Positions 1 to 64,000 of a DNA stretch of 64,000 bases are shown one piece after another. The notes under the pieces are model-generated. The model saw only the letters and a list, made by a program, of their open reading frames with translations. It had not been told where the DNA came from and did no database searches. The first letter of the stretch is position 1. Each line of letters begins with the position of its first letter. Location: positions 478,059-542,058 of the forward strand of contig NZ_FOYN01000001.1 of the NCBI RefSeq assembly GCF_900111935.1, in the 5' to 3' direction. The position numbers were made by a program, and so were the translations under genes. Source of the DNA: Halorubrum sodomense (lineage in GTDB: Archaea; Halobacteriota; Halobacteria; Halobacteriales; Haloferacaceae).

Positions 1-203
1 ACCGTCGCGCCGAGCAGCGACTGGATCGGGAGGCTGAGGCCGACGGCGGCGACCGCGTCCTCGCCGACCCGCCCGAGCCAGAACGTGTCGATCAGCGCGT
101 TGGCGACGTACACGACGTTCTGCGCGACGAGCGGCGCGGCGAGGACGAGCAACACGCGCCCGACCGGCCCGTCGGTGACCGCCTCTCGGTCGACGTCCCA
201 CAT
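1..203 (-). CDS. MATE-family multidrug/cation exporter, N-terminal fragment
   Basis: The gene runs off the left edge; only the first 67 codons are present. The translation begins MWDVDREAV and continues into a hydrophobic first helix followed by the segment NALIDTFWLGRVGEDAVAAV. That D-x-F-W-x-G pattern after helix 1 is characteristic of MATE (multi antimicrobial extrusion) transporters, which export drugs or organic cations in exchange for Na+ or H+ across the cytoplasmic membrane. The ATG at 203 lies about 30 nt downstream of an AT-rich TATA-like stretch (228-240 on this strand), which supports the start. The rest of the protein lies outside the window, so the subfamily cannot be assigned. 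Confidence 0.85.
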   Translation of the reverse strand, partial: MWDVDREAVTDGPVGRVLLVLAAPLVAQNVVYVANALIDTFWLGRVGEDAVAAVGLSLPIQSLLGAT

Positions 204-227
204 CGAATCGTTTCGGTATTAGAAGGA

Positions 228-240
228 GATAATAAAAGAG
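228..240 (-). promoter_or_regulatory. TATA-like promoter element of the MATE gene
   Basis: On the minus strand this AT-rich run reads CTCTTTTATTATC. Its centre is about 30 nt upstream of the MATE start codon, the usual archaeal TATA position for a leaderless transcript. The rest of the 204-471 gap shows no gene. Confidence 0.5.
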
Positions 241-471
241 TGCTGGTCGTGAACACGACTCTCGAACCGGAGGGTCCGCCGTCGGTTCGTCCCGGCTCAC
301 CGGCGGTCCGGCCGTCCCGCGGCGGCGGTCGGTCTCCGGTCGCAGGCGGTCTGTCCGCCGCGCACACCGTCCCGGTTCCGCGCGCTCGGCGCCGGCCCGG
401 TTCCGCGCACAGGCCGCTTGCCGCCCGCGAAGGGAAACCTCTTAATGGACTACACACGGACTCTGTGATAT

Positions 472-1965
472 ATGAGCAACGGCGACGACGACCCGGCCGA
501 CGCCTCCGAGGAGGCCGACGCCGCGGACGACGGCGGGGACGCCGGCGAGTCGGCGGAGACGGCCGCCCCGACGCTCCCCGATGACGCGACCGAGGAGTCC
601 CTGACCGAGTACCTCGACGAGATCGCCGACCGCCTCGAGGCCGCCGAGACGGAGGCCGACCTCGACGATGTCGAGGCGCTCTTAGACGACGCGGAGACCG
701 GGATCGAGGAGGCGGACCTCCCCGAGCCGGACGAGGACGACGAGGACGCCGACGACCCCCGCGGCGACCTCGAAGCCCGCGTCGCGGAGCTCCGCGAGGG
801 GGTCGAAGACGCCCGCGGCCCCTACGGAGAAGACGTCGTCGACGCGGTCGAGGCGGCCGCCGGGACGGTCGAGGACACGGAGTGGACCGACGCCGGGCAC
901 GACGACGTCGCGGCCGCCGTCGCGTCGTTCGTCGCCGAGGCCGCCGACGCGATCGACGACGCGGCCCCTGACGCGATCGACGACGCGGCCCCTGACGCGA
1001 TCGACGTGGCGCCCGACGCGATCGACGGGGCCGAGGAGGACCCCGAGGCGCTCTTAGACGAGGTCGCGGACGGCGAGGAGACCGACGACGCCCCCGGGCC
1101 GATACCCGTCGATCGGCTCACCGCGGCGCTCGACGCCGTCGCCGCGGCGGTCGCAGACGCCGGCTTCGACGCGGACGACGACGCGGACGTGATCGCCGCG
1201 CTGCTGGAGGCGACCGGCGACCTGGAGGCCGCCCTCGACGACGCCGAGGAGTGGGACGACCTCGAGACCCACGAGCAGCTCCGGGCGCAGGAGTACTACG
1301 ATGTGCTCGGCCACTACAAGGACTTCCCGGTGGAGTGGGCCGCGCTGAAGGAGCACGAGTCGCGCGGGAACGTCGACATGATCCTGCTCGCGCTCGACTC
1401 GCTCCAGTCCGAGTTCATGGAGCGCCACTGCCTGGAGGCGTTCGAGCGGATGGGCAAGCGCGGCAAGACGGACGACTCCGTCGAGGAGGTCCTCGGCCGC
1501 GCCGAGAAGCGCGACCGGCCCGCGATCCGGATACTCGGGAAGATGGCGGCCGCGGAGGCGACCGACACCCTGATCGAGTACGTCGGCGAGGACTCGAACC
1601 CGCAGCTCCAGAAGGCGACGTTCAAAGCCCTCGGCGAGATCGGCGCGCCCGAGGCGGTCCAGCCGCTCGCGGACCGGCTCGACCCCGACGGCGACACCGA
1701 CGAGCTGGTCCGTCCCCACGCCGCCCGCGCGCTCGGGCTGATCGGCGACACCCGCGCCGTCAAGCCGCTCGCCGACGCGCTCGAAGCGCACCCGTCCGAC
1801 GACGTCCGCGCGGCCGCCGGCTGGGCGCTGCGGCAGATCGGCACCCGCGAGGCGCTCGAAGCGGTCGCCGAGTACGCCGACGAGCGCTCGTTCGTCGTCT
1901 CGACCGAGGGCGAGAAGGCGCTGGACGCGCTCGACGACGAGACCGAGCCCGCGGCGACGGCCTGA
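472..1965 (+). CDS. Acidic HEAT-repeat protein
   Basis: A 497-aa soluble protein. Residues 1 to about 260 are extremely acidic and low in complexity (Asp, Glu, Ala), with an in-frame 24-bp repeat encoding DAIDDAAP at 946-1029. A conserved-looking block follows (EEWDDLETHEQLRAQEYYDVLGHY region, residues ~260-340), then at least four HEAT/PBS-lyase-type helical repeats to the C-terminus (for example AVQPLADRLDPD and AVKPLADALEAH). HEAT repeats usually form protein-binding solenoids; no catalytic motif is visible. The ATG at 472 follows an AT-rich patch (TCTTAAT, ~440-446) at a leaderless-promoter distance. It is transcribed alone. Function is unknown; a scaffold role is inference. The N-terminal acidic tail is probably disordered. 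Confidence 0.75.
   Translation: MSNGDDDPADASEEADAADDGGDAGESAETAAPTLPDDATEESLTEYLDEIADRLEAAETEADLDDVEALLDDAETGIEEADLPEPDEDDEDADDPRGDLEARVAELREGVEDARGPYGEDVVDAVEAAAGTVEDTEWTDAGHDDVAAAVASFVAEAADAIDDAAPDAIDDAAPDAIDVAPDAIDGAEEDPEALLDEVADGEETDDAPGPIPVDRLTAALDAVAAAVADAGFDADDDADVIAALLEATGDLEAALDDAEEWDDLETHEQLRAQEYYDVLGHYKDFPVEWAALKEHESRGNVDMILLALDSLQSEFMERHCLEAFERMGKRGKTDDSVEEVLGRAEKRDRPAIRILGKMAAAEATDTLIEYVGEDSNPQLQKATFKALGEIGAPEAVQPLADRLDPDGDTDELVRPHAARALGLIGDTRAVKPLADALEAHPSDDVRAAAGWALRQIGTREALEAVAEYADERSFVVSTEGEKALDALDDETEPAATA
946..1029 (+). repeat. 24-bp in-frame tandem repeat (DAIDDAAP)
   Basis: Two identical 24-bp units (946-969, 970-993) are followed by two diverged or shortened ones (994-1014, 1015-1029) inside the acidic region of the HEAT-repeat gene. 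Unit length is a multiple of three, so copy-number change keeps the frame. Confidence 0.85.
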
Positions 1966-2047
1966 ATCGCCCGCGACTGTCCGTCTCGGGTCCAAGTAAT
2001 CGTCCCGGTCGCGAACCCTTTTATCAGATACCGGTGACAGGTCCCCC

Positions 2048-3772
2048 GTGTCGCTCCGTCCTCCGAAACGCCCGTCTCGCGTCGCGACGCTCGTCCTGCT
2101 CGTCGCGGTGACGAGCGTCGCCTGCTGTTCCACGGCGGCTGCCGCCCCTCTCGACGGGGGTGAACCGACGCCGACGAACGCGTCCGACGCCGCCCGTGAG
2201 CCGCGGATCGTCGAGCTGTACCCGAACCCGGCGACGGAGGAGGACCGCGGCGAGTACCTCGTCGTCTCCCTCCCGGAGCGCGGGAACTGGTCGCTCTCCG
2301 ACGGCTACTACGACGCCGACATCCCGGCGAACGCGAGCGGAACCGTGACGCTGTCGATGGCGCCGAACCGGACCGCGTCGATCCTCGGCGGCTCCGCGGG
2401 GGATACCGAGGCGACGGGTCCCGACACCCCGGAGATCCGTCGCCTGAACGACTATTTTCCCCTCTCGGCCTCGGGCGAACGGATCGAACTCCGTCGTGAC
2501 GGAGCCGCGGTCGACGTCGCCGCCTACGACCGCGCCAGCGAGGGGGACCGCTGGCGGGCCGCGTGGGGGGAGTGGCGGCCGCGAGGGTACGAGCCCCGGT
2601 CGCCGCGTCGAACGCCGGGCGCCGCCGTCACGCCGTTCGTCCTCCCGGACAGTCCCGGGATGCCCGTCGAACCGTTCCGAACCGCCGACGACCGCCTGTT
2701 CGTCGCCGGCTACACGCTGGCGTCGGAGCGGGTCGTCGAGGCGCTCGCCGCCGCGGCCGACCGCGGGGTGCGCGTTCGGGTGCTGCTGGAGGGCTCGCCG
2801 GTCGGCGGATTCTCGTCGCGGAGCGCGAAACTGATCGACCGGCTGACGGCCGCCGGCGTCGAGGTCCGGATCCTCGACGGCGAGGTCGAACGGTTCCGGT
2901 TCCACCACCCCAAGTACGCGGTCGCGGACGACGACGCCGTCGTCCTCACGGAGAACTGGAAGCCGTCCGGCACGGGCGGGCGGAGCAACCGCGGGTGGGG
3001 AGCGCTCGTCGAAGGCGACACCGGTATCGAGGGGAGCACCGGGACCGAGGGGGGCACCGCCTCCGAGCGCAACGCGACCGTCGCGGACGACCTCGCCGCG
3101 CTGTTCCTCGCCGACTTTCGGGCGCACGACGCGCGGCGGTGGCGCGATTTTCGCGCCGATACCGAGTTCTACGACGGCGGGCGGGCGAACGGCTCGTTCC
3201 CGACCCGGTTCGAGGCTCCGAGGGAGCCGGCGGCGGCGAACGTGACCGTCCTGACCGCGCCCGGCAACGCGGCCGACCGGATCGTCGCGCGGATCGACGC
3301 GGCCGACGAGCGGGTGCTCGCGGTCGTGCCGCGCGTCGGCGGTCCCGACGGTCGGATCGTGCGCGCGCTCCGACGTGCGGCCGACCGCGGCGTCGACGTT
3401 CACCTGCTCCTCTCGAACGCGTGGTACGACCGCGAGGAGAACCGGAACCTCTCGGCGGCGCTCGCGAACGAACCGATCGCGGTCGACCTCGCGGCGCCGC
3501 GCGGTCGGTACGGGAAGGTCCACGCGAAGGGACTCGTCGTCGACGACACGGCGATCGTCGGCAGCCTCAACTGGAACCCGAGCGCGACGACGAACAACCG
3601 GGAGGTCCTGATCGCGATGGAGAACGAGTCCGTCGCGGACTTCTACGCCCGCGCGTACGCCGCCGACTGGCGCGGCGGCGGCGTTCACCTCCCGATCACG
3701 CTCGTCGCCGGGTTCGGCGTCGCCCTCGCGGGGGCCGGTGCCGTCGCTCGGCGCGGAGTCGAGTTCGGCTGA
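2048..3772 (+). CDS. Secreted phospholipase D-fold protein with two HKD-type motifs
   Basis: A 574-aa protein starting at GTG. The N-terminus has basic residues then a hydrophobic stretch (VATLVLLVAVTSVACC), a Sec-type signal sequence. Residues ~50-170 resemble a lamin-tail-like beta domain (IVELYPNPATEEDRGEYLVV). Two phospholipase D motifs follow: HHPKYAV near residue 285 and HAKGLVVDDTAIVGSLNWNP near residue 492, the paired H-x-K-x4-D catalytic signatures of the superfamily. The C-terminus has a likely membrane anchor (LPITLVAGFGVALAGAGAVA) and a short charged tail. It is thus predicted to act on the cell surface. The substrate (phospholipid, nucleic acid or other phosphodiester) cannot be told from sequence. 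The first HKD is slightly degenerate (V-A-D-D), so its activity is less certain. Confidence 0.8.
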   Translation: MSLRPPKRPSRVATLVLLVAVTSVACCSTAAAAPLDGGEPTPTNASDAAREPRIVELYPNPATEEDRGEYLVVSLPERGNWSLSDGYYDADIPANASGTVTLSMAPNRTASILGGSAGDTEATGPDTPEIRRLNDYFPLSASGERIELRRDGAAVDVAAYDRASEGDRWRAAWGEWRPRGYEPRSPRRTPGAAVTPFVLPDSPGMPVEPFRTADDRLFVAGYTLASERVVEALAAAADRGVRVRVLLEGSPVGGFSSRSAKLIDRLTAAGVEVRILDGEVERFRFHHPKYAVADDDAVVLTENWKPSGTGGRSNRGWGALVEGDTGIEGSTGTEGGTASERNATVADDLAALFLADFRAHDARRWRDFRADTEFYDGGRANGSFPTRFEAPREPAAANVTVLTAPGNAADRIVARIDAADERVLAVVPRVGGPDGRIVRALRRAADRGVDVHLLLSNAWYDREENRNLSAALANEPIAVDLAAPRGRYGKVHAKGLVVDDTAIVGSLNWNPSATTNNREVLIAMENESVADFYARAYAADWRGGGVHLPITLVAGFGVALAGAGAVARRGVEFG

Positions 3773-3808
3773 AAACGACGTCGACTGTCGGCGGTCGCGG
3801 CCGCCGGC

Positions 3809-5782
3809 TCAGTCGTCGAGCGCGATGGTCGACGAGAGCGCCTCGTCGATCTCGGCGCCGGCCATCTTCTCGACGAGCGCCTCGATGACCTCGCTCCGGC
3901 GGCCCTTCACGAACTTGATCGAGCCGACGACGAGGTGGCCGCCGCCGGAGACGCCGGCCTCGGGCAGCTCCTCGTTCAGCTCGGTCACCATGTTCGGGAT
4001 ATCGAGCCGGACCCCGTCGGAGCGGAGCACGCAGAAGTCGGGCCCGTAGCCGATGGTGATGACCGGGTCGCCCGTCTCCTTCACCCGCGCGTCGTGGAGT
4101 TCGCCGGTCGTCTTCCCCGGCGCGGGGTAGGTGAACCGGTGGGCGTACTCGTCTAGGTCGATCCGGTAGAGGTGCGCGCCGGAGGCGAGCCGCTCGTATT
4201 CGACGTGGTCGTCGACGGCGTCGAGCTGGCGATCCACGTCGCGTTCGGCGCGCTCCGAGAGGAACTCCACGAGCTCCTCGTGACGCTGTTCGTCGTCGCA
4301 GCCCACGTTCAGGGCGTCGTTGACCAGCGTCTTCCCCTCGGAGTAGCGGAGCCAGTGGGCGGCGTAGTCGAGCGCCTCGCCGATGTCGAGGAGGTCGGAC
4401 TCGTCGTACCCCGCGCCCGCGGCGAGCGCGACGTAGTCGTCCATCGCCTCCGCCTTCGAGCGGTCGGAGAGGCCGGCGACCGCCGGCACGTGTTCGAGCT
4501 CCTCGGTGAGCGATGGGTCGATCAGGCGGGCGAGCTCGACGCACATCATCCCCGTCGTGACCCGGTAGTCCTCGCCGTGGAGGTAGGGATTGACGTGGGC
4601 GTCGAGCAGCGGCTCGACCGCCTCGGGGTCGGGGTGGTGGTGGTCGACGGCCGCGATGGGGATGTCGTAGTGCGCGAGGTTCTCGTAGGCCGGCACGTCC
4701 TCCTCGGTCGACCCGTTGTCGAGCATCAGCAGGAAGGGGAGCTTCTGCCCGTGGCGGGCCCGGCCTTCGAGCGCGAAGTTGAGGTCGCGGGTGACGTCCT
4801 CCATCTCGTAGTAGGGCGCCTTGCTCGGGAGCCGCTTGAACAGGTGGCGCGCCGCGTCCGGGTCCCCGTGGACCTCCTCGATCAGGTTCTCGACGGCGAG
4901 CTGGACCGGGATCGCGGCGCACATCCCGTCGCCGTCGGCGTGGTGCCGGACGCGGATCGGGCGGCCGGCGAGGACGGTCCGGCGGAGGAGTCGCGCGAGC
5001 TCGCGGAGGTCCTCGTGGATCGGCTCGAACGCCTCCCACTCGACGAGCGGGTCGACGTCGGCGGGCTCGGCGCGCTCGTCGAGGGCCGTCTCGTAGCGCT
5101 CGCGGGCGTCGCCGGCGCGCTCGTCGGAGAGCCGCTTCAGCGAGTCGACCTCGAGCTGGAGCGCCTCCTCGCGGCTCTCGATCGTCCCCGAGGCGTGGAC
5201 CATGTCGCCGACCTCGACCTCGGGGTACGCCCGGACGCCGGCGGACTCGAAGGCGGCACAGGAGAGGACGCCGGAGGCGTCCGCGACGGCGAACACCGTC
5301 GGGCCGCCCGTCTGTTTCGCCTGGACGACCTCCCCCTCGACCGTGACCTCGTCGCCCGGGGTGAGCCCCCGGACCCGCGAGACGGTCGGTTCGTGGGCGA
5401 CGGCTTCGGTGCGGTAGTCGTCGGGGTCGACGTCGTCGAACGCCACGTCGCCGTTCTCCTTCACCTCGGTGAGCCGGACGATCAGCCGGTCGCCGACCGC
5501 GTACTCGCCGTCGAGGTTCGACTCGTGGACCAGGCCGCTCACGGCGTCGGAGAGGTCGACGAACACGCCGTAGTCGACGACGCCGTTGACCTCCGCGTGG
5601 TACAGGGCGTCGACTTCTGCGTCTTCGAGGGTGCAGTCCGGCGCCAGGTCGTAGACGGTCGGGCGGTCGCCGGTCGCGCTCTCCGCTCGCTCGTCCTCGG
5701 CCGTCCCCTCCGCCGCGTCGGCGTCGAGTTCGGGGCTCGAATCGCCCCGCGTGCCGGAATCTCCGGCGGTGTTTTCGCTCAT
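3809..5782 (-). CDS. DHH-family (RecJ-like) single-strand nuclease with S1 and OB domains
   Basis: A 657-aa protein from ATG at 5782; a longer open frame extends upstream but lies over the divergent gene and is rejected. After an acidic N-terminus there is an S1 RNA-binding domain (residues ~60-115, [21 protein letters not shown]), an OB-fold nucleic-acid-binding domain (~140-220), a DHH phosphoesterase domain with [10 protein letters not shown] and DHHHPDPEA metal-binding motifs, and a C-terminal DHHA1 domain ending in [17 protein letters not shown]. This architecture is the archaeal RecJ-like/GAN group that degrades or trims single-stranded nucleic acids during replication, repair or RNA turnover. 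Which strand and polarity it prefers is not visible here. It is divergently transcribed from the JAMM-RibL pair. Confidence 0.88.
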
Positions 5783-5921
5783 GGACACGTCTCGGGAACG
5801 GCCGGTGTTAAGCCTGTTCTCTCGGGGCTCACGGCACCGGACTCGATCGTCGACGGCCGAGAGACCCATCCGCGTCCCGCGGTCCGGAACCCCTATGAGG
5901 CGACGGCGACTTGTCTCGTTC

Positions 5922-6437
5922 ATGCGACTGTTCCGCTCGGACAAGCTCCTCGGCATCGCCCGAGAGACCCTGGAGTTCGTGCTCGAGGCGAGCGAGGAGA
6001 CGCACCCCAACGAGTACATGGGGTTCCTCCGCGCGGACGACGCCCGGAAGCTGGACCTCGACCGGGACGGCCAGGTGATCACCGACGTGCTCGTCATCCC
6101 GGGCACGGAGTCGAGCCCGACGAGCGCCAGCGTCCGCTCGCACATGAAGCCGAACGACATGCGCGCGGTCGGGTCGGTCCACTCGCACCCGAACGGCGCG
6201 CTGCGCCCGAGCGACGCCGACCTCGCCACCTTCGGACAGGGGAAGGTGCACATCATCGTGGGCGCTCCCTACGGGTGGGGCGACTGGAAGGCGTTCGACA
6301 ACGAGGGGGCCCAGACCACCCTCGACGTGCTCGACGTGGCGGTGCCCGACGAGCACTTCTTCGATTTCACCCAGGCGGACATCGACCGCGAGCTGGACGA
6401 CCGCGACTCCGGCGGCTTCCTCTCGTGGTTCAGATGA
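5922..6437 (+). CDS. JAMM/MPN metalloprotease (Mov34/PAD-1 family)
   Basis: A 171-aa single-domain protein with a complete JAMM zinc signature: H87-x-H89-x7-S97-x2-D100 and an upstream Glu near residue 29 (NEYMGFL). Archaeal JAMM proteins cleave isopeptide bonds between SAMP ubiquitin-like proteins and their targets, or release SAMPs during sulfur transfer. This one is a stand-alone domain like haloarchaeal JAMM1; assignment to a specific paralogue is not attempted. The ATG at 5922 is preferred; an in-frame ATG at 5895 would add nine basic residues. Its TGA overlaps the ATG of the downstream cytidylyltransferase gene by 3 nt, indicating translational coupling. Confidence 0.85.
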
Positions 6438-6886
6438 CGCGGGTCGTCGCGCAGGGGACCTTCGACCTGCTTCACCCCGGCCACGTCCACTACCTGGAGG
6501 ACGCGGCGACGTACGGCGACGAGCTCCACGCGATCGTCGCCCGCCGCCCCAACGTCACGCACAAGCCCGCGCCGGTGCTGTGCGCCCGCCAGCGGCGCGA
6601 CATGGTCGACGCCCTCGACGCGGTCGACGAGGCGCACCTCGGGGACCCCGAGGACGTGTTCGTCCCCATCGAGCGGCTCGACCCCGACGTGATCGTGTTG
6701 GGGTTCGACCAGCACCACGACGAGGCCGACATCGCGGCCGCCCTCGACGCCCGCGAGATCGACTGCCGCGTCGAGCGCGCCTCGGGCCGGGAGCCGAACT
6801 ACGAGGACGAACTGCTCTCCAGCGGCGACATCGTCGACCGGATCCTCCGCGAGCGCGGCGACGAATCGGACGCGACGCCCTCGTGA
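6434..6886 (+). CDS. ribL: Archaeal FAD synthase (RibL-type cytidylyltransferase fold)
   Basis: A 150-aa protein with the nucleotidyltransferase motif [10 protein letters not shown] (H14-x-x-H17) near the N-terminus and a downstream ISSGD-like segment ([12 protein letters not shown]) that closes the active site. This compact form, without a riboflavin kinase domain, is the archaeal RibL family, which adenylylates FMN to FAD (characterised in Methanocaldococcus). The start codon overlaps the stop of the JAMM gene (ATGA). Closely related members of the family handle glycerol-3-phosphate or phosphoethanolamine, so FAD synthesis is the best but not the only reading. Confidence 0.8.
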
Positions 6887-6982
6887 CTCGCCGCCGGAGG
6901 ACCCGGTCGACCGCCACGCGCCCGGACTCGCCCGGGGGCGGAAGCGCGGCATCTAAATGGGCTGACTCCCAAATCGAGGTGA

Positions 6983-8386
6983 GTGAATATCCCCGATAAG
7001 TTCCCCGCGGTGTTGGCCGCGGCCGCGATGGGCGTGTACCTCCTCGTCGTCGTCGGTGCGACCACCTCCCTCACGGAGGCGGCGACCGCCTGTGGCGGCT
7101 GGCCCGCCTGCGGGGACGGCGCCGCGCTCCCGACGGCGACCGAGGGCTGGATCGCCCTCGGCCACCGCGCGCTCGCGGTCGCCGTCGGGCACCTCGTCGC
7201 CCTCTCCGCCGCGCTCGCGTGGCGGAACGGTGCCGACCGTCGGGTTCGCGCCGCGCTCGCGCTCGCGCTCGTCGTCTACCCGGCCCAAGCGGGCGTCGGG
7301 GCTCTCGTCGCGGTCGACGGGCTGCCGGCCGCGCTCGAGTCGGTTCACCTCCTCCTCGGCGTCGGCATCTTCGGCGCCGTCCTCGCGGCGCTCGCCTGGT
7401 GGCTGGAGAGCGAGACCGGCGTGCCGGACGACGCGCCCGACGATTTCGAACCCGGTACCGACGACCTTCCGCCGATCGAGGACGCGCCGGAGCCGGAGAT
7501 CCCTTCCGCGACGCTCCCCCGGCTGAAGGCGACCGCGGCGGCGTACTTCCGACTGATGAAGCCGCGGCTGATGTGGCTGCTCTGCCTCGTCGCCGCGGCC
7601 GCGATGGCGCTCGCGGGCGGGTCCGGGTTCACGCCCCGGGTCGTGGCCGCGACGCTCGCCGGCGGCGCGCTCTCCATCGGCGCCTCCGGGACGTTCAACC
7701 ACGTCCTCGAACGCGACGTCGACAAGCGGATGCAACGCACCAGTGACCGCCCGCTGGCGACGGACCTGGTCCCGGTCACGAACGCCCTCGCGTTCGGCGG
7801 CCTGCTCGCGGTCGCCTCCCTCGCGCTGTTCTGGACGGTGAACCCCCTGACGGCCGCGCTCGGGCTGGTCGCCATCGCGTTCTACAGCGTCGTGTACACC
7901 CTTGTGTTGAAGCCCAACACGGTCCAGAACACCGTCATCGGCGGCGCGGCCGGCGCGCTCCCGGCGCTCATCGGTTGGGCCGCGGTCACGGGCGAGGTCG
8001 GCGGCGGCGGGCTGCTGCTCGCCGCGGTGATCTTCCTGTGGACGCCGGCGCACTTCTACAACCTCGCGTTGGCGTACAAGGATGACTACGAGCGCGGCGG
8101 CTTCCCGATGATGCCCGTCGTCCGCGGCGAGACCGCGACGCGCCGTCACATCCTCTGGTACCTCGGCGCGACGCTCGTCGCCGCGGTCGCGCTCGCCGCG
8201 GCCGCCGACCCGCTCGGCGCGCTGTACGCCGTCGTCGGGGTGGCCGTCGGAGGGGTCTTCCTCTGGACGGTCGTCCGGCTCCACTACGAGCAGACCGAGG
8301 GGGCGGCGTTCCGCGCGTTCCACGCCTCGAACGCCTACCTCGGCCTGCTGCTGTTCGCGGTCGTCTTCGACGCGCTGGTGGTCTGA
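6983..8386 (+). CDS. Haem A synthase (half-length CtaA) fused to protohaem IX farnesyltransferase (CtaB)
   Basis: A 467-aa membrane protein from GTG. Residues 1-140 contain about four helices with GHRALAVAVGH and ESVHLLLGV histidines, matching a half-size CtaA unit. After an acidic linker (~145-180), the rest is a UbiA-family prenyltransferase: NHVLERDVDKRMQRTSDRPL carries the first Asp-rich, metal-diphosphate-binding motif, and AYKDDYERGGFPMM the second. CtaB converts haem B to haem O and CtaA converts haem O to haem A for terminal oxidases. The adjacent ba3 oxidase operon at 12.2 kb fits this role. The fusion is recurrent in haloarchaea. Confidence 0.9.
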   Translation: MNIPDKFPAVLAAAAMGVYLLVVVGATTSLTEAATACGGWPACGDGAALPTATEGWIALGHRALAVAVGHLVALSAALAWRNGADRRVRAALALALVVYPAQAGVGALVAVDGLPAALESVHLLLGVGIFGAVLAALAWWLESETGVPDDAPDDFEPGTDDLPPIEDAPEPEIPSATLPRLKATAAAYFRLMKPRLMWLLCLVAAAAMALAGGSGFTPRVVAATLAGGALSIGASGTFNHVLERDVDKRMQRTSDRPLATDLVPVTNALAFGGLLAVASLALFWTVNPLTAALGLVAIAFYSVVYTLVLKPNTVQNTVIGGAAGALPALIGWAAVTGEVGGGGLLLAAVIFLWTPAHFYNLALAYKDDYERGGFPMMPVVRGETATRRHILWYLGATLVAAVALAAAADPLGALYAVVGVAVGGVFLWTVVRLHYEQTEGAAFRAFHASNAYLGLLLFAVVFDALVV

Positions 8387-8466
8387 GGCGGTCGGCGGCT
8401 CGCTCGGACGATCCGGGGCCGACCGCGACCCTCCCCTTTAATCCGGTTGGCGTACTACCGTCGAGT

Positions 8467-8709
8467 ATGACACGCGTCGAAATCGAGTACTGCGTCCCGT
8501 GTGGCATGTTGAACCGCGCTCAGGACGTCTCAGAGGCGATCCTCAAACAGTTCGGCGAGAGCGTCGACGAGGTCGCCCTGGTGACCGGCGACGCGGGCGT
8601 GTTCATCGTCCGCGCCGACGGCGAGGTCGTCTTCGACAAGGAGGAAGACGAGTACGACGTCGACGCCATCGTCCGCGCGGTCAAGCCGCACGTCGGCGCG
8701 ACCGCGTAA
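8467..8709 (+). CDS. Rdx-family (SelT/SelW/SelH-like) small thioredoxin-fold protein
   Basis: An 80-aa protein starting MTRVEIEYCVPC; the C9-x-x-C12 motif straight after the first beta strand is the hallmark of the Rdx family (selenoprotein W-like with Cys in place of Sec). A VDEVALVTGDAGVFIV strand and a C-terminal helix complete the fold. Family members are thought to act as thiol-disulfide redox partners; their targets are largely unknown. The gene sits alone, 80 bp after the CtaA/CtaB fusion, with an AT-rich TTTAAT about 20-30 nt before the ATG. Confidence 0.85.
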   Translation: MTRVEIEYCVPCGMLNRAQDVSEAILKQFGESVDEVALVTGDAGVFIVRADGEVVFDKEEDEYDVDAIVRAVKPHVGATA

Positions 8710-8823
8710 CATCCGACCGCGGTCTCGGCGTCGCTCTTCTCGTCGACGCAGCGCCTCGAAATTCCTTGCGGATAGTTCACGAGGCGCAAGCTAACTGTCG
8801 CTCGGCCGCGAACCGCCCCGGCG

Positions 8824-9411
8824 ATGTCGGACGCATCGGAGTGGGCCCGCGACGAACCTCCCGCCGAGCACCCGACCTCCGGGACCGACGATCCGACGCT
8901 GGCGGGTGACCCCGCGTCCGGCGCGGACGACCGACCGTAGCTCGCGCGGACTCGGTATCGGTCCCGGCTCGGAACCGCCGTCGTCGCCGTCGCCGTCCTC
9001 CTCACCGCCGCGCTCACGGCCGCGGCGTCCGTGGCCGTCGACGCGCCGTACGCGGGGGTCGAGGGCCTCGGTCCCGGGATCGTCCCCCCCGTTCGTCGCC
9101 CTGTTCACCTGCTCGGCGGGCTGGGATTCGTCTCCACCGCCCTGATCGAGCGGTTCGACGCCTCGGTCGGCAGGCTCCTCCGGTACAACCTCCGGCTGCC
9201 CGCCGCGCTGCCGCTCGGCGTCGAGATCTACCTGCTCTCGGACCTCGTCCTCGGTCAGGGCGTCGACGACGTGCCGCTCGTCGTCGGGACCGTCTTCCTC
9301 TCGGGGCTGTACGTGAACTTCGCGTACAAGCGCCTCGCCGCGCTGGCGCGCCGGCTCCTCCCCCCGGAGAGCGGTCGGAGCGAGGGCGGCACCGGACAGG
9401 GCGGGAACTGA
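8824..9411 (+). pseudogene. Small membrane-protein gene interrupted by an in-frame TAG
   Basis: From ATG at 8824 the frame reads MSDASEWARDEPPAEH with an acidic N-terminus, meets TAG at 8938-8940 (codon 39), and then continues uninterrupted for 157 codons to 9411. The post-TAG part looks coding: arginine-rich segment, a membrane helix (GTAVVAVAVLLTAALTAAASVAV), then GGLGFVSTALIERFD and a second hydrophobic region to YVNFAYKRLAALARRLL. No in-frame ATG, GTG or TTG starts the second part before the first helix; the GTG at 9031 would cut that helix off. I read it as a gene of 196 codons with a nonsense change (possibly CAG to TAG), a sequencing error, or stop readthrough. The protein family is not recognised. 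Confidence 0.55.
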
Positions 9412-9424
9412 CCGGCCCGGGGCC

Positions 9425-11848
9425 TCAGTCCGGGTCGAACACCGCCCGCGCGGAGTTCGTCACCACGAGGAGGCTGCTCGACGCCATCGCGAGCGCGGCC
9501 AGCAGGGGATTGAGGACGCCCGAGAGCGCCAACGGGATCGCGACGGCGTTGTAGACGAACGCCCAGCCGAGGTTCTGTTTCAGCCGCCGGTTCGTCCCGC
9601 GCGTGACGGCGAACAGCTCCGGGACCGCGGAGAGGCGGTCTTCCAGTAGGACCGCGTCCGCGGCGTCCGCCGCGAGGTCCGTCCCGGAGGCGATCGAGAC
9701 GCCGAGGTCGGCCGCGGCGAGCGCGGGCGCGTCGTTGCTCCCGTCGCCCACCATCGCGACCGAGCCGTCGGCGCGGAGGCGTCTGACGGTTTCGGCCTTC
9801 GCCTCCGGCGGCACCTCCGCGAACACCTCGTCGATCGCGGGGTGGTCCGCGAACCGCGTCGCGGCCGCTGGCGCGTCGCCGGTGAGGACGACCACGCGCC
9901 GCCCGTCCGCGTCGAGTTCGGCGACGACCGCCTCCCACCCCTCGCGCACCTCGTCACCGACGGCGAGGACCCCTCGCACGCGACCGTCCCAGCCGACGTA
10001 GACGGGGACGTTCCCGCGGTCGCGGGCGGCCGTCCCCGCCTCGCGGAGCCGATCCGCGGCCGGCCAGCCGCGCTCGTCGAAGCAGTCGGGGTGGCCGACG
10101 AGGACCTCATCGCCGTCGACGACGCCGGAGACCCCGCGGTCGAGGACGTCGACGTCGGTCGCGGCGGGGCCGTCGAGGGCGTCGGTCACGTCGGCGGTCG
10201 GATCCCCGGCGGTCGCGGCCCCGCCGTCGGCCGCGGCCCGTTCCTCGTTTCGGCCCGTCTCGTCTCCCAGCACGCCGGAGACGATCGCCTCGGCGACCGG
10301 ATGGATCGAGGCGCGCTCGACGGCGGCCGCGCGACTCCGGACCCGGTCGACCGGGGTCCCCGCCTCGGCGGTCGCGTCGAGCAGCCGCATCTCGCCGTCG
10401 GTGAGCGTCCCGGTCTTGTCGAGGACGACGGTGTCGACGTCGGCGGCCGCCTCGAAGACGGCGTCGGAGACGACGACGATGCCCCGCTCCGCCGCGTCGC
10501 GGATCCCGGCGGCGACCGCGAGCGGGGTCGCCAGCCCGAGCGCGCACGGACACGAGACGATGAGCACCGTCAGCCCGACCAAGGCGGCGTCGATCGGCGC
10601 CGAGCCGAGGGCGAGGGTGGCGGCGGCGCCGACGGTCGCGACTGCCACGACGAGCGGGACGAACACCGTCGCCAGCCGGTCGACGAGCCGCTGGATTCCG
10701 GACCGCGAGCTCTGGATCTCCCACAGCAGGCGCACGAGGGTGTCGAGGGTGTTCGCCGCGTCCTCGCCGACCTCGATCACGACGGGCGAGTCGGTGACGA
10801 CGGTGCCGCCGCGGACCGGGTCGCCCTCGCGCTTCGTCGCCGGGAGCGACTCGCCCGTGACCAGGGCCTCGTCGACCGCGGCGGTCCCCTCGGCGACGGT
10901 CCCGTCGAACGGCACGCGCTCGCCGGGGCGCACGAGCAGGCGGTCGCCCGGGTCGACCGCGTCGGCGTCGAGTGGCTCGCCCGCCTCGGTGCGCACGGTG
11001 CGGTCATCGGTCGTCGTCAGGTCGGCGAGCATGCCCGTCGCCCGGCGCTTAATTATCGACTCGTAGTGGTTGCCGGCGGTGACGACCAGGATCACGGCGA
11101 TGGTTACGTCGAAGTAGAGGTCGGTCCGGCCGACGAGCAGCGCGAGCGTGCTGTACGCGTACGAGCTCGTCGCCGCGAGCGACACGAGGAGGTCCATGTT
11201 GGGCTGTCGCGCCCGGAGGCTCACGTACGCGCCACGCAGGATCGGGTAGCCGGTGTAAAACAGCACGATGGAGGCGAACAGCCAGATCTGCGCGAAGAGG
11301 TAGGTGCCGGAGACGCCCCCGAGGTCGACGATCGGATCGTACCCGAAGTAGGTCGGGTACAGGAAGACGACGTACCACAGCATCGCCATCATCCCGAAGA
11401 AGCCGCCGCCGATCAGGAACCGGGCCACGGCGTCGTCGCCGTCGTCGGCCGGGTCCGCGCGGTCGCTCGCCGAGTAGCCAGCGACCGAGAGCCGGTCCGG
11501 GAGCTCGTCGGCGCTCACGGCGTCGGGGTCGTAGTCGACCCGGATCGTGTCGGTGGCGTAGCTCGCCTCGGCGGCCGCGACCCCGTCCTGCTCGCCGGCC
11601 GTCATCTCCAGGAAGGACTCGCAGGTCGCGCAGTGCATCCCGTCGACGTGGAGGAACGTCGTCTCGCCGTCGAACTCCTCGTCCGGCGTCGCGTCCGGGC
11701 CCCGCTCGTCGAGGTCGTCGAGGTCCTCGACGTCGTCGAGCGAGCGCGCGACCGTCAGGCAGCCGCGGCAGCAGAACTCGCCGTCGACGTCCGGAGCCGT
11801 GTGCGGGTCGTCCCCGGTCGGGAGGTCACAGAGTGTACAGCCTGGCAT
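9425..11848 (-). CDS. Copper-type heavy-metal P1B ATPase (CcoI/CopA2-like)
   Basis: An 807-aa transporter. The N-terminus has a Cys-rich ferredoxin-like metal segment (PGCTLCDLP and FCCRGC), then an HMA domain with GMHCATC. Membrane helices follow; the sixth carries the CPC metal site (C433, C435). Catalytic motifs are TGES (actuator), DKTGT with phosphorylated D477, the SIHP histidine and GDGSNDAPAL. The extra N-terminal Cys-rich domain is typical of CcoI/CopA2-type pumps that supply copper for cytochrome oxidase assembly rather than for detoxification. Its position next to the ba3 oxidase operon supports that role (inference). Transcribed opposite to that operon. Confidence 0.9.
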   Translation of the reverse strand: MPGCTLCDLPTGDDPHTAPDVDGEFCCRGCLTVARSLDDVEDLDDLDERGPDATPDEEFDGETTFLHVDGMHCATCESFLEMTAGEQDGVAAAEASYATDTIRVDYDPDAVSADELPDRLSVAGYSASDRADPADDGDDAVARFLIGGGFFGMMAMLWYVVFLYPTYFGYDPIVDLGGVSGTYLFAQIWLFASIVLFYTGYPILRGAYVSLRARQPNMDLLVSLAATSSYAYSTLALLVGRTDLYFDVTIAVILVVTAGNHYESIIKRRATGMLADLTTTDDRTVRTEAGEPLDADAVDPGDRLLVRPGERVPFDGTVAEGTAAVDEALVTGESLPATKREGDPVRGGTVVTDSPVVIEVGEDAANTLDTLVRLLWEIQSSRSGIQRLVDRLATVFVPLVVAVATVGAAATLALGSAPIDAALVGLTVLIVSCPCALGLATPLAVAAGIRDAAERGIVVVSDAVFEAAADVDTVVLDKTGTLTDGEMRLLDATAEAGTPVDRVRSRAAAVERASIHPVAEAIVSGVLGDETGRNEERAAADGGAATAGDPTADVTDALDGPAATDVDVLDRGVSGVVDGDEVLVGHPDCFDERGWPAADRLREAGTAARDRGNVPVYVGWDGRVRGVLAVGDEVREGWEAVVAELDADGRRVVVLTGDAPAAATRFADHPAIDEVFAEVPPEAKAETVRRLRADGSVAMVGDGSNDAPALAAADLGVSIASGTDLAADAADAVLLEDRLSAVPELFAVTRGTNRRLKQNLGWAFVYNAVAIPLALSGVLNPLLAALAMASSSLLVVTNSARAVFDPD

Positions 11849-11953
11849 GCGTGATGGTGTCCGTCGTTCCGCCGAGCGGCGCGTTCCCGGACCGTCGGCC
11901 GCTGGGCGGCGTGCCCTCGGCCCGTCCGTCGCCTCGCGGTGCGTCCCGACCGG

Positions 11954-12154
11954 TTACGCCTGATCCGGTTCGGTCGTGTCGCCCCCGAACCCCGGTAGGC
12001 TTCCGCCGGTCGCGATCCGGAGGCTCGCCCAGATGAGCAGGACGTTCACCAGCGTGACCGCGACGACGAACTCCGCGCGGTCGGCGATGAACACCGCCGC
12101 GGGAACGAGCCCGCCAAGGACCAAGAGGACGGCCTGTTGTAACGAGAATCGCAT
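11954..12154 (-). CDS. Small two-helix membrane protein
   Basis: A 66-aa protein from ATG at 12154: MRFSLQQAVLLVLGGLVPAA then a second hydrophobic stretch (FVVAVTLVNVLLIWASLRIA) and a short acidic tail. No family was recognised with confidence. It lies between the copper ATPase and the divergent cba oxidase operon, with an upstream AT-rich region, so a link with the oxidase is plausible but unproven. A longer open frame to 12340 runs across the opposite promoter and first cba gene and is not used. Confidence 0.6.
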   Translation of the reverse strand: MRFSLQQAVLLVLGGLVPAAVFIADRAEFVVAVTLVNVLLIWASLRIATGGSLPGFGGDTTEPDQA

Positions 12155-12220
12155 AGAGTCGCTACGCTTCTGGTAGTCATAGATAACGGCAAAGTTCTCA
12201 CGAGCTGGGAACGAGTCGAT

Positions 12221-12244
12221 CGTATATATTACGAGGGTCGTAAT
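12221..12244 (+). promoter_or_regulatory. cba operon TATA box followed by a perfect inverted repeat
   Basis: A strong TATA element (CGTATATATT, 12221-12230) is followed by the perfect inverted repeat ATTACGA-GGG-TCGTAAT at 12228-12244, which overlaps the TATA end and the expected start of transcription just before the ATG at 12252. An operator in this position would block promoter access or initiation; the cognate regulator is unknown. Confidence 0.6.
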
Positions 12245-12251
12245 CCGGGGT

Positions 12252-12428
12252 ATGGCTCGAAGCGAGACCGCACGCGCCGACACGGACGACGTGGGCGGCG
12301 ACGGGGAGGAGTTCGACCCGATCGGTACGCTCACGCTCATCGGGATCTACTTCGTGATTCTAGTGCTCGCATGGGTGTACATCTACTTCGTAGAGTTCCT
12401 GGGACGAGATCTCGTCGTGGTGGGGTGA
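12252..12428 (+). CDS. Small ba3-type cytochrome oxidase subunit (CbaD/subunit IIa-like)
   Basis: A 58-aa protein that begins MARSETARADTDDVGG, has an acidic N-terminal tail and one membrane helix (GTLTLIGIYFVILVLAWVYIYFVEF). Its length, single helix and place immediately before the CuA subunit match the small IIa subunit of Thermus ba3 oxidase and CbaD of Natronomonas. The Y-x-x-F-V-E-F end of the helix is typical. It is the first gene of the operon; the subunit II GTG follows 6 nt after its TGA, with a GGTGATC Shine-Dalgarno-like sequence inside its stop region. Confidence 0.75.
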   Translation: MARSETARADTDDVGGDGEEFDPIGTLTLIGIYFVILVLAWVYIYFVEFLGRDLVVVG

Positions 12429-12434
12429 TCAGAG

Positions 12435-12944
12435 GTGCACATCCACGCGTACGAGAAGCTCTGGCTCGCGCTCTCGATCGTGTTGATCCTCGCCCTTATC
12501 GGGACCGTGACGTACGGCGCCGTCGGCCCGGGCGTGGCGATGGTCGCCGACTCGCAGTCAACGATCGACCCGGCGGCGCTCGACGAGGACGAACGGTTCT
12601 CTGAGCCTCGAGTCGAGCAGGTCGGCGAGAACGAGTACGAGGCGTACGTCGTCGCCCGACAGTTCGGGTTCCAACCCGACCCGATCGTCGTGCCGGCGAA
12701 CAGCACGGTGACGTTCTACGTCACCTCCGCCGACGTGATCCACGGCTTCGAGGTGGTCGGCACGAGCGCGAACACGATGGTCGTCCCCGGCGAAGTCTCG
12801 GAGATCACGGTCGAGACCGACGAGCCCACCGAGTACGGGATCGTCTGTAACGAGTACTGCGGCGCGGGTCACCACGTCATGCAGGGGAAGCTCCACGTCG
12901 TCAGTCAGTCGCAGTTCGAGAACCGAGGAGGTGACTCGGCGTGA
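12435..12944 (+). CDS. cbaB: Cytochrome c oxidase subunit II, ba3 type (CuA)
   Basis: A 169-aa protein with one N-terminal membrane helix (LWLALSIVLILALIGTVTYG) and an extracellular cupredoxin domain. CuA ligands are all present: the His in VIHGFEVVG and the cluster C-N-E-Y-C-G-A-G-H-H-V-M (C-x3-C-x3-H-x2-M). It receives electrons from a blue copper protein or cytochrome c and passes them to haem in subunit I. The single helix is typical of B-type (ba3) oxidases rather than the two of aa3 types. The stop overlaps the GTG of subunit I by 4 nt. Confidence 0.93.
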   Translation: MHIHAYEKLWLALSIVLILALIGTVTYGAVGPGVAMVADSQSTIDPAALDEDERFSEPRVEQVGENEYEAYVVARQFGFQPDPIVVPANSTVTFYVTSADVIHGFEVVGTSANTMVVPGEVSEITVETDEPTEYGIVCNEYCGAGHHVMQGKLHVVSQSQFENRGGDSA

Positions 12945-14731
12945 GCACGGCCCTCGAGTCCGAGCGGACGTTCGTCGACAAGTTCCCCGACGAGGCGCGC
13001 GTCGTCCGCGCGGCCTTCCTGAGTTCGTTCTTCGCCCTGTTCCTCGGCGCGGTGTTCGGGATCATCCAGACGCTCCACCGGACCGATGTCGCGCGGATCA
13101 TCCCCTCGACGGATTACTACACCGTTCTCACCGCGCACGGCGTCTTCATGGTTATCAGCTTCACGATCTTCTTCCTCGTCGGGTTGTTCACTTGGGCGAT
13201 AACTCGGAGCCTTGACCGGCCGCTGTTGAACATCAAGATCACGTGGACGTGGTACGGACTGATGGCGACCGGCATGACGCTCACCGGCGTCTCGATCCTC
13301 GCCGGGTTCGTCGACTCCATCGACATGAGCGCGGACGTGCTATACACCTTCTACGCGCCGCTTCAGGCCCACCCGCTGTTCTACGCCGGGCTCGTTGTGT
13401 TCATCGTCGGCACGTGGATCGCGGGGGCGGACTGGTTCCGGACGTTCCTCGCGTGGCGGCGCGACCACCCGGACGAGCGGATCCCGCTCCAGACGTTCAT
13501 GGTGTTGACCACGATGACGATGTGGTACATCGCCTCGTCCGCCGTCGCCGCCTCCGTGCTGCTGTTCCTCCTGCCGTGGTCGCTCGGCTTCATCGACCAG
13601 GTGAACCCGACGCTGACCCGGACGCTGTTCTGGTTCTTCGGCCACCCGGTCGTCTACTTCTGGCTGATGCCGGCGTACATGCTCTGGTACACCGTCCTGC
13701 CGAAGATCGCCGGCGGGCGGCTGTTCAGCGACCCGCTGGCCCGGGTCGTGTTCGTGCTGTTCGTCCTCCTCTCGACGCCGGTCGGGATCCACCACCAGTA
13801 CCTCGACCCCGGCATCGCGGAGGGGTTCAAGTTCATCTCGATGACGAACACGATGTTCCTGCTGTTGCCCAGCCTGCTCACCGCGTTCACCGTCGTCGCG
13901 AGCGTCGAGTACGGGGCTCGCAAAAACGGCGGCACCGGACTGCTCGGCTGGCTCACGCACCTCCCGTGGCGGAAGCCGGAGTTCACCGGCATGATGCTCG
14001 CCGGGCTCATGTTCGCGGCCGGCGGCTTCTCCGGGATGGTGAACGCCGGGATGAACATCAACTACCTCATCCACAACACGCTGTGGGTGCCGGGCCACTT
14101 CCACCTCACCGTCGGGACCGCGGTCGCGCTGACCATGATGGCCGGGACCTACTGGCTCTGGCCGCAGATCAGCAACAAGCCGATCTACAGCAGTCAGATC
14201 GGGCTGTTCCAGGTCGTGCTCTGGTTCATCGGCATGGCGCTGATGTCGAACGCGATGCACGCGCAGGGGCTGCTCGGTGTGCCGCGTCGGACCGCCGAAC
14301 CGGAGTACTCCGGCTTCGACTACCCGACGATGTTCGGCGGCTTCGAGGAGCTGAACATCCAGATAGCGATCGGCGGGACGCTGCTTTTCGTCTCGACGAT
14401 CCTCTTCCTCGGGAATCTCGTGTTGACGATGGGGAACCCGACGGCCTCCGGCCTCGCGGAGACGCTGCCGACGCCGGTCTCCGGGCCGGAGGACGCCCCG
14501 CAGGTGCTCGATAACCTCCGCCTGTGGGTGAGTATCGCGCTCACGCTCGTCGTCCTCGCGTACGCGCTCCCGCTCGCCGCGATCATCAACCGCGGCGGCC
14601 TGCTCGGCCCCGGCGTCGGCACGTACCCGGTGTGGCTCGCGCCGCTGTTCGACGCCCTCGCGGACGCCGCCGCGCCGCTGCTCGGCGCGGTCACCGACGC
14701 GTCGGCCGCGCTCGTCGAGGTGGGCCGATGA
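12941..14731 (+). CDS. cbaA: Cytochrome c oxidase subunit I, ba3 type
   Basis: A 596-aa polytopic protein carrying all haem-copper ligands: H66 (LTAHGVF, low-spin haem), H235 and Y239 in GHPVVYFW (CuB and the cross-linked Tyr), H284/H285 in GIHHQY (CuB), H386 (active-site haem) and H388 (low-spin haem) in PGHFHL. Spacing is nearly the same as in Thermus thermophilus ba3 oxidase. It reduces oxygen to water and pumps protons. B-type enzymes have high oxygen affinity, which suits low-oxygen brine. Starts at GTG overlapping subunit II; its own TGA overlaps the next ATG. Confidence 0.95.
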   Translation: MSTALESERTFVDKFPDEARVVRAAFLSSFFALFLGAVFGIIQTLHRTDVARIIPSTDYYTVLTAHGVFMVISFTIFFLVGLFTWAITRSLDRPLLNIKITWTWYGLMATGMTLTGVSILAGFVDSIDMSADVLYTFYAPLQAHPLFYAGLVVFIVGTWIAGADWFRTFLAWRRDHPDERIPLQTFMVLTTMTMWYIASSAVAASVLLFLLPWSLGFIDQVNPTLTRTLFWFFGHPVVYFWLMPAYMLWYTVLPKIAGGRLFSDPLARVVFVLFVLLSTPVGIHHQYLDPGIAEGFKFISMTNTMFLLLPSLLTAFTVVASVEYGARKNGGTGLLGWLTHLPWRKPEFTGMMLAGLMFAAGGFSGMVNAGMNINYLIHNTLWVPGHFHLTVGTAVALTMMAGTYWLWPQISNKPIYSSQIGLFQVVLWFIGMALMSNAMHAQGLLGVPRRTAEPEYSGFDYPTMFGGFEELNIQIAIGGTLLFVSTILFLGNLVLTMGNPTASGLAETLPTPVSGPEDAPQVLDNLRLWVSIALTLVVLAYALPLAAIINRGGLLGPGVGTYPVWLAPLFDALADAAAPLLGAVTDASAALVEVGR

Positions 14732-14943
14732 CCGTCGACGTGAGCCGCGGCGGACTGCTCGTGACGCTCGCGATCTTCGGGGTGATCGTCTACGAGTTCC
14801 GGACGGTGCTCGACTTCGTGGGGGTCGAACTGCCGCTGATCCCGTACATGGCGGGCGTCTTCCTCCTCGCCGCCGGCACGGTCTGGTACGTCACGCTGAG
14901 GGGCGGATGGCGAACCGAACCCGACGGCGACGAGGCGGCGTAG
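14728..14943 (+). CDS. Small two-helix membrane protein, last gene of the cba oxidase operon
   Basis: A 71-aa protein (MTVDVSRGGLLVTLAIFGVIVYEF) with two predicted helices and an acidic C-terminal tail. The ATG overlaps the TGA of subunit I (ATGA), so it is co-translated with the oxidase. Natronomonas ba3 operons also encode extra small membrane subunits; this may be one of them or an assembly factor. No cofactor-binding residues are evident. Confidence 0.65.
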   Translation: MTVDVSRGGLLVTLAIFGVIVYEFRTVLDFVGVELPLIPYMAGVFLLAAGTVWYVTLRGGWRTEPDGDEAA

Positions 14944-15025
14944 CGGCTCCCGTTCAATTCCTTCCTGCGTGACCGGTCTCGCCTCGGACCGCGACGGTTA
15001 TGTCTGCTCGGCACAAGACGCCGCC

Positions 15026-15277
15026 ATGGACGAAACGCGCGTGACGGTCCGGTGTCGCGACTGCCCGCTCGCGGCGACCCATGACGCCCTTCGCGACGCC
15101 CGAGTCGCCCTGAACGACCACGAGTCGACGACCGGTCACGCGGTCGACTGGACCATCGAATCGCTCGATTCCGGTGTCTCGCAAGCCGGCGCCGACGCCG
15201 GCGTTTGCGGTCGCCCCGAGCGCGCGAACGAGGACTCGCCGCTCGTCCGTCCGCCGGCGTCGGAGACGGACTCGTAG
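15026..15277 (+). CDS. Small haloarchaeal protein with CxxC motif, unknown function
   Basis: An 83-aa protein starting MDETRVTVRCRDC, with C-x-x-C in the first strand followed by a helix (THDALRDARVALNDHESTTGHAVDW). The pattern of a zinc knuckle-like start and a His-containing helix (N-D-H-x5-G-H) suggests a small zinc-finger-like fold. The second half is low in complexity and acidic. The ATG at 15026 is preferred over an upstream ATG at 14969, because the conserved-looking part begins here. No function can be assigned. Confidence 0.6.
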   Translation: MDETRVTVRCRDCPLAATHDALRDARVALNDHESTTGHAVDWTIESLDSGVSQAGADAGVCGRPERANEDSPLVRPPASETDS

Positions 15278-15411
15278 CGTCCGTCGGCGTCGGAGCGATG
15301 TCCGCCCGTCTGCCCCGTGCGCGTCGGCGCCGTCACAACCCTCCTCTCCGCGTCCGAGACCGGATCCCCGACGACGCGAGCGTTTATCCGTCTCCGGCGA
15401 CAATAGTGTGT

Positions 15412-15807
15412 ATGAAAACCAATACTACGGCGAGCGACGCCGGAGATCCCGGAGCGGCCGGCGAGGGTGCGTCGGGCGCCGACCGGCCGGTCTCGCTGGC
15501 CAACGAGAACGCTCTCGACGGGTTCGTCGACGATGCGGGCGTCGCGCTCGTGGAGTTCTACACCGACGGCTGCGGCATCTGCGCAAGCATGGAACCGGTC
15601 CTGGGCAACGTGGCACGCGGCGTCGAGACGGACCTCGCGGTCGGGCTGATCAACCCTCGCGACGACGCGCCGCTGATCGAGCGGTTCGACGTGCGGAGCG
15701 TCCCGCTTTTCGTCCTCTTCGTCGACGGCGAGCCCGTCGCGCGGCGCGCCGAGGGGTTCGTCCCGGGCGACGACCTGACGGCGTGGATCGACGACCACGC
15801 GGCGTGA
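15412..15807 (+). CDS. Thioredoxin-like protein
   Basis: A 131-aa protein with a low-complexity acidic N-terminus (~30 residues) and a thioredoxin domain: VALVEFYTDGCGIC with C54-G-I-C57 as the redox pair, the cis-Pro loop RSVPLFVLF and a C-terminal helix. The CGIC pair differs from the usual CGPC, so the redox potential may differ. It is a cytoplasmic disulfide reductase candidate; partners are unknown. The ATG follows an AT-rich stretch (CGTTTATCC, ~15381) at promoter distance. Confidence 0.82.
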   Translation: MKTNTTASDAGDPGAAGEGASGADRPVSLANENALDGFVDDAGVALVEFYTDGCGICASMEPVLGNVARGVETDLAVGLINPRDDAPLIERFDVRSVPLFVLFVDGEPVARRAEGFVPGDDLTAWIDDHAA

Positions 15808-15936
15808 GGCGAACGGTTGCGAGCGGGCGTGCGGGCCCGCGACCGAGGCGGCTCCCGCGATGAACCGTCACCGATTACGGCCGAGGTTCGGCCCGACGGA
15901 ACCCTTTTGAGCCGGACCGGCGTACTCGGAGCCAGT

Positions 15937-16359
15937 ATGGGACTGGGCTCGGACATGTACCGGCAGCAGATCCTCGACCACTACAAGAACCCCCGTAACT
16001 ACGGGGAACTCGAGGATCCGGACTTCACGCACGTCGGCGAGAACCCCTCCTGCGGCGACACGATCCGGATGGACGTCCAGCTCGACGACGCCGAAGAGAC
16101 CGTGGAGACGGTCCGGTTCACCGGCGACGGCTGCGCAATCTCGATGGCCTCCGCGAGCATGCTCTCGGAACGGCTCCACGGGATGTCGGTCGACGAGTTA
16201 GACGCCCTCGACACCGACGACATCACCGAGATGCTCGGCGTCGACATCTCCCCGATGCGCGTGAAGTGCGCGGTGCTCGGCCGACAGGTCGCACAGGACG
16301 GCTCGAAGATCCACCGCGGCGAGCTCGACCCGGACGACCGCACGATCACGGAGGAGTAG
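15937..16359 (+). CDS. sufU: IscU/SufU-type iron-sulfur cluster scaffold
   Basis: A 140-aa protein starting MGLGSDMYRQQILDHYKNPRN. It has the three conserved cysteines C39 (NPSCGD), C66 (GDGCAIS) and C111 (VKCAVLG) plus the Asp next to the first, which bind Zn or the nascent cluster. The GDGCAIS and MxxKC contexts and the spacing between Cys 2 and 3 fit SufU. It would accept sulfur from a SufS-type cysteine desulfurase; one is encoded 37 kb away (52910-54187), not in the same operon. An internal ATG seven codons in is the main alternative start. Confidence 0.9.
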   Translation: MGLGSDMYRQQILDHYKNPRNYGELEDPDFTHVGENPSCGDTIRMDVQLDDAEETVETVRFTGDGCAISMASASMLSERLHGMSVDELDALDTDDITEMLGVDISPMRVKCAVLGRQVAQDGSKIHRGELDPDDRTITEE

Positions 16360-16450
16360 CCTCGACGCTCCGAGGAGGGCGTCGACCGCTCTCGCGGTTC
16401 GCCGTCTCGAGCCCACCGGACTTTTGCCCGCGAAAGACGTTCGTCCGCCC

Positions 16451-17188
16451 ATGAGCGACGGCTTCGACAAGGAGGCGGAACGCGAGAAGCTCCGCGAGAA
16501 GTTCGCGGAGGACGAGAAGAAGCGCGAGCACACCCAGCGGATGTCGGAGCTCCTCCTGAAGGGCGCGACGATGACGAACCGGCACTGCGAGGAGTGCGGC
16601 GATCCCATCTTCCGACACGACGGCCGCGAGTTCTGCCCCACCTGCGGGAACGAGATCGGCGGCGCGGCCGGCGCGGGCGACGCGGTCGACGCTCCGGACG
16701 ACGCGACCGAGGCCCGGGACGCTCCGGACGACGCGACCGAGGCCCGGGACGCTCCGGGCGACGCGACCGAGGCCCCGGACGGGGCGACCTCGACGTCGGC
16801 CGACGAGAGCGCGGAGGGCGCCGTCGACGCCGCGGCCGAGAACGGCGCGGTCGGCTCCGACGCGGTCGACTCCGACGCGGTCGACTCCAACTCGGTCGGT
16901 TCCCGCGCGAACGGGCCCGCCCGGCCGCAGTCGCCTCCGTCGGCGGCCGGGTCGTCGGGAGGGTCGGCGTCGCCACGGGAACGGTCGCCGCGGGGGTCCG
17001 AGCCACAGCGGTCGCCCCCGTCGCAGTCGGCCGACGACGAAGGGATCGGAGCCGCTCGCGCGTCGCTGACGCGCACGCTGACTCGGTTCGCTCGCGCCGC
17101 CGAGGAGACGGACGACCCGCGGCGCGCCCGCGACCACCTCGAAGCGGCCCGCGAGGCGGCCGAGGCGCTCGCGGCGCTGAACCGGTAA
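16451..17188 (+). CDS. Zinc-ribbon protein of the Sjogren/scleroderma autoantigen (ZNRD2-like) family
   Basis: A 245-aa protein. Residues 1-75 form the family domain: a charged helix (KEAEREKLREKFAEDEKKREHTQRMSELL), the conserved LLKGATMTNRHC segment, and a C-x2-C...C-x2-C zinc ribbon (HCEECGDPIFRHDGREFCPTCG). The middle ~110 residues are low in complexity, including three copies of a 10-residue acidic repeat (16691-16780). The C-terminal ~50 residues form a helix (ARDHLEAAREAAEALAALN). Archaeal members are uncharacterised; the fold suggests nucleic-acid or protein binding. Confidence 0.82.
   Translation: MSDGFDKEAEREKLREKFAEDEKKREHTQRMSELLLKGATMTNRHCEECGDPIFRHDGREFCPTCGNEIGGAAGAGDAVDAPDDATEARDAPDDATEARDAPGDATEAPDGATSTSADESAEGAVDAAAENGAVGSDAVDSDAVDSNSVGSRANGPARPQSPPSAAGSSGGSASPRERSPRGSEPQRSPPSQSADDEGIGAARASLTRTLTRFARAAEETDDPRRARDHLEAAREAAEALAALNR
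16691..16780 (+). repeat. 30-bp in-frame tandem repeat, three copies
   Basis: Three near-identical 30-bp units at 16691-16720, 16721-16750 and 16751-16780 encode APDDATEARD-type decapeptides in the disordered linker of the zinc-ribbon gene. Confidence 0.9.
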
Positions 17189-17280
17189 TCGGCGGTGAGA
17201 CACCGCTTCGGGGGAACAGTTGGAGGGACCGAAGAATCGGAGAGCCGGCGGATCGGGGATCCGGCTCGGTAGCGCTGACG

Positions 17281-17568
17281 TTAGGCCCGAACCGGCGAGC
17301 CGGCCGGCTCCGCCTCGGCCCAGCTCGGCTCGTCGCGGAGCAGCGCGTGGACGATCCGGACGACCGCGTCGAGGTCCGCCTCGCCGTCGATCTCGCCGCG
17401 CTCCGCGCGCCGGACGAACCGATCGACTTCCTCCAGCGTCACCGATCCCGCGGCGACGGCGCCGGTGATCGTCTCCGTGTCGCTTTCGAGCGCGTTCAAC
17501 AGTTCGGGCGACGGGTCCGGGTCGGACGAGGCGGGGCGCGACGAGCGGTCTGCCTTTGCGGCTGTCAT
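17281..17568 (-). CDS. Small acidic helical protein, unknown function
   Basis: A 95-aa protein from ATG at 17568. After a variable N-terminus it reads as a helical domain (LLNALESDTETITGAVAAGSVTLEEVDRFVRRAERGEIDG and LDAVVRIVHALLRDE), with no Cys and no membrane helix. The family is not recognised. The frame is supported by a good promoter: a palindromic TATA element lies 26-35 nt upstream. Confidence 0.6.
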   Translation of the reverse strand: MTAAKADRSSRPASSDPDPSPELLNALESDTETITGAVAAGSVTLEEVDRFVRRAERGEIDGEADLDAVVRIVHALLRDEPSWAEAEPAGSPVRA

Positions 17569-17593
17569 TCTCGATAGTTACTACATAGCGAGT

Positions 17594-17603
17594 TAATATA
17601 TTA
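17594..17603 (-). promoter_or_regulatory. Palindromic TATA box of the 95-aa protein gene
   Basis: TAATATATTA is a perfect 10-bp palindrome 26-35 nt upstream of the ATG at 17568, in an otherwise GC-rich setting; it is the expected TATA position for a leaderless transcript. Its symmetry means it could also direct transcription towards higher coordinates, but no gene starts there. Confidence 0.6.
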
Positions 17604-17736
17604 TTACCGGTACTAGTCGGTTTTCTGTCAGTTCTGTGCCGGTCGTCGAGCGAGGCGAACCGACGCTTCGGCGCTCGAACCGGACACGCCGAGAGAATTC
17701 CCACACCCCCGGTCGATCCGTGTAATCAGATGGCCG

Positions 17737-19101
17737 CTACCGTCCGCTCTCGACGGCGACTCGCATGTCCTTCGCCAGCCGCTCGGCGCGGTCGGCGTCG
17801 GCGGACTCGGCGTAGATCCGGATCTTCGGTTCGGTGCCGGAGGGACGGACGAGCACCCACGCGTCGCCGTAGTCGAGCCGGTAGCCGTCGGTCGTGTTCG
17901 GCTCCGCGTCGGCGGTCTCGACGTAGGCCCGGGCGGCCGAGAGCATCTCGTCGCGCTCGTCGTCGTCCGCGTACTCGACGTTCGCCCGCACGAAGTGGTA
18001 GTCGGCGTACGGCGCGATCACCTCGCTGACGGGGGCGCCGTCCGCGGCCGCGAGCAGTTCGAGGAACCGCGCGCCGATGTACGCCCCGTCGCGTGAGAGC
18101 CGATACGGCGGGAAGAAGACGCCCCCGTTCCCCTCGCCGGCGACCGGGACGTTCGTCCCCTCCTCGTGGAGCTCGCGCGTCCGGGTGACGATGTTCGTGG
18201 CGCCGATGGGCGTCAGCTCGAGGTCCGCGTCGTTGTCGGCGCAGACGTCGACGAGCCGCTGCGAGACGTTGACCGCGCTGACGACCGCGTCGCCCGGTTC
18301 GAGACAGGCGTCGGCCATCGCCGCGAAGGAGGTGTCGCCGTCGACGAACTCCCCCGCCTCGTCGACGAAGACCGCCCGGTCCGCGTCGCCGTCGTGCGCG
18401 ATCCCGACGTCGGCGTCGGAGGTCGCGACCAGCCGGGAGAGCGCCCCGAGGTTCTCCGGGACCGGCTCGGAGTCGCGACCGGGGAAGTGGCCGTCCGGCG
18501 TCGCGTTCACCGTCAGCACCTCGCAGCCGAGTTCGCGGTAGATCTGCGGTGACGCCACGGAGGCCGCCCCGTGACCGGGGTCGACCGCGACCGTGAGGTC
18601 GGCGTCGGCGATCGCGCCGCGGTCGACCGCGGCGATAAGCTGGTCGACGTAGTCGTCGACCGCCCCTTCGATCGGCGTCGTCGCGCCGGCGGACCGCCAG
18701 TCGGCGTGATCGTACTCGTCGTCGAGGACGCGCCGTTCGATCCGTTCTAACACGTCGACGGAGAGCTCCACGCCGTCGTCGCCGACGAGCTTGATCCCGT
18801 TGAACTCCGGGGGGTTGTGCGAGGCGGTGACGAGCACGGCGGGGATCCCCGCGGCCTCGCAGTAGTTGCCGACCGCGGGCGTGGGGACGACGCCGAGGCG
18901 GTCGACGTCGCACCCGACCGCGGCGAGCCCGCTCGCGGCCGCGTTCGCGAACAGCTCGCCGGTGGTCCGCGTGTCGCGCGCGACGGCGACGCGGTCCGCG
19001 TCCCACACCGTCCCGGCCGCCTTCGCGATGTCGAGGACGAGCGCGGGCGTGAGGTACCGCAGCGCGACCCCGCGGATGCCGCTGGATCCGAACAGCTCCA
19101 T
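17737..19101 (-). CDS. glmM: Phosphoglucosamine mutase / phosphohexomutase
   Basis: A 454-aa alpha-D-phosphohexomutase with all four signatures: active-site S94 in TASHNP, the metal loop DGDADR, the sugar-binding GEGNGG loop and the phosphate-binding RPSGTEPKIRIY near the C-terminus. It interconverts glucosamine-6-phosphate and glucosamine-1-phosphate for UDP-GlcNAc and surface glycan synthesis. Archaeal homologues of this length may act as phosphoglucomutase or phosphomannomutase instead; the short RPSGTEPK end is compatible with either. Divergent from the Tat lipoprotein gene. Confidence 0.85.
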   Translation of the reverse strand: MELFGSSGIRGVALRYLTPALVLDIAKAAGTVWDADRVAVARDTRTTGELFANAAASGLAAVGCDVDRLGVVPTPAVGNYCEAAGIPAVLVTASHNPPEFNGIKLVGDDGVELSVDVLERIERRVLDDEYDHADWRSAGATTPIEGAVDDYVDQLIAAVDRGAIADADLTVAVDPGHGAASVASPQIYRELGCEVLTVNATPDGHFPGRDSEPVPENLGALSRLVATSDADVGIAHDGDADRAVFVDEAGEFVDGDTSFAAMADACLEPGDAVVSAVNVSQRLVDVCADNDADLELTPIGATNIVTRTRELHEEGTNVPVAGEGNGGVFFPPYRLSRDGAYIGARFLELLAAADGAPVSEVIAPYADYHFVRANVEYADDDERDEMLSAARAYVETADAEPNTTDGYRLDYGDAWVLVRPSGTEPKIRIYAESADADRAERLAKDMRVAVESGR

Positions 19102-19231
19102 GCGGGGCCATCCGCCGGCCGAGGGGAAAGCGGTTCCGAACCGGTCCGGCGCCGACGTGTCGACCGGGTGACTCCCGACTCGATCCGTCGCGACGCGTGC
19201 GGTTCATCCCGATGGCGCTCGTCGGTCCCGT

Positions 19232-19822
19232 ATGGACCACACGCGACGCGACGCGCTCGTCGGAAGCGCGCTCGCTCTCTCGGTCGCGACGGCGGGCTGT
19301 CTCGACTTCGCCGCGGGCGAGGGGCCGCAGGGGCCCGACGGGACGCCGCCGACGCTGGACTGCGACGACGACGCGTTCGTCCGCCTCGATCGGCCGTTCG
19401 AGGGGTCGGTCACCGAGACGGTCGTCGAGACCGACGCGACCACGCTGGAGCTCTCCACCGAGGGGACGACCGAGACGTACGGGCAGTCCCTTCGGCTCAT
19501 CCTCCGGAACACCGGCGACGACCCGGCGCCCACGCTCGGCGAGTTCGCGTACTCGATCCAGCGCGAGACGGGCGACGGGTGGCTCGACGTCCGCGGGTCG
19601 ACGACCGGCGAAGCGGTCGAACTGCCCCGAACCGAGGTGTCCCTCGACGCCGGTTCGACGTACTCCTGGGACCTCACGCTGACGGAGGCGGGTATCGCCG
19701 ACGCGGTCGACGGCCTCGATCTGACCGTCTGTCCGCCGCTGGGGCCGGGGATCTATCGGTTCGTCTACTGGGGGGTCGTCGGCGCGCCGCCGATCGGCGC
19801 GGAGTTCGAACTGGTCGGGTGA
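19232..19822 (+). CDS. Tat-type lipoprotein, unknown function
   Basis: A 196-aa protein with a twin-arginine-like start (HTRRDALVGSALALSVA) and a lipobox (TAGC, Cys near residue 23), so it is predicted to be exported folded and anchored by lipid on the outer face. The mature part is beta-rich, with a segment resembling an immunoglobulin-like or intracellular proteinase inhibitor-like fold (YGQSLRLILRNTGDDPAPTLGEFAYSIQRE and AGSTYSWDLTL). It is a haloarchaeal-style surface lipoprotein with no enzymatic motif. Confidence 0.75.
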   Translation: MDHTRRDALVGSALALSVATAGCLDFAAGEGPQGPDGTPPTLDCDDDAFVRLDRPFEGSVTETVVETDATTLELSTEGTTETYGQSLRLILRNTGDDPAPTLGEFAYSIQRETGDGWLDVRGSTTGEAVELPRTEVSLDAGSTYSWDLTLTEAGIADAVDGLDLTVCPPLGPGIYRFVYWGVVGAPPIGAEFELVG

Positions 19823-19869
19823 GGCCGGCTCGCCGTCGGTCGGTCCCGGACCGCACCGCGGCACCCGGT

Positions 19870-20478
19870 TCAGAACGGCTGCCAGTCGGAGGGTTTGCCG
19901 ACCCGGCCGCGGACGCGAAACTCTCGCTCGTCGTCGTCGACGCGGGTCTCGACGACGACTTCGAACGGCTCGTGGAGGGTGTGGACGACCTGTTCGTCGT
20001 GGGCGGTCGAGCCGACGACGCCGACGAACGGCCACCCCTCCCCGGAGGTCTGGGAGGTCATCACCCGGGTGAACCGGTAGATTCGCTCGGGGTCCCAGTA
20101 CATCAGCAGCTGGGACAGCGAGTAAACGCCGACGGCGCGGTCGCGGCCGGCCGAGGACTCGACGACGTCGGTGAACTTGATCCCGATATCCGTGAGGTTA
20201 CCCGCGCTGGCGACGTACTTCGTCGTCGGCGTGTCGTCGCGCTTGTCGCCCTGCTCGTGGGTGACGCAGTCGATGACGACTACGTCGTCGCCGTCGTTTC
20301 CCGTGAGCTGCTCGTAGTCGCTGCGGACCTTCTCCGCGGTCCGCCCCGTCGAGATGACGACCGGTCCGTCCGACCACGCCGCGAGCAGCCGGTTGAACAG
20401 GTCGTACTTCCCGCTCATCGGGGGACCGCTGATGAGGACGCTGTCGGCACCGCGGACAGCGTCGGGAAGCGCGGTCAT
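19870..20478 (-). CDS. P-loop ATPase-like protein with altered Walker A (KaiC/RecA-like)
   Basis: A 202-aa protein. GPPMSGKY at residues 18-25 sits where a Walker A motif should be, but Tyr replaces the Ser/Thr that normally coordinates Mg-nucleotide. A Walker B-like strand VVVIDCV is present. The middle includes a Leu-rich strand (VGVYSLSQLLMYWDPERIYRF) and a C-terminal beta segment, as in RecA-superfamily proteins found beside haloarchaeal taxis genes. It is the distal gene of a minus-strand cluster with a 130-aa protein and a canonical KaiC-like ATPase, so it could be a regulatory partner. Biochemical role is unknown. Confidence 0.65.
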   Translation of the reverse strand: MTALPDAVRGADSVLISGPPMSGKYDLFNRLLAAWSDGPVVISTGRTAEKVRSDYEQLTGNDGDDVVVIDCVTHEQGDKRDDTPTTKYVASAGNLTDIGIKFTDVVESSAGRDRAVGVYSLSQLLMYWDPERIYRFTRVMTSQTSGEGWPFVGVVGSTAHDEQVVHTLHEPFEVVVETRVDDDEREFRVRGRVGKPSDWQPF

Positions 20479-20521
20479 GGTGAAAACGTGAGTGAGTGTC
20501 GGGTAAAACCCTTCGGAGCGA

Positions 20522-20914
20522 TCACTTTCGGAGCATGGAGGGGAGGTCGAGCGACGACGGCGGCCCCTCCCGCGGCCCCTCGGTGAGTGTCAGTTCGCGT
20601 ATCGCACCGGGGAGCGCGGCCGGAACCGGCGACTCGCGCGGCGCCCCGGCGCCGTCGACGAGCGACCGCCAGACCGCCTCGTCGTCGGGGTCGTCCCGCT
20701 CGGCCTTCGCCTCCAGCGCCTTCGTCCGCCCCTCGTCGTACGCCAACTCGACGATGCTCCGGTCGTAGCTCCCCGGGAACGCCTCCAGCACCCGGTCCAG
20801 TTCCCCCGGGCGCGGGCTGTCGACCCCGGCCGCCACGCCCAGCGCGAAGGCGCGCTCGACGGCCTCCTCTCGGGAGAGATCGTCCCACTCCGTGTCGAAC
20901 GTGCGGTCGTACAT
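20522..20914 (-). CDS. Conserved-looking haloarchaeal protein, unknown function
   Basis: A 130-aa protein: MYDRTFDTEWDDLSREEAVERAFALGVAAG, then a mostly helical stretch (LDRVLEAFPGSYDRSIVELAYDEGRTKALEAKAER) and a low-complexity tail. The ATG at 20914 overlaps the TGA of the upstream KaiC-like gene by one nucleotide (TGATG); a GTG one codon earlier is the alternative. No known domain was recognised. Tight coupling between two P-loop ATPase genes suggests a shared function. Confidence 0.65.
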   Translation of the reverse strand: MYDRTFDTEWDDLSREEAVERAFALGVAAGVDSPRPGELDRVLEAFPGSYDRSIVELAYDEGRTKALEAKAERDDPDDEAVWRSLVDGAGAPRESPVPAALPGAIRELTLTEGPREGPPSSLDLPSMLRK

Positions 20915-21624
20915 CACTGGGTCACCGTCGCCGCCGAACCGACTCGCAGTCCGCCGTCGGTGAACTCCACGTCCTGGATGTCGGTGTCGACGTCCGTCCC
21001 CCGCATCTTCAGCACCTGGACCCCGCGGCGCATCCCCCCGTCCTCGAGGTAGTTGTGCATGAAGACGACGCCGTGCGCCAGGTAGTGCTCCTCCGAGTAG
21101 GCGCTCGGATCGGTCATCTCGGAGATCAGGAGCGTCGTGGCGTCGGTCCGCTTCAGCGAGGAGAGCAGCTGGATCATCGTGTCCTCGTCGTCGTCCAAGA
21201 GGAACCGCAGCAGCATCGTCGAGTCGAAGACGACCCGGTCGATGTCGCGGGAGTTGATGAACCCCGTGAGGCGGTTGGTGACGCCGGAGCGGTCGCGGCG
21301 GTCGCCGGGGAGCCCGAAGAAGCGCCGGCCGTCCGACGAGAAGGAGTCGAGGAAGGTGACGCGGTCGGAGTCGAGCGCGCGGTCGAACCCGAAGTCGTAG
21401 CCGCTCATGTCCTCGCGGATACCCTCTTTGGTCTCGTGCATGCTGATGTAGAGGATATCCTCTCCGTTCCGGGCGCCCTGGGCCGCGAACTGTGAGCAGA
21501 AGGTCGTTTTGCCGCTCCCGGGCGGACCGCTGACAACGTACAGGCGGTCCGCGGGGAACCCGCCGTCGACGATGGCGTCGAACCCGGGGACGCCGCTTGA
21601 GACGCGCATACGTACGGAACCCAT
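20914..21624 (-). CDS. KaiC/RecA-like ATPase (RAD55 family)
   Basis: A 236-aa single-domain RecA-superfamily ATPase with canonical Walker A GPPGSGKT (residues 33-40), catalytic Glu region (ISMHETKEG) and Walker B DRVVFDSTMLL. The N-terminus (SSGVPGFDAIVDGGFP) is the KaiC-family signature. These single-domain proteins are common signalling or scaffold ATPases in haloarchaea, often near taxis genes. The start ATG at 21624 is used; ATG at 21609 (MRVSSGVPGF) is nearly as good. First gene of a three-gene minus-strand unit beside cheW. Confidence 0.82.
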   Translation of the reverse strand: MGSVRMRVSSGVPGFDAIVDGGFPADRLYVVSGPPGSGKTTFCSQFAAQGARNGEDILYISMHETKEGIREDMSGYDFGFDRALDSDRVTFLDSFSSDGRRFFGLPGDRRDRSGVTNRLTGFINSRDIDRVVFDSTMLLRFLLDDDEDTMIQLLSSLKRTDATTLLISEMTDPSAYSEEHYLAHGVVFMHNYLEDGGMRRGVQVLKMRGTDVDTDIQDVEFTDGGLRVGSAATVTQ

Positions 21625-21739
21625 CGGGCGGCTGATAAGCGTTGGCGCCCGGTTCTCACGGGTGAGAACCGATCGCCCGCCGCGGGTCCGGCGTCCCCTC
21701 CGCTGCGCGACCGAACGCGGGTCGACCGCCGCGTCCCGC

Positions 21740-22213
21740 CTACGCCTCCGCGCCCTCGACGTCGTCGAGGTCGGCGGCGAGCGCGTCGTCGACGTCCGGC
21801 GAGACCCACACCACGAACCGGTCGTCGGACTTGACGATGCCGCGGACGCCCTCGTCCTCGACGGTGGTGCTCTGGTCGACGTCCTCGGGCGAGACGTCGC
21901 GGACCTGGAACACCTCGTCGACCATCCAGCCGACCGTGCCGCCCTCGTCGATCTCGGCGTCGTCGAAGACGACGATCCGCTCTCGGGGCCCCGCCTCGTC
22001 GATGTCGAACAGCGTCTTCGGGTCGACGATCGTCGTCGTCCGGCCGCGTAAGTCCATCACGCCCTCGACGTGGTCGGGCGAGTTGGGGATCCGCGTGAGC
22101 TCGCCCGCGTCGACGATCTCGTCGATGACGCCGATGTCCAGACAGTACGTCCCGTCGCCCAGACCGAACTCCAACACCTTCGTCGGTTCGGCCTCCGCCG
22201 CTGTTGCTGCCAT
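21740..22213 (-). CDS. cheW: Chemotaxis coupling protein CheW
   Basis: A 157-aa CheW-domain protein: KVLEFGLGDGTYCLDIGVIDEIV, then LTRIPNSPDHVEGVMDLRGRTTTIVDPKTLF, the conserved core that binds both receptors (Htr transducers) and CheA. The ATG at 22213 begins MAATAAEAEPTK; a much longer open frame upstream covers cheB in antisense and is rejected. It is divergent from cheB-cheA across a 102-bp spacer holding an inverted repeat, so both arms are probably co-regulated. Confidence 0.92.
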   Translation of the reverse strand: MAATAAEAEPTKVLEFGLGDGTYCLDIGVIDEIVDAGELTRIPNSPDHVEGVMDLRGRTTTIVDPKTLFDIDEAGPRERIVVFDDAEIDEGGTVGWMVDEVFQVRDVSPEDVDQSTTVEDEGVRGIVKSDDRFVVWVSPDVDDALAADLDDVEGAEA

Positions 22214-22248
22214 GCCCGTAGGTGTGGCGAACCGACAGATAATCGTGT

Positions 22249-22266
22249 CCCCTGAATTATCAGGGG
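22249..22266. promoter_or_regulatory. Perfect inverted repeat between divergent cheW and cheB promoters
   Basis: CCCCTGA-ATTA-TCAGGGG is an exact 7-bp dyad located midway between the probable TATA of cheW (GATTATC read on the minus strand, ~22239-22247) and that of cheB (GATTTATG, ~22284-22291). A shared operator or activator site is the simplest reading; the DNA-binding protein is not known. Confidence 0.5.
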
Positions 22267-22315
22267 TGATTACTGGGTCCGTGGATTTATGCTGATTCTG
22301 GGCCCGCTCTGGAAC

Positions 22316-23410
22316 ATGAGCAGGACGACGGATCGGCGCGGCGGTCGGGACGGGTCGCCGCGGGTGGTGGTCGTCGACGACTCCCCGTTCATGCGGGGGC
22401 TGATAAGCGACCTCCTGAGCGACGCCGGGGTCGCGGTCGTCGGCGAGGCGGGGGACGGGGAGGAGGCGCTCTCGGTGGTCGCCGAGACGCGTCCCGACGT
22501 CGTGACGATGGACGTCGAGATGCCCGGGATGGGCGGGCTCGAGGCCGTCGAGCGGCTGATGGAGGAGACCCCGACGCCGGTGTTGATGCTGTCGGCACAC
22601 ACCGACGAGGGGGCGGAGGTCACCTTCGAGGCGCTCGACCGCGGCGCGGTCGACTTCTTCGCGAAGCCCGGCGGCGAGGTGTCGACCGGCGTCTCGCGGG
22701 AGTCGGAGCGGCTCGTCGAGGCGGTGCGCTCGGTCGCGGACGCGGACCTCGACGCCGCGACCCGCGAGCGCGACGACCCGCATTCGGCGGCGTCGCGCTC
22801 CGCGAGCGCCGGCTCCGAGGTCGACGCCGCCGAGATCGACGGGCCGCTGACGGTCGTGATCGCGGCCTCGACCGGCGGTCCGAACGCGGTCGAGCGCGTG
22901 CTGTCGGCGTTACCGATGGCCGACTGCCGCGTGGTGGTCGTCCAGCACATGCCGGAGGCGTTCACCTCGCGGTTCGCGGACCGGCTCGACGCCGCCTCCG
23001 CGTACGACGTGCGCGAGGCCAGCGACGGCGCGCGGATCGGCGCCGGCGAGGTGCTCGTCGCCCGCGGCGGGAGCCACACCCTCATCGACAGCTACCGGGC
23101 AGGCCGGCTCCGGGTCAGGCTCGACGAGGACGACGACTCCCACACGGTCACCCCCGCGGCCGACGTGACGATGCGGTCCGCGGCCGAGGTCATAGACGAC
23201 CCGCTCGTCGGCGTCGTGTTGACCGGGATGGGATCCGACGCCGCGGAGGGCATCCGCGCGATGGCCGACGCCGGGGCGCGCACGCTGGCGCAGAGCGAGG
23301 ACACCTGCGTCATCTACGGGATGCCGAAGCGCGCGGTCGAGACCGGCGGGGTCGACGCCGTGTACGACCTCGACGACGTCGCCGGCGCGATAGTGGGGGG
23401 TGAGGCCTGA
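22316..23410 (+). CDS. cheB: Protein-glutamate methylesterase CheB
   Basis: A 364-aa protein: an N-terminal receiver domain (phosphoacceptor D66 in VTMDVEMPGM) and a C-terminal methylesterase domain with catalytic S185 (AASTGGPN), H211 (QHMPEAF) and D308 (GMGSDAAEG). It demethylates and deamidates Htr transducers during adaptation. The ATG at 22316 is chosen because a TATA box lies about 28 nt upstream; an in-frame ATG at 22289 overlaps that TATA. The TGA overlaps the cheA ATG by one nucleotide. Confidence 0.95.
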   Translation: MSRTTDRRGGRDGSPRVVVVDDSPFMRGLISDLLSDAGVAVVGEAGDGEEALSVVAETRPDVVTMDVEMPGMGGLEAVERLMEETPTPVLMLSAHTDEGAEVTFEALDRGAVDFFAKPGGEVSTGVSRESERLVEAVRSVADADLDAATRERDDPHSAASRSASAGSEVDAAEIDGPLTVVIAASTGGPNAVERVLSALPMADCRVVVVQHMPEAFTSRFADRLDAASAYDVREASDGARIGAGEVLVARGGSHTLIDSYRAGRLRVRLDEDDDSHTVTPAADVTMRSAAEVIDDPLVGVVLTGMGSDAAEGIRAMADAGARTLAQSEDTCVIYGMPKRAVETGGVDAVYDLDDVAGAIVGGEA

Positions 23411-25803
23411 TGGACTCCCACCGCGCCGCGTTCGTCGCCGAGGCCGAAGACGGGATCACCGACCTCAACAACGCCCTGCTGGCCCTGGAGGCCGACCCCG
23501 AGGACGCCGAGGCGATGGACGACGTGTTCCGCGTCGCCCACACCCTGAAGGGGAACGCCGCGGCGATGGGGTACGAGGACGTCTCCGACTTCGGGCACGC
23601 CCTGGAGGACCTGCTGGACGCGGTCCGGCAGGGCGACCGCGAGGTGAACCCCGAACTGATGGACCTCCTCTTCGAGGGGGTCGACACCGTCGAGGCGATG
23701 GTCGACGAAATCGCCGAGACCGGCGAGGTGTCGACCGACCCCTCCGACCTGGAGTCGCGGCTGCGCGAGATGGAGGAGCACGGCACCGTCGGCGGCGGAG
23801 ACGGAGGCGACTCGGCGGACGACGCCGTCGACACCGCCGAGGAGTCCGGCGACGACGCCGCAGACGCGGGCGACGACGCCGCAGACGCGGGCGACGACGC
23901 CGCAGACGCGGGCGAGGACGACGTCGACGTCTCGGTCCCCGAGCCGCCCGCGGCGGCGGCCGACCTCCCCGACCCGGTCGCGTACGCGGACGTGACGATC
24001 GGCGACGCCCAGATGGCGGGCGTCGACGCGGCGCTCGTCCTCCAGGCGCTCGACGAGCAGTTCGACGGGCACGCGACCGACCCCGACCCGGAGGCGCTGG
24101 AGGACGGCGAGTACGACGAGGGGTTCGACGCCTTCGTCGGCGGCGCCGATCCCGAAGTCGTCGGCGAGGGGCTCCGGGCGCTCACGCAGGTCGAGGCGGT
24201 GACGGCGGTCGCTGTCGGCGGCGCGGACGACGCGGCCGCGGCGGACGAAGCCGCGGCGGACGAAGCCGCGGACGCGGCGACGGAGGGGCCGGCCGACGAT
24301 GCTGAAGCGGCAGGCGACGCGGACGCGGAGCCCGACGACGCGGACGCGGAACCCGACGACGCGGACGCGACGGACGGCGACGAGTTCGAGCCCGCCGAGC
24401 CGGAGACCGCCGACGCGGCGTCCGCCGACTCCGCGGACGACGGTACCGACCCGGAACCCGAGGCCGACGCCGAGACCGACGACGCCGGCTCGGAGTCCGG
24501 CGGCTCGAACGGGTCGTCCGGCGGTTCGGACTCCAAGTCCGGCGACGAGATCAAGTCGATCCGCGTCGACGTCGACCAGGTCGACGAGCTGTACGGGCTC
24601 GTCGAGCAGCTGGTGACAAGCCGGATCAAGCTCCGCCGGGAGATCGAGGGAACGGACGCGGAGTCGGACGCCTTAGACGAGCTCGACAAGCTCGCATCCA
24701 GCCTCCAGGACACGGCGATGGACATGCGGCTCATCCCGTTCTCGCAGGTGTCGGACTCGTTCCCGCGGCTCGTCCGCGACATCTCGCGGGACCTCGACAA
24801 GCGGATCGACTTCGAGATCGAGGGCGACGACGTCGAGCTCGACCGCACGATCCTCACGGAGATGCGCGACCCGCTCGTGCACGTCCTGCGGAACGCGGTC
24901 GACCACGGGATCGAGCCGCCCGCGGAGCGCGAGGCCGCCGGGAAGGACCCGACCGGCCACGTGGAGCTCACGGCCGAGCGCGAGCGCGACCACGTGATCA
25001 TCGAGGTCTCGGACGACGGCGGCGGACTCGACCCCGACCAGCTCCGCGACAAGGCGGTCGACGAGGGGGTCAAGAGCCGCGAGGCGGTCGAGGCGATGGA
25101 GGACGACGAGGTCTACGACCTCGTCTTCCACCCCGGCTTCTCCACCGCGGAGGAGGTGACGGACGTCTCCGGCCGCGGCGTCGGGATGGACGTGGTCCGC
25201 ACGACCGCGCGCGACCTCGACGGCTCCGTCTCGATCGAGAGCGAGCCGGGCGAGGGGAGCACGGTCCGCTTCCGGCTGCCGGTCACCGTCGCCATCGTGA
25301 AGGTGATGTTCGTCGACGTGGGCGGCACGGAGTACGGCATCCCGATCAAGTCGATCGCGGAGGTCGCGCGCGCCGACGATGTCGAGGAGGTCCACGGCGA
25401 CGAGGTCGTCAGACACGAGGACGACCTCTATCCGGTCGTCCGGCTGAACGAGCGCCTCGGCGAGATCGACTCGACGGCGGCCGCGGACGCCGCGGCCGCG
25501 GCGTCCGCGAACGAGACCCCGGCGGCCGACGGCGGCGTCGCGGCCGACGAGCCGGGTGACGACGGGTTCGTCCCGGCGGATCCGACGACCGAGTCCGACG
25601 GCGAGCCGACGGACGACGGCATGCTCGTCCGGATCCGCGAGGAGACGCGGCAGGTCGCGCTCCACTGCGACGCGGTGTTGGACCAGGAGGAGGTGGTCGT
25701 CAAACCCCTCGACGGCCCGCTCTCGGGGACGCCGGGACTCAGCGGCACGGCGGTCCTCGGCGACGGGGACGTCGTGGCCGTGCTCGACGTGGTGAGCCTA
25801 TGA
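23410..25803 (+). CDS. cheA: Chemotaxis histidine kinase CheA
   Basis: A 797-aa kinase with an HPt domain (phosphorylated H44 in VAHTLKGN), a long acidic linker, dimerisation domain (IRVDVDQVDELYGLVEQLVTSRIKL), HATPase domain (LRNAVDHGIE and SGRGVGMDVVR) and a C-terminal CheW-like domain. The linker contains three perfect 21-bp repeats (23851-23913) and further Asp-Ala-rich arrays; the regulatory domain is also split by a low-complexity insert (~residues 690-740). It phosphorylates CheY and CheB in response to transducers. No cheY gene lies in this window. Coupled to cheB and cheR by overlaps. Confidence 0.95.
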   Translation: MDSHRAAFVAEAEDGITDLNNALLALEADPEDAEAMDDVFRVAHTLKGNAAAMGYEDVSDFGHALEDLLDAVRQGDREVNPELMDLLFEGVDTVEAMVDEIAETGEVSTDPSDLESRLREMEEHGTVGGGDGGDSADDAVDTAEESGDDAADAGDDAADAGDDAADAGEDDVDVSVPEPPAAAADLPDPVAYADVTIGDAQMAGVDAALVLQALDEQFDGHATDPDPEALEDGEYDEGFDAFVGGADPEVVGEGLRALTQVEAVTAVAVGGADDAAAADEAAADEAADAATEGPADDAEAAGDADAEPDDADAEPDDADATDGDEFEPAEPETADAASADSADDGTDPEPEADAETDDAGSESGGSNGSSGGSDSKSGDEIKSIRVDVDQVDELYGLVEQLVTSRIKLRREIEGTDAESDALDELDKLASSLQDTAMDMRLIPFSQVSDSFPRLVRDISRDLDKRIDFEIEGDDVELDRTILTEMRDPLVHVLRNAVDHGIEPPAEREAAGKDPTGHVELTAERERDHVIIEVSDDGGGLDPDQLRDKAVDEGVKSREAVEAMEDDEVYDLVFHPGFSTAEEVTDVSGRGVGMDVVRTTARDLDGSVSIESEPGEGSTVRFRLPVTVAIVKVMFVDVGGTEYGIPIKSIAEVARADDVEEVHGDEVVRHEDDLYPVVRLNERLGEIDSTAAADAAAAASANETPAADGGVAADEPGDDGFVPADPTTESDGEPTDDGMLVRIREETRQVALHCDAVLDQEEVVVKPLDGPLSGTPGLSGTAVLGDGDVVAVLDVVSL
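23851..23913 (+). repeat. 21-bp in-frame tandem repeat in the CheA linker, three copies
   Basis: Three identical 21-bp units (23851-23871, 23872-23892, 23893-23913) encode DDAADAG in the linker after the HPt domain. Confidence 0.92.
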
Positions 25804-26615
25804 GCGGATCGGTAGACGACGAGACGGCGTTCGAGGGCGTCCTCCGGCAGATCGACGACACCGTCCCGTTCGAGCCGGGGTACTACAACGAGTCGTACCT
25901 CGACCGCCGGATCACGGCGCGGATGCGCCGGCGCGACACCGAGTCGCACGCCGAGTACGAGCGCATCCTCCGCGAGGACGCCGACGAGCGGCAGGCGCTG
26001 ATGGACGCGCTCACGATCAACGTCACGGAGTTCTTCCGCAACCCGGAGATGTGGGACGTGCTCCGAGACGTGTTGCGCGAGCGGACCGCCGATCAGCGGC
26101 GCGTCCGGGTGTGGTCGGCGCCGTCGGCGGACGGTCGCGAGCCGTACTCGGTCGCGATGTTGGCCTGCGACGACCCCGAAATCGACGAGTCGCGCGTCGA
26201 AGTGCTCGGCTCCGACATCAGCGAGGAGGCGCTCGACGACGCCCGCGAGGGCGTCTACCATACGACGCGGACGACCGACATCGCGGAGGAGCTGGAGCCC
26301 CTCTCCGATCCCGACCGCTACGTCGAACGCGACGAGGACGCGTTCCAGGTGCGCCCCGCGGTCAAGCGGCTCGTCGAGTTCGAGACGCACGACCTGATCC
26401 GCGACGGCGCCCGCGACCCCTTCGACGTGGTGTTGTGCCGGAACCTGCTGATCTACATCGACGTCGACCACAAGGCGGCCCTGTTCGACACGCTGGAGGC
26501 GTCGCTCGCGGACGACGGCGTCCTCGTCTTGGGGATGACCGAGAGCGTCCCTCCGGACCGAAGCGACCGCTACGAACCGATCGACAAGCGACGGCGGGTG
26601 TTCGGGAGGCGCTGA
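25800..26615 (+). CDS. cheR: Chemotaxis methyltransferase CheR
   Basis: A 271-aa SAM-dependent methyltransferase of the CheR family: N-terminal all-helical domain (YLDRRITARMRRRDTESHAEY), NVTEFFRNPEMW, the SAM-binding WSAPSADGREPYSVAML (in place of the usual C-S-x-G-E-E-P-Y), and DVVLCRNLLIYID. It methylates glutamates on Htr transducers. The ATG overlaps the cheA stop by 4 nt. The usual Cys-Ser-Thr-Gly loop reads SAPSADGREP, a local variation. Confidence 0.93.
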   Translation: MSGSVDDETAFEGVLRQIDDTVPFEPGYYNESYLDRRITARMRRRDTESHAEYERILREDADERQALMDALTINVTEFFRNPEMWDVLRDVLRERTADQRRVRVWSAPSADGREPYSVAMLACDDPEIDESRVEVLGSDISEEALDDAREGVYHTTRTTDIAEELEPLSDPDRYVERDEDAFQVRPAVKRLVEFETHDLIRDGARDPFDVVLCRNLLIYIDVDHKAALFDTLEASLADDGVLVLGMTESVPPDRSDRYEPIDKRRRVFGRR

Positions 26616-27829
26616 TGTCGCTGTACCAGCACGCACGGGACGGGAACGCGGAGCGCCTCCGAGACGCCCTCGACAGCGACAGCGCGGCCGTCCGGCGGCG
26701 CGCGGCGGAGTTCCTCGGCGAGATCGGCGCGGAGAGCGACCAGCCGACGATCGACGGGCTGCTCCGGGCGGCGACGACGGACGACGACCCCGAGGTCCGC
26801 GGGGCGGCGGTCGACGCGCTCGACGAGGTCGGCGAGGCGGCGCTCGAACAGCTCCTCGAGGAGCTCACCGGGGGCGGCGGCGACGCCGAGGCCGAGTGGG
26901 TCACCGCGCGCAAGTTCGCGCGCGCGCTCGAGGCCGACCGCCCGGAACTTCGGATGGCCGCCGCGAACGCGCTCGGGCGGCTCGACGACGCGAGCGGCCT
27001 CCAGCCGCTGGTCGGCGCGCTCGACGACCCGGACGCCCGCGTCCGGCTGCGGGCGGCGCAGGCCTGCGGGACCTTCGCGGACGCCCGGGCGGTCCCCGGC
27101 CTGCGCGAGCGGCTCGAGGACGAGGACCCGCGCGTGCGGCGCGCCGCCGCGAACGCGCTGGGAACGATCGGGACGGACGAGGCGCTGTCGCCGCTCCTGA
27201 AGCTGCTCGACGACGGCGACGAGTCGATCCGCCGGATCGCGGCCGGCGCGCTCGGCAAGGCGGGCACCCCGGAGCCGGTCGAACCCCTCGCCCGCGCCCT
27301 CGGCGACGAGAGCGCGGTCGTCCGGAACGCGGCGGTGTACTCGGTGATCGAACTGCTCTCGAACGTGCCGACCGGGCAGAGCCACGCGGTCCGCGATCAG
27401 GTGGTCTCGGAGCTGAGGGCGGCCGACGACGCGACCGTCGTCGAGCCGCTCGTCGAGATCCTCACCGAGGGCCAGCAGTCCCGCCAGCGCCGGAACGCGG
27501 CGTGGATCCTCGGTCGGGTGGCCGACCCGGACACGGCGACCGCGGTGGAGGCGCTCGCGGACGCGCTCGCGGACGACGACCCGCAGACCGCGCAGTTCGC
27601 GGCGACGAGCCTCAAGAGCCTCGGGGGCCCGGTCGTCGAGGACCGCCTGCTCGACAAGCTGGGCCCCGAACACCCGGAAGAGGCCCGGGCGAAGGCGGTG
27701 TTCGTCCTCGGACAGATCGGCGGGCAGGAGACGCTCACCCGCCTCGAGGAGTACGCCGACGACGACAGTCAGGCCGTCAGAAAGCGCGTGTTCTCGGCCG
27801 TTTCGAAGCTGCGCGCCGGAGGTCCGTAA
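26615..27829 (+). CDS. HEAT-repeat protein of the taxis operon
   Basis: A 404-aa protein built almost entirely of HEAT/PBS-lyase-type repeats (for example RRAAANALGTIGTDEALSPLLKLL and IRRIAAGALGKAG), about ten in number. Halobacterium salinarum encodes a HEAT-repeat protein next to cheF in its che region (OE2401F), which was found in the taxis protein interaction network; this gene has the same position, directly before cheF. Its ATG overlaps the cheR TGA by one nucleotide. A longer frame through cheR is a shadow. A scaffold role between Che proteins and the motor is the likely reading. Confidence 0.85.
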   Translation: MSLYQHARDGNAERLRDALDSDSAAVRRRAAEFLGEIGAESDQPTIDGLLRAATTDDDPEVRGAAVDALDEVGEAALEQLLEELTGGGGDAEAEWVTARKFARALEADRPELRMAAANALGRLDDASGLQPLVGALDDPDARVRLRAAQACGTFADARAVPGLRERLEDEDPRVRRAAANALGTIGTDEALSPLLKLLDDGDESIRRIAAGALGKAGTPEPVEPLARALGDESAVVRNAAVYSVIELLSNVPTGQSHAVRDQVVSELRAADDATVVEPLVEILTEGQQSRQRRNAAWILGRVADPDTATAVEALADALADDDPQTAQFAATSLKSLGGPVVEDRLLDKLGPEHPEEARAKAVFVLGQIGGQETLTRLEEYADDDSQAVRKRVFSAVSKLRAGGP

Positions 27830-28702
27830 ATGTCCCAGAAAGACAGCGAGTACAAGATCACCGACACGCAGGCGAAGTTCGCGGTCGCGGTCCGCGAGGG
27901 CCGGAAGGTGAGCGACGTGTCGTGGACCCCCGGGCGCGTCCTGCTCTCGAACCGGCGGCTGATACTCGCCGGCAACGACGGGAAACGGACCGTCCCGCTG
28001 TCGAAGCTGGAACGGCTCGGCGGCCGCCACGACGCGAACCAGACGGTCGCGCGCGTCTCGAACTACGTGAGCTTCGACCTGGGCGAGCAGGTGTTACTCG
28101 TGGCCGCGTCCGACCACGAGCCGTTCGAGCGCGACGTCTACCGCGCGCTGCTCGACCAGAAGACCGTGATGGTGAAACACCCCGCCATCGAGGGGGGCGT
28201 CGTCACGGACACCGAGTGGGAGCAGGCCCGCGTGAAGATCGACGAGAACGGGCTCAACGCGGCCCTGGAGCGCGGCGCGTTCGTGGAGTTCGACCTCGAC
28301 GACATCAGCGGCCTCGACGCGGCGAAGCGCACCGTCAACGGCGAGAAGAAGCCCGTGATCGAGGTGTCACACACCGACGACGAGGGGACGAGCATCGAGA
28401 CGCACGTCGCGGGCGACCCGAACCGGATGCGGTTCGTCGAGTCGTGGCTCCGCAAGGGCGAGGAGCGCAGTTCGACGAACGTCGACCTCTCCAGCCGCGA
28501 CCGAGAGGTGTTGATGGCGCTGTACTCCGGCGTCTCGCCGTTCGAAATCCCCGCGTTCCTCGGGATGGACGTCGACGACGTCGAGGAGACGTTCGAGCGG
28601 CTGGTCGAGCTCGAGGTGGTCGAGGAGGTCCGGATCCGCCGGGAGGTCGCACTCAACTCCCGCGGTCGCAACATCGCCAGCGAGGCGATGAACGAGCAGT
28701 AG
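27830..28702 (+). CDS. cheF: Archaeal taxis adaptor CheF (DUF439)
   Basis: A 290-aa protein starting MSQKDSEYKITDTQAKFAVAV, with the DUF439 beta-rich core (WTPGRVLLSNRRLILAG) and a C-terminal winged-helix-like region (SSRDREVLMALYSGVSPFEIPAFLGMDVDDVEETFERL). CheF is archaea-specific and links the bacterial-type Che system (CheY, CheC/CheD) to the archaellum motor. The ATG follows the stop of the HEAT gene without a gap. It closes the cheB-cheA-cheR-HEAT-cheF operon. Confidence 0.9.
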   Translation: MSQKDSEYKITDTQAKFAVAVREGRKVSDVSWTPGRVLLSNRRLILAGNDGKRTVPLSKLERLGGRHDANQTVARVSNYVSFDLGEQVLLVAASDHEPFERDVYRALLDQKTVMVKHPAIEGGVVTDTEWEQARVKIDENGLNAALERGAFVEFDLDDISGLDAAKRTVNGEKKPVIEVSHTDDEGTSIETHVAGDPNRMRFVESWLRKGEERSSTNVDLSSRDREVLMALYSGVSPFEIPAFLGMDVDDVEETFERLVELEVVEEVRIRREVALNSRGRNIASEAMNEQ

Positions 28703-28788
28703 CGGAGCGATTTGCCCCTTCGAGCTGACGGCGGATCCCCGTCGGCGCGTCGAACCACGCTTAAGTCGGTGCCGCGCCGAGTCGCTCC

Positions 28789-29502
28789 ATGAGCCACGAG
28801 GCGGTTCTCTTCGACCTCGACAACACGCTGTACCCGTACGCCCCGTGTAACGAGGCGGGTAAGCGGGCCGCGCTCGACGCCCTCCGCGAGCGGGGGTACG
28901 AGCTGGACCGCGCGGCGTTCGACGACCTGTACGCGACCGGCCGACGGGAGACGAAGCGCGAGACCGGCGGCACCGCGGCCTCTCACTCCAGGCACGTCTA
29001 CTTCAAGCGCGGGCTGTACCGGCACGCCGGTGACCCCGACCCCGCGGGCGCGCTGGCGGCCGGCGACGCCTACTGGAACGGCTACCTCGCGGCGATGTCG
29101 CTCTGCGACGGCGCCGAGGACCTCCTCGACGCCCTCGACGCGGCGGGGACCGACGTCGCGGTCGTGACGAACCTCACGACGCGGGTCCAGCTGCGGAAGC
29201 TCGTGCGCCTCGGGATCGACGATCGGATCGACCTCCTCGTCACCTCCGAGGAGGTGGGCCGCGAGAAGCCGAGCGCGCTCCCGTTCACGGCCGCGCTCGC
29301 CGCGTTCGACTGCCCGCCGAGCGAGGCGCTGGCCGTCGGCGACAACGCCGAGACGGACGTCGCCGGCGCGAACGCCGTCGGGCTCGACTCGGCGCTGTTC
29401 GTCGCCGACGGCGAGGCGCCCCCCGAGGGGGAACTCGACGGCGACCGGCGCCCGGACCACCGGCTCGACGCGCTCGCCGACCTGACTGAGGTGGCGGCGT
29501 GA
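28789..29502 (+). CDS. HAD-superfamily phosphatase, probable ribulose-1,5-bisphosphate phosphatase
   Basis: A 237-aa HAD hydrolase with [12 protein letters not shown] (nucleophile Asp), VVTNLT (motif II), the REKPS lysine (motif III) and [11 protein letters not shown] (motif IV), plus an alpha-helical cap. It overlaps the aldolase gene by 4 nt and is near the R15P isomerase and PfkB kinase genes. The haloarchaeal non-carboxylating pentose bisphosphate pathway needs a HAD-type phosphatase that turns RuBP into ribulose-1-phosphate; the context points to that role, while sequence alone would only say HAD phosphatase. Confidence 0.78.
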
Positions 29503-30209
29503 CCCGCGACGGCTCGGGCGGCGGGTCCGGATCCGCGGGCGACTCCGACCCGGACGCGAACCCGGACCTCCTGCGCGAGGCGCGCGAGGCGGTCGTCGAG
29601 TACGCGCCCGCCCTCGCGGACCTGACGCCCGGCCGGACCGGGAACCTGAGCGTCCGCGACGGCGACGCCGTGGCGGTCACGCCCACGGGCGTCCCGTACG
29701 ACTCCTTCGACGCCGCCGACGTGCCCGTGGTCTCCTCGGAGGGCGAGCGGCTGGCCGGGCGGATGGCGCCGTCGAGCGAGGTGCCGATGCACGCGGGGAT
29801 CTACGAGCACGACCGGCCGGGCGCGATCGTCCACACCCACTCGCCGTGGGCGACGACGATGGCGACGCTCCACCGGAAGTTGCCGCCGATCCACTACATG
29901 ATCGCCGCCGTGGGCCGCGAGGTCCCCCTGGCGGACTACGCGCCGTACGGCACGGAGGAGCTGGCCGCGAACGTCGTCGCCGCGATGGCCGAGGCCGACT
30001 CCGACGCCGCGATCCTCGCGAACCACGGGCTCGTCGTCACCGGCCCCGACGTCGAGACGGCGGTCGAGAACACCCGCCACGTCGAGGACATCTGCCGGCT
30101 CTACCTGCGCGCGTCCGCCGTCGGCGAGCCGCACGTCCTCACCGACGAGCAGATGGCGACGGTGGAGGAGCGGTTCGAGAGCTACGGGCAACAGCCGGAC
30201 GCGGAGTAG
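29499..30209 (+). CDS. Class II aldolase/adducin-family protein, probable ribulose-1-phosphate aldolase
   Basis: A 236-aa protein from GTG (overlapping the HAD stop as GTGA). Hallmarks of the L-fuculose-1-phosphate aldolase family are present: [21 protein letters not shown] for phosphate binding, [14 protein letters not shown] with the catalytic Glu-equivalent region, the zinc ligands in VHTHSPW and ANHG. It would cleave a ketose-1-phosphate to DHAP and an aldehyde, here ribulose-1-phosphate to DHAP and glycolaldehyde by context. The last codons and stop lie in the first unit of an 18-bp tandem repeat. Confidence 0.8.
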
Positions 30210-30299
30210 TCGCCTGACGCGGAGTAGTCGCCTGACGCGGAGTAGTCGCCTGACGCGGAGTAGTCGCCTGACGCGGAGTAGTCACCTGACGCGGAGTCG
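30198..30299 (+). repeat. 18-bp tandem repeat that includes the aldolase stop codon
   Basis: About 5.6 units of GACGCGGAGTAGTCGCCT run from 30198 to 30299 (units start at 30198, 30216, 30234, 30252, 30270 and a partial at 30288). The first unit is the end of the aldolase gene (Asp-Ala-Glu-stop), so each further unit repeats an in-frame TAG. The array lies 80 bp upstream of the R15P isomerase ATG. Confidence 0.95.
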
Positions 30300-30345
30300 G
30301 CCGGCCCGACGCCGAGCGGGGCCGACCGCTCCGGCAGTCGGCCGG

Positions 30346-30356
30346 TTTTATAAATA
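30346..30356 (+). promoter_or_regulatory. TATA box of the R15P isomerase-PfkB pair
   Basis: TTTTATAAATA lies 23-33 nt upstream of the ATG at 30379 in GC-rich surroundings. It indicates separate transcription of the isomerase-kinase pair in addition to any readthrough from the HAD-aldolase pair. Confidence 0.7.
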
Positions 30357-30378
30357 CACGGGCGGCTACCGGATCGGT

Positions 30379-31350
30379 ATGACAGACACGGAGCCGTCGC
30401 CGCCGGTCCGCGAGATCGCCGAGTCGATCGCGACGATGGAGATCCGCGGCGCGGCCACCATCGCCTCTGCGGCCGCCGAGGCGCTCGCGGCACAGGCGGA
30501 GGCGGCGGCCGAGGCGGACGCGACCGGGAGCGACCCCGCGGCGTTCCGCGCGTCGATGCGCGCCGCGGCCCGGACGCTCCGCGAGACGCGCCCGACCGCG
30601 GTGTCGCTGCCGAACGCCCTCCGGTACGTCCTCCAGCGGATGGAGGGCGATTCGGTCGACGCGCTCCGCCGGAGCGTCGTCGACGCGAGCGAGGCGTTCG
30701 TCGACCAGCTCGACCGCGCGCAGGAGGACCTCGGGCAGGTCGGCGCGAACCGCCTCGCCGACGGCGACACGGTGATGACCCACTGCCACTCCACCGACGC
30801 CCTGGCGTGTATCGAGGCGGCCGTCGAGCAGGGGAAGTCGATCTCGGCGGTGGTCAAGGAGACGCGCCCCCGTCAGCAGGGCCACATCACCGCCGAACAG
30901 CTTCGCGACGCCGGCGTCCCCGTCACGCTCATCGTCGACTCCGCGGCGCGGCGCTACCTCGACGAGGTCGACCACGTCGTCGTCGGCGCCGACTCGATCG
31001 CCGCCGACGGCGGCGTGATCAACAAGATCGGCACCTCGGGGCTCGCGGTCAACGCCCGCGAGCGCGGCGTCCCGATCATGACCGCGGCCCAGACGATCAA
31101 GCTCCACCCGGAGACGCTGACGGGCCACACCGTCGAGATCGAGATGCGCGACGAAAGCGAGGTGATCGACCCCGAGTCCCGAGAGGAGATCGGCGAGATC
31201 TCGGTGGCGAACCCGGCGTTCGACGTGACCCCGCCGCGGTACATGGACGCGATCGTCACCGAACATGGGCAGTTCCCCCCGGAGAGCATCGTGGCGCTGA
31301 TGCGGGAGCTGTTCGGCGAGGGCGCCGCCGAGCCGTGGGCCGAGCGATGA
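30379..31350 (+). CDS. Ribose-1,5-bisphosphate isomerase
   Basis: A 323-aa member of the eIF2B-related isomerase family. The catalytic residues known from Thermococcus R15P isomerase (Cys133 and Asp202) align with C136 in MTHCHST and D205 in VVGADSIAADG, with the same spacing. It also has the GTSGLAVNARERGVP loop. It converts alpha-D-ribose-1,5-bisphosphate to ribulose-1,5-bisphosphate. In Thermococcales this feeds Rubisco; no Rubisco gene is seen here, and the neighbouring HAD phosphatase and aldolase point to the non-carboxylating route. Older annotations call such genes translation initiation factor eIF-2B subunits. Confidence 0.9.
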   Translation: MTDTEPSPPVREIAESIATMEIRGAATIASAAAEALAAQAEAAAEADATGSDPAAFRASMRAAARTLRETRPTAVSLPNALRYVLQRMEGDSVDALRRSVVDASEAFVDQLDRAQEDLGQVGANRLADGDTVMTHCHSTDALACIEAAVEQGKSISAVVKETRPRQQGHITAEQLRDAGVPVTLIVDSAARRYLDEVDHVVVGADSIAADGGVINKIGTSGLAVNARERGVPIMTAAQTIKLHPETLTGHTVEIEMRDESEVIDPESREEIGEISVANPAFDVTPPRYMDAIVTEHGQFPPESIVALMRELFGEGAAEPWAER

Positions 31351-32588
31351 GCGAGGAAGGCGAGGGCGTCGACGACTGGGACGAGACGGTCGCGGAGTGG
31401 GGCCGCGAGGTCGACGAGTGGGAAGGAGATGTCCGCGAGCGTACGGGTGACATCCGCGAGCGCGCGGGCGGCGTCCGCGGGGACGGCGGCGATAGGGCCG
31501 GCCCTTCCGCCCGTGACGCCGTTGACGGCGATACCGACGCCGACGACTCTAACCCCGCCGACGACTCCGACCCCGAAGTCGACGCCGACCCCGCCGTCGA
31601 CCGCGACCCCGACCTGCCCCCCGACGACGCCGACCGCGTGCCGAAGGTCGTCGCGGCCGGCCACATCAACTGGGACGTGACGATCCACGTCGACAGCCTC
31701 CCGGAGCCGGACGGCGAGACCCGGATCGACCGGCTCGAACAGTCGGGCGGCGGCAGCGCCGCGAACGTCGCGGTCGGACTCGTCGACCTCGGCGGCCAGT
31801 CCGTGGTCTACGGCAGCGTCGGCGGCGACGAGTCGGGCGCGCTGGCGCTGCGCGAACTCGCCAGCGCCGGCGTCGACCCCGGGCAGGTGCTGGTCGACGC
31901 CGACGAGCCCACCTCGGTGAAGTACGTCATCGTCGACGGCGGCGGCGAGCTGCTCATGCTCGCGAACGACGGCGCCAACGAGTCGTTCTCGGCGGCGGGG
32001 CTCGACCGCGACACGCTCGCGGCCGCCGACCACCTCCACCTCACCGGCCAGCAGCCGGAGACCGCGGCGGCGCTCGCGACCGCGGCCGCGGAGGCGGGCG
32101 CGACCCGGAGCTTCGACCCCGGGCGCCGCGTCGCGGACCGCGAGTTCGACGCCGCGCTCCACGCGAGCGACGTGCTCTTCGTAAACGACCGCGAGGCCGA
32201 CGCGCTCGCGGCGGCGACCGACGTGGACCCGTGGGAGCCCGACGACCGCGTCGTCGCGATCAAGCTCGGCGACGAGGGCGCGACGGTCCGCACCCCGCAC
32301 GGCAGCGTCTCGCACCCGGGATTCGACGCCGACCCGGTCGACACGACCGGCGCGGGCGACGCCTTCGCGGCCGGGTTCCTCGCGGCCGCGCTGCGGGAGC
32401 CGGAGATCACCGGCGACGGGTTCTCGCACGACCCGCGCGACTACCAGGTGCCGATCTTAGTCGGCAACGCCTGCGGCGCGGTCGCGACCGAGTCGGTGAC
32501 CGCACGCACCGACCTCTCCTGGGACCGCGTCCGCGAGACGATGGGCGAGTCGCCCGAGACGGACCTGCTCATCGAGGTCCGGACCTGA
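31347..32588 (+). CDS. PfkB-family sugar kinase, probable ribose-1-phosphate kinase
   Basis: A 413-aa protein whose ATG overlaps the isomerase stop (ATGA). Residues 1 to ~100 are a highly charged, probably disordered extension (DDWDETVAEWGREVDEWEGD and a Asp-Pro-rich stretch). The kinase domain follows: GHINWDVTIHVDSLPEPDGE, SGGGSAANVAVGL, and the catalytic DTTGAGDAFAAGF (PfkB signature 2). Coupling to R15P isomerase suggests phosphorylation of ribose-1-phosphate to ribose-1,5-bisphosphate, the first committed step for nucleoside-derived ribose. The long acidic extension is unusual for a PfkB kinase. Confidence 0.82.
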   Translation: MSEEGEGVDDWDETVAEWGREVDEWEGDVRERTGDIRERAGGVRGDGGDRAGPSARDAVDGDTDADDSNPADDSDPEVDADPAVDRDPDLPPDDADRVPKVVAAGHINWDVTIHVDSLPEPDGETRIDRLEQSGGGSAANVAVGLVDLGGQSVVYGSVGGDESGALALRELASAGVDPGQVLVDADEPTSVKYVIVDGGGELLMLANDGANESFSAAGLDRDTLAAADHLHLTGQQPETAAALATAAAEAGATRSFDPGRRVADREFDAALHASDVLFVNDREADALAAATDVDPWEPDDRVVAIKLGDEGATVRTPHGSVSHPGFDADPVDTTGAGDAFAAGFLAAALREPEITGDGFSHDPRDYQVPILVGNACGAVATESVTARTDLSWDRVRETMGESPETDLLIEVRT

Positions 32589-32630
32589 CGCGACCGACGC
32601 GCCGGCGGTCGCGTCTCCTGCCGCTCGGCG

Positions 32631-33380
32631 CTACCCCCGGTCCGCCCGGAGCGCGAGCGGGCCGTCGCCGCTCCGGACCGTCCCCGTCTCGCCCCAGCCG
32701 TCGGTGACCGAGAGCCGGGCCGCGTCCGGGAGCGGATCGCTCGTGACGCGGAGCAGCGCGGCCGGATAGGTGATCGCCTGGCCGCAGGCCACCTGGTAGT
32801 CGCCGGCTCCTCGGACGGCCGCGTCCGCGACGAGGGTCCCGTCCTCGACGCCGATCTCCTCGAACGCGATTTCGTTGTGACAGGTGGTCGGGCCGACCGA
32901 CTCGACGTAGATGAGCACCGAATCTCCGAAGTCGGTCTCTTCGACGAACGCGGCGGTCTCCGCCGGCGCGTCCCGGAGCAGCTTCGAGGCGTCGCCCTCT
33001 CCCGTGATCAGCGCGTAGAGACCGCGGCGCTCCTCGCGGCTCCACGCCGGCCCGGAGAGCGCGGCGCCGACCTGGTGGACCTCGGTCTCGGGGGCCGGGT
33101 CGCTCTCGCCGTCGCCGCCGTCGCCACCGTCATCGCCGGCGTCTCCGTTGTCGGCGCCGTTGTTGCCGGCGTCCCCGCTGTCGCCGCCGTTGTTGCCGGC
33201 GTCCCCGCTGTCGCCGCCGTTGTTGCCGGCGTCTCCGCTGTCGCCGCCGTCGCCACCGTCATCGCCGGCGCCGCCGTTTCCGCCCGAAACCGGGTCGCCG
33301 CCCCCGGTACATCCCGCGAGCACGGCCGCGCCGCCGGCCGCGATGCCGCGGAGGGCGGCCCGTCGGGTGAGATTGGTCAC
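32631..33380 (-). CDS. Tat-exported lipoprotein with Gly/Asp/Asn repeat linker
   Basis: A 249-aa protein: NLTRRAALRGIAAGGAAVLAGC gives a Tat motif and a lipobox. A linker of about 65 residues consists of tandem ten-residue units rich in Gly, Asp and Asn (encoded by a 30-bp repeat), then a ~150-residue globular part with a conserved-looking Cys pair (PTTCHNEIAFEEIGVEDG and YQVACGQAITYPAALLRV). The flexible linker probably holds the domain off the membrane across the S-layer. Function unknown. Confidence 0.75.
   Translation of the reverse strand: MTNLTRRAALRGIAAGGAAVLAGCTGGGDPVSGGNGGAGDDGGDGGDSGDAGNNGGDSGDAGNNGGDSGDAGNNGADNGDAGDDGGDGGDGESDPAPETEVHQVGAALSGPAWSREERRGLYALITGEGDASKLLRDAPAETAAFVEETDFGDSVLIYVESVGPTTCHNEIAFEEIGVEDGTLVADAAVRGAGDYQVACGQAITYPAALLRVTSDPLPDAARLSVTDGWGETGTVRSGDGPLALRADRG
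33121..33240 (-). repeat. 30-bp tandem repeat in the lipoprotein linker
   Basis: Units at 33151-33180, 33181-33210 and 33211-33240 are nearly identical; 33121-33150 is a diverged copy. The protein unit is a Gly/Asp/Asn decapeptide. Confidence 0.9.
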
Positions 33381-33486
33381 GTCTTCCGGTACGCGGTCGA
33401 TTGATAAGGGTTTCGCGTACGCTCAAACAGGCTTCTGACCCATCGATTCGGGCGATTCGGCGTCACTTCGACGATCCGCGATCGGT

Positions 33487-34602
33487 CTACGCCGGAGACG
33501 CGAACAGCGCGTCGATCTCGTCTCGGTCGAGGTCCGCCGCGAGGCCGAGCGCGAGCGCGACGCGCGCCTTCGCGGCCGGGAGGTCGCCGGCGAACGTCAC
33601 CCCGTGGTCCGCGAGCGTGACGGCGCCACCGGGGGTCCCGTACACCGGTTCCGTCGGCCCGGCCGGCGGGCGACCGGCGACGACGACCGGCACCGACTCG
33701 ACCGCCTCCCCGATCGTGTCGCCGAGCGCCCCGGTGACGTTCCCGAGGCCGGTCCCCTCGACCACGATCCCGCCGACGCCCGCCTCGAGCGCGCGCTCGA
33801 GTGCGCCTGCGCCGACGCCGGTACCCGAGTGGATCACCGGGACCTCTGGCACGTCCGCGGCGCCCTCGATCGCGTCCGCGAGCGGGTCGACCGCGACGCC
33901 GCGCTCGGGGGGACGGACGAGCCGCGAGGCGGCGCGGGTGAACGTCGCGACCGGTCCCGCTCCCGGGGAGGTCATCGTCGACAGCGCGTTGCTGTGGCCC
34001 TTCACGATGTCGCGGGCGGCGTGGAGTTCGTCGTCGAACGCGACGTGAACCCCGGGCGCGAACCGGTCGTCCGCGGCCGCCCGGACCGCGAGCGCGAGGT
34101 TCGCGGGCACGTCGCTGGACGGTTCGTCGAGCCGGCGCTGCGCGCCCGTGACGACGACCGGCGCGTCGAGGTCGGTGAGGACGTCGAGCGCGAACGCGGT
34201 GTCCGCGAGGGTGTCCGTCCCGTGGGTGACGACGACGCCGTCGGCCGCCCCGTCCGCGTCGCCGTCGGCGGCGTCCCGGTCGACCGCGTCGCGCGCGGCG
34301 TCCGCGGTCGCGAGCACGTCTCTCCACCGAACGTCGAAACCGGGCCGTGAACACGCCTCCCTCGTCGTCACCCGCGCGTGGTCGCCCGCGGCCGGCACCG
34401 CCGCCACGAGGTCGTCGCCGGTCTTCTCCGGGGCCGCTCCGTCGTCGCTCGGCTCCGACGCGATGGTGCCGCCGCAGGCGACGACCGTCACGTGCGGGCG
34501 GCCGCCGTCGGCGTGCGCGTCGGGACGGTCTCGATCCCCCCTGTCGTCGCGTCTCGGGTCGTCCGGGTCGTCGTATCGGTCGCGGCGATCGGTTTCGGTC
34601 AT
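33487..34602 (-). CDS. Asparaginase-family amidohydrolase
   Basis: A 371-aa protein with a charged ~35-residue N-terminus then VVACGGTIAS (nucleophile T46) and VVTHGTDTLADTAFALD (second catalytic Thr-Asp pair), both signatures of type I/II L-asparaginases. Further motifs PVVVTGAQRR and HSGTG fit. It hydrolyses asparagine to aspartate and ammonia. The related GatD subunit of Glu-tRNA(Gln) amidotransferase shares the fold but is longer and normally paired with gatE, not seen here. No signal sequence, so cytoplasmic. Confidence 0.85.
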   Translation of the reverse strand: MTETDRRDRYDDPDDPRRDDRGDRDRPDAHADGGRPHVTVVACGGTIASEPSDDGAAPEKTGDDLVAAVPAAGDHARVTTREACSRPGFDVRWRDVLATADAARDAVDRDAADGDADGAADGVVVTHGTDTLADTAFALDVLTDLDAPVVVTGAQRRLDEPSSDVPANLALAVRAAADDRFAPGVHVAFDDELHAARDIVKGHSNALSTMTSPGAGPVATFTRAASRLVRPPERGVAVDPLADAIEGAADVPEVPVIHSGTGVGAGALERALEAGVGGIVVEGTGLGNVTGALGDTIGEAVESVPVVVAGRPPAGPTEPVYGTPGGAVTLADHGVTFAGDLPAAKARVALALGLAADLDRDEIDALFASPA

Positions 34603-34850
34603 ATCCTCCCCTCGCTCCCGACGGACAAATCGGTTGGTGCCGCGGCAGTCGCTCGGCTTCCGGTGGGGCGACCCGTCGACGCGCCGGCACCGACCGATCG
34701 ATCCCTCTCGGGCGCGTCCGGGGGCGCTCGGTGACGATCGCGAAACAAAGGATTAGAACGCGTTGTGAACAGTTAAAATGTCTCTGCGACGGTTTTAAAA
34801 TGACCCGATCGGTCGAGAAACGCCGTGAAATTCGTCGAACCCTCGACGGG

Positions 34851-34858
34851 GTATATGT
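34851..34858 (+). promoter_or_regulatory. TATA box of the 73-aa membrane protein gene
   Basis: GTATATGT lies 28-35 nt upstream of the ATG at 34886. The 34603-34850 interval between the asparaginase gene and this element holds two A/T-rich patches (34755-34775, 34790-34800) but no convincing gene. Confidence 0.5.
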
Positions 34859-34885
34859 GGTCCCCCGTCGTACGGGGAAGCGTCC

Positions 34886-35107
34886 ATGTCAATCCCCGCT
34901 CCCACCCGACTCGCCTCCGGCGAACGGCTCGCCGGGCTGATGACCGGAACCGTCGAGGCCGCCGCCTTCTGGGCGGCCATCGCCATCCCGGCGACGTACC
35001 CCGCCCTGCTGTACTCGGGGCTCGACGGCGGCACCGGGCAGCTGTTCGTCGCCCTCCTGTTCGCGAACGCGCTCGCGCTCGCGCTGGGTCACGACCACAA
35101 GCGCTGA
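34886..35107 (+). CDS. Small membrane protein, unknown function
   Basis: A 73-aa protein with two predicted helices (EAAAFWAAIAIPATYPALLYSGL and LFVALLFANALALALG) and a His-rich end (GHDHKR). The family is not recognised. The ATG is supported by a TATA box 28-35 nt upstream. The following 215 bp contain no gene, only a 25-bp near-perfect direct duplication (35135-35184). Confidence 0.6.
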   Translation: MSIPAPTRLASGERLAGLMTGTVEAAAFWAAIAIPATYPALLYSGLDGGTGQLFVALLFANALALALGHDHKR

Positions 35108-35322
35108 GAGTCGACGCCGGACCGCTCGGAGAGAGCCGACCCGAATCGCCCGTCCGAACGCCGACCCGAACCGCTCGTCCGAACGCCGACGCGTCGCGTG
35201 GACACCGGCGCTGCCCTCCTCTCGCGGTCGCCCTCCGTCCCCCTGCGGTCGTTCCCTCCACCGCTCTCTCCCCGGCGTACCGCTCTCGAAGCGCTTACCC
35301 CCGCCCCGGACCGACTGCGCCC

Positions 35323-36981
35323 ATGAGCGACGAGACCCGCGTCGAGTGGCGCGACTGGGGCCCCGAGGCGTTCGCCGAGGCCGACGAGCGCGACCGCCCG
35401 GTGCTGCTCTCGCTGTCGGCCACCTGGTGCGAGGGCTGTCACGAGATGGACGCGATCACCTACGCGGAGCCGCGGATCGCGGCCAACGTCAACGAGGGGT
35501 TCGTCCCCGTCCGCGTCGACGTCGACCGCCACCCGCGGGTGCGCGAGCGGTACAACATGGGCGGGTTCCCGACGACCGCCTTCCTGACGCCCGAGGGGAC
35601 GCTGCTGACGGGCGCGGGCTATCTCGACGTCGACGGGATGCGACAGGTCCTCGAATCGGTCCGGCAGATGTGGGCCGACAAGGGGCGCGAGGCCGGGCGT
35701 ATCCCGCGTGCGCTCGACGCCGACCTGCCGCCCCGCGGCGAACTGACCGACGAGATAGAGAGCCACTTGGCGGGCCAACTGGAGGCCAAGTACGACGACG
35801 ACCACGCCGGCTGGGGGACCGACGCGAAGTTCCCGCTCCCTCGCACCGTCGAGTTCGCGCTGAAGCGCGACCGGAACCGCGCGCTCCGGACGCTCGACGC
35901 GGTCCGCGACCACCTCGCCGACGACGTCGACGGCGGCTTCTTCCGGTACGCGGGCACGCGCGACTGGGGCGACGTCGCCTACGAGAAGCCGCTCGACACG
36001 AACGCCGCGGTGACCCGCGCGTTCGCGAACGCCTTCCTCTACACCGGCGACGAGGCGTACCTCGACCCCGCGCTCGACGCCGTCGGCTTCCTCACCGACG
36101 AGCTCTGGACCGGCTACGGCGTCGGCGGCAGCCTCGGGCCCGGACTCGGCCGGGCCTACTACGCCGCGCCCGCCGAGGACCGCGCGGACCTGGACGAACC
36201 CCGCCGCGACCTCACCGTGTTCGCCGGCGGCAACGCGCTCGCCGCGGACGCGCTGCTCGCGGTGGCCGCCTACACCGACGACGAGCGCGCCCGCGAGTAC
36301 GCCGGCCGGATCCTCGACGGCCTCGAACGCGACCTGATCGACGCCGAGAGCGGCGCGGTGACCCACTACCGCGGCAGCGACGAGGCGGGCGAGACCGACC
36401 TGCTGGAGGACGCCGCCCGCGTCGTCGGGGCGTACGTCCGCGCGGCCGGCGTGCGCGGCGAGGGGGCCGACGTGGCCCGCGCGGTCGCGGACCGCGCGAT
36501 CGAACGGCTCCGCGTCGACGGGTCGTTCGTCGACGGGCCGCGCTCCGGGCCGGGGCTGCTCGACCGGTCGTTCCGGCCGCTCGACGCCAACGTGGAGATG
36601 GCGACGTCCCTGCTGGACCTGGCGGCGCTCACCGGCGAGGACCGCTACCGCGAGGTCGCGCGGGAGACGGCCGCGGCGTTCGCCGGCGCTACCGAGCGCC
36701 TGAGCGTTCAGGTCGCCGGCTACGGGAGCCTCGCCGGTCGCCTCCGGCGCGACACGACCATCATCGCGGTCGGGACCGAACCCGGGAGCGACCTCCACCG
36801 CGCCGCGTGGCGGGTCGCCGACCACGAGAAGGTGATCGCGCCGAATGCCCACGAGACCGACGCGCCCGCGCCGCGGACGGTTCCGGCCGGGACCGCGGTC
36901 GTCCTCGCCGGCGACGGCGCCTCCGACCCGGCGGAAACGCCGAACGAGTTGATGGACCGGGTCGCCGACGTGCTGGCCTGA
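35323..36981 (+). CDS. DUF255/YyaL-like protein: thioredoxin domain plus glycan-barrel region
   Basis: A 552-aa protein from ATG at 35323. Residues ~1-130 form a thioredoxin-like DUF255 domain with C36-E-G-C39 (SATWCEGCHEMD) and GGFPTTAFLTPEG. The remainder is an (alpha/alpha)6-barrel-like region related to glycosyl hydrolase toroids (TDAKFPLPRTVEFAL, GGFFRYAGTRDWGDVAYEKPL, and GNALAADALLAVAAY). Typical family members are ~650-720 aa; this one is shorter, with an abbreviated linker. Family function is unknown. No signal peptide is visible, so it is probably cytoplasmic. Confidence 0.85.
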   Translation: MSDETRVEWRDWGPEAFAEADERDRPVLLSLSATWCEGCHEMDAITYAEPRIAANVNEGFVPVRVDVDRHPRVRERYNMGGFPTTAFLTPEGTLLTGAGYLDVDGMRQVLESVRQMWADKGREAGRIPRALDADLPPRGELTDEIESHLAGQLEAKYDDDHAGWGTDAKFPLPRTVEFALKRDRNRALRTLDAVRDHLADDVDGGFFRYAGTRDWGDVAYEKPLDTNAAVTRAFANAFLYTGDEAYLDPALDAVGFLTDELWTGYGVGGSLGPGLGRAYYAAPAEDRADLDEPRRDLTVFAGGNALAADALLAVAAYTDDERAREYAGRILDGLERDLIDAESGAVTHYRGSDEAGETDLLEDAARVVGAYVRAAGVRGEGADVARAVADRAIERLRVDGSFVDGPRSGPGLLDRSFRPLDANVEMATSLLDLAALTGEDRYREVARETAAAFAGATERLSVQVAGYGSLAGRLRRDTTIIAVGTEPGSDLHRAAWRVADHEKVIAPNAHETDAPAPRTVPAGTAVVLAGDGASDPAETPNELMDRVADVLA

Positions 36982-37107
36982 CGCGACGGACGCGCGTCGG
37001 ACCGGGAAACGGCCGGACAGTCGGCGGCAATACTCGGTCCGCCGGATCCGGCCGCCCGTATCGTAAACCGGCGACGCGTTTATACGGGTGCCGGGGCATC
37101 CCCGGGT

Positions 37108-37914
37108 ATGGCATCTCTCCGCGATCTGGGGCTCTCCGAGTACGAGGCCCGGGCGTACCGCGCGCTTCTCCGGACCGGACCGACCACGGCGAAGGACCTC
37201 TCCCGGGCCAGCGAGGTCCCGATGGGTCGGATCTACGACGTGCTCAACAGCCTAGAGCAGCACAGCCTCGTCCGCAGTCAGGCCGCGAGCCGGCCGAAGA
37301 AGTACCTCGCGGTCGAGCCGGACGCCGCGCTCGACCGCCTGCTCGACGAGAAGAAGCGGGAGCTCCGGACGCAGGCCGAGCAGTACGAGTCCGTGGTCGA
37401 CGACCTGTCGACCGAGCTCGACGCGGGCGAGCCCGTCGACGGGCAGTTCTGGACCGCCGCGGTCGGTGCCGAGGAGGCGACCGATCTCCTCTTAGAGCGG
37501 ATCGCCGCCGCGGAGCGTCGGGTGGTCGTGGTCGCGGGCGCGCCTGCGACCGGGTTCGACCTCGGGACGATCGGCGAGCGCGTGACCGCCGAACTGGAGT
37601 CCGCGCTCGAACGCGGCGTGGAGATCCGAGTGCTGCTGTCGCCGGCGACGGTCGACGGGCTCCCGCGGAGCGTGGGACGCCGGTACACCGCGGAGCTGGC
37701 CGACATGGACGGGTTCGAGGTCCGGACGTCGCCGGGCGTCGACGGGACGTTCAACGTGTTCGACGAGATCGAGGTGTGTATCGAGGTGCCGCACCCGCTG
37801 TCGGCCGACGAGCCGTTCGCGATGATCGACGTGAAAGACATCGAGTTCGCGACGAGCGTGAAAGACCAGTTCGAGCCGCGCTGGGCGGAGTCGGAGCCGC
37901 TGACGTTCGGGTGA
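37108..37914 (+). CDS. TrmB-family transcriptional regulator
   Basis: A 268-aa protein with an N-terminal winged helix (LRDLGLSEYEARAYRALLRTGPTTAKDLSRASEVPMGRIYDVLNSLEQ), a coiled-coil linker and a C-terminal phospholipase D-like sensor domain (AERRVVVVAGAPATGF and ERGVEIRVLLSPAT) as in TrmB proteins that bind sugars. Helix 3 is intact for DNA binding. Possible targets include itself and the divergent or nearby genes; its effector is unknown. An AT-rich GTTTATACGG lies about 30 nt upstream of the start. Confidence 0.88.
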   Translation: MASLRDLGLSEYEARAYRALLRTGPTTAKDLSRASEVPMGRIYDVLNSLEQHSLVRSQAASRPKKYLAVEPDAALDRLLDEKKRELRTQAEQYESVVDDLSTELDAGEPVDGQFWTAAVGAEEATDLLLERIAAAERRVVVVAGAPATGFDLGTIGERVTAELESALERGVEIRVLLSPATVDGLPRSVGRRYTAELADMDGFEVRTSPGVDGTFNVFDEIEVCIEVPHPLSADEPFAMIDVKDIEFATSVKDQFEPRWAESEPLTFG

Positions 37915-37952
37915 AGGATGGCCGGGCGAGAGCGCGACGCGAGCCGCGGCGC

Positions 37953-38879
37953 CTACCGGCCGAGCTCGTCGCGGAGGTCGCCCAGTTTGACCTCGCGCTC
38001 GGCGTGGGCGTTGTGCTGGTGGATCGACTCGTCGTTCGACTGCTTCACGCGGATCACGGCGTCGTCAGAGAGGTGCGGGAACTCCTCGACGGTCCCTTCG
38101 GCGAGCGCGCGGACGCAGTCCTCGACGAACTTCGCGTCGGCGTGGGCCTCGTAGGTCATGTGGTCCTCGTCGGGCCGCTTCGCCATGTTGTAGATCCGCG
38201 CGCTCATCGAGTCGCGGGCGACGTCGATCACGTCCCGGAGGTCGACGTCGGGGTGGCCGTCGGTCGTGATCGTCAGGGTCGCGTGGCCGCGCTGGGAGTG
38301 ACCCGGCTGCGGGACGGCGTCGAGGAACTCCTCGGTCGTCTCCTCGTCGACGCCGAGCTGGGCGAGCTTGTCGCGGGCTCGCGACTCGCTCATCCCCTGC
38401 GAGCAGGGGCAGACGGTCATGCCGGTGACCTCGGCGCCGATCTCCTCGCGCGTCCCGTCCTCGGTGGCGGTCGCGCTGGCGACGATCGTCGCCGTGCTCT
38501 GGGTCTCGATACCGGACGCCGGCGTGTCCTCGCGGGTGACCAGCTCCGCCGACATCGACACCTCGGCGGTGGTGGTGTAGTCGTGTTTCTCCAGGAGCCG
38601 CTCGGCCGCGTCGCCGCAGACGTCCTCGACGCGGTACGCCTCCTCGCGGGTGATGTCCTCGAGGATCTCGTCGACGGTCGCGAGGTTCCGCGACATGTCG
38701 ATCCCCTTCCGGCCGCTGGGGAGGTCGACGAACACTTCGAACTCCGCCATGAGAACGATGGGACGCTTGTCGCCACGCGCGATCTTGACGAGCTTCTCCA
38801 CCCCGGTGACGCCGACCTGCGAAAGCCCGACGGTGACGTCGGGCGCGGACGCCTGTACGTCCGGCAGCTGGTGACTCAT
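37953..38879 (-). CDS. mptA: GTP cyclohydrolase MptA (FolE2 family)
   Basis: A 308-aa protein from ATG at 38879 ([15 protein letters not shown]). It has [16 protein letters not shown], the metal-binding Cys region [12 protein letters not shown], and QRGHATLTI, matching the COG1469 MptA/FolE2 family. It converts GTP to 7,8-dihydroneopterin 2',3'-cyclic phosphate in tetrahydropterin synthesis; in haloarchaea it serves folate and the pterin used by other cofactors. The upstream ATG three codons earlier is less likely. Confidence 0.92.
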
Positions 38880-38960
38880 TACGAACACGTTAGGGAACTC
38901 CCGGGATTAGCCCTTTCGGAAGGGGGAGACGCGTCTGGTAGTCGTGCGCGCGACTCGAGC

Positions 38961-39013
38961 AGGGGCCCGCTCGCGGTGGCGGCGGCCCCGCTTCGCGTTG
39001 GCAGCGGGCCCCT
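38961..39013. repeat. 11-bp perfect inverted repeat upstream of mptA and rpl21e
   Basis: AGGGGCCCGCT (38961-38971) and AGCGGGCCCCT (39003-39013) are exact reverse complements separated by 31 nt that can itself fold in part. It lies in the 232-bp gap between the divergent mptA and rpl21e genes. Confidence 0.6.
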
Positions 39014-39073
39014 CCTCGCGCCCGTCACGACCCGTCGCGTGTGAGTCGCCCACGTCCTTCGGGCCGTAACGCA

Positions 39074-39082
39074 CGATTTATA
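39074..39082 (+). promoter_or_regulatory. TATA box of the rpl21e-rpoF operon
   Basis: GATTTATAA lies 30-38 nt upstream of the rpl21e ATG at 39112, the normal place for an archaeal promoter with a very short leader. Confidence 0.65.
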
Positions 39083-39111
39083 ACGGCGGCAGCGGAACGT
39101 AATCCAAGACC

Positions 39112-39405
39112 ATGCCGAGTTCCAATGGGCCGCAGAAGGCGACTCGCGACAAGCTCTCGAACAAACCCCGCAACCGCGGCACCTCCCCGCCGCAGCGAGC
39201 GATCCAGGAGTTCGACGAGGGGTCCCAGGTCCACCTCAAGATAGACCCGAGCGTCCCGAAGGGGCGTTTCCACCCGCGCTTCGACGGCCGAACCGGAACC
39301 GTCGTCGGCAAGCAGGGGTCGGCGTTCAAAGTCGAGATTCCGGACGGCGGCAAGACGAAGACCCTCATCGTCACCGCCGCCCACATGCGGGCCCAGCAGA
39401 ACTGA
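39112..39405 (+). CDS. rpl21e: Large-subunit ribosomal protein L21e
   Basis: A 97-aa basic protein, unusual among acidic neighbours: [23 protein letters not shown], then [36 protein letters not shown], a KOW-like SH3 core. It is a 50S subunit protein specific to archaea and eukaryotes. It starts the conserved archaeal rpl21e-rpoF pair; rpoF begins 2 nt after its stop. Confidence 0.97.
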
Positions 39406-39406
39406 G

Positions 39407-39763
39407 ATGACGATATTCAAGGAAAAACTGGACGAGGAGTACGTCACCACCTCCGAGGCGAAGGAGATCCTCGTGGAGATCGAAGACGAGCGCGCGGCCG
39501 ACGAGGACCGCGACCTGCGCTACGAGCTGGCCCGCGCGATCGAGCACGTCAATCGGTTCGCGGACCTCGACCCCGACGAGTCCCGCGAGCTCGTCGAGGA
39601 GCTCACCGAGCTCGATCAGGTCGACCTGCCGACCGCCGTGAAGATCACCGACCTGCTCCCCGAGGACCGCACGGAGCTCCGCTCGGTGTTCGCACAGGAG
39701 CGGTACTCGCTCGACGGCGAGGAGCTCGACGAGATCCTCGACGTCGTCGCGAAGTACGCCTGA
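39407..39763 (+). CDS. rpoF: RNA polymerase subunit F (Rpb4)
   Basis: A 118-aa protein (MTIFKEKLDEEYVTTSEAKEILVEIEDER) with the HRDC-like helical Rpb4 domain, including LVEELTELDQVDLPTAVKITDLLPEDRTELRSVFAQER. With RpoE it forms the stalk of RNA polymerase. Spacing to rpl21e is 2 nt. In many archaea DUF655 and ksgA follow directly; here three unrelated genes intervene. Confidence 0.96.
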   Translation: MTIFKEKLDEEYVTTSEAKEILVEIEDERAADEDRDLRYELARAIEHVNRFADLDPDESRELVEELTELDQVDLPTAVKITDLLPEDRTELRSVFAQERYSLDGEELDEILDVVAKYA

Positions 39764-39803
39764 GCACGCCCCCCCCGGCCCGGCGGGGCGATTCTCCGAC
39801 ACG

Positions 39804-39809
39804 TTTTTT
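39804..39809 (+). terminator. Oligo-T tract after rpoF, possible terminator
   Basis: A run of six T residues 41 nt after the rpoF stop, in GC-rich DNA. Archaeal intrinsic termination uses such U-tracts without a hairpin; alternatively it is part of the uspA promoter, 28-33 nt before that ATG. Confidence 0.35.
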
Positions 39810-39836
39810 CAGATTTCCGCACGTACGTCGACCCGC

Positions 39837-40271
39837 ATGTACCAGACCACCCTCGTTCCGACCGGAGCGGGCGACGCCGCCCTCGACGCCGTCGACGACG
39901 CGACCGAGATCACGGCGGCGGACGGAACGGTACACGTCCTCGGCGTCGTCGAGGAGATCCCGATGTACGACCGCTCCGGCAAGCCGGAGAAGTTCGACGA
40001 CGACGACCCCGAGCGCCGCGAGCGGCTGGAGGCGGCGGTCGACCGGGTCGCGACGGCCGTCGCGGACGCGGGTATCGACAGTGAGACGGCGGTCGAGTCC
40101 GGGGTTCCGGCCCACGAGATCGCCGCGTACGCCGACGCCGTCGACGCGGACGCGGTCGTGATGGGCAAGCGCGGCCTCGACGCCGCCGCCGACGACCTGC
40201 TCGGCAGCACGACCGAACGCGTCATCCGGACCGCCGACGCGACCGTCGTCTCCGTCCCCGTTTCCGGGTGA
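39837..40271 (+). CDS. Universal stress protein UspA-family
   Basis: A 144-aa single-domain USP: MYQTTLVPTGAGDAALDAVDDA at the N-terminus, and the ATP-binding loop VMGKRGLDAAADDLLGSTTERVIRTADATVVSVP at the C-terminus (G-x2-G-x9-G-S/T). The Gly loop is partly preserved (G-K-R-G-x8-G-S). It probably binds nucleotide and modulates stress survival; many haloarchaeal paralogues exist and specific roles are mostly unknown. First gene of the block inserted between rpoF and DUF655. Confidence 0.85.
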   Translation: MYQTTLVPTGAGDAALDAVDDATEITAADGTVHVLGVVEEIPMYDRSGKPEKFDDDDPERRERLEAAVDRVATAVADAGIDSETAVESGVPAHEIAAYADAVDADAVVMGKRGLDAAADDLLGSTTERVIRTADATVVSVPVSG

Positions 40272-40298
40272 CCCCGGACGACCGACCGCTCCCGGGCG

Positions 40299-41063
40299 TC
40301 ACCGGTCGCGACCCGCCTCGACGACGATCGTCCCGAGGAGGCGGCGCCGTCGCTCCCGGACGCCGGTGTGGTCGTCGAGCGCGCGCCGTGCGGCGGCGGT
40401 CCGGTCCGCGAGCCTCCCGAGCGGATCGTCGGTCCGCGCGTCGAAGAGCCGCCCGTTCAGCGCCACGAACGCCCGGAGCGCCGCGTTCGCGAGGCGGTTT
40501 CCCTCCGGAACGAACGCCGCGAGGACGACGGTGTCCGCCAGGTCGCACCACCGGCGCACGACCGCGTACGGGTCGGGGAAAAGCGAGGTGACGAACGTCG
40601 CGAGGACGCCGTCCGCGGCCGCCACCGGGGGGCGCTCGGCGTCGGCCTCGACGAGCGAGACGTTCTCCCAGCCGCGCCGCTCGACGAGCCCCGCCGCCCG
40701 GTCGAGCATCCGCGGCGAGATGTCGACGCCGACGACGCGACCGCTCGGACCGACGGCGTCGCGGAGCGCGGGGAGGTTCACTCCCGGGCCGCAGCCGAAC
40801 TCGATGACCGTGTCGCCGGGGTCGAGGGCCAGCGCGTCGACGCAGGCGGCGCGGACGCCGCCGACGGACGCGGTGGCCCGCGCGAACCAGTCGTAGACGC
40901 GGGCCCACGCGTCGTAGCCGCGTCGGATCCGGCGCAGCCGACGCGGGTCGGTCGCTCCGAACTCGCCGTCCGCCGCGGGATCGTCGCTCGCCGCGGGATC
41001 GTCGCTCGCCGCGGGATCGTCGCTCGCCGCGGACCCGCTCTCGCCGTCGCCGTCGCGGGTCAC
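40299..41063 (-). CDS. Class I SAM-dependent methyltransferase (UbiE/small-molecule type)
   Basis: A 254-aa protein from GTG at 41063, which overlaps the stop of the next minus-strand gene by 3-4 nt. The N-terminus has the AASDDP repeat (18-bp array) and then YDAWARVYDWFARATASVGGVRAACVDAL, followed by the SAM motif VIEFGCGPGVNLPALRDAVG, motif II VVGVDISPRMLDRA and post-motif VEADAERPPVAAADGVLATFVTSLFPDP. The lead YDxWARxYDWF resembles haloarchaeal UbiE-like enzymes that methylate lipids or quinones. The substrate is not known. Confidence 0.8.
   Translation of the reverse strand: MTRDGDGESGSAASDDPAASDDPAASDDPAADGEFGATDPRRLRRIRRGYDAWARVYDWFARATASVGGVRAACVDALALDPGDTVIEFGCGPGVNLPALRDAVGPSGRVVGVDISPRMLDRAAGLVERRGWENVSLVEADAERPPVAAADGVLATFVTSLFPDPYAVVRRWCDLADTVVLAAFVPEGNRLANAALRAFVALNGRLFDARTDDPLGRLADRTAAARRALDDHTGVRERRRRLLGTIVVEAGRDR
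40971..41033 (-). repeat. 18-bp in-frame tandem repeat near the methyltransferase start
   Basis: Units at 40971-40988, 40989-41006 and 41007-41024 are identical and a partial copy runs to 41033. On the coding strand they give repeated AASDDP hexapeptides. Confidence 0.92.
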
Positions 41064-41896
41064 GGGTCGGCGTCGACGGCGGCCGGGGGCGTCCTCGGCC
41101 ACCAGCGCGCGGGTCCGTCGCGCGCGACCGTCGAGTGACACCGCTCGGAGTCCGTACACCCTCGCGGCCGCCGGTAGGCGATCCCCCGCTCCGCGAGGTA
41201 CGAGACGTAGCCGTCGTCGACGCGGTCCAGCTTCTCGTGGCACACCCACCGCTCGCCGCATCGCCCGGCCGCGAGGTTCCGGTACGGACACGTGAACGTC
41301 GTGCGCTCGGCGCCCCCCTCGGAGGCGGTCTCGTCGATCCGCACGCCGACCGTCCGGTACGCCAAGCGGAGCCGGCGGACGACCGCACGCGGCGACGACG
41401 CGCCGAGGAAGAGGACGTGCGCGAGCGCGTACCCGAGGTCGTGGAGCAGCCGCTCGCCCCGCGTCAGCGACGCGCGGTCGCCCTCCAGCCGCGACCGGAG
41501 GGTGCCGTACCACTCCGCGATCTCGCGGACGTCGTCGCGCAGCGCCGCCGCCTCCGCGAGGCGCTCGCGGCGCTCTTCCAGGGCCGTCGGTCCGTCGGAG
41601 AGGCGGAACGACGGCACCGCCTCGACGTGTTCGAGCACCCGCTCGCGGAGGCAGTCGCCGTCGGCGTGCGCCGCGACGCGCCGCCGGAGTTCCGGGTACC
41701 AGTTCCGCGTCAGAGCGCCGTACGCGCCGTCGAGCAGGTCGTCGACCCGCGCGACGTCGCCCGCGTCGGTCGGCTCGCCCCGTTCCGGATCGCCCGCTGC
41801 GTCGGCCGTCGACCCTCTCTCCGCGTTCGCCTCGGGCGAGGCGCCCGGGAACGCCTCGACGAGTCGAACCAGTTCCGCCGGCTCCGGTTTCGCCAT
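41060..41896 (-). CDS. Haloarchaeal protein with C-terminal cysteine cluster, unknown function
   Basis: A 278-aa protein from ATG at 41896 (MAKPEPAELVRLVEAFPG). The middle is helical (LRRRVAAHADGDCLRERVLEHVEAVPSF and LHDLGYALAHVLFLGASSPRAVVRRLRLAYRTVGV). The C-terminal third has five cysteines: FTCPYRNLAAGRCGERWVCHEKLD and RGCTDSERCHS, which look like a metal or Fe-S site. No family was recognised. It is translationally coupled to the methyltransferase downstream, so the two probably act together. Confidence 0.7.
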   Translation of the reverse strand: MAKPEPAELVRLVEAFPGASPEANAERGSTADAAGDPERGEPTDAGDVARVDDLLDGAYGALTRNWYPELRRRVAAHADGDCLRERVLEHVEAVPSFRLSDGPTALEERRERLAEAAALRDDVREIAEWYGTLRSRLEGDRASLTRGERLLHDLGYALAHVLFLGASSPRAVVRRLRLAYRTVGVRIDETASEGGAERTTFTCPYRNLAAGRCGERWVCHEKLDRVDDGYVSYLAERGIAYRRPRGCTDSERCHSTVARDGPARWWPRTPPAAVDADP

Positions 41897-41998
41897 GGTA
41901 TCACGTCGCACTCGACGCTCTTGAATCCGACCGTCGGCGGTCGCAGCGCGTCCCGCCTCGCCAGCGGTTTTTTCATCGCTCGGAGCGATGAACGATGT

Positions 41999-42586
41999 AT
42001 GAACGACGTCGACGACCTCGCCGGCGAAAGCGGAGCCGACGGCGGCGGCCCCACCGCCGTCCTGCTCGACGTGCTGTTGAACGGGCGTCCCGACGACGAC
42101 CGCCCGCAGTCCCGCAAGTCGCCGGTGGCGTACGGGCTCGGCGCCGACTCGTTCGCGCTGTACGAACTGACGCTCGACGGCGAGCCGGACGTCTCGGTCG
42201 GCGACCGTATCGCGCTGGACGGGCCGGCCGTCGGCCGCTACCGCGAGGTGTCGTTCGACGACCTCACTCGAAACGCGGCCGCGGAGGTCGAGTACGCCGC
42301 GGAGGCGATCGTCGACGCCGACGAGGAGCGGTTCGTCGACTTCTACAACGAGGCGGGGCCGATCACCCTCCGACTCCACCAGCTGAACCTGCTGCCGGGG
42401 ATCGGCAAGAAGCTGCGGAACGACCTCCTCGACGAGCGGAAGCGCGGCCCGTTCGAGAGCTTCGACGACGTCGAGGAGCGCATCTCCGGGCTCCACCGCC
42501 CGCGGGAGGTGATCCTCGAACGGATCGTCGAGGAGATCCGCGAGCCGGATCTGAAGTACCGGACGTTCGTCGGTCGCGAGGAGTGA
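41999..42586 (+). CDS. DUF655 protein (OB-fold/HhH nucleic-acid-binding)
   Basis: A 195-aa protein starting MNDVDDLAGESGADGG. The DUF655 core shows a beta-rich OB-like region (PVAYGLGADSFALYELTL and VGDRIALDG) and a C-terminal helix-hairpin-helix with NLLPGIGKKLRNDLLDERKRGPFESFDDVEERISGL. The family is conserved in archaea next to rpoF and ksgA and probably binds RNA or DNA; the role is undetermined. Three nearby ATGs (41988, 41995, 41999) exist; only 41999 is in this frame. Confidence 0.88.
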   Translation: MNDVDDLAGESGADGGGPTAVLLDVLLNGRPDDDRPQSRKSPVAYGLGADSFALYELTLDGEPDVSVGDRIALDGPAVGRYREVSFDDLTRNAAAEVEYAAEAIVDADEERFVDFYNEAGPITLRLHQLNLLPGIGKKLRNDLLDERKRGPFESFDDVEERISGLHRPREVILERIVEEIREPDLKYRTFVGREE

Positions 42587-42683
42587 ACACCGGCTCCTCG
42601 GCGCGCGGACCGACGACCGTCGGTTCGCCGCCGCGCCGCCCCCGAAACGAGACTTTTACCCGAACACCGCGTGTACCCCGGCT

Positions 42684-43595
42684 ATGACCGACTCATCGAC
42701 GGGTGAGAACGCCGCGTACGGGGGTCGCGACCCCGACGCGCTCGCGAGGCGGGCGGGCTCGCGCGCCGACCCCGACCGCGACCAGCACTTCCTCGTCGAC
42801 GACCGGGTCCTCGACCGCATTCCCGGCTACCTCCCTGAGGACGCCGACACCAGTCACCTCCTCGAGATCGGCGGCGGCGCGGGCGCGCTCACGGACCGCC
42901 TGCTGGCGACGACGACCGCGGACGCGGCCGCCGACGCGAGCGGAGCGCCCGGTCGCCTGAGCGTGATCGAACGCGACGGCGCCTTCGCCGAGTTCCTCCG
43001 CGAAGAGTTCGCGGCCGCGGTCGCCGACGGGCTCCTCGACGTGGTGGAGGGCGACGCGCTCGACGTCGAGATCCCGGATTTCACCGCCTGCGTCGCCAAC
43101 CTCCCGTACGGGGTCTCCTCGGAGATCGCCTTCCGGCTGCTCCCGGAGCGGAAGCCGCTCGTGTTGATGTTTCAGGCGGAGTTCGCCGACCGGATGGTCG
43201 CGTCGGCCGGGGAGTCCGCGTACGGCCGGCTCTCGGTGTCGGCGCAACACTACGCCGACGTCGAGATCGTCGAGCGCGTTCCGAAGGAGGCGTTCGACCC
43301 GCAGCCGGCCGTCGAGAGCGCCGTCGTGCGCTGCACGCCTCGCGACCCCGACTACGTCGTCGGCGACGAGGCGTTCTTCCTCCGGTTCGTGAAGGCGCTT
43401 TTCACCCAGCGGCGCAAGACGGTGCGGAACGCGGTGCGGAACACGGCGCACATCTCCGGGCTCGACGACCCGGAGGCGGTCGTCGACGCGGCGGACGAGG
43501 AGCTGCTGCGTAGTCGCCCCGGCACGCTCGAGCCGGCGGCGTTCGCGGCGCTGGCCGAGCTGGCCCGCGAACGCGGGTCGCCGACGGAGGCGTGA
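42684..43595 (+). CDS. ksgA: 16S rRNA dimethyladenosine transferase KsgA/Dim1
   Basis: A 303-aa methyltransferase: DQHFLVDDRVLDRI, SAM motif LLEIGGGAGALTDRLL, acidic loop VIERDGAF, the catalytic NLPYGVSSEI (motif IV) and FTQRRKTVRNAV in the C-terminal RNA-binding region. It dimethylates two adjacent adenosines near the 3' end of 16S rRNA during small-subunit maturation. There is an insert of about 15 residues after motif I. It partners DUF655 in order; the GTG of the MscS gene overlaps its stop by 4 nt. Confidence 0.95.
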   Translation: MTDSSTGENAAYGGRDPDALARRAGSRADPDRDQHFLVDDRVLDRIPGYLPEDADTSHLLEIGGGAGALTDRLLATTTADAAADASGAPGRLSVIERDGAFAEFLREEFAAAVADGLLDVVEGDALDVEIPDFTACVANLPYGVSSEIAFRLLPERKPLVLMFQAEFADRMVASAGESAYGRLSVSAQHYADVEIVERVPKEAFDPQPAVESAVVRCTPRDPDYVVGDEAFFLRFVKALFTQRRKTVRNAVRNTAHISGLDDPEAVVDAADEELLRSRPGTLEPAAFAALAELARERGSPTEA

Positions 43596-44776
43596 CGATG
43601 ACGGGCTGGGTCGGCCTCGTGACGGATCTTCAACGCGCGCTCGCGGGCAACTTCGAGCGGTTCGCCGCCTCGGTGGGCATCGTCGCCGCGGTGCTGGGGG
43701 TGCGGCTCCTCACGCGGCGGCTGCGGCGCGGCGACAGGGAGCTCACCTCGACGCAGCGGCTCCTGCTGTCGGCGGGCGTCGGCGGCGCCACCGCGCTGGG
43801 CGCGATCACGCTGATCGCGGTGTGGGACCAGAGCGGCGCCCTCTTCGAGACGGCCCAGTCGGCGCTGAGCGCGAACCAGCTGTCGAACGTCGTCCTCGCC
43901 GTGCTCCTCCTGGCGATCGCGTACGCGCTCACCGACTTCCTCGGGGGCGTCATCCGCGAGATCGGCGCCGAGAGCGCGTCGATCTCGCAACACCAGCAGG
44001 AGGTCATCCTGCGGATCACGCAGCTGAGCGTCTACACGTCCGCGATACTCGCCGTCGTCGGGCTGTTCACCGACAACGTCGGTAGCCTCCTCGTCGGCGC
44101 GGGGTTCCTCGGGATCGTGGTCGGGATGGCGGCGCGGCAGACGCTCGGGGCGATACTGGCCGGCTTCGTGCTGATGTTCTCCCGGCCGTTCGAGGTGGGT
44201 GACTGGGTCGAAGTCGGAGACCACGAGGGAACGGTGACCGAGATCTCGATCATGAGCACGCGGCTGCGGTCGTTCGACGGCGAGGTGATCACGATGCCGA
44301 ACGACACCGTTCGCTCGGGCTCGATCGTCGACCGGTCGCGCCGGAACCGGCTGCGGATCGAGGTCGAGGTCGGCGTCGACTACGACACCGACGTCGAGCG
44401 CGCGGCCGCGGTCGTCGAGGAGGCCGTCGCCGGGGTCGACGACGTCGCCGAGATGCCCGAGCCGAACGCCGTGACGAAGCGCTTCGACGACTCGGCGGTC
44501 GTGTTGGGGCTCCGCTACTGGATCCGCAACCCCAGCATGCGGAAGCGCTGGCGCACCCAGACCGCCGCGATGAACGCGATGAAGGGGGCGCTCGAGGACG
44601 ACGGGATCGTCATCCCGTTCCCGCAGCAGACGCTCTCCGCCCGGTCGGAGGGGGCCTCCGGACCGCAGTTGGACGCGTCGGTCGAGGAGCGCGCGGCGAC
44701 GCGCGGCGGGTCGGAAGGCGCGGACGACGGAGACGCCGGCGCGACCGACGGCGGCCCGGAGGACGACGGCCGATGA
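43592..44776 (+). CDS. Small-conductance mechanosensitive channel (MscS family)
   Basis: A 394-aa protein. Four or five N-terminal helices are followed by the pore helix (VGSLLVGAGFLGIVVGMAARQTLGAILAGF) and the MscS beta domain (FSRPFEVGDWVEVGDHEGTVTEISIMSTRLRSFDGEVITMPNDTV). It releases solutes on hypo-osmotic shock. The acidic C-terminal tail (~45 residues) is species-specific. The GTG at 43592 (overlapping the ksgA TGA) is used; ATG at 43598 is the alternative. Confidence 0.9.
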   Translation: MTMTGWVGLVTDLQRALAGNFERFAASVGIVAAVLGVRLLTRRLRRGDRELTSTQRLLLSAGVGGATALGAITLIAVWDQSGALFETAQSALSANQLSNVVLAVLLLAIAYALTDFLGGVIREIGAESASISQHQQEVILRITQLSVYTSAILAVVGLFTDNVGSLLVGAGFLGIVVGMAARQTLGAILAGFVLMFSRPFEVGDWVEVGDHEGTVTEISIMSTRLRSFDGEVITMPNDTVRSGSIVDRSRRNRLRIEVEVGVDYDTDVERAAAVVEEAVAGVDDVAEMPEPNAVTKRFDDSAVVLGLRYWIRNPSMRKRWRTQTAAMNAMKGALEDDGIVIPFPQQTLSARSEGASGPQLDASVEERAATRGGSEGADDGDAGATDGGPEDDGR

Positions 44777-45390
44777 CCCGCGGCGGTGACGAGCGCGACG
44801 CCGGTGACGAGCGCGGCGGCGACCTCGCGGCGCTGCGCGGCGCCGACGACGCGGTCGTCTACCAGCCCGCGGAGGACTCCGGGCTGCTCGCGGAGGCGGC
44901 GGTGGCGGAGGCCCACGGCCGCGTGCTGGAGGTCGGCACGGGCTCCGGGTGGGTCGCGGAGCGGATCACCGAGGAGCGCGGCCTCGACGTGGTCGGCAGC
45001 GACCGCAACCCGCACGCGGCGCGACAGGCCCGCGAGCGCGGCGTCGAGGCCGTCGTCGCCGACCTCCTCGCGCCGTTCCGCGCGGACGCGTTCGACGCGG
45101 TGTGCTTCAACCCGCCGTACCTCCCGACCGACCCCGACAACGAGTGGGGCGACTGGATGGAACACGCGCTCTCGGGCGGCGAGTCGGGCCGCGAACTCAT
45201 CGAGCCGTTCCTCGACGACGTGGGTCGCGTCCTCGCGCCCGACGGCGTCGTCCTCCTGCTCGTCTCCTCGCTCACCGGCTACGACGAGGTGCTCGACCTG
45301 GTCGACGAGGCGGGATTCGCGGCCGAGCCGGTCGTCGAGGAGTCGTTCCCCTTCGAGACGCTCACGGTGCTGGCGCTGCGTCGAGCGTAG
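44773..45390 (+). CDS. HemK2/Mtq2-like glutamine N5-methyltransferase
   Basis: A 205-aa class I methyltransferase: VYQPAEDSGLLAEAAV, SAM motif VLEVGTGSGWVAERI, the catalytic FNPPYLP (N-P-P-Y reacts with amide nitrogen) and RLAP-like DVGRVLAPDGVVLLLVSS. The short form without an N-terminal domain is the archaeal/eukaryal HemK2 group, which methylates the GGQ glutamine of release factor aRF1 together with Trm112. The ATG overlaps the MscS stop by 4 nt. Confidence 0.88.
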   Translation: MTRGGDERDAGDERGGDLAALRGADDAVVYQPAEDSGLLAEAAVAEAHGRVLEVGTGSGWVAERITEERGLDVVGSDRNPHAARQARERGVEAVVADLLAPFRADAFDAVCFNPPYLPTDPDNEWGDWMEHALSGGESGRELIEPFLDDVGRVLAPDGVVLLLVSSLTGYDEVLDLVDEAGFAAEPVVEESFPFETLTVLALRRA

Positions 45391-45418
45391 CCCCGCCACC
45401 GGTGAATTACTCCAGAGA

Positions 45419-45442
45419 ATAATATACATTAGCAAATATTAT
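45419..45442 (+). promoter_or_regulatory. Inverted repeat in the methionine synthase promoter
   Basis: ATAATAT (45419-45425) and ATATTAT (45436-45442) form an exact 7-bp dyad with a 10-nt spacer. The right arm overlaps the likely TATA position (25-32 nt before the ATG at 45468). GGAGG at 45460-45464 is a good ribosome binding site, so the transcript may have a leader. Confidence 0.5.
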
Positions 45443-45467
45443 ACGACGGCATATCTAACGGAGGGTA

Positions 45468-46484
45468 ATGACCGAACGTGTCGCGGCGACGCCGGGGCTG
45501 TACCCGCTCCCGGACCGGGCGAAAGAGACCCTCTCGGACCTGAAGGGCCACCAGAAGGGCGACCTCCTGGGCGGCGACGAGGGCGAAGCGATCGTCGCGG
45601 AGTACGACGAGGTACGCGCCGAGTACGTCGACCACCAGCTGGACGCCGGCCTCGACCTGATCTCCGAGGGGCAGGGCCGCTGGGACGACATGATCGCGCA
45701 CCCGCTGACCGTCAGCGACGCCGTCGAGACCGGCGGGATCGTCCGGTACTACGACAACAACAACTTCTACCGCGACCCGCGCGTCGTCGACGACCTCGCC
45801 TTCTCCGGCGACGTGGCCGACGAACTGGAGAAGGCGACCGATCTGCTCGCGGACGCCGACGGCGCCGCCGACGCCTCGCTCGCGGCGACGCTTCCCGGGC
45901 CGTACTCCCTCGCGGAGCTGGCGACCGACGAACACTACCGCGACGAGGCCGAGTTCCAGGCCGCCGTCGCGGAGTTCCTCGCGGGCGAGGTCGCGGCGTT
46001 CCCCGACCACGAGACGCTGTTCCTCCTCGAGCCGTCGCTCGTCACGACCCCGCCCGTCGAGGGCGCGGAGGAGCGCGCGACGGACGCGATCGCGACCGTC
46101 GCGGCCGAGACGGACGCCGACGTGGTCGTCCAGACGTTCTACGGCGCGCTCGGCGAGAAGCTGTACGCCCACCTCGTCGACGAGGCGGGTGCGGACGCGC
46201 TCGGGTTCGATCTGGTCGCCGGCGACCGCGACGACACCGTCTACAACGTCCAGGAGTTCGGCGCGACCGACTCGCTGTCGCTCGGGCTCGTCGACGGGCA
46301 GAACACGCTCGTCGAGGAGCCGGAGACGGTCGCGGAGCGCGTCGAGTGGTTCGAGTCGCAGATCCCGCTGGAGGGGTTCGACCGGACCTACCTCACGCCC
46401 AACACCGAGCTGTTCTACCTGCCGACGAACAAGTATCGCGCGAAGCTGAACGCGCTGGCCGCCGCCGCGGAGGTGCTCGACTGA
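45468..46484 (+). CDS. MetE-like protein, N-terminal barrel equivalent (zinc site lost)
   Basis: A 338-aa UROD/MetE-like TIM barrel (MTERVAATPGLYPLPDRAKETL, GLDLISEGQGRWDDM, LPGPYSLAELATDEHYRD). It is a paralogue of the next gene: where that protein has H-V-C and P-D-C-G-L-K for zinc, this one has QTFYGAL and PNTELFYLP, so it cannot bind zinc at that site. In bacterial MetE the N-terminal half is also a duplicated barrel without zinc. It probably binds methyl-donor pterin or supports the catalytic subunit. One-nucleotide overlap with the next gene. Confidence 0.82.
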   Translation: MTERVAATPGLYPLPDRAKETLSDLKGHQKGDLLGGDEGEAIVAEYDEVRAEYVDHQLDAGLDLISEGQGRWDDMIAHPLTVSDAVETGGIVRYYDNNNFYRDPRVVDDLAFSGDVADELEKATDLLADADGAADASLAATLPGPYSLAELATDEHYRDEAEFQAAVAEFLAGEVAAFPDHETLFLLEPSLVTTPPVEGAEERATDAIATVAAETDADVVVQTFYGALGEKLYAHLVDEAGADALGFDLVAGDRDDTVYNVQEFGATDSLSLGLVDGQNTLVEEPETVAERVEWFESQIPLEGFDRTYLTPNTELFYLPTNKYRAKLNALAAAAEVLD

Positions 46485-47557
46485 TGGTCCGAAACCCGTC
46501 CGCCAACCGCGACCAGTTCCGCCCGGCCGACCACCCGAACGAGACGTTCCTGCTCTCGACGGTCGTCGGCTCGTACCCGAAGCCGAAGTGGCTCAACCGC
46601 GCCGACGAGCTCGTCGACGACCCCGATTCGAAGTTCGACGCGTCGGACCTCGAGGAGGCGCACGACGACGCCTGCCGGCTCATCACCCACGAGCACGAGC
46701 GCGCCGGGCTCGACACCGTCGTCGACGGCGAGATGCGCCGCAACGAGATGGTGGAGTTCTTCGCCGACCGCATCGACGGCTACGAGTTCAACGGGCCGGT
46801 GAAGGTGTGGGGCCACAACTACTTCGACAAGCCGAGCGTGGTCGAGGAGGTCGCGTACGACGAGCCGTGGCTCGTCGACGAGTTCGAGTTCACCGCCGGG
46901 GTCGCCGAGCGCCCGGTCAAGGTGCCGATCACGGGGCCGTACACCCTCGGCTTCTGGGCGTTCAACGAGGCGTACCCCTCCACCGAGGAGCTCGTCTACG
47001 ACCTCGCGGACCTCGTCAACGAGGAGGTCGAGAAGCTGGTCGAGGCGGGCGCGCGCTACATCCAGATCGACGAGCCCGCGCTGGCGACGACGCCCGAGGA
47101 CCACGCCATCGTCGGGGAGGCGCTCGAACGGATCGCGGCGGGCATCCCCGAGGAGGTCCGGATCGGCCTCCACGTCTGCTACGGCGACTACTCGCGGGTG
47201 TATCCCGAGATCAACGACTACCCGATCGACGAGTTCGACCTGGAGCTCTCCAACGGCGACTACGAGCAGATCCCCGTCTTCGAGGAGCCCGAGATCGAAC
47301 CGGACCTCGCGCTCGGCGTCGTCGACGCCCACACCGCCGAGGTGGAGTCGGTCGAGGAGATCAAACGGAACATCCGCCAGGGCCTCCGCGTCGTCCCGCC
47401 GGAGAAGCTCACGATCTCGCCCGACTGCGGGCTGAAGCTGCTCCCGCGCGACGTCGCGTACGGCAAGACCGAGAACATGGTGACCGCGGTCCGCGAGGTC
47501 GAGGCCGAGATCGACGCCGGCGAGATCGACCTCGACAATCCGCTCGCGGACGACTGA
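46484..47557 (+). CDS. Methionine synthase, cobalamin-independent, catalytic barrel
   Basis: A 357-aa protein from ATG at 46484 (overlapping TGATG). It has LLSTVVGSYPKPKWL, TVVDGEMRRNEMVEFFAD, and VKVPITGPYTL, with zinc ligands H230 and C232 (LHVCYGD) and C315 (PDCGLKLLP) plus a Glu between them. This is the C-terminal half of MetE as a separate protein, which transfers a methyl group to homocysteine. The methyl donor in archaea is not the triglutamyl folate in most cases and is unresolved for haloarchaea. A longer frame into the previous gene is a shadow. Confidence 0.9.
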   Translation: MVRNPSANRDQFRPADHPNETFLLSTVVGSYPKPKWLNRADELVDDPDSKFDASDLEEAHDDACRLITHEHERAGLDTVVDGEMRRNEMVEFFADRIDGYEFNGPVKVWGHNYFDKPSVVEEVAYDEPWLVDEFEFTAGVAERPVKVPITGPYTLGFWAFNEAYPSTEELVYDLADLVNEEVEKLVEAGARYIQIDEPALATTPEDHAIVGEALERIAAGIPEEVRIGLHVCYGDYSRVYPEINDYPIDEFDLELSNGDYEQIPVFEEPEIEPDLALGVVDAHTAEVESVEEIKRNIRQGLRVVPPEKLTISPDCGLKLLPRDVAYGKTENMVTAVREVEAEIDAGEIDLDNPLADD

Positions 47558-47616
47558 GTCTCGGGCGACCGACGCCCCGACGCCATTTATTAGAGGTCCC
47601 CGCTCCACGGGCCGCC

Positions 47617-48366
47617 ATGGAGATCGGTGTGACGGTCGGCGACGACCTCGACCGGCTCGCGGCGTCGTCGAGGCGGTTCGACTTCTGCGAGCTCGGCGTC
47701 GGCGAGCCGACGCTCGTCCCGGGCGATATCGACCTGGAGCGACTCGGTGACGCGCTCGGCGACCGCGACCTGCTCGTCCACCTACCGTACGGCCAGCGGC
47801 TGGCGACGTACGTCCCGGAGGTGAACGACGCCATCGTCGACTACCAGCGCCGCCTCCTCCACGCGGCCGGCGACCTCGGCGCCGAGAAGGCGGTCCTCCA
47901 CGCCACCTCCGCTGACCGCGACGACGTCGAGTTCCGGGAGACCGCGGCCGAGCAGCTCCGGCGGGTCGCGGACGCCGGCCGCGAGGCGGGCGTCGAGGTC
48001 GTCGTCGAGAACGTCGGCCACCAGCACGCGGGGCTCCAGCTCTCCGTCCTCGGCGACCTCGCCCGCGAGACCGACACGTCGGTCTGCTTCGACGTGGGCC
48101 ACGCGTACATGGAGGGCGGCAACGAGGCGATCAAGCGGTTCCTCCGGAGCCACGGCGACCGGGTCTCGCACCTCCACTGTCACGACGTCCGCCGCCGCGG
48201 CGACACGCACCTCCCCGTGGGCGCCGGCGAGGTCGACTACGACCTCGTCGAGTCGGAGCTCGCCGGCTTCGACGGGACGGTCGCCCTGGAGGTTTTCACC
48301 GACGACGAGACGCTGCTCCGCGACTCCGCGGAGCGCGTCGCCGACCGGCTCGGCGCCTCGTTCTGA
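47617..48366 (+). CDS. Xylose isomerase-like TIM barrel (sugar phosphate isomerase/epimerase family)
   Basis: A 249-aa protein: MEIGVTVGDDLDRLAASS, strand-by-strand pattern FDFCELGV, LLVHLPYG, EKAVLHATS, VEVVVENVGH, SVCFDVGHAYMEG, HLHCHDVRRRGDTHLPVGAGEVDYD and VALEVF. The Glu, Asp-x-x-His, His-x-H-D and Glu ligands match AP_endonuc_2-family metalloenzymes. Members isomerise or epimerise sugars or cleave abasic sites; the size and lack of DNA-binding inserts favour a sugar enzyme. TATA-like CATTTATTA lies about 25-33 nt before the ATG. Confidence 0.78.
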   Translation: MEIGVTVGDDLDRLAASSRRFDFCELGVGEPTLVPGDIDLERLGDALGDRDLLVHLPYGQRLATYVPEVNDAIVDYQRRLLHAAGDLGAEKAVLHATSADRDDVEFRETAAEQLRRVADAGREAGVEVVVENVGHQHAGLQLSVLGDLARETDTSVCFDVGHAYMEGGNEAIKRFLRSHGDRVSHLHCHDVRRRGDTHLPVGAGEVDYDLVESELAGFDGTVALEVFTDDETLLRDSAERVADRLGASF

Positions 48367-48372
48367 AGGCGC

Positions 48373-49188
48373 TCAGTCCGTCCGGCCGCCGTCGGCGTCC
48401 GCGTCGTCGTCGCCCGCGCCGTCGGCGTCGGCCTCCGCGTCGGTCTCGTCTCCCGCCTCGTCGCCGTCGATCTGGCGCTTTATCGACTCCAACTCGGACT
48501 CGACGTCGACCTCCGGCGGGTCGTCGACGTCGCCGGCCGCTTCGTTCTCGTCGGCCCCGCCCTCGCCGGGTTCGGTCACGTCGATCTGAACCGGACTCGC
48601 GTCGGCGCCGCGGTCTGACGGCGTCTCGTCCCGATCTCGGTTCCCGCCGTCTCGCTGTCGTCCCCCGTCGTCTCGCCGACCGTCGCGGTCCCGCCCGAGC
48701 CGTCGGTCTCGCGCGGCGTCCGCCTCCCGGCGCCCCTCGTCGATCCGGGACTCGATCTCGGCGGTGAGGTCGCGCGCGTCGGCGATGATCGACCGCGAGG
48801 CGGCGTCCTCGGGGAGGTCCGCCTCCGAGAGCGCGGTCCGGAGCTCCGAGAGTGACCGCGAGAGCCCGGCGGTCGCGCCGTCGCGGACGTCCGCGAGGCG
48901 GTCGCCGGCGCCCTCCGCGCCCTCGGCGACGCTCCGGCCGGGGTCCGCGAGCCTGAGGGTTCCCTGAAGCAGTTCGAGGGACTTGATCGTCGTCTCCAGC
49001 AGCGCGATGAGCGTCGGAATCGTGTACTGTTCGGTGAACCGCACCAGCTCCGAGAGCCGGGGCGGCCGCGGGGGCCCGCGGCGGTCGCGCTCGGTCTCTC
49101 GGAGGTCGGCGCGGAGCTCGCTCAGCACGTCCTCGAGCTCGTCGAGCCGCTCCTCGAGGTCGTCGTCACGTCGGTCGCGGGAACTCAT
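48373..49188 (-). CDS. Coiled-coil acidic protein, unknown function
   Basis: A 271-aa protein from ATG at 49188. The N-terminal ~40 residues form a coiled coil (DLEERLDELEDVLSELRADLRETERD), then comes a conserved-looking helical block (LSELVRFTEQYTIPTLIALLETTIKSLELLQGTLRL), more helices to residue ~150, and a 120-residue charged disordered tail rich in Asp, Arg and Gly ending in a short predicted helix (VDVESELESIKRQID). No transmembrane helix is certain. The family looks haloarchaea-specific; a cytoskeletal or membrane-associated scaffold would fit but is unproven. Confidence 0.7.
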   Translation of the reverse strand: MSSRDRRDDDLEERLDELEDVLSELRADLRETERDRRGPPRPPRLSELVRFTEQYTIPTLIALLETTIKSLELLQGTLRLADPGRSVAEGAEGAGDRLADVRDGATAGLSRSLSELRTALSEADLPEDAASRSIIADARDLTAEIESRIDEGRREADAARDRRLGRDRDGRRDDGGRQRDGGNRDRDETPSDRGADASPVQIDVTEPGEGGADENEAAGDVDDPPEVDVESELESIKRQIDGDEAGDETDAEADADGAGDDDADADGGRTD

Positions 49189-49263
49189 ACCGCTCGCTAC
49201 GGCGCCCGCGAATAAAAAGCCCGGCAGCGCCGTGGGGCGCTCTGCTCGGTCGCCTCGCTCCGC

Positions 49264-50529
49264 TCAGAACCCCTCGCGCAGGAAGGTCCGCCGCGGCGGG
49301 AACAGGGCGGCGAGGTCGGTCGCGAGGTCGTCGGGGGCGTCGTCGTCGACGTCGAAGGGAGCGTGCGCGCGGAGGTCGTCGACGCCGCGGTAGCCGGCGT
49401 ACAGCTGCGAGAGCGCGCCGATACCGGCGGTCACGTCGGGGGCGGCAGCGGAACTACCCTCTCCGGCGCCGACCCGCTCGGCGTCGACCGCGCCGTCCGA
49501 GACCGTCACCCGGACCGGCCGGCCGTGCCAGTCGACGAGGGGGTCGTCGACCGCGAGCGTGAACGCGGCGTCGAGGTCGGGGTCGGGCGCCAGCGCGGTC
49601 AGCGCGTCGGCCACGTCCACGAGCCGGAACATGGGGCCGGCGCGGACCTCCTCGGTCACCGCGCGCGGGTCGTCGACGCGGTCGAGGACGCTCACGTCGA
49701 CCGGGAGCCGGAGGCGAACCCGCTCGACCTGCGAGTCGTGGTCCCGGCAGAACCGGAAGACGCGGTCCCAGTCGGCGGGGTCGGCGACCGCGGCGTCGGA
49801 GACGACCATCGCGCGCCCGTCGCCGTCGTCGCGCTCCTCGAAGGTGTACGACAGCAGCGCGCGGAGGTCGCCGTCGCGCTCGAAGCCGTAGACGTACGGG
49901 TCCGTCTGCCACCCGCGGAGGGTGCGCTCGCGCCACCACGCCTCGGTCCGCGCCATCGTGAAGTCGTAGCGCTCCGCGGTCGCGGCGAGGAGGTCGGCGG
50001 CCGCGTCGTGGTCGTCCTCACCGAGCCGGCGGAACTCGCCCGCCTCGTCGGTGCCGTCGTCTCCTGCCGGGTCGGCGCCCTCCTCGGCCGCGAACGCCAG
50101 CTGCTTCGGGGGAGCTTTCACCCAGCGGTACCGGTTCACCGTCTCCCAGCCGTACCGACGGTAGAAGGGGTGTTCGAAGGGCCAGAGCACGGAGAAGCGC
50201 ACTCCGTCGTCGCGGTACTCCGTCAGCGACTCGCGGAGGAGCCGCTCGATGTGGCCCTGCCGCCGGTGTTCGGGCGGGGAGGCGACCGCGGAGAGGCCCG
50301 CCGCGTCCCGGTCGCGCCCCCGGATCCGGAGCGAGAAGTCGTGGTGGCCGCACACCGCGACGGGATCGTCGCCGTCGAACAGCCCCCGGTAGTCGCCGAG
50401 GTGCTCCCGGTCGTCGTCGTCTTCCTCCGGGTCGTAGGGGCCCTCCTCGGGCGAGAAGGCGTAGCGCATGAACGCGCGGAACTCGTCGTCGCGCTCCTCG
50501 GGGAAGGGCCGGTAGTCGAGGTCGCCCAT
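49264..50529 (-). CDS. Eis-like GNAT acetyltransferase
   Basis: A 421-aa protein. The N-terminal GNAT domain has the acetyl-CoA loop LSAVASPPEHRRQGHIERLLRESL (R/Q-x-x-G-x-G/A variant) and WPFEHPFYRRYGWE, a motif of the Eis family. A second GNAT-like half follows, and the C-terminal ~110 residues look like a sterol carrier-like domain (FRLVDVADALTAL and FTLAVDDPLVDWHG). Eis enzymes acetylate amines on small molecules or proteins. The substrate here is unknown. It is a stand-alone gene. Confidence 0.8.
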   Translation of the reverse strand: MGDLDYRPFPEERDDEFRAFMRYAFSPEEGPYDPEEDDDDREHLGDYRGLFDGDDPVAVCGHHDFSLRIRGRDRDAAGLSAVASPPEHRRQGHIERLLRESLTEYRDDGVRFSVLWPFEHPFYRRYGWETVNRYRWVKAPPKQLAFAAEEGADPAGDDGTDEAGEFRRLGEDDHDAAADLLAATAERYDFTMARTEAWWRERTLRGWQTDPYVYGFERDGDLRALLSYTFEERDDGDGRAMVVSDAAVADPADWDRVFRFCRDHDSQVERVRLRLPVDVSVLDRVDDPRAVTEEVRAGPMFRLVDVADALTALAPDPDLDAAFTLAVDDPLVDWHGRPVRVTVSDGAVDAERVGAGEGSSAAAPDVTAGIGALSQLYAGYRGVDDLRAHAPFDVDDDAPDDLATDLAALFPPRRTFLREGF

Positions 50530-50618
50530 ACGCCGAGGGCGGCCGGAAGCCGGATAAGCCTTCCCGGCGCCTGCGGGTGGTTCTCACCCCTCGCTGCGAG
50601 GGGGACCGGTGAGTCCGC

Positions 50619-51719
50619 TCAGTCGAACCTCCCGCGCCGGTACTGGACCGGCCAGTCGGCCTCCGCGCCCAGCTCGTGGGCCGCCTCCAGCGGCCAGTAG
50701 GGGTGCCGGAGCATCTCGCGGCCGAGCGCCACGAGGTCGGTCCGCCCGTTCCGCACGAGGGCGTCGGCGTGGGTCGGCTCCGTGATCCCGCCGACCGCGG
50801 CGACGGGCACGTCGGTCCCCTCGCGGATCGCCTCGGCGTACGGGACCTGGTAGCCCGGGCCCGCGCTCGGGACCTCCTGGTCCGGGTGGATCCCGCCGCC
50901 CGAGACGTCGATCAGGTCGGCGCCGGCCTCGGCCAGCACGGGGGCCAGCCGCACCGAGTCGTCCACGTCCCACGAGTCGCGGTCCGGGAGCCAGTCCGTC
51001 GCGGAGATGCGGACGAAGACCGGCTTGCCGTCGGGCCAGACCTCGCGGACGGCCTCGACGACCTCGCGCAGGAGACGGCTGCGGTTCTCGAAGCTCCCGC
51101 CGTACTCGTCACCGCGGTCGTTGGTCACCGGCGAGAGGAACTGGTGGAGCAGGTAGCCGTGGGCGGCGTGGACCTCCGCGATCTCGAAGCCGATCCCCCG
51201 TGCGCGTTCCGCGGCGGCCGCGAAGGAGTCGATCACCTCGCCGATCCCGTCCCCGTCGAGCCGTCGGGTGTCGGCGAGGTCCCCCTCGTCGACCTCCGGG
51301 TGCGGGTACGGCTCGTCGGCCGCGGAGACGGTCTCCCAGCCCGCGGGCTCGTCGGCGGGGATCGGCCCGCTCCCCTCGGCCGGCGGCCGGTGGGAGGCCT
51401 TCCGCCCGGCGTGGGCCAGCTGGATCCCGGGGGTCGCGCCCTGCGACCGGACGAACTCGACGATCGGTTCGATCGCCTCGGCGTGGTCGTCGGACCAGAT
51501 CCCGAGGCAGTTCGGCGTGATCCGGCCGCGGGCCTCGACGGCGGTCGCCTCGGTCATCACGACGCCGGCGCCGCCGGCGGCGCGGGCGCCGAGGTGGACG
51601 CGGTGCCAGTCGTTCGCCAGCCCGTCCTCGGCGGAGTACTGACACATCGGCGAGAGCATCACGCGGTTTCGGAACTCGGTGTCGCGGAGCGCGAGCGGCG
51701 TGAACAGCGTGTCGGTCAC
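50619..51719 (-). CDS. Old yellow enzyme, YqjM-like NADPH dehydrogenase
   Basis: A 366-aa flavoprotein: PLALRDTEFRNRVMLSPMCQYSA with C26 (the redox-sensing Cys of the thermophilic-like/YqjM class), GIQLAHAGRKASH with His and Arg for the FMN/substrate site, and VHAAHGYLLHQFLSPVTNDRGDEYGGSFENRSRLLREVV, the OYE signature. It reduces activated C=C bonds of enones using NAD(P)H. The physiological substrate is unknown, and it stands alone. Confidence 0.9.
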   Translation of the reverse strand: MTDTLFTPLALRDTEFRNRVMLSPMCQYSAEDGLANDWHRVHLGARAAGGAGVVMTEATAVEARGRITPNCLGIWSDDHAEAIEPIVEFVRSQGATPGIQLAHAGRKASHRPPAEGSGPIPADEPAGWETVSAADEPYPHPEVDEGDLADTRRLDGDGIGEVIDSFAAAAERARGIGFEIAEVHAAHGYLLHQFLSPVTNDRGDEYGGSFENRSRLLREVVEAVREVWPDGKPVFVRISATDWLPDRDSWDVDDSVRLAPVLAEAGADLIDVSGGGIHPDQEVPSAGPGYQVPYAEAIREGTDVPVAAVGGITEPTHADALVRNGRTDLVALGREMLRHPYWPLEAAHELGAEADWPVQYRRGRFD

Positions 51720-51832
51720 GGGTCGGCGGACGGCCGCCCCGAGGTAAGGCCCTCCGATCCCCCGCGCGGATCGCCGCCTGTGGTTTAGGCCGACCGAAAT
51801 CTATAACACCGCCGGTCCCTGAGCGGGTTGTA

Positions 51833-51994
51833 ATGACAACGGGAGACCGGATCGAGCGGGACGCCGAGTCGGCGACCGACGAGCGACCGACGGTCGCTGC
51901 GACCCGCTGCTCTCAGGACCGGACCGTCTTCGCCGAACAGGGCAACACCGACGCGTGGATCGCGACCGACCTCACGGTCGACCTCGAACGGTAA
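51833..51994 (+). CDS. 53-aa acidic haloarchaeal small protein
   Basis: A short gene: MTTGDRIERDAESATDERPT, then ATRCSQDRTVFAEQGNTDAWIATDLTVDLER. The C-terminal T-V-F-x-E-x-x-N-T-D-x-W-I-A-T-D pattern is one I recognise from small haloarchaeal proteins annotated as domains of unknown function; the exact family number cannot be verified here. It is preceded by TATA-like TCTATAAC (~51800-51807), about 28 nt upstream, which supports expression. No Cys pair and no helix for a membrane. Role unknown. Confidence 0.7.
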   Translation: MTTGDRIERDAESATDERPTVAATRCSQDRTVFAEQGNTDAWIATDLTVDLER

Positions 51995-52062
51995 CGAAGC
52001 CCCTCTCGACGCTTGCGACGCCGCTGCGCCCCTTCTTCGGGTGCCGTCCGGCGCCCCCGACT

Positions 52063-52650
52063 TCACTCCTCGGAGCGCAGCGTCTCGCCCGGCGAGCCGA
52101 ACGCCCGCGGCGTCGACGCGGCCGCCCGCTCCGCGCCCTTCCCGCGCTCCCGGCCCTCGTCGACGAGCGCGCGGATCCGATTTAGGATCGCGTCGAACCG
52201 GCCGCGGTCGGCCCCCTTCTCGAAGTAGGCGTCCGCGCCGGCGCCGAACGCCGCCGCCTCGCGCTCCTCTCTCGGACACGTGGTGTGGAAGACGACCGGG
52301 AGCCCGCGGTCCGCCCCGCGGAGCCGCTCCGCGAGGTCGACGCCGCCGCCGTCGGGGAGGCGCTGTTCGGTCACGACGCGGTCGACCCCGACCCGTTCGC
52401 CGTCGACCTCGACGCCCCCCTCGACCGCGTCGACCGCCTCGGCGACGCGCCCCACGGAGCGGACCCGGATCCGATCGGTGAGCCGCGCCGCGAACGCCTC
52501 CAGCAGCTCGGCGGAGCGCGCGTCGGGCTCCACCTGAAGGACGGTGATCGGCCCGTCGGCTCCCGCCGCGGACTCGTTCGCTGTCGGTTCCGCTCGATCG
52601 GCGTCCGCGTCCGCGGACGCGTCGGAGGGCGAAGACGTGTGGTCGGTCAT
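52063..52650 (-). CDS. Receiver-like domain protein with altered phosphoacceptor site
   Basis: A 195-aa protein. After a disordered acidic N-terminus (~35 residues), PITVLQVEPDARSAELLEAFAARL resembles the first strand and acidic pocket of a response regulator receiver domain; the expected phosphorylated Asp appears as Glu in VVTEQRLPDGGGVDLAERL, and the conserved Lys is in DAYFEKGADRG. A Thr-like position is VVFHTTC. Asp-to-Glu could mimic constant phosphorylation. No output domain; the C-terminal ~40 residues are charged. It is a degenerate receiver by sequence; partners are unknown. Confidence 0.72.
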   Translation of the reverse strand: MTDHTSSPSDASADADADRAEPTANESAAGADGPITVLQVEPDARSAELLEAFAARLTDRIRVRSVGRVAEAVDAVEGGVEVDGERVGVDRVVTEQRLPDGGGVDLAERLRGADRGLPVVFHTTCPREEREAAAFGAGADAYFEKGADRGRFDAILNRIRALVDEGRERGKGAERAAASTPRAFGSPGETLRSEE

Positions 52651-52909
52651 GTGGTGTGTGGCGGGCGACGACTCGGCGAAGAGCGACTTACTACGCGAGT
52701 TGTGATCTTTCTTCAGTCAACAGTTGCCGAGGGGACGTGATAATAATTGCGGGATCGTCGCTTTCACGGCTTCAAAAGCCATTATTCAGTAGTATTAGGG
52801 GAGAATGGCTCGACGTGCGCGTGGTCGCCTCGAACCGACGGCGGTAGCCGACGAGCCGACCGCGAGGCGGGGTCGGCCCGCGACCCGGATCGAACGCGCC
52901 GAACGGATC

Positions 52910-54187
52910 TCAGGCGAACAGGTCGCGCGCCTCGCGGACGGCGTCGACCAGGGCGTCGACCTCCTCGACGGTGTTGTAGAAGTAGAAGGAGGCTCGCGCG
53001 GAGGCGGCGACGCCCATCTCGTCGTGGAGCGGCTGGGTGCAGTGGTCGCCGGCGCGGATCGCGACGCCGTAGTCGTTGAGGATGCTGGAGAGGTCGTGGG
53101 CGTGGACGCCCTCGACGTTGAACGCGACGAGCCCACCGCGGTCGTCGCCGGGCGGGCCGTAGATCTCGACGCCGCCGAGCGCCTCGAGTTCGTCGTAGGC
53201 GTACTCGGCCAGCAGGTCCTCGTGGGCCTCGACCCGGTCCATCCCGACCTCTTCGAGGTACTCGATCGCGGCCGCGAGGCCGACCCCCTGCGCGATGGAG
53301 GGCGTGCCGGCCTCGAACTTCCACGGGAGGTCCTCCCAGGTGGAGTCCTCGAAGGAGACGCGGCGGATCATGTCGCCGCCGTAGAGGTACGGCTGCATCC
53401 CGGCTAAGATCTCCTCGCGGCCGTAGAGGACGCCGATCCCGGTCGGCCCGCACATCTTGTGGCCGGAGAAGGCGAGGAAGTCGACGTCCAGCTCTGCGAC
53501 GTCGACGGGGCGCGTCGGCACCGACTGCGCGGCGTCGGCGAAGATGAAGGCGTCGTGATCGTGCGCCATGTCCGCCAGCTCGCGGATCGGGTTTATCGTC
53601 CCGAGCGTGTTCGAGACGTGGACGACGGAGACCATCTCGGTGTCGTCGTCGATCAGCTCGGCGGCGTGGTTCATATCGAGCCGCCCCTCGTCGGTGATGT
53701 CGACGAAGCGCACGTCGGCGCCCGTCCGCCTGCCGATCTGCTGCCAGGTGACGAGCGAGGCGTGGTGCTCCATCTCCGAGAGGACGACGTTGTCGCCCGG
53801 ACCGAGCTCCTCGAGCCCCCACGCGTACGCGACGAGGTTCATCGCCTCGGTCGTGTTCTTGGTGAAGACGATCTCCTCGCGGCCCGCGGCGCCGACGAAC
53901 TCCGCGACCGCGTCGTGGGCCTCCTCGTAGGCGACGGAGGCCTCCTGGCTCAGCTGGTGGATCCCGCGGTGGACGTTCGCGTTGTAGCTCCGGTAGTAGT
54001 CGGAGATGGCGTCGACGACCGGGTCGGGCGTGTGCGAGGTCGCCGCGTTGTCGAGGTAGACGAGGGGGGTGTCGCCGCCCTCACCCTCGCCCGCTGTCTC
54101 CGGATCTCCGCCGACCTTCCGATCGAGGATCGGGAAGTCGGCGCGGAGCGCCTCCACGTCGAACGGGTACTGTTCCTGAACTCCCAT
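52910..54187 (-). CDS. sufS: Cysteine desulfurase SufS
   Basis: A 425-aa PLP enzyme from ATG at 54187. It has the SufS start YPFDVEALRADFPILDRKV, VYLDNAATSHTP, EHHASLVTWQ, PLP-binding lysine in AFSGHKMCGPTG, the RAGDHCTQPLHD loop with the catalytic Cys, and RASFYFYNTVEEVDALV. It delivers sulfur from cysteine for Fe-S assembly. There is a ~15-residue acidic insert after residue 30 (GGDPETAGEGEGGD). It is not in an operon with SufU (15937) or SufBCD here. Confidence 0.94.
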   Translation of the reverse strand: MGVQEQYPFDVEALRADFPILDRKVGGDPETAGEGEGGDTPLVYLDNAATSHTPDPVVDAISDYYRSYNANVHRGIHQLSQEASVAYEEAHDAVAEFVGAAGREEIVFTKNTTEAMNLVAYAWGLEELGPGDNVVLSEMEHHASLVTWQQIGRRTGADVRFVDITDEGRLDMNHAAELIDDDTEMVSVVHVSNTLGTINPIRELADMAHDHDAFIFADAAQSVPTRPVDVAELDVDFLAFSGHKMCGPTGIGVLYGREEILAGMQPYLYGGDMIRRVSFEDSTWEDLPWKFEAGTPSIAQGVGLAAAIEYLEEVGMDRVEAHEDLLAEYAYDELEALGGVEIYGPPGDDRGGLVAFNVEGVHAHDLSSILNDYGVAIRAGDHCTQPLHDEMGVAASARASFYFYNTVEEVDALVDAVREARDLFA

Positions 54188-54320
54188 TACCCCCAATCGG
54201 GGCCCGAGGGCTAACACACCTTCGGTCCGGTACGTCTTGCCCGTATCGCTGACGCGCGGGATCGCGCGATCCGCGGCGGTTCGCCGCCGAAATCCGACCG
54301 CCCGGTCGGCGACCTTCGGT

Positions 54321-54659
54321 CTACTCCCCCCAGTCCGGGTTCGCCCGCGGCGGCGAGAAGATGTCGTAGCCGACGGCCGGTTCGTCGGTCCGGTTCTCGG
54401 CGGCGTGCGGCTCGCCGCCGGGGATCGCGTAGGTGTCGTCCGGGCCGACCACGCGCTCCTCGCCGTCGACGAGGAAGGTGAGCCGCCCGGCCGTGATCAC
54501 GCCGATCTGTTCGTGCGGGTGGTCGTGTTCGGGCACCGTCTCGCCCGGCTCGATCTCGAACCGCTGGATGCTCATCCCCTCGCCGACGGCGCCTTGAGTG
54601 AGGAACACGCCGTCGACCGCCTCGACCGCCTCCACGTCCGCGTCTGGTACGACCTCCAT
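54321..54659 (-). CDS. Single-domain cupin
   Basis: A 112-aa small cupin with IEPGETVPEHDHPHEQIGVITAGRLTFLVDGEE (cupin motif 1: H-x-H...E...G) and the second motif in YAIPGGEPHAAEN. Three His and one Glu can bind a metal. Small cupins act as dioxygenases, isomerases or ligand sensors; this one has no output domain or operon partner. It lies between sufS and the YcaO gene on the same strand. Confidence 0.85.
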   Translation of the reverse strand: MEVVPDADVEAVEAVDGVFLTQGAVGEGMSIQRFEIEPGETVPEHDHPHEQIGVITAGRLTFLVDGEERVVGPDDTYAIPGGEPHAAENRTDEPAVGYDIFSPPRANPDWGE

Positions 54660-54759
54660 ACGGCCTCCCGCGACCCGGAGGCACCTAAATCCGCGGGCGC
54701 GGGCAGTCGGCGCCGGAGGCGTCGGGCCCGACCGGCGCGGCGCGTCCCGAACCGCGCCC

Positions 54760-56451
54760 TCACGGGAACGGGTGGTACGGGCGGTCGAGCGCGGGCTCGA
54801 ACCCCATCGACCGCGGCACGTCGCGGGCGCGGTCTCCGAAGAACGGCTCGCCGGTGAACAGGGGTTGCGCGCCGGGGACGAGCACCCGGACGGCCTCGAA
54901 GCCCAGGGTCGCGAGGTCGCGCGTCGTCACGCGCGCGACGCACGGGTCGAGCCCGACGCTCTCGACGCGCTCGACGACGGCCGACAGCTCCTCACTCCCC
55001 GACAGTTCCGGCTCCCCCACGCCGTCGGCCGAGACGGTCGCGTCCGGGTCGAAGAACGCGGCCGTCTCCGCGGGCAGGTCGGCGTGGTGGCCGATCGCGG
55101 CGCCCTGCTCGTCGGCCGCCTCCCGGCCCATCGAGCGCAGTTCGGTCCAGTTCTGTAGCGCCTCGGCCAGCGCGCTCCGGGCTGCGGCCGCCGGGTCGAG
55201 GTCGGCGCCCGATCCCGCGGCGAACCGCGGCCAGTCGCCCTCGCGGCTGACCCCGACCGCGACGACGGGCACGTCCACGTCGGTCGTGACGAGGAGGGGC
55301 GTCACCGACAGCGACTCCGCGCGGGCCCGCTTCTCCAACCCGGCGAACCCGGCGTCGTCGAGGTCGAGGCCGAGCGGCTCCGTCGCGGAGTACCAGCTGG
55401 TCATCGTCGCGTCGCGCTCGACCGTCTCGTACAGCCCGGAGAGCGCGGCGTCCGGCCCGGAGCTGCCCAGTCCCAGCCCGGTCGTGATCGGCGGTCGGTA
55501 CCGGCGCTCCGGCGGCGGAAAGCCGACGAACTCCGCGGGGAGGCTCGCCGTCTCGCCCGTCCCGAGGCGCTCGCCGCGCACCCACGGGAGCCGGTCGTCG
55601 CGGTCGTACGGCTCGGCGCCGTCGGGGCGGACGAACGCGTCGGGGGTGACGGGGTTCGGGACGTTCGCGGCCGGCGCGCGCGTGAACTCGGCCTCGCGGT
55701 AGACGCCGGCCGCGTACCGCTCTAACCCCTCGCCGAGCGCCTTCATGAACGCGGCGTCCCAGTCGGCCGCCGCGCCGCCGCCGAAGTCGGCCGCGTCGGC
55801 GTCGGAGAAGGGCGTCGTGTCCGCGATCCGCGCGACGTAGTACGGGACCGGGAACGACTCCTGCTCGCCAACCTCCCCGAGCGCGCCGATCCGGGGGTCG
55901 ACGGCCCGCTCCGCGCGGTCGATCGCGTCGTCGAGGCCGCGCTCGACGCCCTCGCGCGGGAGCGCGTCGCCGGGGTCCGTTCCGCAGTCGCATCCGGGCA
56001 CGGGCAACAGCGTCCGCTCGCCGCCGGGGACCTCGACGACGGTGTCCGGCACCGGCTCGCCGGCGAGGAGGCGGATCATCCGCCGTCCGGCAAGCGCGCC
56101 GGCGTAGCGCACCGCGGACCGGCGACCCGACGGTGCGTCGCCCCGGTCGGGGCCGCCGCTCTCGACGCGGGCGCGCAGGCAGTCGTAGCAGGCGTCGTCG
56201 AAGACGGTCACCGCGGCGTCGAGGTCTCCGAGGGGGACGCCGCCGAGCCCGCCGACCTCGACCGCGATCCACCGGTCGAGCAGCTCGTTCGCGGCCGCGA
56301 ACGCGGCCGATCCGGCGGTGTCGACGACGACCGCGGCGTCGAACCCGTCGAGCAACTCCGCCTCGACGGGCATCGCGTTCACGTCGACGTCGCCGAGCGC
56401 GGCCGCTGCGGCCTCGACCGCGGGGCCGTCACCGACAAGTCCGATATCCAT
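54760..56451 (-). CDS. YcaO-family cyclodehydratase-like protein with E1-like N-terminal region
   Basis: A 563-aa protein. Residues 1-190 look like the E1-like partner domain of TOMM cyclodehydratases (VVVDTAGSAAFAAANELLDRWIAVEVGG) with a likely zinc site, C88-x2-C91 and C154-x-C156. Residues ~200-563 are a YcaO domain: AFMKALGEGLERYAAGVYREAEF (ATP/Mg helix), LYETVERDATMTSWY, and ARSALAEALQNWTELRSM. The C-terminus ends in PYHPFP, close to the Pro-rich ends needed by YcaO cyclodehydratases. Such enzymes use ATP to make azolines, thioamides or amidines in peptides. No precursor peptide gene is evident nearby. Confidence 0.85.
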   Translation of the reverse strand: MDIGLVGDGPAVEAAAAALGDVDVNAMPVEAELLDGFDAAVVVDTAGSAAFAAANELLDRWIAVEVGGLGGVPLGDLDAAVTVFDDACYDCLRARVESGGPDRGDAPSGRRSAVRYAGALAGRRMIRLLAGEPVPDTVVEVPGGERTLLPVPGCDCGTDPGDALPREGVERGLDDAIDRAERAVDPRIGALGEVGEQESFPVPYYVARIADTTPFSDADAADFGGGAAADWDAAFMKALGEGLERYAAGVYREAEFTRAPAANVPNPVTPDAFVRPDGAEPYDRDDRLPWVRGERLGTGETASLPAEFVGFPPPERRYRPPITTGLGLGSSGPDAALSGLYETVERDATMTSWYSATEPLGLDLDDAGFAGLEKRARAESLSVTPLLVTTDVDVPVVAVGVSREGDWPRFAAGSGADLDPAAAARSALAEALQNWTELRSMGREAADEQGAAIGHHADLPAETAAFFDPDATVSADGVGEPELSGSEELSAVVERVESVGLDPCVARVTTRDLATLGFEAVRVLVPGAQPLFTGEPFFGDRARDVPRSMGFEPALDRPYHPFP

Positions 56452-56550
56452 ATCCGGTCGACGCGAGGCGGCGAAAAAAAGCCGCGGGTCCGCGGCGGCG
56501 CACCCGGCCGGCCGGCGGCGAGCGAGTCGAGGGGGAGTTCGCGGGCGCGG

Positions 56551-57378
56551 TCAGGCGGGCGTCGCGGCCATCATCTCGGCGGCCTCGGCGGCCAGCTCCG
56601 CGGCGTCGATGTCTCGGAGTCGGTCGTCGCCGAGCTTCAGGCGGAGCCGCGGTCGACCGACGTCGATCGGGACCTTCTCGGTGTCGATGATGCCCAGGTC
56701 TTCGAGGCGCGTCTTCGTCCGGGAGAACGTCGCCTTCGAGGCGATGCCGACGTCTTCGCCCCACTTCGAGATGTCGTAGAGGAGGACGTCGTTCTTCGCC
56801 GCGACGAGCAGCGAGGCGGTCACCTCGTCGATGTCGACCCCGCGTTCGCGGTCCGCTTCGACCGCGTCGAGGACGGCGTCGAAGTCGGCGCGGGCCTCCT
56901 CGCCGATCTCCGCCTCCATCGTCTCGCGGACCCGGCTGATCGCCGGCGTGCGGAGCGCGTACGGCTCCGCCTCGTCGAACGCGCCGCGGTGGGTCTCGTA
57001 CACCTCCCCGACGAACTCGGGGTCGTCGGTCGACAGCGCCGCGACGCCCGCTCCGGCGGTGACCAAGGCGACGACCCGGGACGGGGAGACGAACAGCGCG
57101 TTGTCGACCTCGCCGTCCAGTACCCGGAGGTCCAAGGCGCCGTCGGCGACGAGGTCGGCGGTCCGGGACGCGACGACGAAGTCGTCCAGCACGTCCTTGA
57201 GGGTGCGCTCGTCGGCGAGCATCGATAGTTCCGGCAGGTCGTCCCGCCCCACGGCGGTCTCGACCAGCGATACGATCGTCTCCGCGGAGGGATCGACGAC
57301 GAGCAGTTCGTCGTCGCCCCCGGCGAAGGCCGCTTCGAGCGCCGCCTCGACGTCGGCCGCCAGTAAATTCGAGACCAT
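56551..57378 (-). CDS. tbsP: TbsP-like haloarchaeal transcriptional regulator
   Basis: A 275-aa protein: LLVVDPSAETIVSLVETAV near the start, a middle domain with LFVSPSRVVALVTAGAGVAAL, and a C-terminal winged helix (DEVTASLLVAAKNDVLLYDISKWGEDVGIASKATFSRTKTRLEDLGIIDTEKVPIDVGRPRLRL). The layout and C-terminal sequence match TbsP (formerly DUF5821), a haloarchaeal DNA-binding regulator that works with TrmB on gluconeogenesis genes in Haloferax. I assign it by memory of the family, not by alignment. A palindromic AT-rich element sits in its promoter. Confidence 0.68.
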   Translation of the reverse strand: MVSNLLAADVEAALEAAFAGGDDELLVVDPSAETIVSLVETAVGRDDLPELSMLADERTLKDVLDDFVVASRTADLVADGALDLRVLDGEVDNALFVSPSRVVALVTAGAGVAALSTDDPEFVGEVYETHRGAFDEAEPYALRTPAISRVRETMEAEIGEEARADFDAVLDAVEADRERGVDIDEVTASLLVAAKNDVLLYDISKWGEDVGIASKATFSRTKTRLEDLGIIDTEKVPIDVGRPRLRLKLGDDRLRDIDAAELAAEAAEMMAATPA

Positions 57379-57409
57379 TTATCTCTCCGTATGAAAGCCG
57401 GTTGCGTAT

Positions 57410-57419
57410 TTAATATTAA
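57410..57419 (-). promoter_or_regulatory. Palindromic AT element upstream of the tbsP-like gene
   Basis: TTAATATTAA is an exact 10-bp palindrome 32-41 nt upstream of the ATG at 57378, a position that fits a TATA box or an adjoining operator. The 57379-57661 gap also contains a short hairpin (57555-57568) and a 22-bp repeat (57573-57626). Confidence 0.45.
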
Positions 57420-57572
57420 CGGGATTTGCGGATCGAACAACTCCGGTAGAGGGTCTCAAAATAGCGAAAACGGCCGATTCGTCCGATCGGATATCGGGTC
57501 GGTCGATCGAGCCCGACCCTTCGAGGCGGCGGGCGCAGGACCGCGTCTTTCGGTGAGACGAGCGTCTCGCCC

Positions 57573-57626
57573 GCCCGCGACGGGGCTACTCCTCGCCCGC
57601 GACGAGGCTACTCCTCGCCCGCGACA
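57573..57626. repeat. 22-bp tandem repeat upstream of glyA
   Basis: Units at 57573-57594 and 57595-57616 differ at one base; a partial third unit runs to 57626, 36 nt before the glyA start. On the minus strand each unit carries a TAG after GTCGCGGGCGAGGAG, similar in style to repeats at gene 3' ends elsewhere in the window, though no gene ends here. Confidence 0.88.
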
Positions 57627-57661
57627 GAAGGATTAATGCGCGGTCGCGCCCCCGTTCGCAC

Positions 57662-58909
57662 ATGGACCACGAGCACGTCCGGGACGTCGACCCGGCGGTC
57701 GCCGACGCGCTGGCCGGCGAGCGCGACAGACAGGAGCAGACGCTCGCGATGATCGCGAGCGAGAACCACGCGAGCGAGGCGGTCCTGGAGGCGCAGGGGA
57801 GCGTCCTCACCAACAAGTACGCCGAGGGCTACCCCGGCTCGCGCTACTACGCCGGCTGCGAGTACGCCGACGAGGTCGAGGAGCTGGCGATCGAGCGCGC
57901 GAAGGAGCTGTGGGGCGCTGACCACGTCAACGTCCAGCCACACTCCGGCACGCAGGCGAACCAGGCGGTGTACTACGCGGCCCTCGAACCGGGCGACAAG
58001 ATCCTCTCTCTGGACCTCAATCACGGCGGCCACCTCTCGCACGGCCACCCCGCGAACTTCACGGGGCAGCTGTACGACGTCGAGCAGTACGAGGTCGACC
58101 CGGAGACGGGGTACATCGACTACGAGGGGCTCCGCGCCGCCGCCGAGTCGTTCGAGCCGGACATCATCGTCTCGGGATACTCCGCGTACCCGCGCACCGT
58201 CGAGTGGGAGGAGATCCAGGCGGCCGCCGACGCGGTCGACGCCTACCACCTCGCGGACATCGCGCACATCACCGGGCTCGTCGCCGCCGGCGTCCACCCC
58301 TCGCCGGTCGGCGTCGCGGACTTCGTCACCGGCTCGACCCACAAGACGATCCGGGCCGGCCGCGGCGGGATCGTGATGTGCGACGCGGCGTTCGCTGACG
58401 ACATCGACAGCGCGGTGTTCCCCGGCGGGCAGGGCGGTCCGCTCATGCACAACGTCGCCGGCAAGGCGGTCGGCTTCAAGGAGGCCCTCCAGCCCGAGTT
58501 CGAGGAGTACGCCCGGAACGTGGTCGACAACGCCGAGGTGCTCGCGGAGACGCTTCAGGAGCACGGCCTCTCTCTGGTCTCCGGCGGGACCGACAACCAC
58601 CTCGTCCTGGCCGACCTGCGCGACTCGCACCCGGACCTCTCTGGCGGGGACGCCGAGGACGCGCTCGCGGCCGCGAACATCGTCCTCAACGGGAACACGG
58701 TCCCCGGCGAGACGCGCTCGCCGTTCGACCCCTCCGGGATCCGCGCGGGCACCGCCGGACTCACGACTCGCGGCTTCGACCAGGAGGCCGTCGAGGAGGT
58801 CGGGGACCTGATCTACCGCGTCGTCGACGGCGTCGACAGCGACGACGTCATCTACGAGGTCGGCGAACGCGTCGTCGAGCTCTGCGAGGCGCACCCGCTG
58901 TACGAGTAG
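57662..58909 (+). CDS. glyA: Serine hydroxymethyltransferase
   Basis: A 415-aa PLP enzyme: LAMIASENHASEAVLEAQGSVLTNKYAEGYPGSRYYAGCEYADEVE, VNVQPHSGTQANQAVY, HGGHLSHGHPANFTG, and the PLP-lysine motif in VTGSTHKTIRAGRGG (the K of T-H-K-T). It interconverts serine and glycine and supplies one-carbon units. TATA-like GATTAATG (57630-57637) lies about 25-32 nt before the ATG. The length is standard for the archaeal form. Confidence 0.96.
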   Translation: MDHEHVRDVDPAVADALAGERDRQEQTLAMIASENHASEAVLEAQGSVLTNKYAEGYPGSRYYAGCEYADEVEELAIERAKELWGADHVNVQPHSGTQANQAVYYAALEPGDKILSLDLNHGGHLSHGHPANFTGQLYDVEQYEVDPETGYIDYEGLRAAAESFEPDIIVSGYSAYPRTVEWEEIQAAADAVDAYHLADIAHITGLVAAGVHPSPVGVADFVTGSTHKTIRAGRGGIVMCDAAFADDIDSAVFPGGQGGPLMHNVAGKAVGFKEALQPEFEEYARNVVDNAEVLAETLQEHGLSLVSGGTDNHLVLADLRDSHPDLSGGDAEDALAAANIVLNGNTVPGETRSPFDPSGIRAGTAGLTTRGFDQEAVEEVGDLIYRVVDGVDSDDVIYEVGERVVELCEAHPLYE

Positions 58910-58994
58910 CGACGCCCGCCCCCTCGGTCGGCGGAGGGACGGCCCGCGTCGACGAATCCGTGCGTAAAAGTGGGGGCGGCCCGCACGGGTCGGT

Positions 58995-59405
58995 ATGGAC
59001 GCTCCGTCGTTTCTCGCCGCCCGCCTCGACCGCGGCGCCGCCCCGCTCGCGGTCGGGGACGTGATCGCGCTGATCCTGCTCCTGACCGCCGGGACGCTCA
59101 ACCACCAATCGATCGAGTTCCTCACCGCCAACCCGCTCTACCTCCCCGGCGTCTACGCGCCCTTCCTGATCGGCTGGGCGGCGGTGGCGCCGCTCGTCGG
59201 CGCCTACTCCGCGGGCGCGGTCGAGACGGCGAAGTCGTCGGTGCCGCTCGTGATCCGGTCGTGGATCCCGGCCGCGGTCCTCGGGCTCGCGCTCCGCGCG
59301 TTCGTCTTCCGCGGCGGCGCCGAACTCACCTTCGCGGCCGTCATGCTCGTGACGGGATCGGTCGCGCTCGGCGGCTGGCGGGCCCTCTACTTCCGGCTGC
59401 GTTAA
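58995..59405 (+). CDS. DUF3054 membrane protein
   Basis: A 136-aa integral membrane protein with four predicted helices: VGDVIALILLLTAGTLNHQS, LPGVYAPFLIGWAAVAPLVGAYS, SWIPAAVLGLALRAFVF and LTFAAVMLVTGSVALGGWRALYF. GDVIALxLFxxxGxxxH and W-x-x-x-x-x-L-G-x-x-x-R are typical of DUF3054, found in actinobacteria and haloarchaea. Function is unknown. It stands alone with its own AT-poor promoter region. Confidence 0.82.
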   Translation: MDAPSFLAARLDRGAAPLAVGDVIALILLLTAGTLNHQSIEFLTANPLYLPGVYAPFLIGWAAVAPLVGAYSAGAVETAKSSVPLVIRSWIPAAVLGLALRAFVFRGGAELTFAAVMLVTGSVALGGWRALYFRLR

Positions 59406-59557
59406 CCCCGCGCGCTCCCGCCGATTACGGCGACCGGCCGCGATCGACTCTTTTCTCGCCGTCCGATCGCACGGATAAACGAGCTCTCCTGCGGGACTCA
59501 TAAGTTATGGATAACATTGGTGTGTTCATAAAAGAACCATTTCCGAACCGCGGGAAA

Positions 59558-59570
59558 AATTTAATACGGA
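59558..59570 (+). promoter_or_regulatory. TATA box deciding the start of the 80-aa membrane protein
   Basis: AAATTTAATACGG, in a local AT-rich segment, is centred about 32 nt before the ATG at 59597. It argues against the upstream ATG at 59507. Confidence 0.6.
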
Positions 59571-59596
59571 TTCTCGATATAGTATCCAACGACAGC

Positions 59597-59839
59597 ATGA
59601 CAGGATACTACGACTACGTCCTCGGGCTCATCCCGGCAGCGCTGATCGGTGTGACCGCCTTCCTCAACCTGGTCGGGCTGTCGTTGATGTCGGCGATGCC
59701 CGCGGGCGCGGTGGCCGCCGGCGGCGTGATGGCCCACGCGATGTTCGTCAGGGCTCCGGTCACCGACGGCGACGCGTCCGCCGACGCGTCGCGTCCCGGT
59801 CGGGGCGGGGCCGGACCGGGCGGCCGGTCGTCCGCGTGA
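59597..59839 (+). CDS. Small two-helix membrane protein
   Basis: An 80-aa protein beginning MTGYYDYVLGLIPAALIGVTAFLNLVGLSLMSAMPAGAVAAGGVMAHAMFVRAPV, with two helices and an acidic/low-complexity tail. This start is preferred to the in-frame ATG at 59507 because a strong TATA sequence (AAATTTAATACGG, 59558-59570) lies about 30 nt upstream of 59597; the longer start would place the TATA inside the gene. Similar YYDYVLGLIP-type small proteins are common in haloarchaea; role unknown. Confidence 0.7.
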   Translation: MTGYYDYVLGLIPAALIGVTAFLNLVGLSLMSAMPAGAVAAGGVMAHAMFVRAPVTDGDASADASRPGRGGAGPGGRSSA

Positions 59840-59897
59840 CGCTCGACCGATCGCCGCGGCCTGTACCGTTTAGTCCCCCCGCCGCGAGTGAGCGGGT

Positions 59898-60899
59898 ATG
59901 ACGGAGACCCTGTTCCTGTCGAGCGGCGACGTCGACGACCTCGCGGAGCCGGCCGACTACGTCGCGGCCGTCCGCGACGCGTACCGCCAGGTGGGCGAGG
60001 GCGCGCCCGCGGAACCGCGGACGAAGCTGTTCAACCGCGAGCCGCCGGGAATGCTCACCACCTACGCCGCGGTGCTGCCGGAGACGGGCGCGATGGGCGG
60101 GTACACCTACTCGGCGGGGTTCGGCGCGGGCGACGCGTGGTTCATGACGCCGCTGTTCGACGCCGACTCCGGCGCGCCGCTCGCGCTGCTGGACGGCGCG
60201 TCGATGAACCCGTTCAAGACCGGCGCCGCGGGCGCGGTCGCGGTCGACGCGCTCGCCCGCGGCGACGCGACCGAACTCGCGGTGATCGGCAGCGGCGCGC
60301 AGGCGCGCGGGCAGGTCGCGACGACGGCGACCGTCCGCGAGCTCGAGGCGGTCCGCGTCTTCTCGCCCACCCCGGAGCACCGCGAGGCGTTCGCCGAAGA
60401 CTTCGACGAGCGCCTCGACGCCGACGTGTCGGCGGTCGCGAGCGCGAGCGACGCGCTGGACGGCGCCGACGTGGCGATCACGGCGACGACCGCGAGCGAC
60501 CCCGTGATCGACGACGCCGACGTGGAGCCGGGGACGCACGTCACGGCGATGGGGCAGTACCACCCGGAGAAGAACGAGCTCCCGCCCGAGCTCGTCGCGC
60601 GGGCGACGTACGTCCCCGACCTCCGAGCGCGCGCGACGCAGGACGCCGGCTCGTACCTCGCCGCGGTCGCCGCCGGCCTGATCGAGGAGGGGAAAGGCAT
60701 CGCGGCCGACCTGGGGGAGGTCGTCGCGGGCGACCACCCCGGCCGGACGAGCGACGACGAGGTGACCGTCTTCGACTCGGGCGGGACCGGGGTCGAGACC
60801 GTGGCCGCCGCGCACATGCTGTACGAGCGCGCGAGCGATGCCGGACGGGGCGAGCCCATCGACTTCGCGCCTGCGAGCGAGGCGCTGACCGGCGAGTAG
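59898..60899 (+). CDS. Ornithine cyclodeaminase/mu-crystallin-family protein
   Basis: A 333-aa NAD(P)-dependent enzyme: substrate region EPRTKLF and GGYTYSAGF, GASMNPFKTGAAGAVA (catalytic Lys), the Rossmann VIGSGAQARGQVATTATVRE, and TAMGQYHPEKNELPPELV. The family includes ornithine cyclodeaminase, alanine dehydrogenase and ketimine reductase. The usual Arg-Lys-x-Gly substrate-site signature is partly present (L-L-D-G-A-S-M-N). The exact substrate cannot be fixed. Its ATG follows TATA-like GTTTAGT about 30 nt upstream. Confidence 0.83.
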   Translation: MTETLFLSSGDVDDLAEPADYVAAVRDAYRQVGEGAPAEPRTKLFNREPPGMLTTYAAVLPETGAMGGYTYSAGFGAGDAWFMTPLFDADSGAPLALLDGASMNPFKTGAAGAVAVDALARGDATELAVIGSGAQARGQVATTATVRELEAVRVFSPTPEHREAFAEDFDERLDADVSAVASASDALDGADVAITATTASDPVIDDADVEPGTHVTAMGQYHPEKNELPPELVARATYVPDLRARATQDAGSYLAAVAAGLIEEGKGIAADLGEVVAGDHPGRTSDDEVTVFDSGGTGVETVAAAHMLYERASDAGRGEPIDFAPASEALTGE

Positions 60900-60968
60900 C
60901 GCGGTCGACGAGGTCGAGGGTCGGGCGGTGGCCGGAGCTTCAAGTGCCGCGCCCGCTTCCTCACGCAC

Positions 60969-61478
60969 ATGCTGATCGGCATCGTCTCCGACACGCACGA
61001 CGACTTGGCCGCCGTCGAGACGGCCGTCTCGCTGTTCGAGCGCGAGGGGGTCGACGCGGTCGTCCACTGCGGCGACTTCGTCGCGCCCTTCTCCGCGACG
61101 CCGTTCGACGCGGACTTCGACTTTCACGCGGTCCGCGGGAACAACGACGGCGAGTGGGCGGTCGAGTCGACCGTCGACTCGTTCGGGACCTACCACGGCG
61201 AGGCCGCCGCGCTCTCGTTCGACGGCGCAGATGTGGCAGTCACCCACGGGACGAGCGATCTCGTCGTCGACGCGCTCGTCGGCTGCGGCGACTACGACTA
61301 CGTGTTCCACGGCCACACCCACGCGCACGGCGTCGAGGCGCGCGGCGAGACGGTCCGGGTGAATCCGGGCGGGCTTCCGATTCCGGTCGAGGGTGCGGAC
61401 GACACGTTCCGGGTCGCGACGCTGGAGACGGCGGAGTCCGGAGCGGACGCGGTGACGCACCACGTCCTCGACGAATAA
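60969..61478 (+). CDS. MJ0936/YfcE-family metallophosphodiesterase
   Basis: A 169-aa calcineurin-like phosphoesterase with the full metal set: GIVSDTHDD, VHCGDFVA, VRGNNDGEW, VTHGT and FHGHTHAHG. It hydrolyses small phosphodiesters with a two-metal centre; archaeal members show broad activity in vitro and no settled role. It starts at ATG with TTCAAGTG upstream. The last gene before a long non-coding interval. Confidence 0.88.
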   Translation: MLIGIVSDTHDDLAAVETAVSLFEREGVDAVVHCGDFVAPFSATPFDADFDFHAVRGNNDGEWAVESTVDSFGTYHGEAAALSFDGADVAVTHGTSDLVVDALVGCGDYDYVFHGHTHAHGVEARGETVRVNPGGLPIPVEGADDTFRVATLETAESGADAVTHHVLDE

Positions 61479-61568
61479 GGGAAACACGTGGCGCAGAGCG
61501 CCTGTTTCTAAATCGAATCGGGATACGGTGACGAGTGTTTATAAACAGCTGTCGGCTCTGCGATGACT

Positions 61569-61645
61569 ACCGCCAAAGCCCCGGCCGCTCGCTCATAAAT
61601 GGTTACTGGCAGATCGGCGGCGAACACCGCCAAAGCCCCAGCCGC
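61569..61645 (+). repeat. Two copies of a 20-bp element behind TATA-like boxes
   Basis: ACCGCCAAAGCCCCGGCCGC at 61569-61588 recurs at 61626-61645 with one change (A for G). The first copy begins about 28 nt after the centre of TTTATAAA (61538-61545), the second about 29 nt after TCATAAAT (61593-61600): the geometry of two tandem transcription starts. Confidence 0.7.
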
Positions 61646-61671
61646 GAGGCGACCGTACGCTCGCTGTCGTT

Positions 61672-62077
61672 CGAGACGCCGAAGGCGTCTCGTGATGACG
61701 AGAGGGCTTCGCTCTCTCGAACCACGCTCCTCGCTCAGTCACTCCGTTCCTTCGCTGCGGTGCTTGCGTCGTCATCAGAACGCTTTGCGTTCTGATTGGC
61801 TCACGAGAGCTTCGCTCTCGTGAACGCCTACGGTCGCCTCGCGGCAGCGTGGCGCGTAGCGCCACGGGCAACCGGCGGCTTCGCCGCCGGTGACTGCCCC
61901 TTCGAGTCCCACCCCGAACCGCACGGCACCGCACCTCACGCCTCCCCAGCCTCGTCGCCGGACTACGTCCGGCTGTAAGCGAGAGCTTCGCTCTCGCCCT
62001 GTCAGCCGCCCTTCGCTTCGCTCCGGGCGGCTGACTCCCTCGCGCGGTGCTGTCTCGCGGCCGCCGAGGGCGGCCGC
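61672..62077. repeat. Array of ten perfect or near-perfect hairpins, mostly with 3-nt loops
   Basis: Stem spans (loop): 61672-61692 (GAA, 9 bp), 61699-61719 (TTC, 9 bp with one G-T pair), 61774-61796 (TTT, 10 bp), 61801-61823 (TTC, 10 bp), 61848-61866 (GTA, 8 bp), 61871-61891 (TTC, 9 bp), 61957-61973 (TAC, 7 bp), 61979-61997 (TTC, 8 bp), 62001-62035 (13-nt loop, 11 bp), 62057-62077 (GAG, 9 bp). Stem sequences differ, so these are independent dyads, not copies of one repeat. Function is not known. Confidence 0.9.
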
Positions 62078-62161
62078 TCGCAGGCACGCGCCGACCGCAC
62101 CGTTCTCTATAAGCGATCACACCGCCGCTAGCTGGCATTTGAACCGCGTTCCCACCCCGAG

Positions 62162-62168
62162 TTTTATC
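62162..62168 (+). promoter_or_regulatory. TATA box of the aldehyde:ferredoxin oxidoreductase gene
   Basis: TTTTATC lies 25-31 nt upstream of the ATG at 62193, immediately after the hairpin region. Confidence 0.6.
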
Positions 62169-62192
62169 GCCGCTCGCTCGCTCCGTACGCCC

Positions 62193-63914
62193 ATGAGACA
62201 CGCGCAGGGACCGCTCCTCACGATCGACCTGACCGAGCGGACCGCGTCGACGACGCCGATCGACGACCGGCTCGCGTCGTTCGTCGGCGGCCGCGGGCTC
62301 AACACGTCGCTCGCGTACGACCGGATCCCGTTCGACGCCGACCCGCTCGGCCCGGAGAACCGGCTCTTCCTTTCGACGGGGCCGATGCAGTACTCGACGA
62401 CCTCCTACACCGGTCGGATGGCCGCCACGGGTCTCTCGCCGCTCACGGACGGCCTGCTGTCGTCGAACGCGGGCGGGTTCCTCTCGCGGAACTTCACGGG
62501 CGCGGGGTACGCCGCCGTCGAGCTCGTCGGCGCGAGCGACGACCTGCTCGCGGTTCACGTTCGCGAGATCGGCCCGGACGGCGAGCCGAACGTGACGTTC
62601 GAGGCGGTCCCGGACCTGGAAGCGGCCGAGGTGTCGGCCGTCTCCGATCGGTTCGCGGAGACGCGCGACCTGGGGCCCGGACACGTGGCCTGTATCGGCC
62701 CCGCGGGCGAGAACGCGGTCCGGTTCGCGTCGATCATGACCTCGGACACGCGGGCGTTCGGCCGCGGCGGGCTGGGCGCGGTCCTCGGCTCGAAGGGCGT
62801 GAAGGCGCTCACGTTCGACGGCGACTCCGAGGCCGATATCGAGGTCGACTGGCCCGACGAGGCGGGCGAGGTCCACCGCGAGGCGGCCACCTCCGACTCG
62901 ATCATGAAGCGGCAGGGGACGACGAGCGTGACGGAGCTGGCGAACGAGGTGGACGCGCTCCCGTCGTACTACTTCGCGGAGACCTCCTTCGAGGGCGTCG
63001 AGGGTATCTCCGGCGACCGCGTCGAGGAGAAGAAGTACGAGAAGGGGACCTGCTCGCAGTGCGCGTTCGCCTGTAAGCTCCCCACGCGCGACGAGGCGAC
63101 GGGCGTCGAGACGGAGGGGCCGGAGTTCGAGACGGTGATGGCGTTCGGCTCCAACGCCGGCGTCGACGACGTGGTCGACGTGATGCGCGCCAACGAGCTG
63201 TGCGACGAGCTGGGGATGGACACCATCTCCTGTGGCGACGTCGTCTCGATGTTCTTGGAGAGCGAAGACGAGTTCGGCAACGCGGAGCTCGTCCGCTCGC
63301 TCGTCGAGCAGATCGCCTACCGCGAGGGCGTCGGCGACAAGCTCGCGGAGGGCGTCCACCGCGCCAGCGAGGAGTTCGGCGCCGAGGACTGGACGGTGAA
63401 GGGGATGGAGTTCGCCGGCCACGACGGCCGCGCGCTCAACGGGCAGGGGCTCGCGTTCGCGACCGCGAACCGCGGCGCCGACCACATGTACGGTGAGTTC
63501 TACCCCTACGAGTACCCGCTCGTCGACCCCGGCGACGCGCTCGACCCCGAGGGGCTCGACGGGAAGCCCCCGAAGCTCGTCGCGAAGGAGAACCGCAACG
63601 CGGTCCTCGACTCGGCGGTCGTCTGTAAGTTCTCGCGGGGCACCGTCACCGACGACCGGCTCGCGGCGCTGCTCGACGCCGACTACGACGCCCTCCAGTC
63701 GCTGGGCGCGCGAATCGTCGAGCTGGAGCGCGCGTTCAACAACGCCCGCGGCTTCGACCGGAGCGACGACACGCTCCCGTACGCCGACGCCATCGACGGG
63801 TTCGACGCCGCGCTCTCGGAGTACTACGCGGTCCGCGGCTGGAACGACGACGGCACCGTCCCCGACCACGGCGACGGCCTCGACGCGGGCAGTCGGGCGG
63901 CCGCCGACGACTGA
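62193..63914 (+). CDS. Aldehyde:ferredoxin oxidoreductase-family tungstopterin enzyme
   Basis: A 573-aa protein from ATG at 62193. The AOR N-terminal domain has LTIDLTERTASTTPIDDRLASFVGGRGLN and TGPMQYSTTSYTGRM (pterin binding). The [4Fe-4S] cluster ligands are C287, C290 and C294 (GTCSQCAFACK, C-x2-C-x3-C) and C478 (AVVCKF). Segments GPEFETVMAFGSNAGV and EFAGHDGRALNGQGLAFATANRGADHM fit the second and third domains. It oxidises aldehydes to acids with ferredoxin. At 573 aa it is shorter than Pyrococcus AOR (605), similar to haloarchaeal members. The stop codon lies in the first unit of a 25-bp tandem repeat. Confidence 0.92.
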   Translation: MRHAQGPLLTIDLTERTASTTPIDDRLASFVGGRGLNTSLAYDRIPFDADPLGPENRLFLSTGPMQYSTTSYTGRMAATGLSPLTDGLLSSNAGGFLSRNFTGAGYAAVELVGASDDLLAVHVREIGPDGEPNVTFEAVPDLEAAEVSAVSDRFAETRDLGPGHVACIGPAGENAVRFASIMTSDTRAFGRGGLGAVLGSKGVKALTFDGDSEADIEVDWPDEAGEVHREAATSDSIMKRQGTTSVTELANEVDALPSYYFAETSFEGVEGISGDRVEEKKYEKGTCSQCAFACKLPTRDEATGVETEGPEFETVMAFGSNAGVDDVVDVMRANELCDELGMDTISCGDVVSMFLESEDEFGNAELVRSLVEQIAYREGVGDKLAEGVHRASEEFGAEDWTVKGMEFAGHDGRALNGQGLAFATANRGADHMYGEFYPYEYPLVDPGDALDPEGLDGKPPKLVAKENRNAVLDSAVVCKFSRGTVTDDRLAALLDADYDALQSLGARIVELERAFNNARGFDRSDDTLPYADAIDGFDAALSEYYAVRGWNDDGTVPDHGDGLDAGSRAAADD

Positions 63915-64000
63915 CCGGATCGCCCTCACTGACGACTGACCGGATCGCCCTCACTGACGACTGACCGGATCGCCCTCACTGACGACTGACCGGATCGCCC
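63906..64000 (+). repeat. 25-bp tandem repeat that includes the AOR stop codon, cut by the window edge
   Basis: Units start at 63906, 63931, 63956 and 63981; the first three are identical over 25 bp and the fourth is truncated after 20 bp by the window end. The first unit contains the last two Asp codons and the TGA of the AOR-family gene. As 25 is not a multiple of three, later units are in other frames. The array may go on beyond the window. Confidence 0.95.

Follow-up and report, generated by a model that had tools for sequence, protein, structure and literature searches.

A dense array of short hairpins in Halorubrum sodomense, at positions 61672-62077 of the window (the whole 64,000-nucleotide stretch of DNA that was analysed), belongs to a single copy of an element dispersed through haloarchaeal genomes; the element combines a constant frame with exchangeable slots, and its stems are likely kept perfect by template switching during replication and by exchange between copies. 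It is close to certain that the copies belong to a single element family with covarying, exchangeable hairpins. The stems are likely maintained at the level of the DNA, and the element is apparently undescribed; no description of it was found in the open-access literature.

The hairpin array and its parts

Eight perfect dyads with a three-nucleotide loop lie within 61672-62077. They start at 61672, 61774, 61801, 61848, 61871, 61957, 61979 and 62057, have stems of 9, 10, 10, 8, 9, 7, 8 and 9 bp and enclose the loops GAA, TTT, TTC, GTA, TTC, TAC, TTC and GAG, in that order. A ninth dyad (61699-61719, loop TTC) carries a single G.T mismatch within its stem and a tenth (62001-62035) has an 11-bp stem with a 13-nt loop. 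The array is intergenic, lying between the end of a calcineurin-like phosphoesterase gene at 61478 and the start of an aldehyde ferredoxin oxidoreductase (AFOR) gene at 62193. The first-pass annotation had described ten dyads in non-coding DNA, nine of them with three-nucleotide loops, and this description stands, with a list of loops that matches the sequence exactly. A shuffled control, which the same annotation had named as a possible refutation, places the array above chance by two orders of magnitude: eight stems of at least 7 bp with a three-nucleotide loop were observed against a mean of 0.07 (largest value 2) in 1000 dinucleotide-preserving shuffles of 61672-62077, and at the same stem threshold the interval holds no stem with any of the other loop lengths between 0 and 10.

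The hairpins are not independent of one another, as had been supposed. Positions 61641-61660 pair with 61826-61845 (20 nt, 95% complementary) and 61693-61701 with 61769-61777 (9 nt), and these long-range pairings nest several of the hairpins inside a larger arm. Nor are all of the stems unrelated in sequence, since three have a GAGAG-type core in common. Folding of the window copy gives a z of -10.7 as single-stranded DNA and of -9.0 for its minus strand as RNA; the values for a simple copy, L035, are -3.3 as DNA and -4.1 as RNA. The parts of the window copy are as follows.

61538-61582, + strand: older 5' unit (TTTATAA ... CAAAGCCCC), placed by motif location; other copies have tandem 5' units of ~57 bp
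61596-61639, + strand: 5' unit adjoining the arm (TAAATGG ... CAAAGCCCC), with a TATA-like start, placed by motif location
61631-61635, + strand: 5' side of the frame helix, CAAAG, whose partner is CTTCG at 61900-61904, with one A.C mismatch in the window copy
61641-61660, + strand: 5' side of the arm stem, 95% complementary to 61826-61845 and supported by covariation in 220 arms
61672-61692, no strand: hairpin cassette 1, loop GAA, from the dyad search and other copies in the genome
61699-61719, no strand: hairpin cassette 2, loop TTC, one G.T mismatch, from the sequence
61774-61796, no strand: hairpin cassette 3, loop TTT, from the dyad search
61801-61823, no strand: hairpin cassette 4, loop TTC, from the dyad search
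61826-61845, + strand: 3' side of the arm stem, from the long-range pairing
61848-61866, no strand: hairpin cassette 5, loop GTA, from the dyad search
61871-61891, no strand: hairpin cassette 6, loop TTC, from the dyad search
61896-61910, + strand: constant frame GCCCCTTCGAGTCCC, placed by motif location; the order-wide motif is GCCCCTTTSAGTCCC
61934-61954, + strand: constant spacer CCTCACGCCTCCCCAGCCTCG, found at 112 places in the genome, one of them in the window
61957-61973, no strand: hairpin cassette 7, loop TAC, from the dyad search
61979-61997, no strand: hairpin cassette 8, loop TTC, from the dyad search
62001-62035, no strand: slot-2 hairpin with an 11-bp stem and a 13-nt loop, from the inverted-repeat search; slot 2 varies among copies
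62057-62077, + strand: terminal hairpin, loop GAG, from the dyad search; the orientation of the loop is nearly fixed across copies
62107-62113, + strand: 3' TATA-like CTATAAG directly after the element, placed by motif location

Plan and distribution of the family

The element is a multi-domain structure of ~300-600 bp. Its constant frame consists of C/GAAAG-CCCC ... GCCC-CTTTG/C-AGTCCC, CTCCCCAGCC and the terminal hairpin, and its slots hold self-complementary stems that differ between copies. The 5' end is made of one or several ~57-bp units in tandem, with a TATA-like start, and is followed by the frame helix, by unpaired C tracts on either side and by the arm, which has a copy-specific stem and optional hairpin cassettes. 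Thereafter come a constant GCCCCTT, a C-rich spacer, slot 2, which is occupied by one of many hairpins, and the terminal hairpin. Of 133 copies, 71 are followed on the 3' side by a TATA-like box.

Several variants of this plan were seen. In one copy (L191) the 57-bp 5' unit is repeated in tandem several times with almost no change, a TATA-like box being present in every repeat, and exact 57-bp tandem steps are also present at G037:C1:1419211-1419383. Three copies (L035, L036 and L194) carry an optional module, CCGGAAGACGGTCCTG...CTTCCGT...GGGACCGC, between arm and spacer, whose pairings would cross in a pseudoknot-like manner. In genomes of other families (L339-L358) the arms are differently built, with nested stems and a recurring TATCC...GGATAGGGG internal loop within the same GAAAG-CCCC frame; Rfam gave no match for arms of this type in the nine of these 20 loci that were searched.

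The impression recorded earlier, that such segments recur in Halorubrum-type genomes as a dispersed element, is borne out. With 61560-62110 as query, BLAST returns 114 pieces in the genome itself, the best paralogues being 85-89% identical across 346-412 bp. The 21-nt spacer occurs, with up to three mismatches, at 112 places in the 3.03-Mb genome (66 forward and 46 reverse), and the reversed spacer pattern used as a control occurs at none. All 52 genomes of the genus are matched when the simple copy L035 is the query; in the order as a whole this query finds 154 of 293 genomes, for the most part with weak matches. Many of the 18 weak matches inspected have the plan GAAAG-CCCC, arm, GCCCC-TTTCAG-TCCC, CTCCCCAGCC, hairpin, hairpin, and some have one half only. 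An exact scan of named genomes gave at least 118 stretches, and the 80 of them listed are nearly all from Halorubrum, with a few from Haloparvum, Halobellus, Halorussus and two halobacterial MAGs. The core motif GCCCCTTTSAGTCCC is present in 171 of the 293 order genomes and in 52 of 87 genera (the reversed control has two matches in total), although patchily, being absent from a number of genera that belong to the same family. Outside the order the motif is at chance level: 294 genomes were scanned, 241 of them from outside the order, and two of these 241 have one match each, compared with three having one each for the reversed control. The earlier view that the array is not one repeat amplified is therefore half right, in that the hairpins do belong to one amplified family, yet are exchanged as modules among its copies.

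Covariation of the stems

Starting from 301 3'-anchors, 233 unique arms were obtained, of which 12 failed a filter on the first five pairs and one was too short, leaving 220 (alignment A1 comprises 70 arms). Among these 220 arms there are 140 distinct 5' stems. Arm positions 6-14 are nevertheless paired in 86.2% of cases, against 52.6% with permuted partners and at most 55.3% in 300 permutations. The decay of stems without compensation in homologues, which had been put forward as a refuting outcome, is thus the opposite of what is seen, because the pairing covaries.

The other stems behave similarly. Of 294 copies identified through the spacer pattern, 264 have a slot 2 that could be located, with 202 distinct sequences; its outer stem reaches at least 8 bp in 47%, compared with 2.9% for chimeric halves. 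The frame helix is paired in 209 of 217 copies by way of four pair types, CAAAG:CTTTG (141), CGAAG:CTTCG (30), GAAAG:CTTTC (37) and GGAAG:CTTCC (1), and the mismatched copies comprise four with G.T and four with A.C.

Mismatches, loop orientation and the origin of the stems

Covariation is usually read as proof of a functional RNA. Where an RNA is under selection, G.U intermediates are expected to exceed A.C on its strand. The arms do not have such an excess, the numbers of G.T and A.C mismatches being 13 and 15 in 78 copies, 23 and 43 in the 220 arms, and, once position 11 is excluded, 23 and 27 in 174 distinct stems. A control on tRNA stems from the genus and its neighbours, based on 19 tRNAs out of 21 detected in 118 loci, the other two being omitted, gave 10 G.T and no A.C in 228 pairs (Fisher p 9.7e-5 against the arms). 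The excess of A.C, 43 to 23, has a p of 0.019 against strict parity, and 15 of the 43 fall at one arm position, probably through shared descent. Nominally, selection on a minus-strand RNA would produce such an excess, and it counts against the best explanation. Mismatches counted in short hairpins of a wider set amount to 11 transitions, many of them inside flanking genes, and are uninformative.

Loop length and loop orientation offer a second view of the process. Across the 294 copies there are 327 hairpins with a stem of at least 7 bp and a loop of 3, whereas the remaining loop lengths between 0 and 10 account for 22-68 each. Among the cassettes, a loop and its reverse complement are similarly frequent (GAA 32 and TTC 52, GGA 24 and TCC 25, GTA 13 and TAC 14), some pairs being less even (GAC 15 and GTC 5, AGA 11 and TCT 2). 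Over all hairpins the usual loops of the terminal hairpin are one-sided (GGT 23 to ACC 1, GAG 21 to CTC 1). When the terminal stem was surveyed by regular expression, just 42 of 150 copies matched, and a bulged G seen there was left out of the counts. In one copy, L020, the whole interior of the arm is inverted.

In the relevant part of PMC8604942, homogenisation of the arms together with inversion of the spacer, three-nucleotide spacers included, is given as the signature of template switching, and the corresponding part of PMC8794818 describes template switching as both making and mending stems. Homogenised arms and inverted spacers are what the element displays. During replication the strand would fold back and one arm of a stem would be copied from the other, whereby a change on one side would appear on both and the three-nucleotide loop would sometimes be inverted. 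Whole hairpins would then pass from one locus to another through conversion between copies. No parent-to-daughter template-switch event was caught among the sequences compared. Of the two origins that the first-pass annotation had offered, a templated mutational process that makes foldback sequence gives the best fit, with near-perfect stems, both loop orientations and no wobble bias, and a structured RNA is unsupported, as there is no G.U bias.

A multicopy gene for a structured non-coding RNA, with a TATA box for each copy in the 5' unit and with stems that covary because the RNA needs to fold, is accordingly unlikely. Such a gene would account for the strong covariation, for the conserved unpaired motifs, for the stable RNA folds of L035 and of the minus strand of the window copy, and for a terminal loop whose orientation is nearly fixed. 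It would also account for the TATA-like hexamer, which 106 of 179 Halorubrum-type copies carry at 30-60 nt upstream of the arm, and for its constant position in 83 of 190 such copies, where the span from the first base of the hexamer to the last of CAAAGCCCC is 47-48 nt, but the hexamer is found in none of 38 copies of the other type. The lack of a G.U excess on the plus strand, set against the tRNA stems, and the presence of cassette loops in both orientations argue against it too, as does Rfam 15, which has no match in the window at gathering score and none that is credible at a relaxed cut-off. There are no tRNA genes in the window. An intrinsic terminator was also considered and rejected, as 61479-62192 contains a single terminator-like site, which lies at 61490 on the 5' side of the element, and shuffles give 0.6. 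At the other extreme the element might be a functionless hotspot at which template switching writes palindromes, and perfect stems, both loop orientations and the parity of G.T and A.C are what such foldback would leave behind. This is very improbable, and already disfavoured, because the constant frame is kept across the order, the frame helix covaries, the terminal loop is nearly fixed in its orientation and the cassettes are tied to copies of the element. Template switching alone leaves unexplained both the constant frame and the near-fixed orientation of the terminal loop; since the terminal stem is as palindromic as those of the cassettes, something must select on the terminal hairpin. 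The family thus provides hundreds of natural copies in which stems covary strongly with no G.U bias and with both loop orientations, so that template switching and selection on RNA become separable within a single family.

Exchange between copies and mobility

At the site of the window copy, an orthologous copy is present in eight sister genomes, and in eight further genomes the two genes are just 60-104 bp apart; others have different inserts, or loci that lack one flank. Cassettes 1-5, 7 and 8 are absent from all eight orthologous copies, cassette 6 is in one of them and the terminal hairpin is identical in one. Each of the eight cassettes is nonetheless found in 5 to 20 of 98 other loci of the same genome, and all 12 occurrences of cassette 1 in the genome, matched by eye, are inside copies of the element. 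Consequently, either the array arrived from other copies or it was lost from all eight sisters, and arrival is the simpler account.

A second site is filled in six genomes (580-892 bp between the flank matches) and empty in seven (98-146 bp). At both sites examined the filled and empty states are mixed on trees of the flanking genes, trees that are short in a group where recombination is common. Exact insertion boundaries could not be taken from the empty sites, as the flanks are too diverged for placement. Target-site duplication was rejected as a general feature, for words of at least 10 shared between the 5' and 3' sides were found in 18.8% of 133 copies against 14.1% of swapped controls. 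One copy, L045, is flanked by an 18-bp direct repeat, GGTTATTTATAAATAGCG, the only one of the 133 with a repeat so long, and might be a young insertion. The phosphoesterase/AFOR intergenic region contains other inserts or tandem repeats in L096, L098, L100 and L102, and so tolerates insertions generally; the insert of L096 encodes a MazE-type antitoxin and a PIN-domain protein at this same site, without the element, and in L086 and L092 a similar-looking insert, judged by eye, is accompanied by the element.

The main rival with regard to role is a slowly moving DNA element. A non-autonomous mobile DNA of the REP, PATE or MITE kind, on whose folded single strand a transposase would act with the hairpins as recognition structures, is a genuine possibility, though well short of an even chance. 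The element is too short to encode a transposase, has a palindrome near its end, is dispersed in both orientations and occupies orthologous sites in some species and not in others; as far as PMC3119063 describes PATEs, these also have no general target duplication. It is, however, hardly found on plasmids, with matches in 2 of 72,556 records (one of them Halorubrum), despite at least 14 Halorubrum plasmid records with an Orc1-like gene, and it has no match in phage records or, by the exact pattern, in viral contigs. The 85-89% identity of the best paralogues over long stretches gives no sign of a recent burst in this genome, and no runs of one strand were seen along a complete relative. No link to a transposase was seen either: the genes within the seven inverted close pairs of the genome were viewed as ORFs, and those run against Pfam are metabolic.

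Placement in the genome and cellular role

Copies favour the 3' ends of genes, since 25 of 104 lie between convergent and 5 between divergent genes (p 3e-4), with gene directions assigned by a base-composition heuristic that was undecided for 39 of the 104 upstream and 15 of the 104 downstream sides. Of 26 close pairs, at most 4 kb apart and counted without four same-element duplications, 19 have their 5' ends turned towards each other (p 4e-7, tested against one quarter), some of the pairs being orthologous. The facing arrangement is seen in seven of eight close pairs in the genome itself (101 places) and in six of seven in a complete relative (100 places). Five enclosed genes belong to the Pfam families of histidine biosynthesis, AIR carboxylase, Thi4, phosphoribosyltransferase and ferredoxin. 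Relocation of genes together with flanking copies was considered and rejected, as the surroundings of the ferredoxin and Thi4 genes remain syntenic. A bias of orientation with the lagging strand, by replichore, was likewise rejected (runs z 1.48 for 100 of the 104 places of the complete relative), and the spacing of copies along one complete relative is random (CV 0.97).

Because the copies favour gene 3' ends, and the close pairs bracket single genes with their 5' ends facing the gene, the best guess for the cellular role, a tentative one, is that of a gene-bracketing boundary. Against it stand the heuristic gene directions and the small number of close pairs, some of them orthologous. C4-C3-C3 tracts are present in 163 of 181 and in 28 of 38 copies, which were picked by anchors that include C4. 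The constant frame, in which unpaired C tracts lie opposite each other, may be recognised by a protein, although this is one of the weaker steps of the proposal; on the other strand, the G tracts are predicted to be capable of folding into a quadruplex that surrounds the arm, and the DNA in its folded state would serve as a boundary. It is possible, but doubtful, that the elements represent a new class of chromosomal element acting by the shape of its DNA. Here a constant recognition frame, perhaps a quadruplex with the arm as its loop, would be combined with stems in which pairing and not sequence matters, cassettes would be traded among ~100 loci per genome and re-perfected by template switching, and single genes would be bracketed by folded-DNA boundaries across the haloarchaea. 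If the elements do mark gene boundaries, they would constitute a widespread and overlooked layer of haloarchaeal chromosome organisation. Several haloarchaea can be genetically manipulated.

Comparison with known systems

The closest haloarchaeal parallel is provided by the palindrome-associated transposable elements (PATEs) of Haloquadratum, which according to the relevant part of PMC3119063 derive from IS605-type ends. As described there, PATEs are like the element multicopy and transposase-free, with no target duplication and with heterogeneous copies, and they have near-terminal palindromes; the element differs in its multi-domain arm, its exchangeable hairpin slots, its order-wide occurrence and the near absence of plasmid copies. 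The element shares with PATEs the lack of a general target-site duplication, and of the end palindromes it has the terminal hairpin at its 3' end; no palindrome was observed on the 5' side.

REPs are short single palindromes. The element is not, having 300-600 bp with a nested arm, a constant frame and variable slots. Its 112 places nevertheless represent a high copy number of extragenic palindromes, and REP/BIME sequences with their RAYT transposases, as far as they are portrayed in PMC2817692, similarly have more than 100 copies per genome and a proposed role in chromosome organisation.

The Rfam 15 families of structured RNA resemble the element in their covarying stems and conserved unpaired motifs, but none matches it and the element is without G.U bias. 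Double-hairpin elements of fungal mitochondria are divergent hairpin modules that spread in intergenic DNA. These and the hairpin elements of sponge mitochondria belong, unlike the present element, to organelle genomes, and neither is known to have an order-wide constant frame. The sponge elements, in the account given in PMC2800124, are likewise divergent hairpin modules spreading in intergenic DNA. Finally, the inverted repeats homogenised by template switching, in so far as PMC8604942 and PMC8794818 describe them, have the same homogenised arms and inverted short spacers, but are scattered single loci in genes or RNA genes, whereas the haloarchaeal element is dispersed and carries its hairpins in slots.
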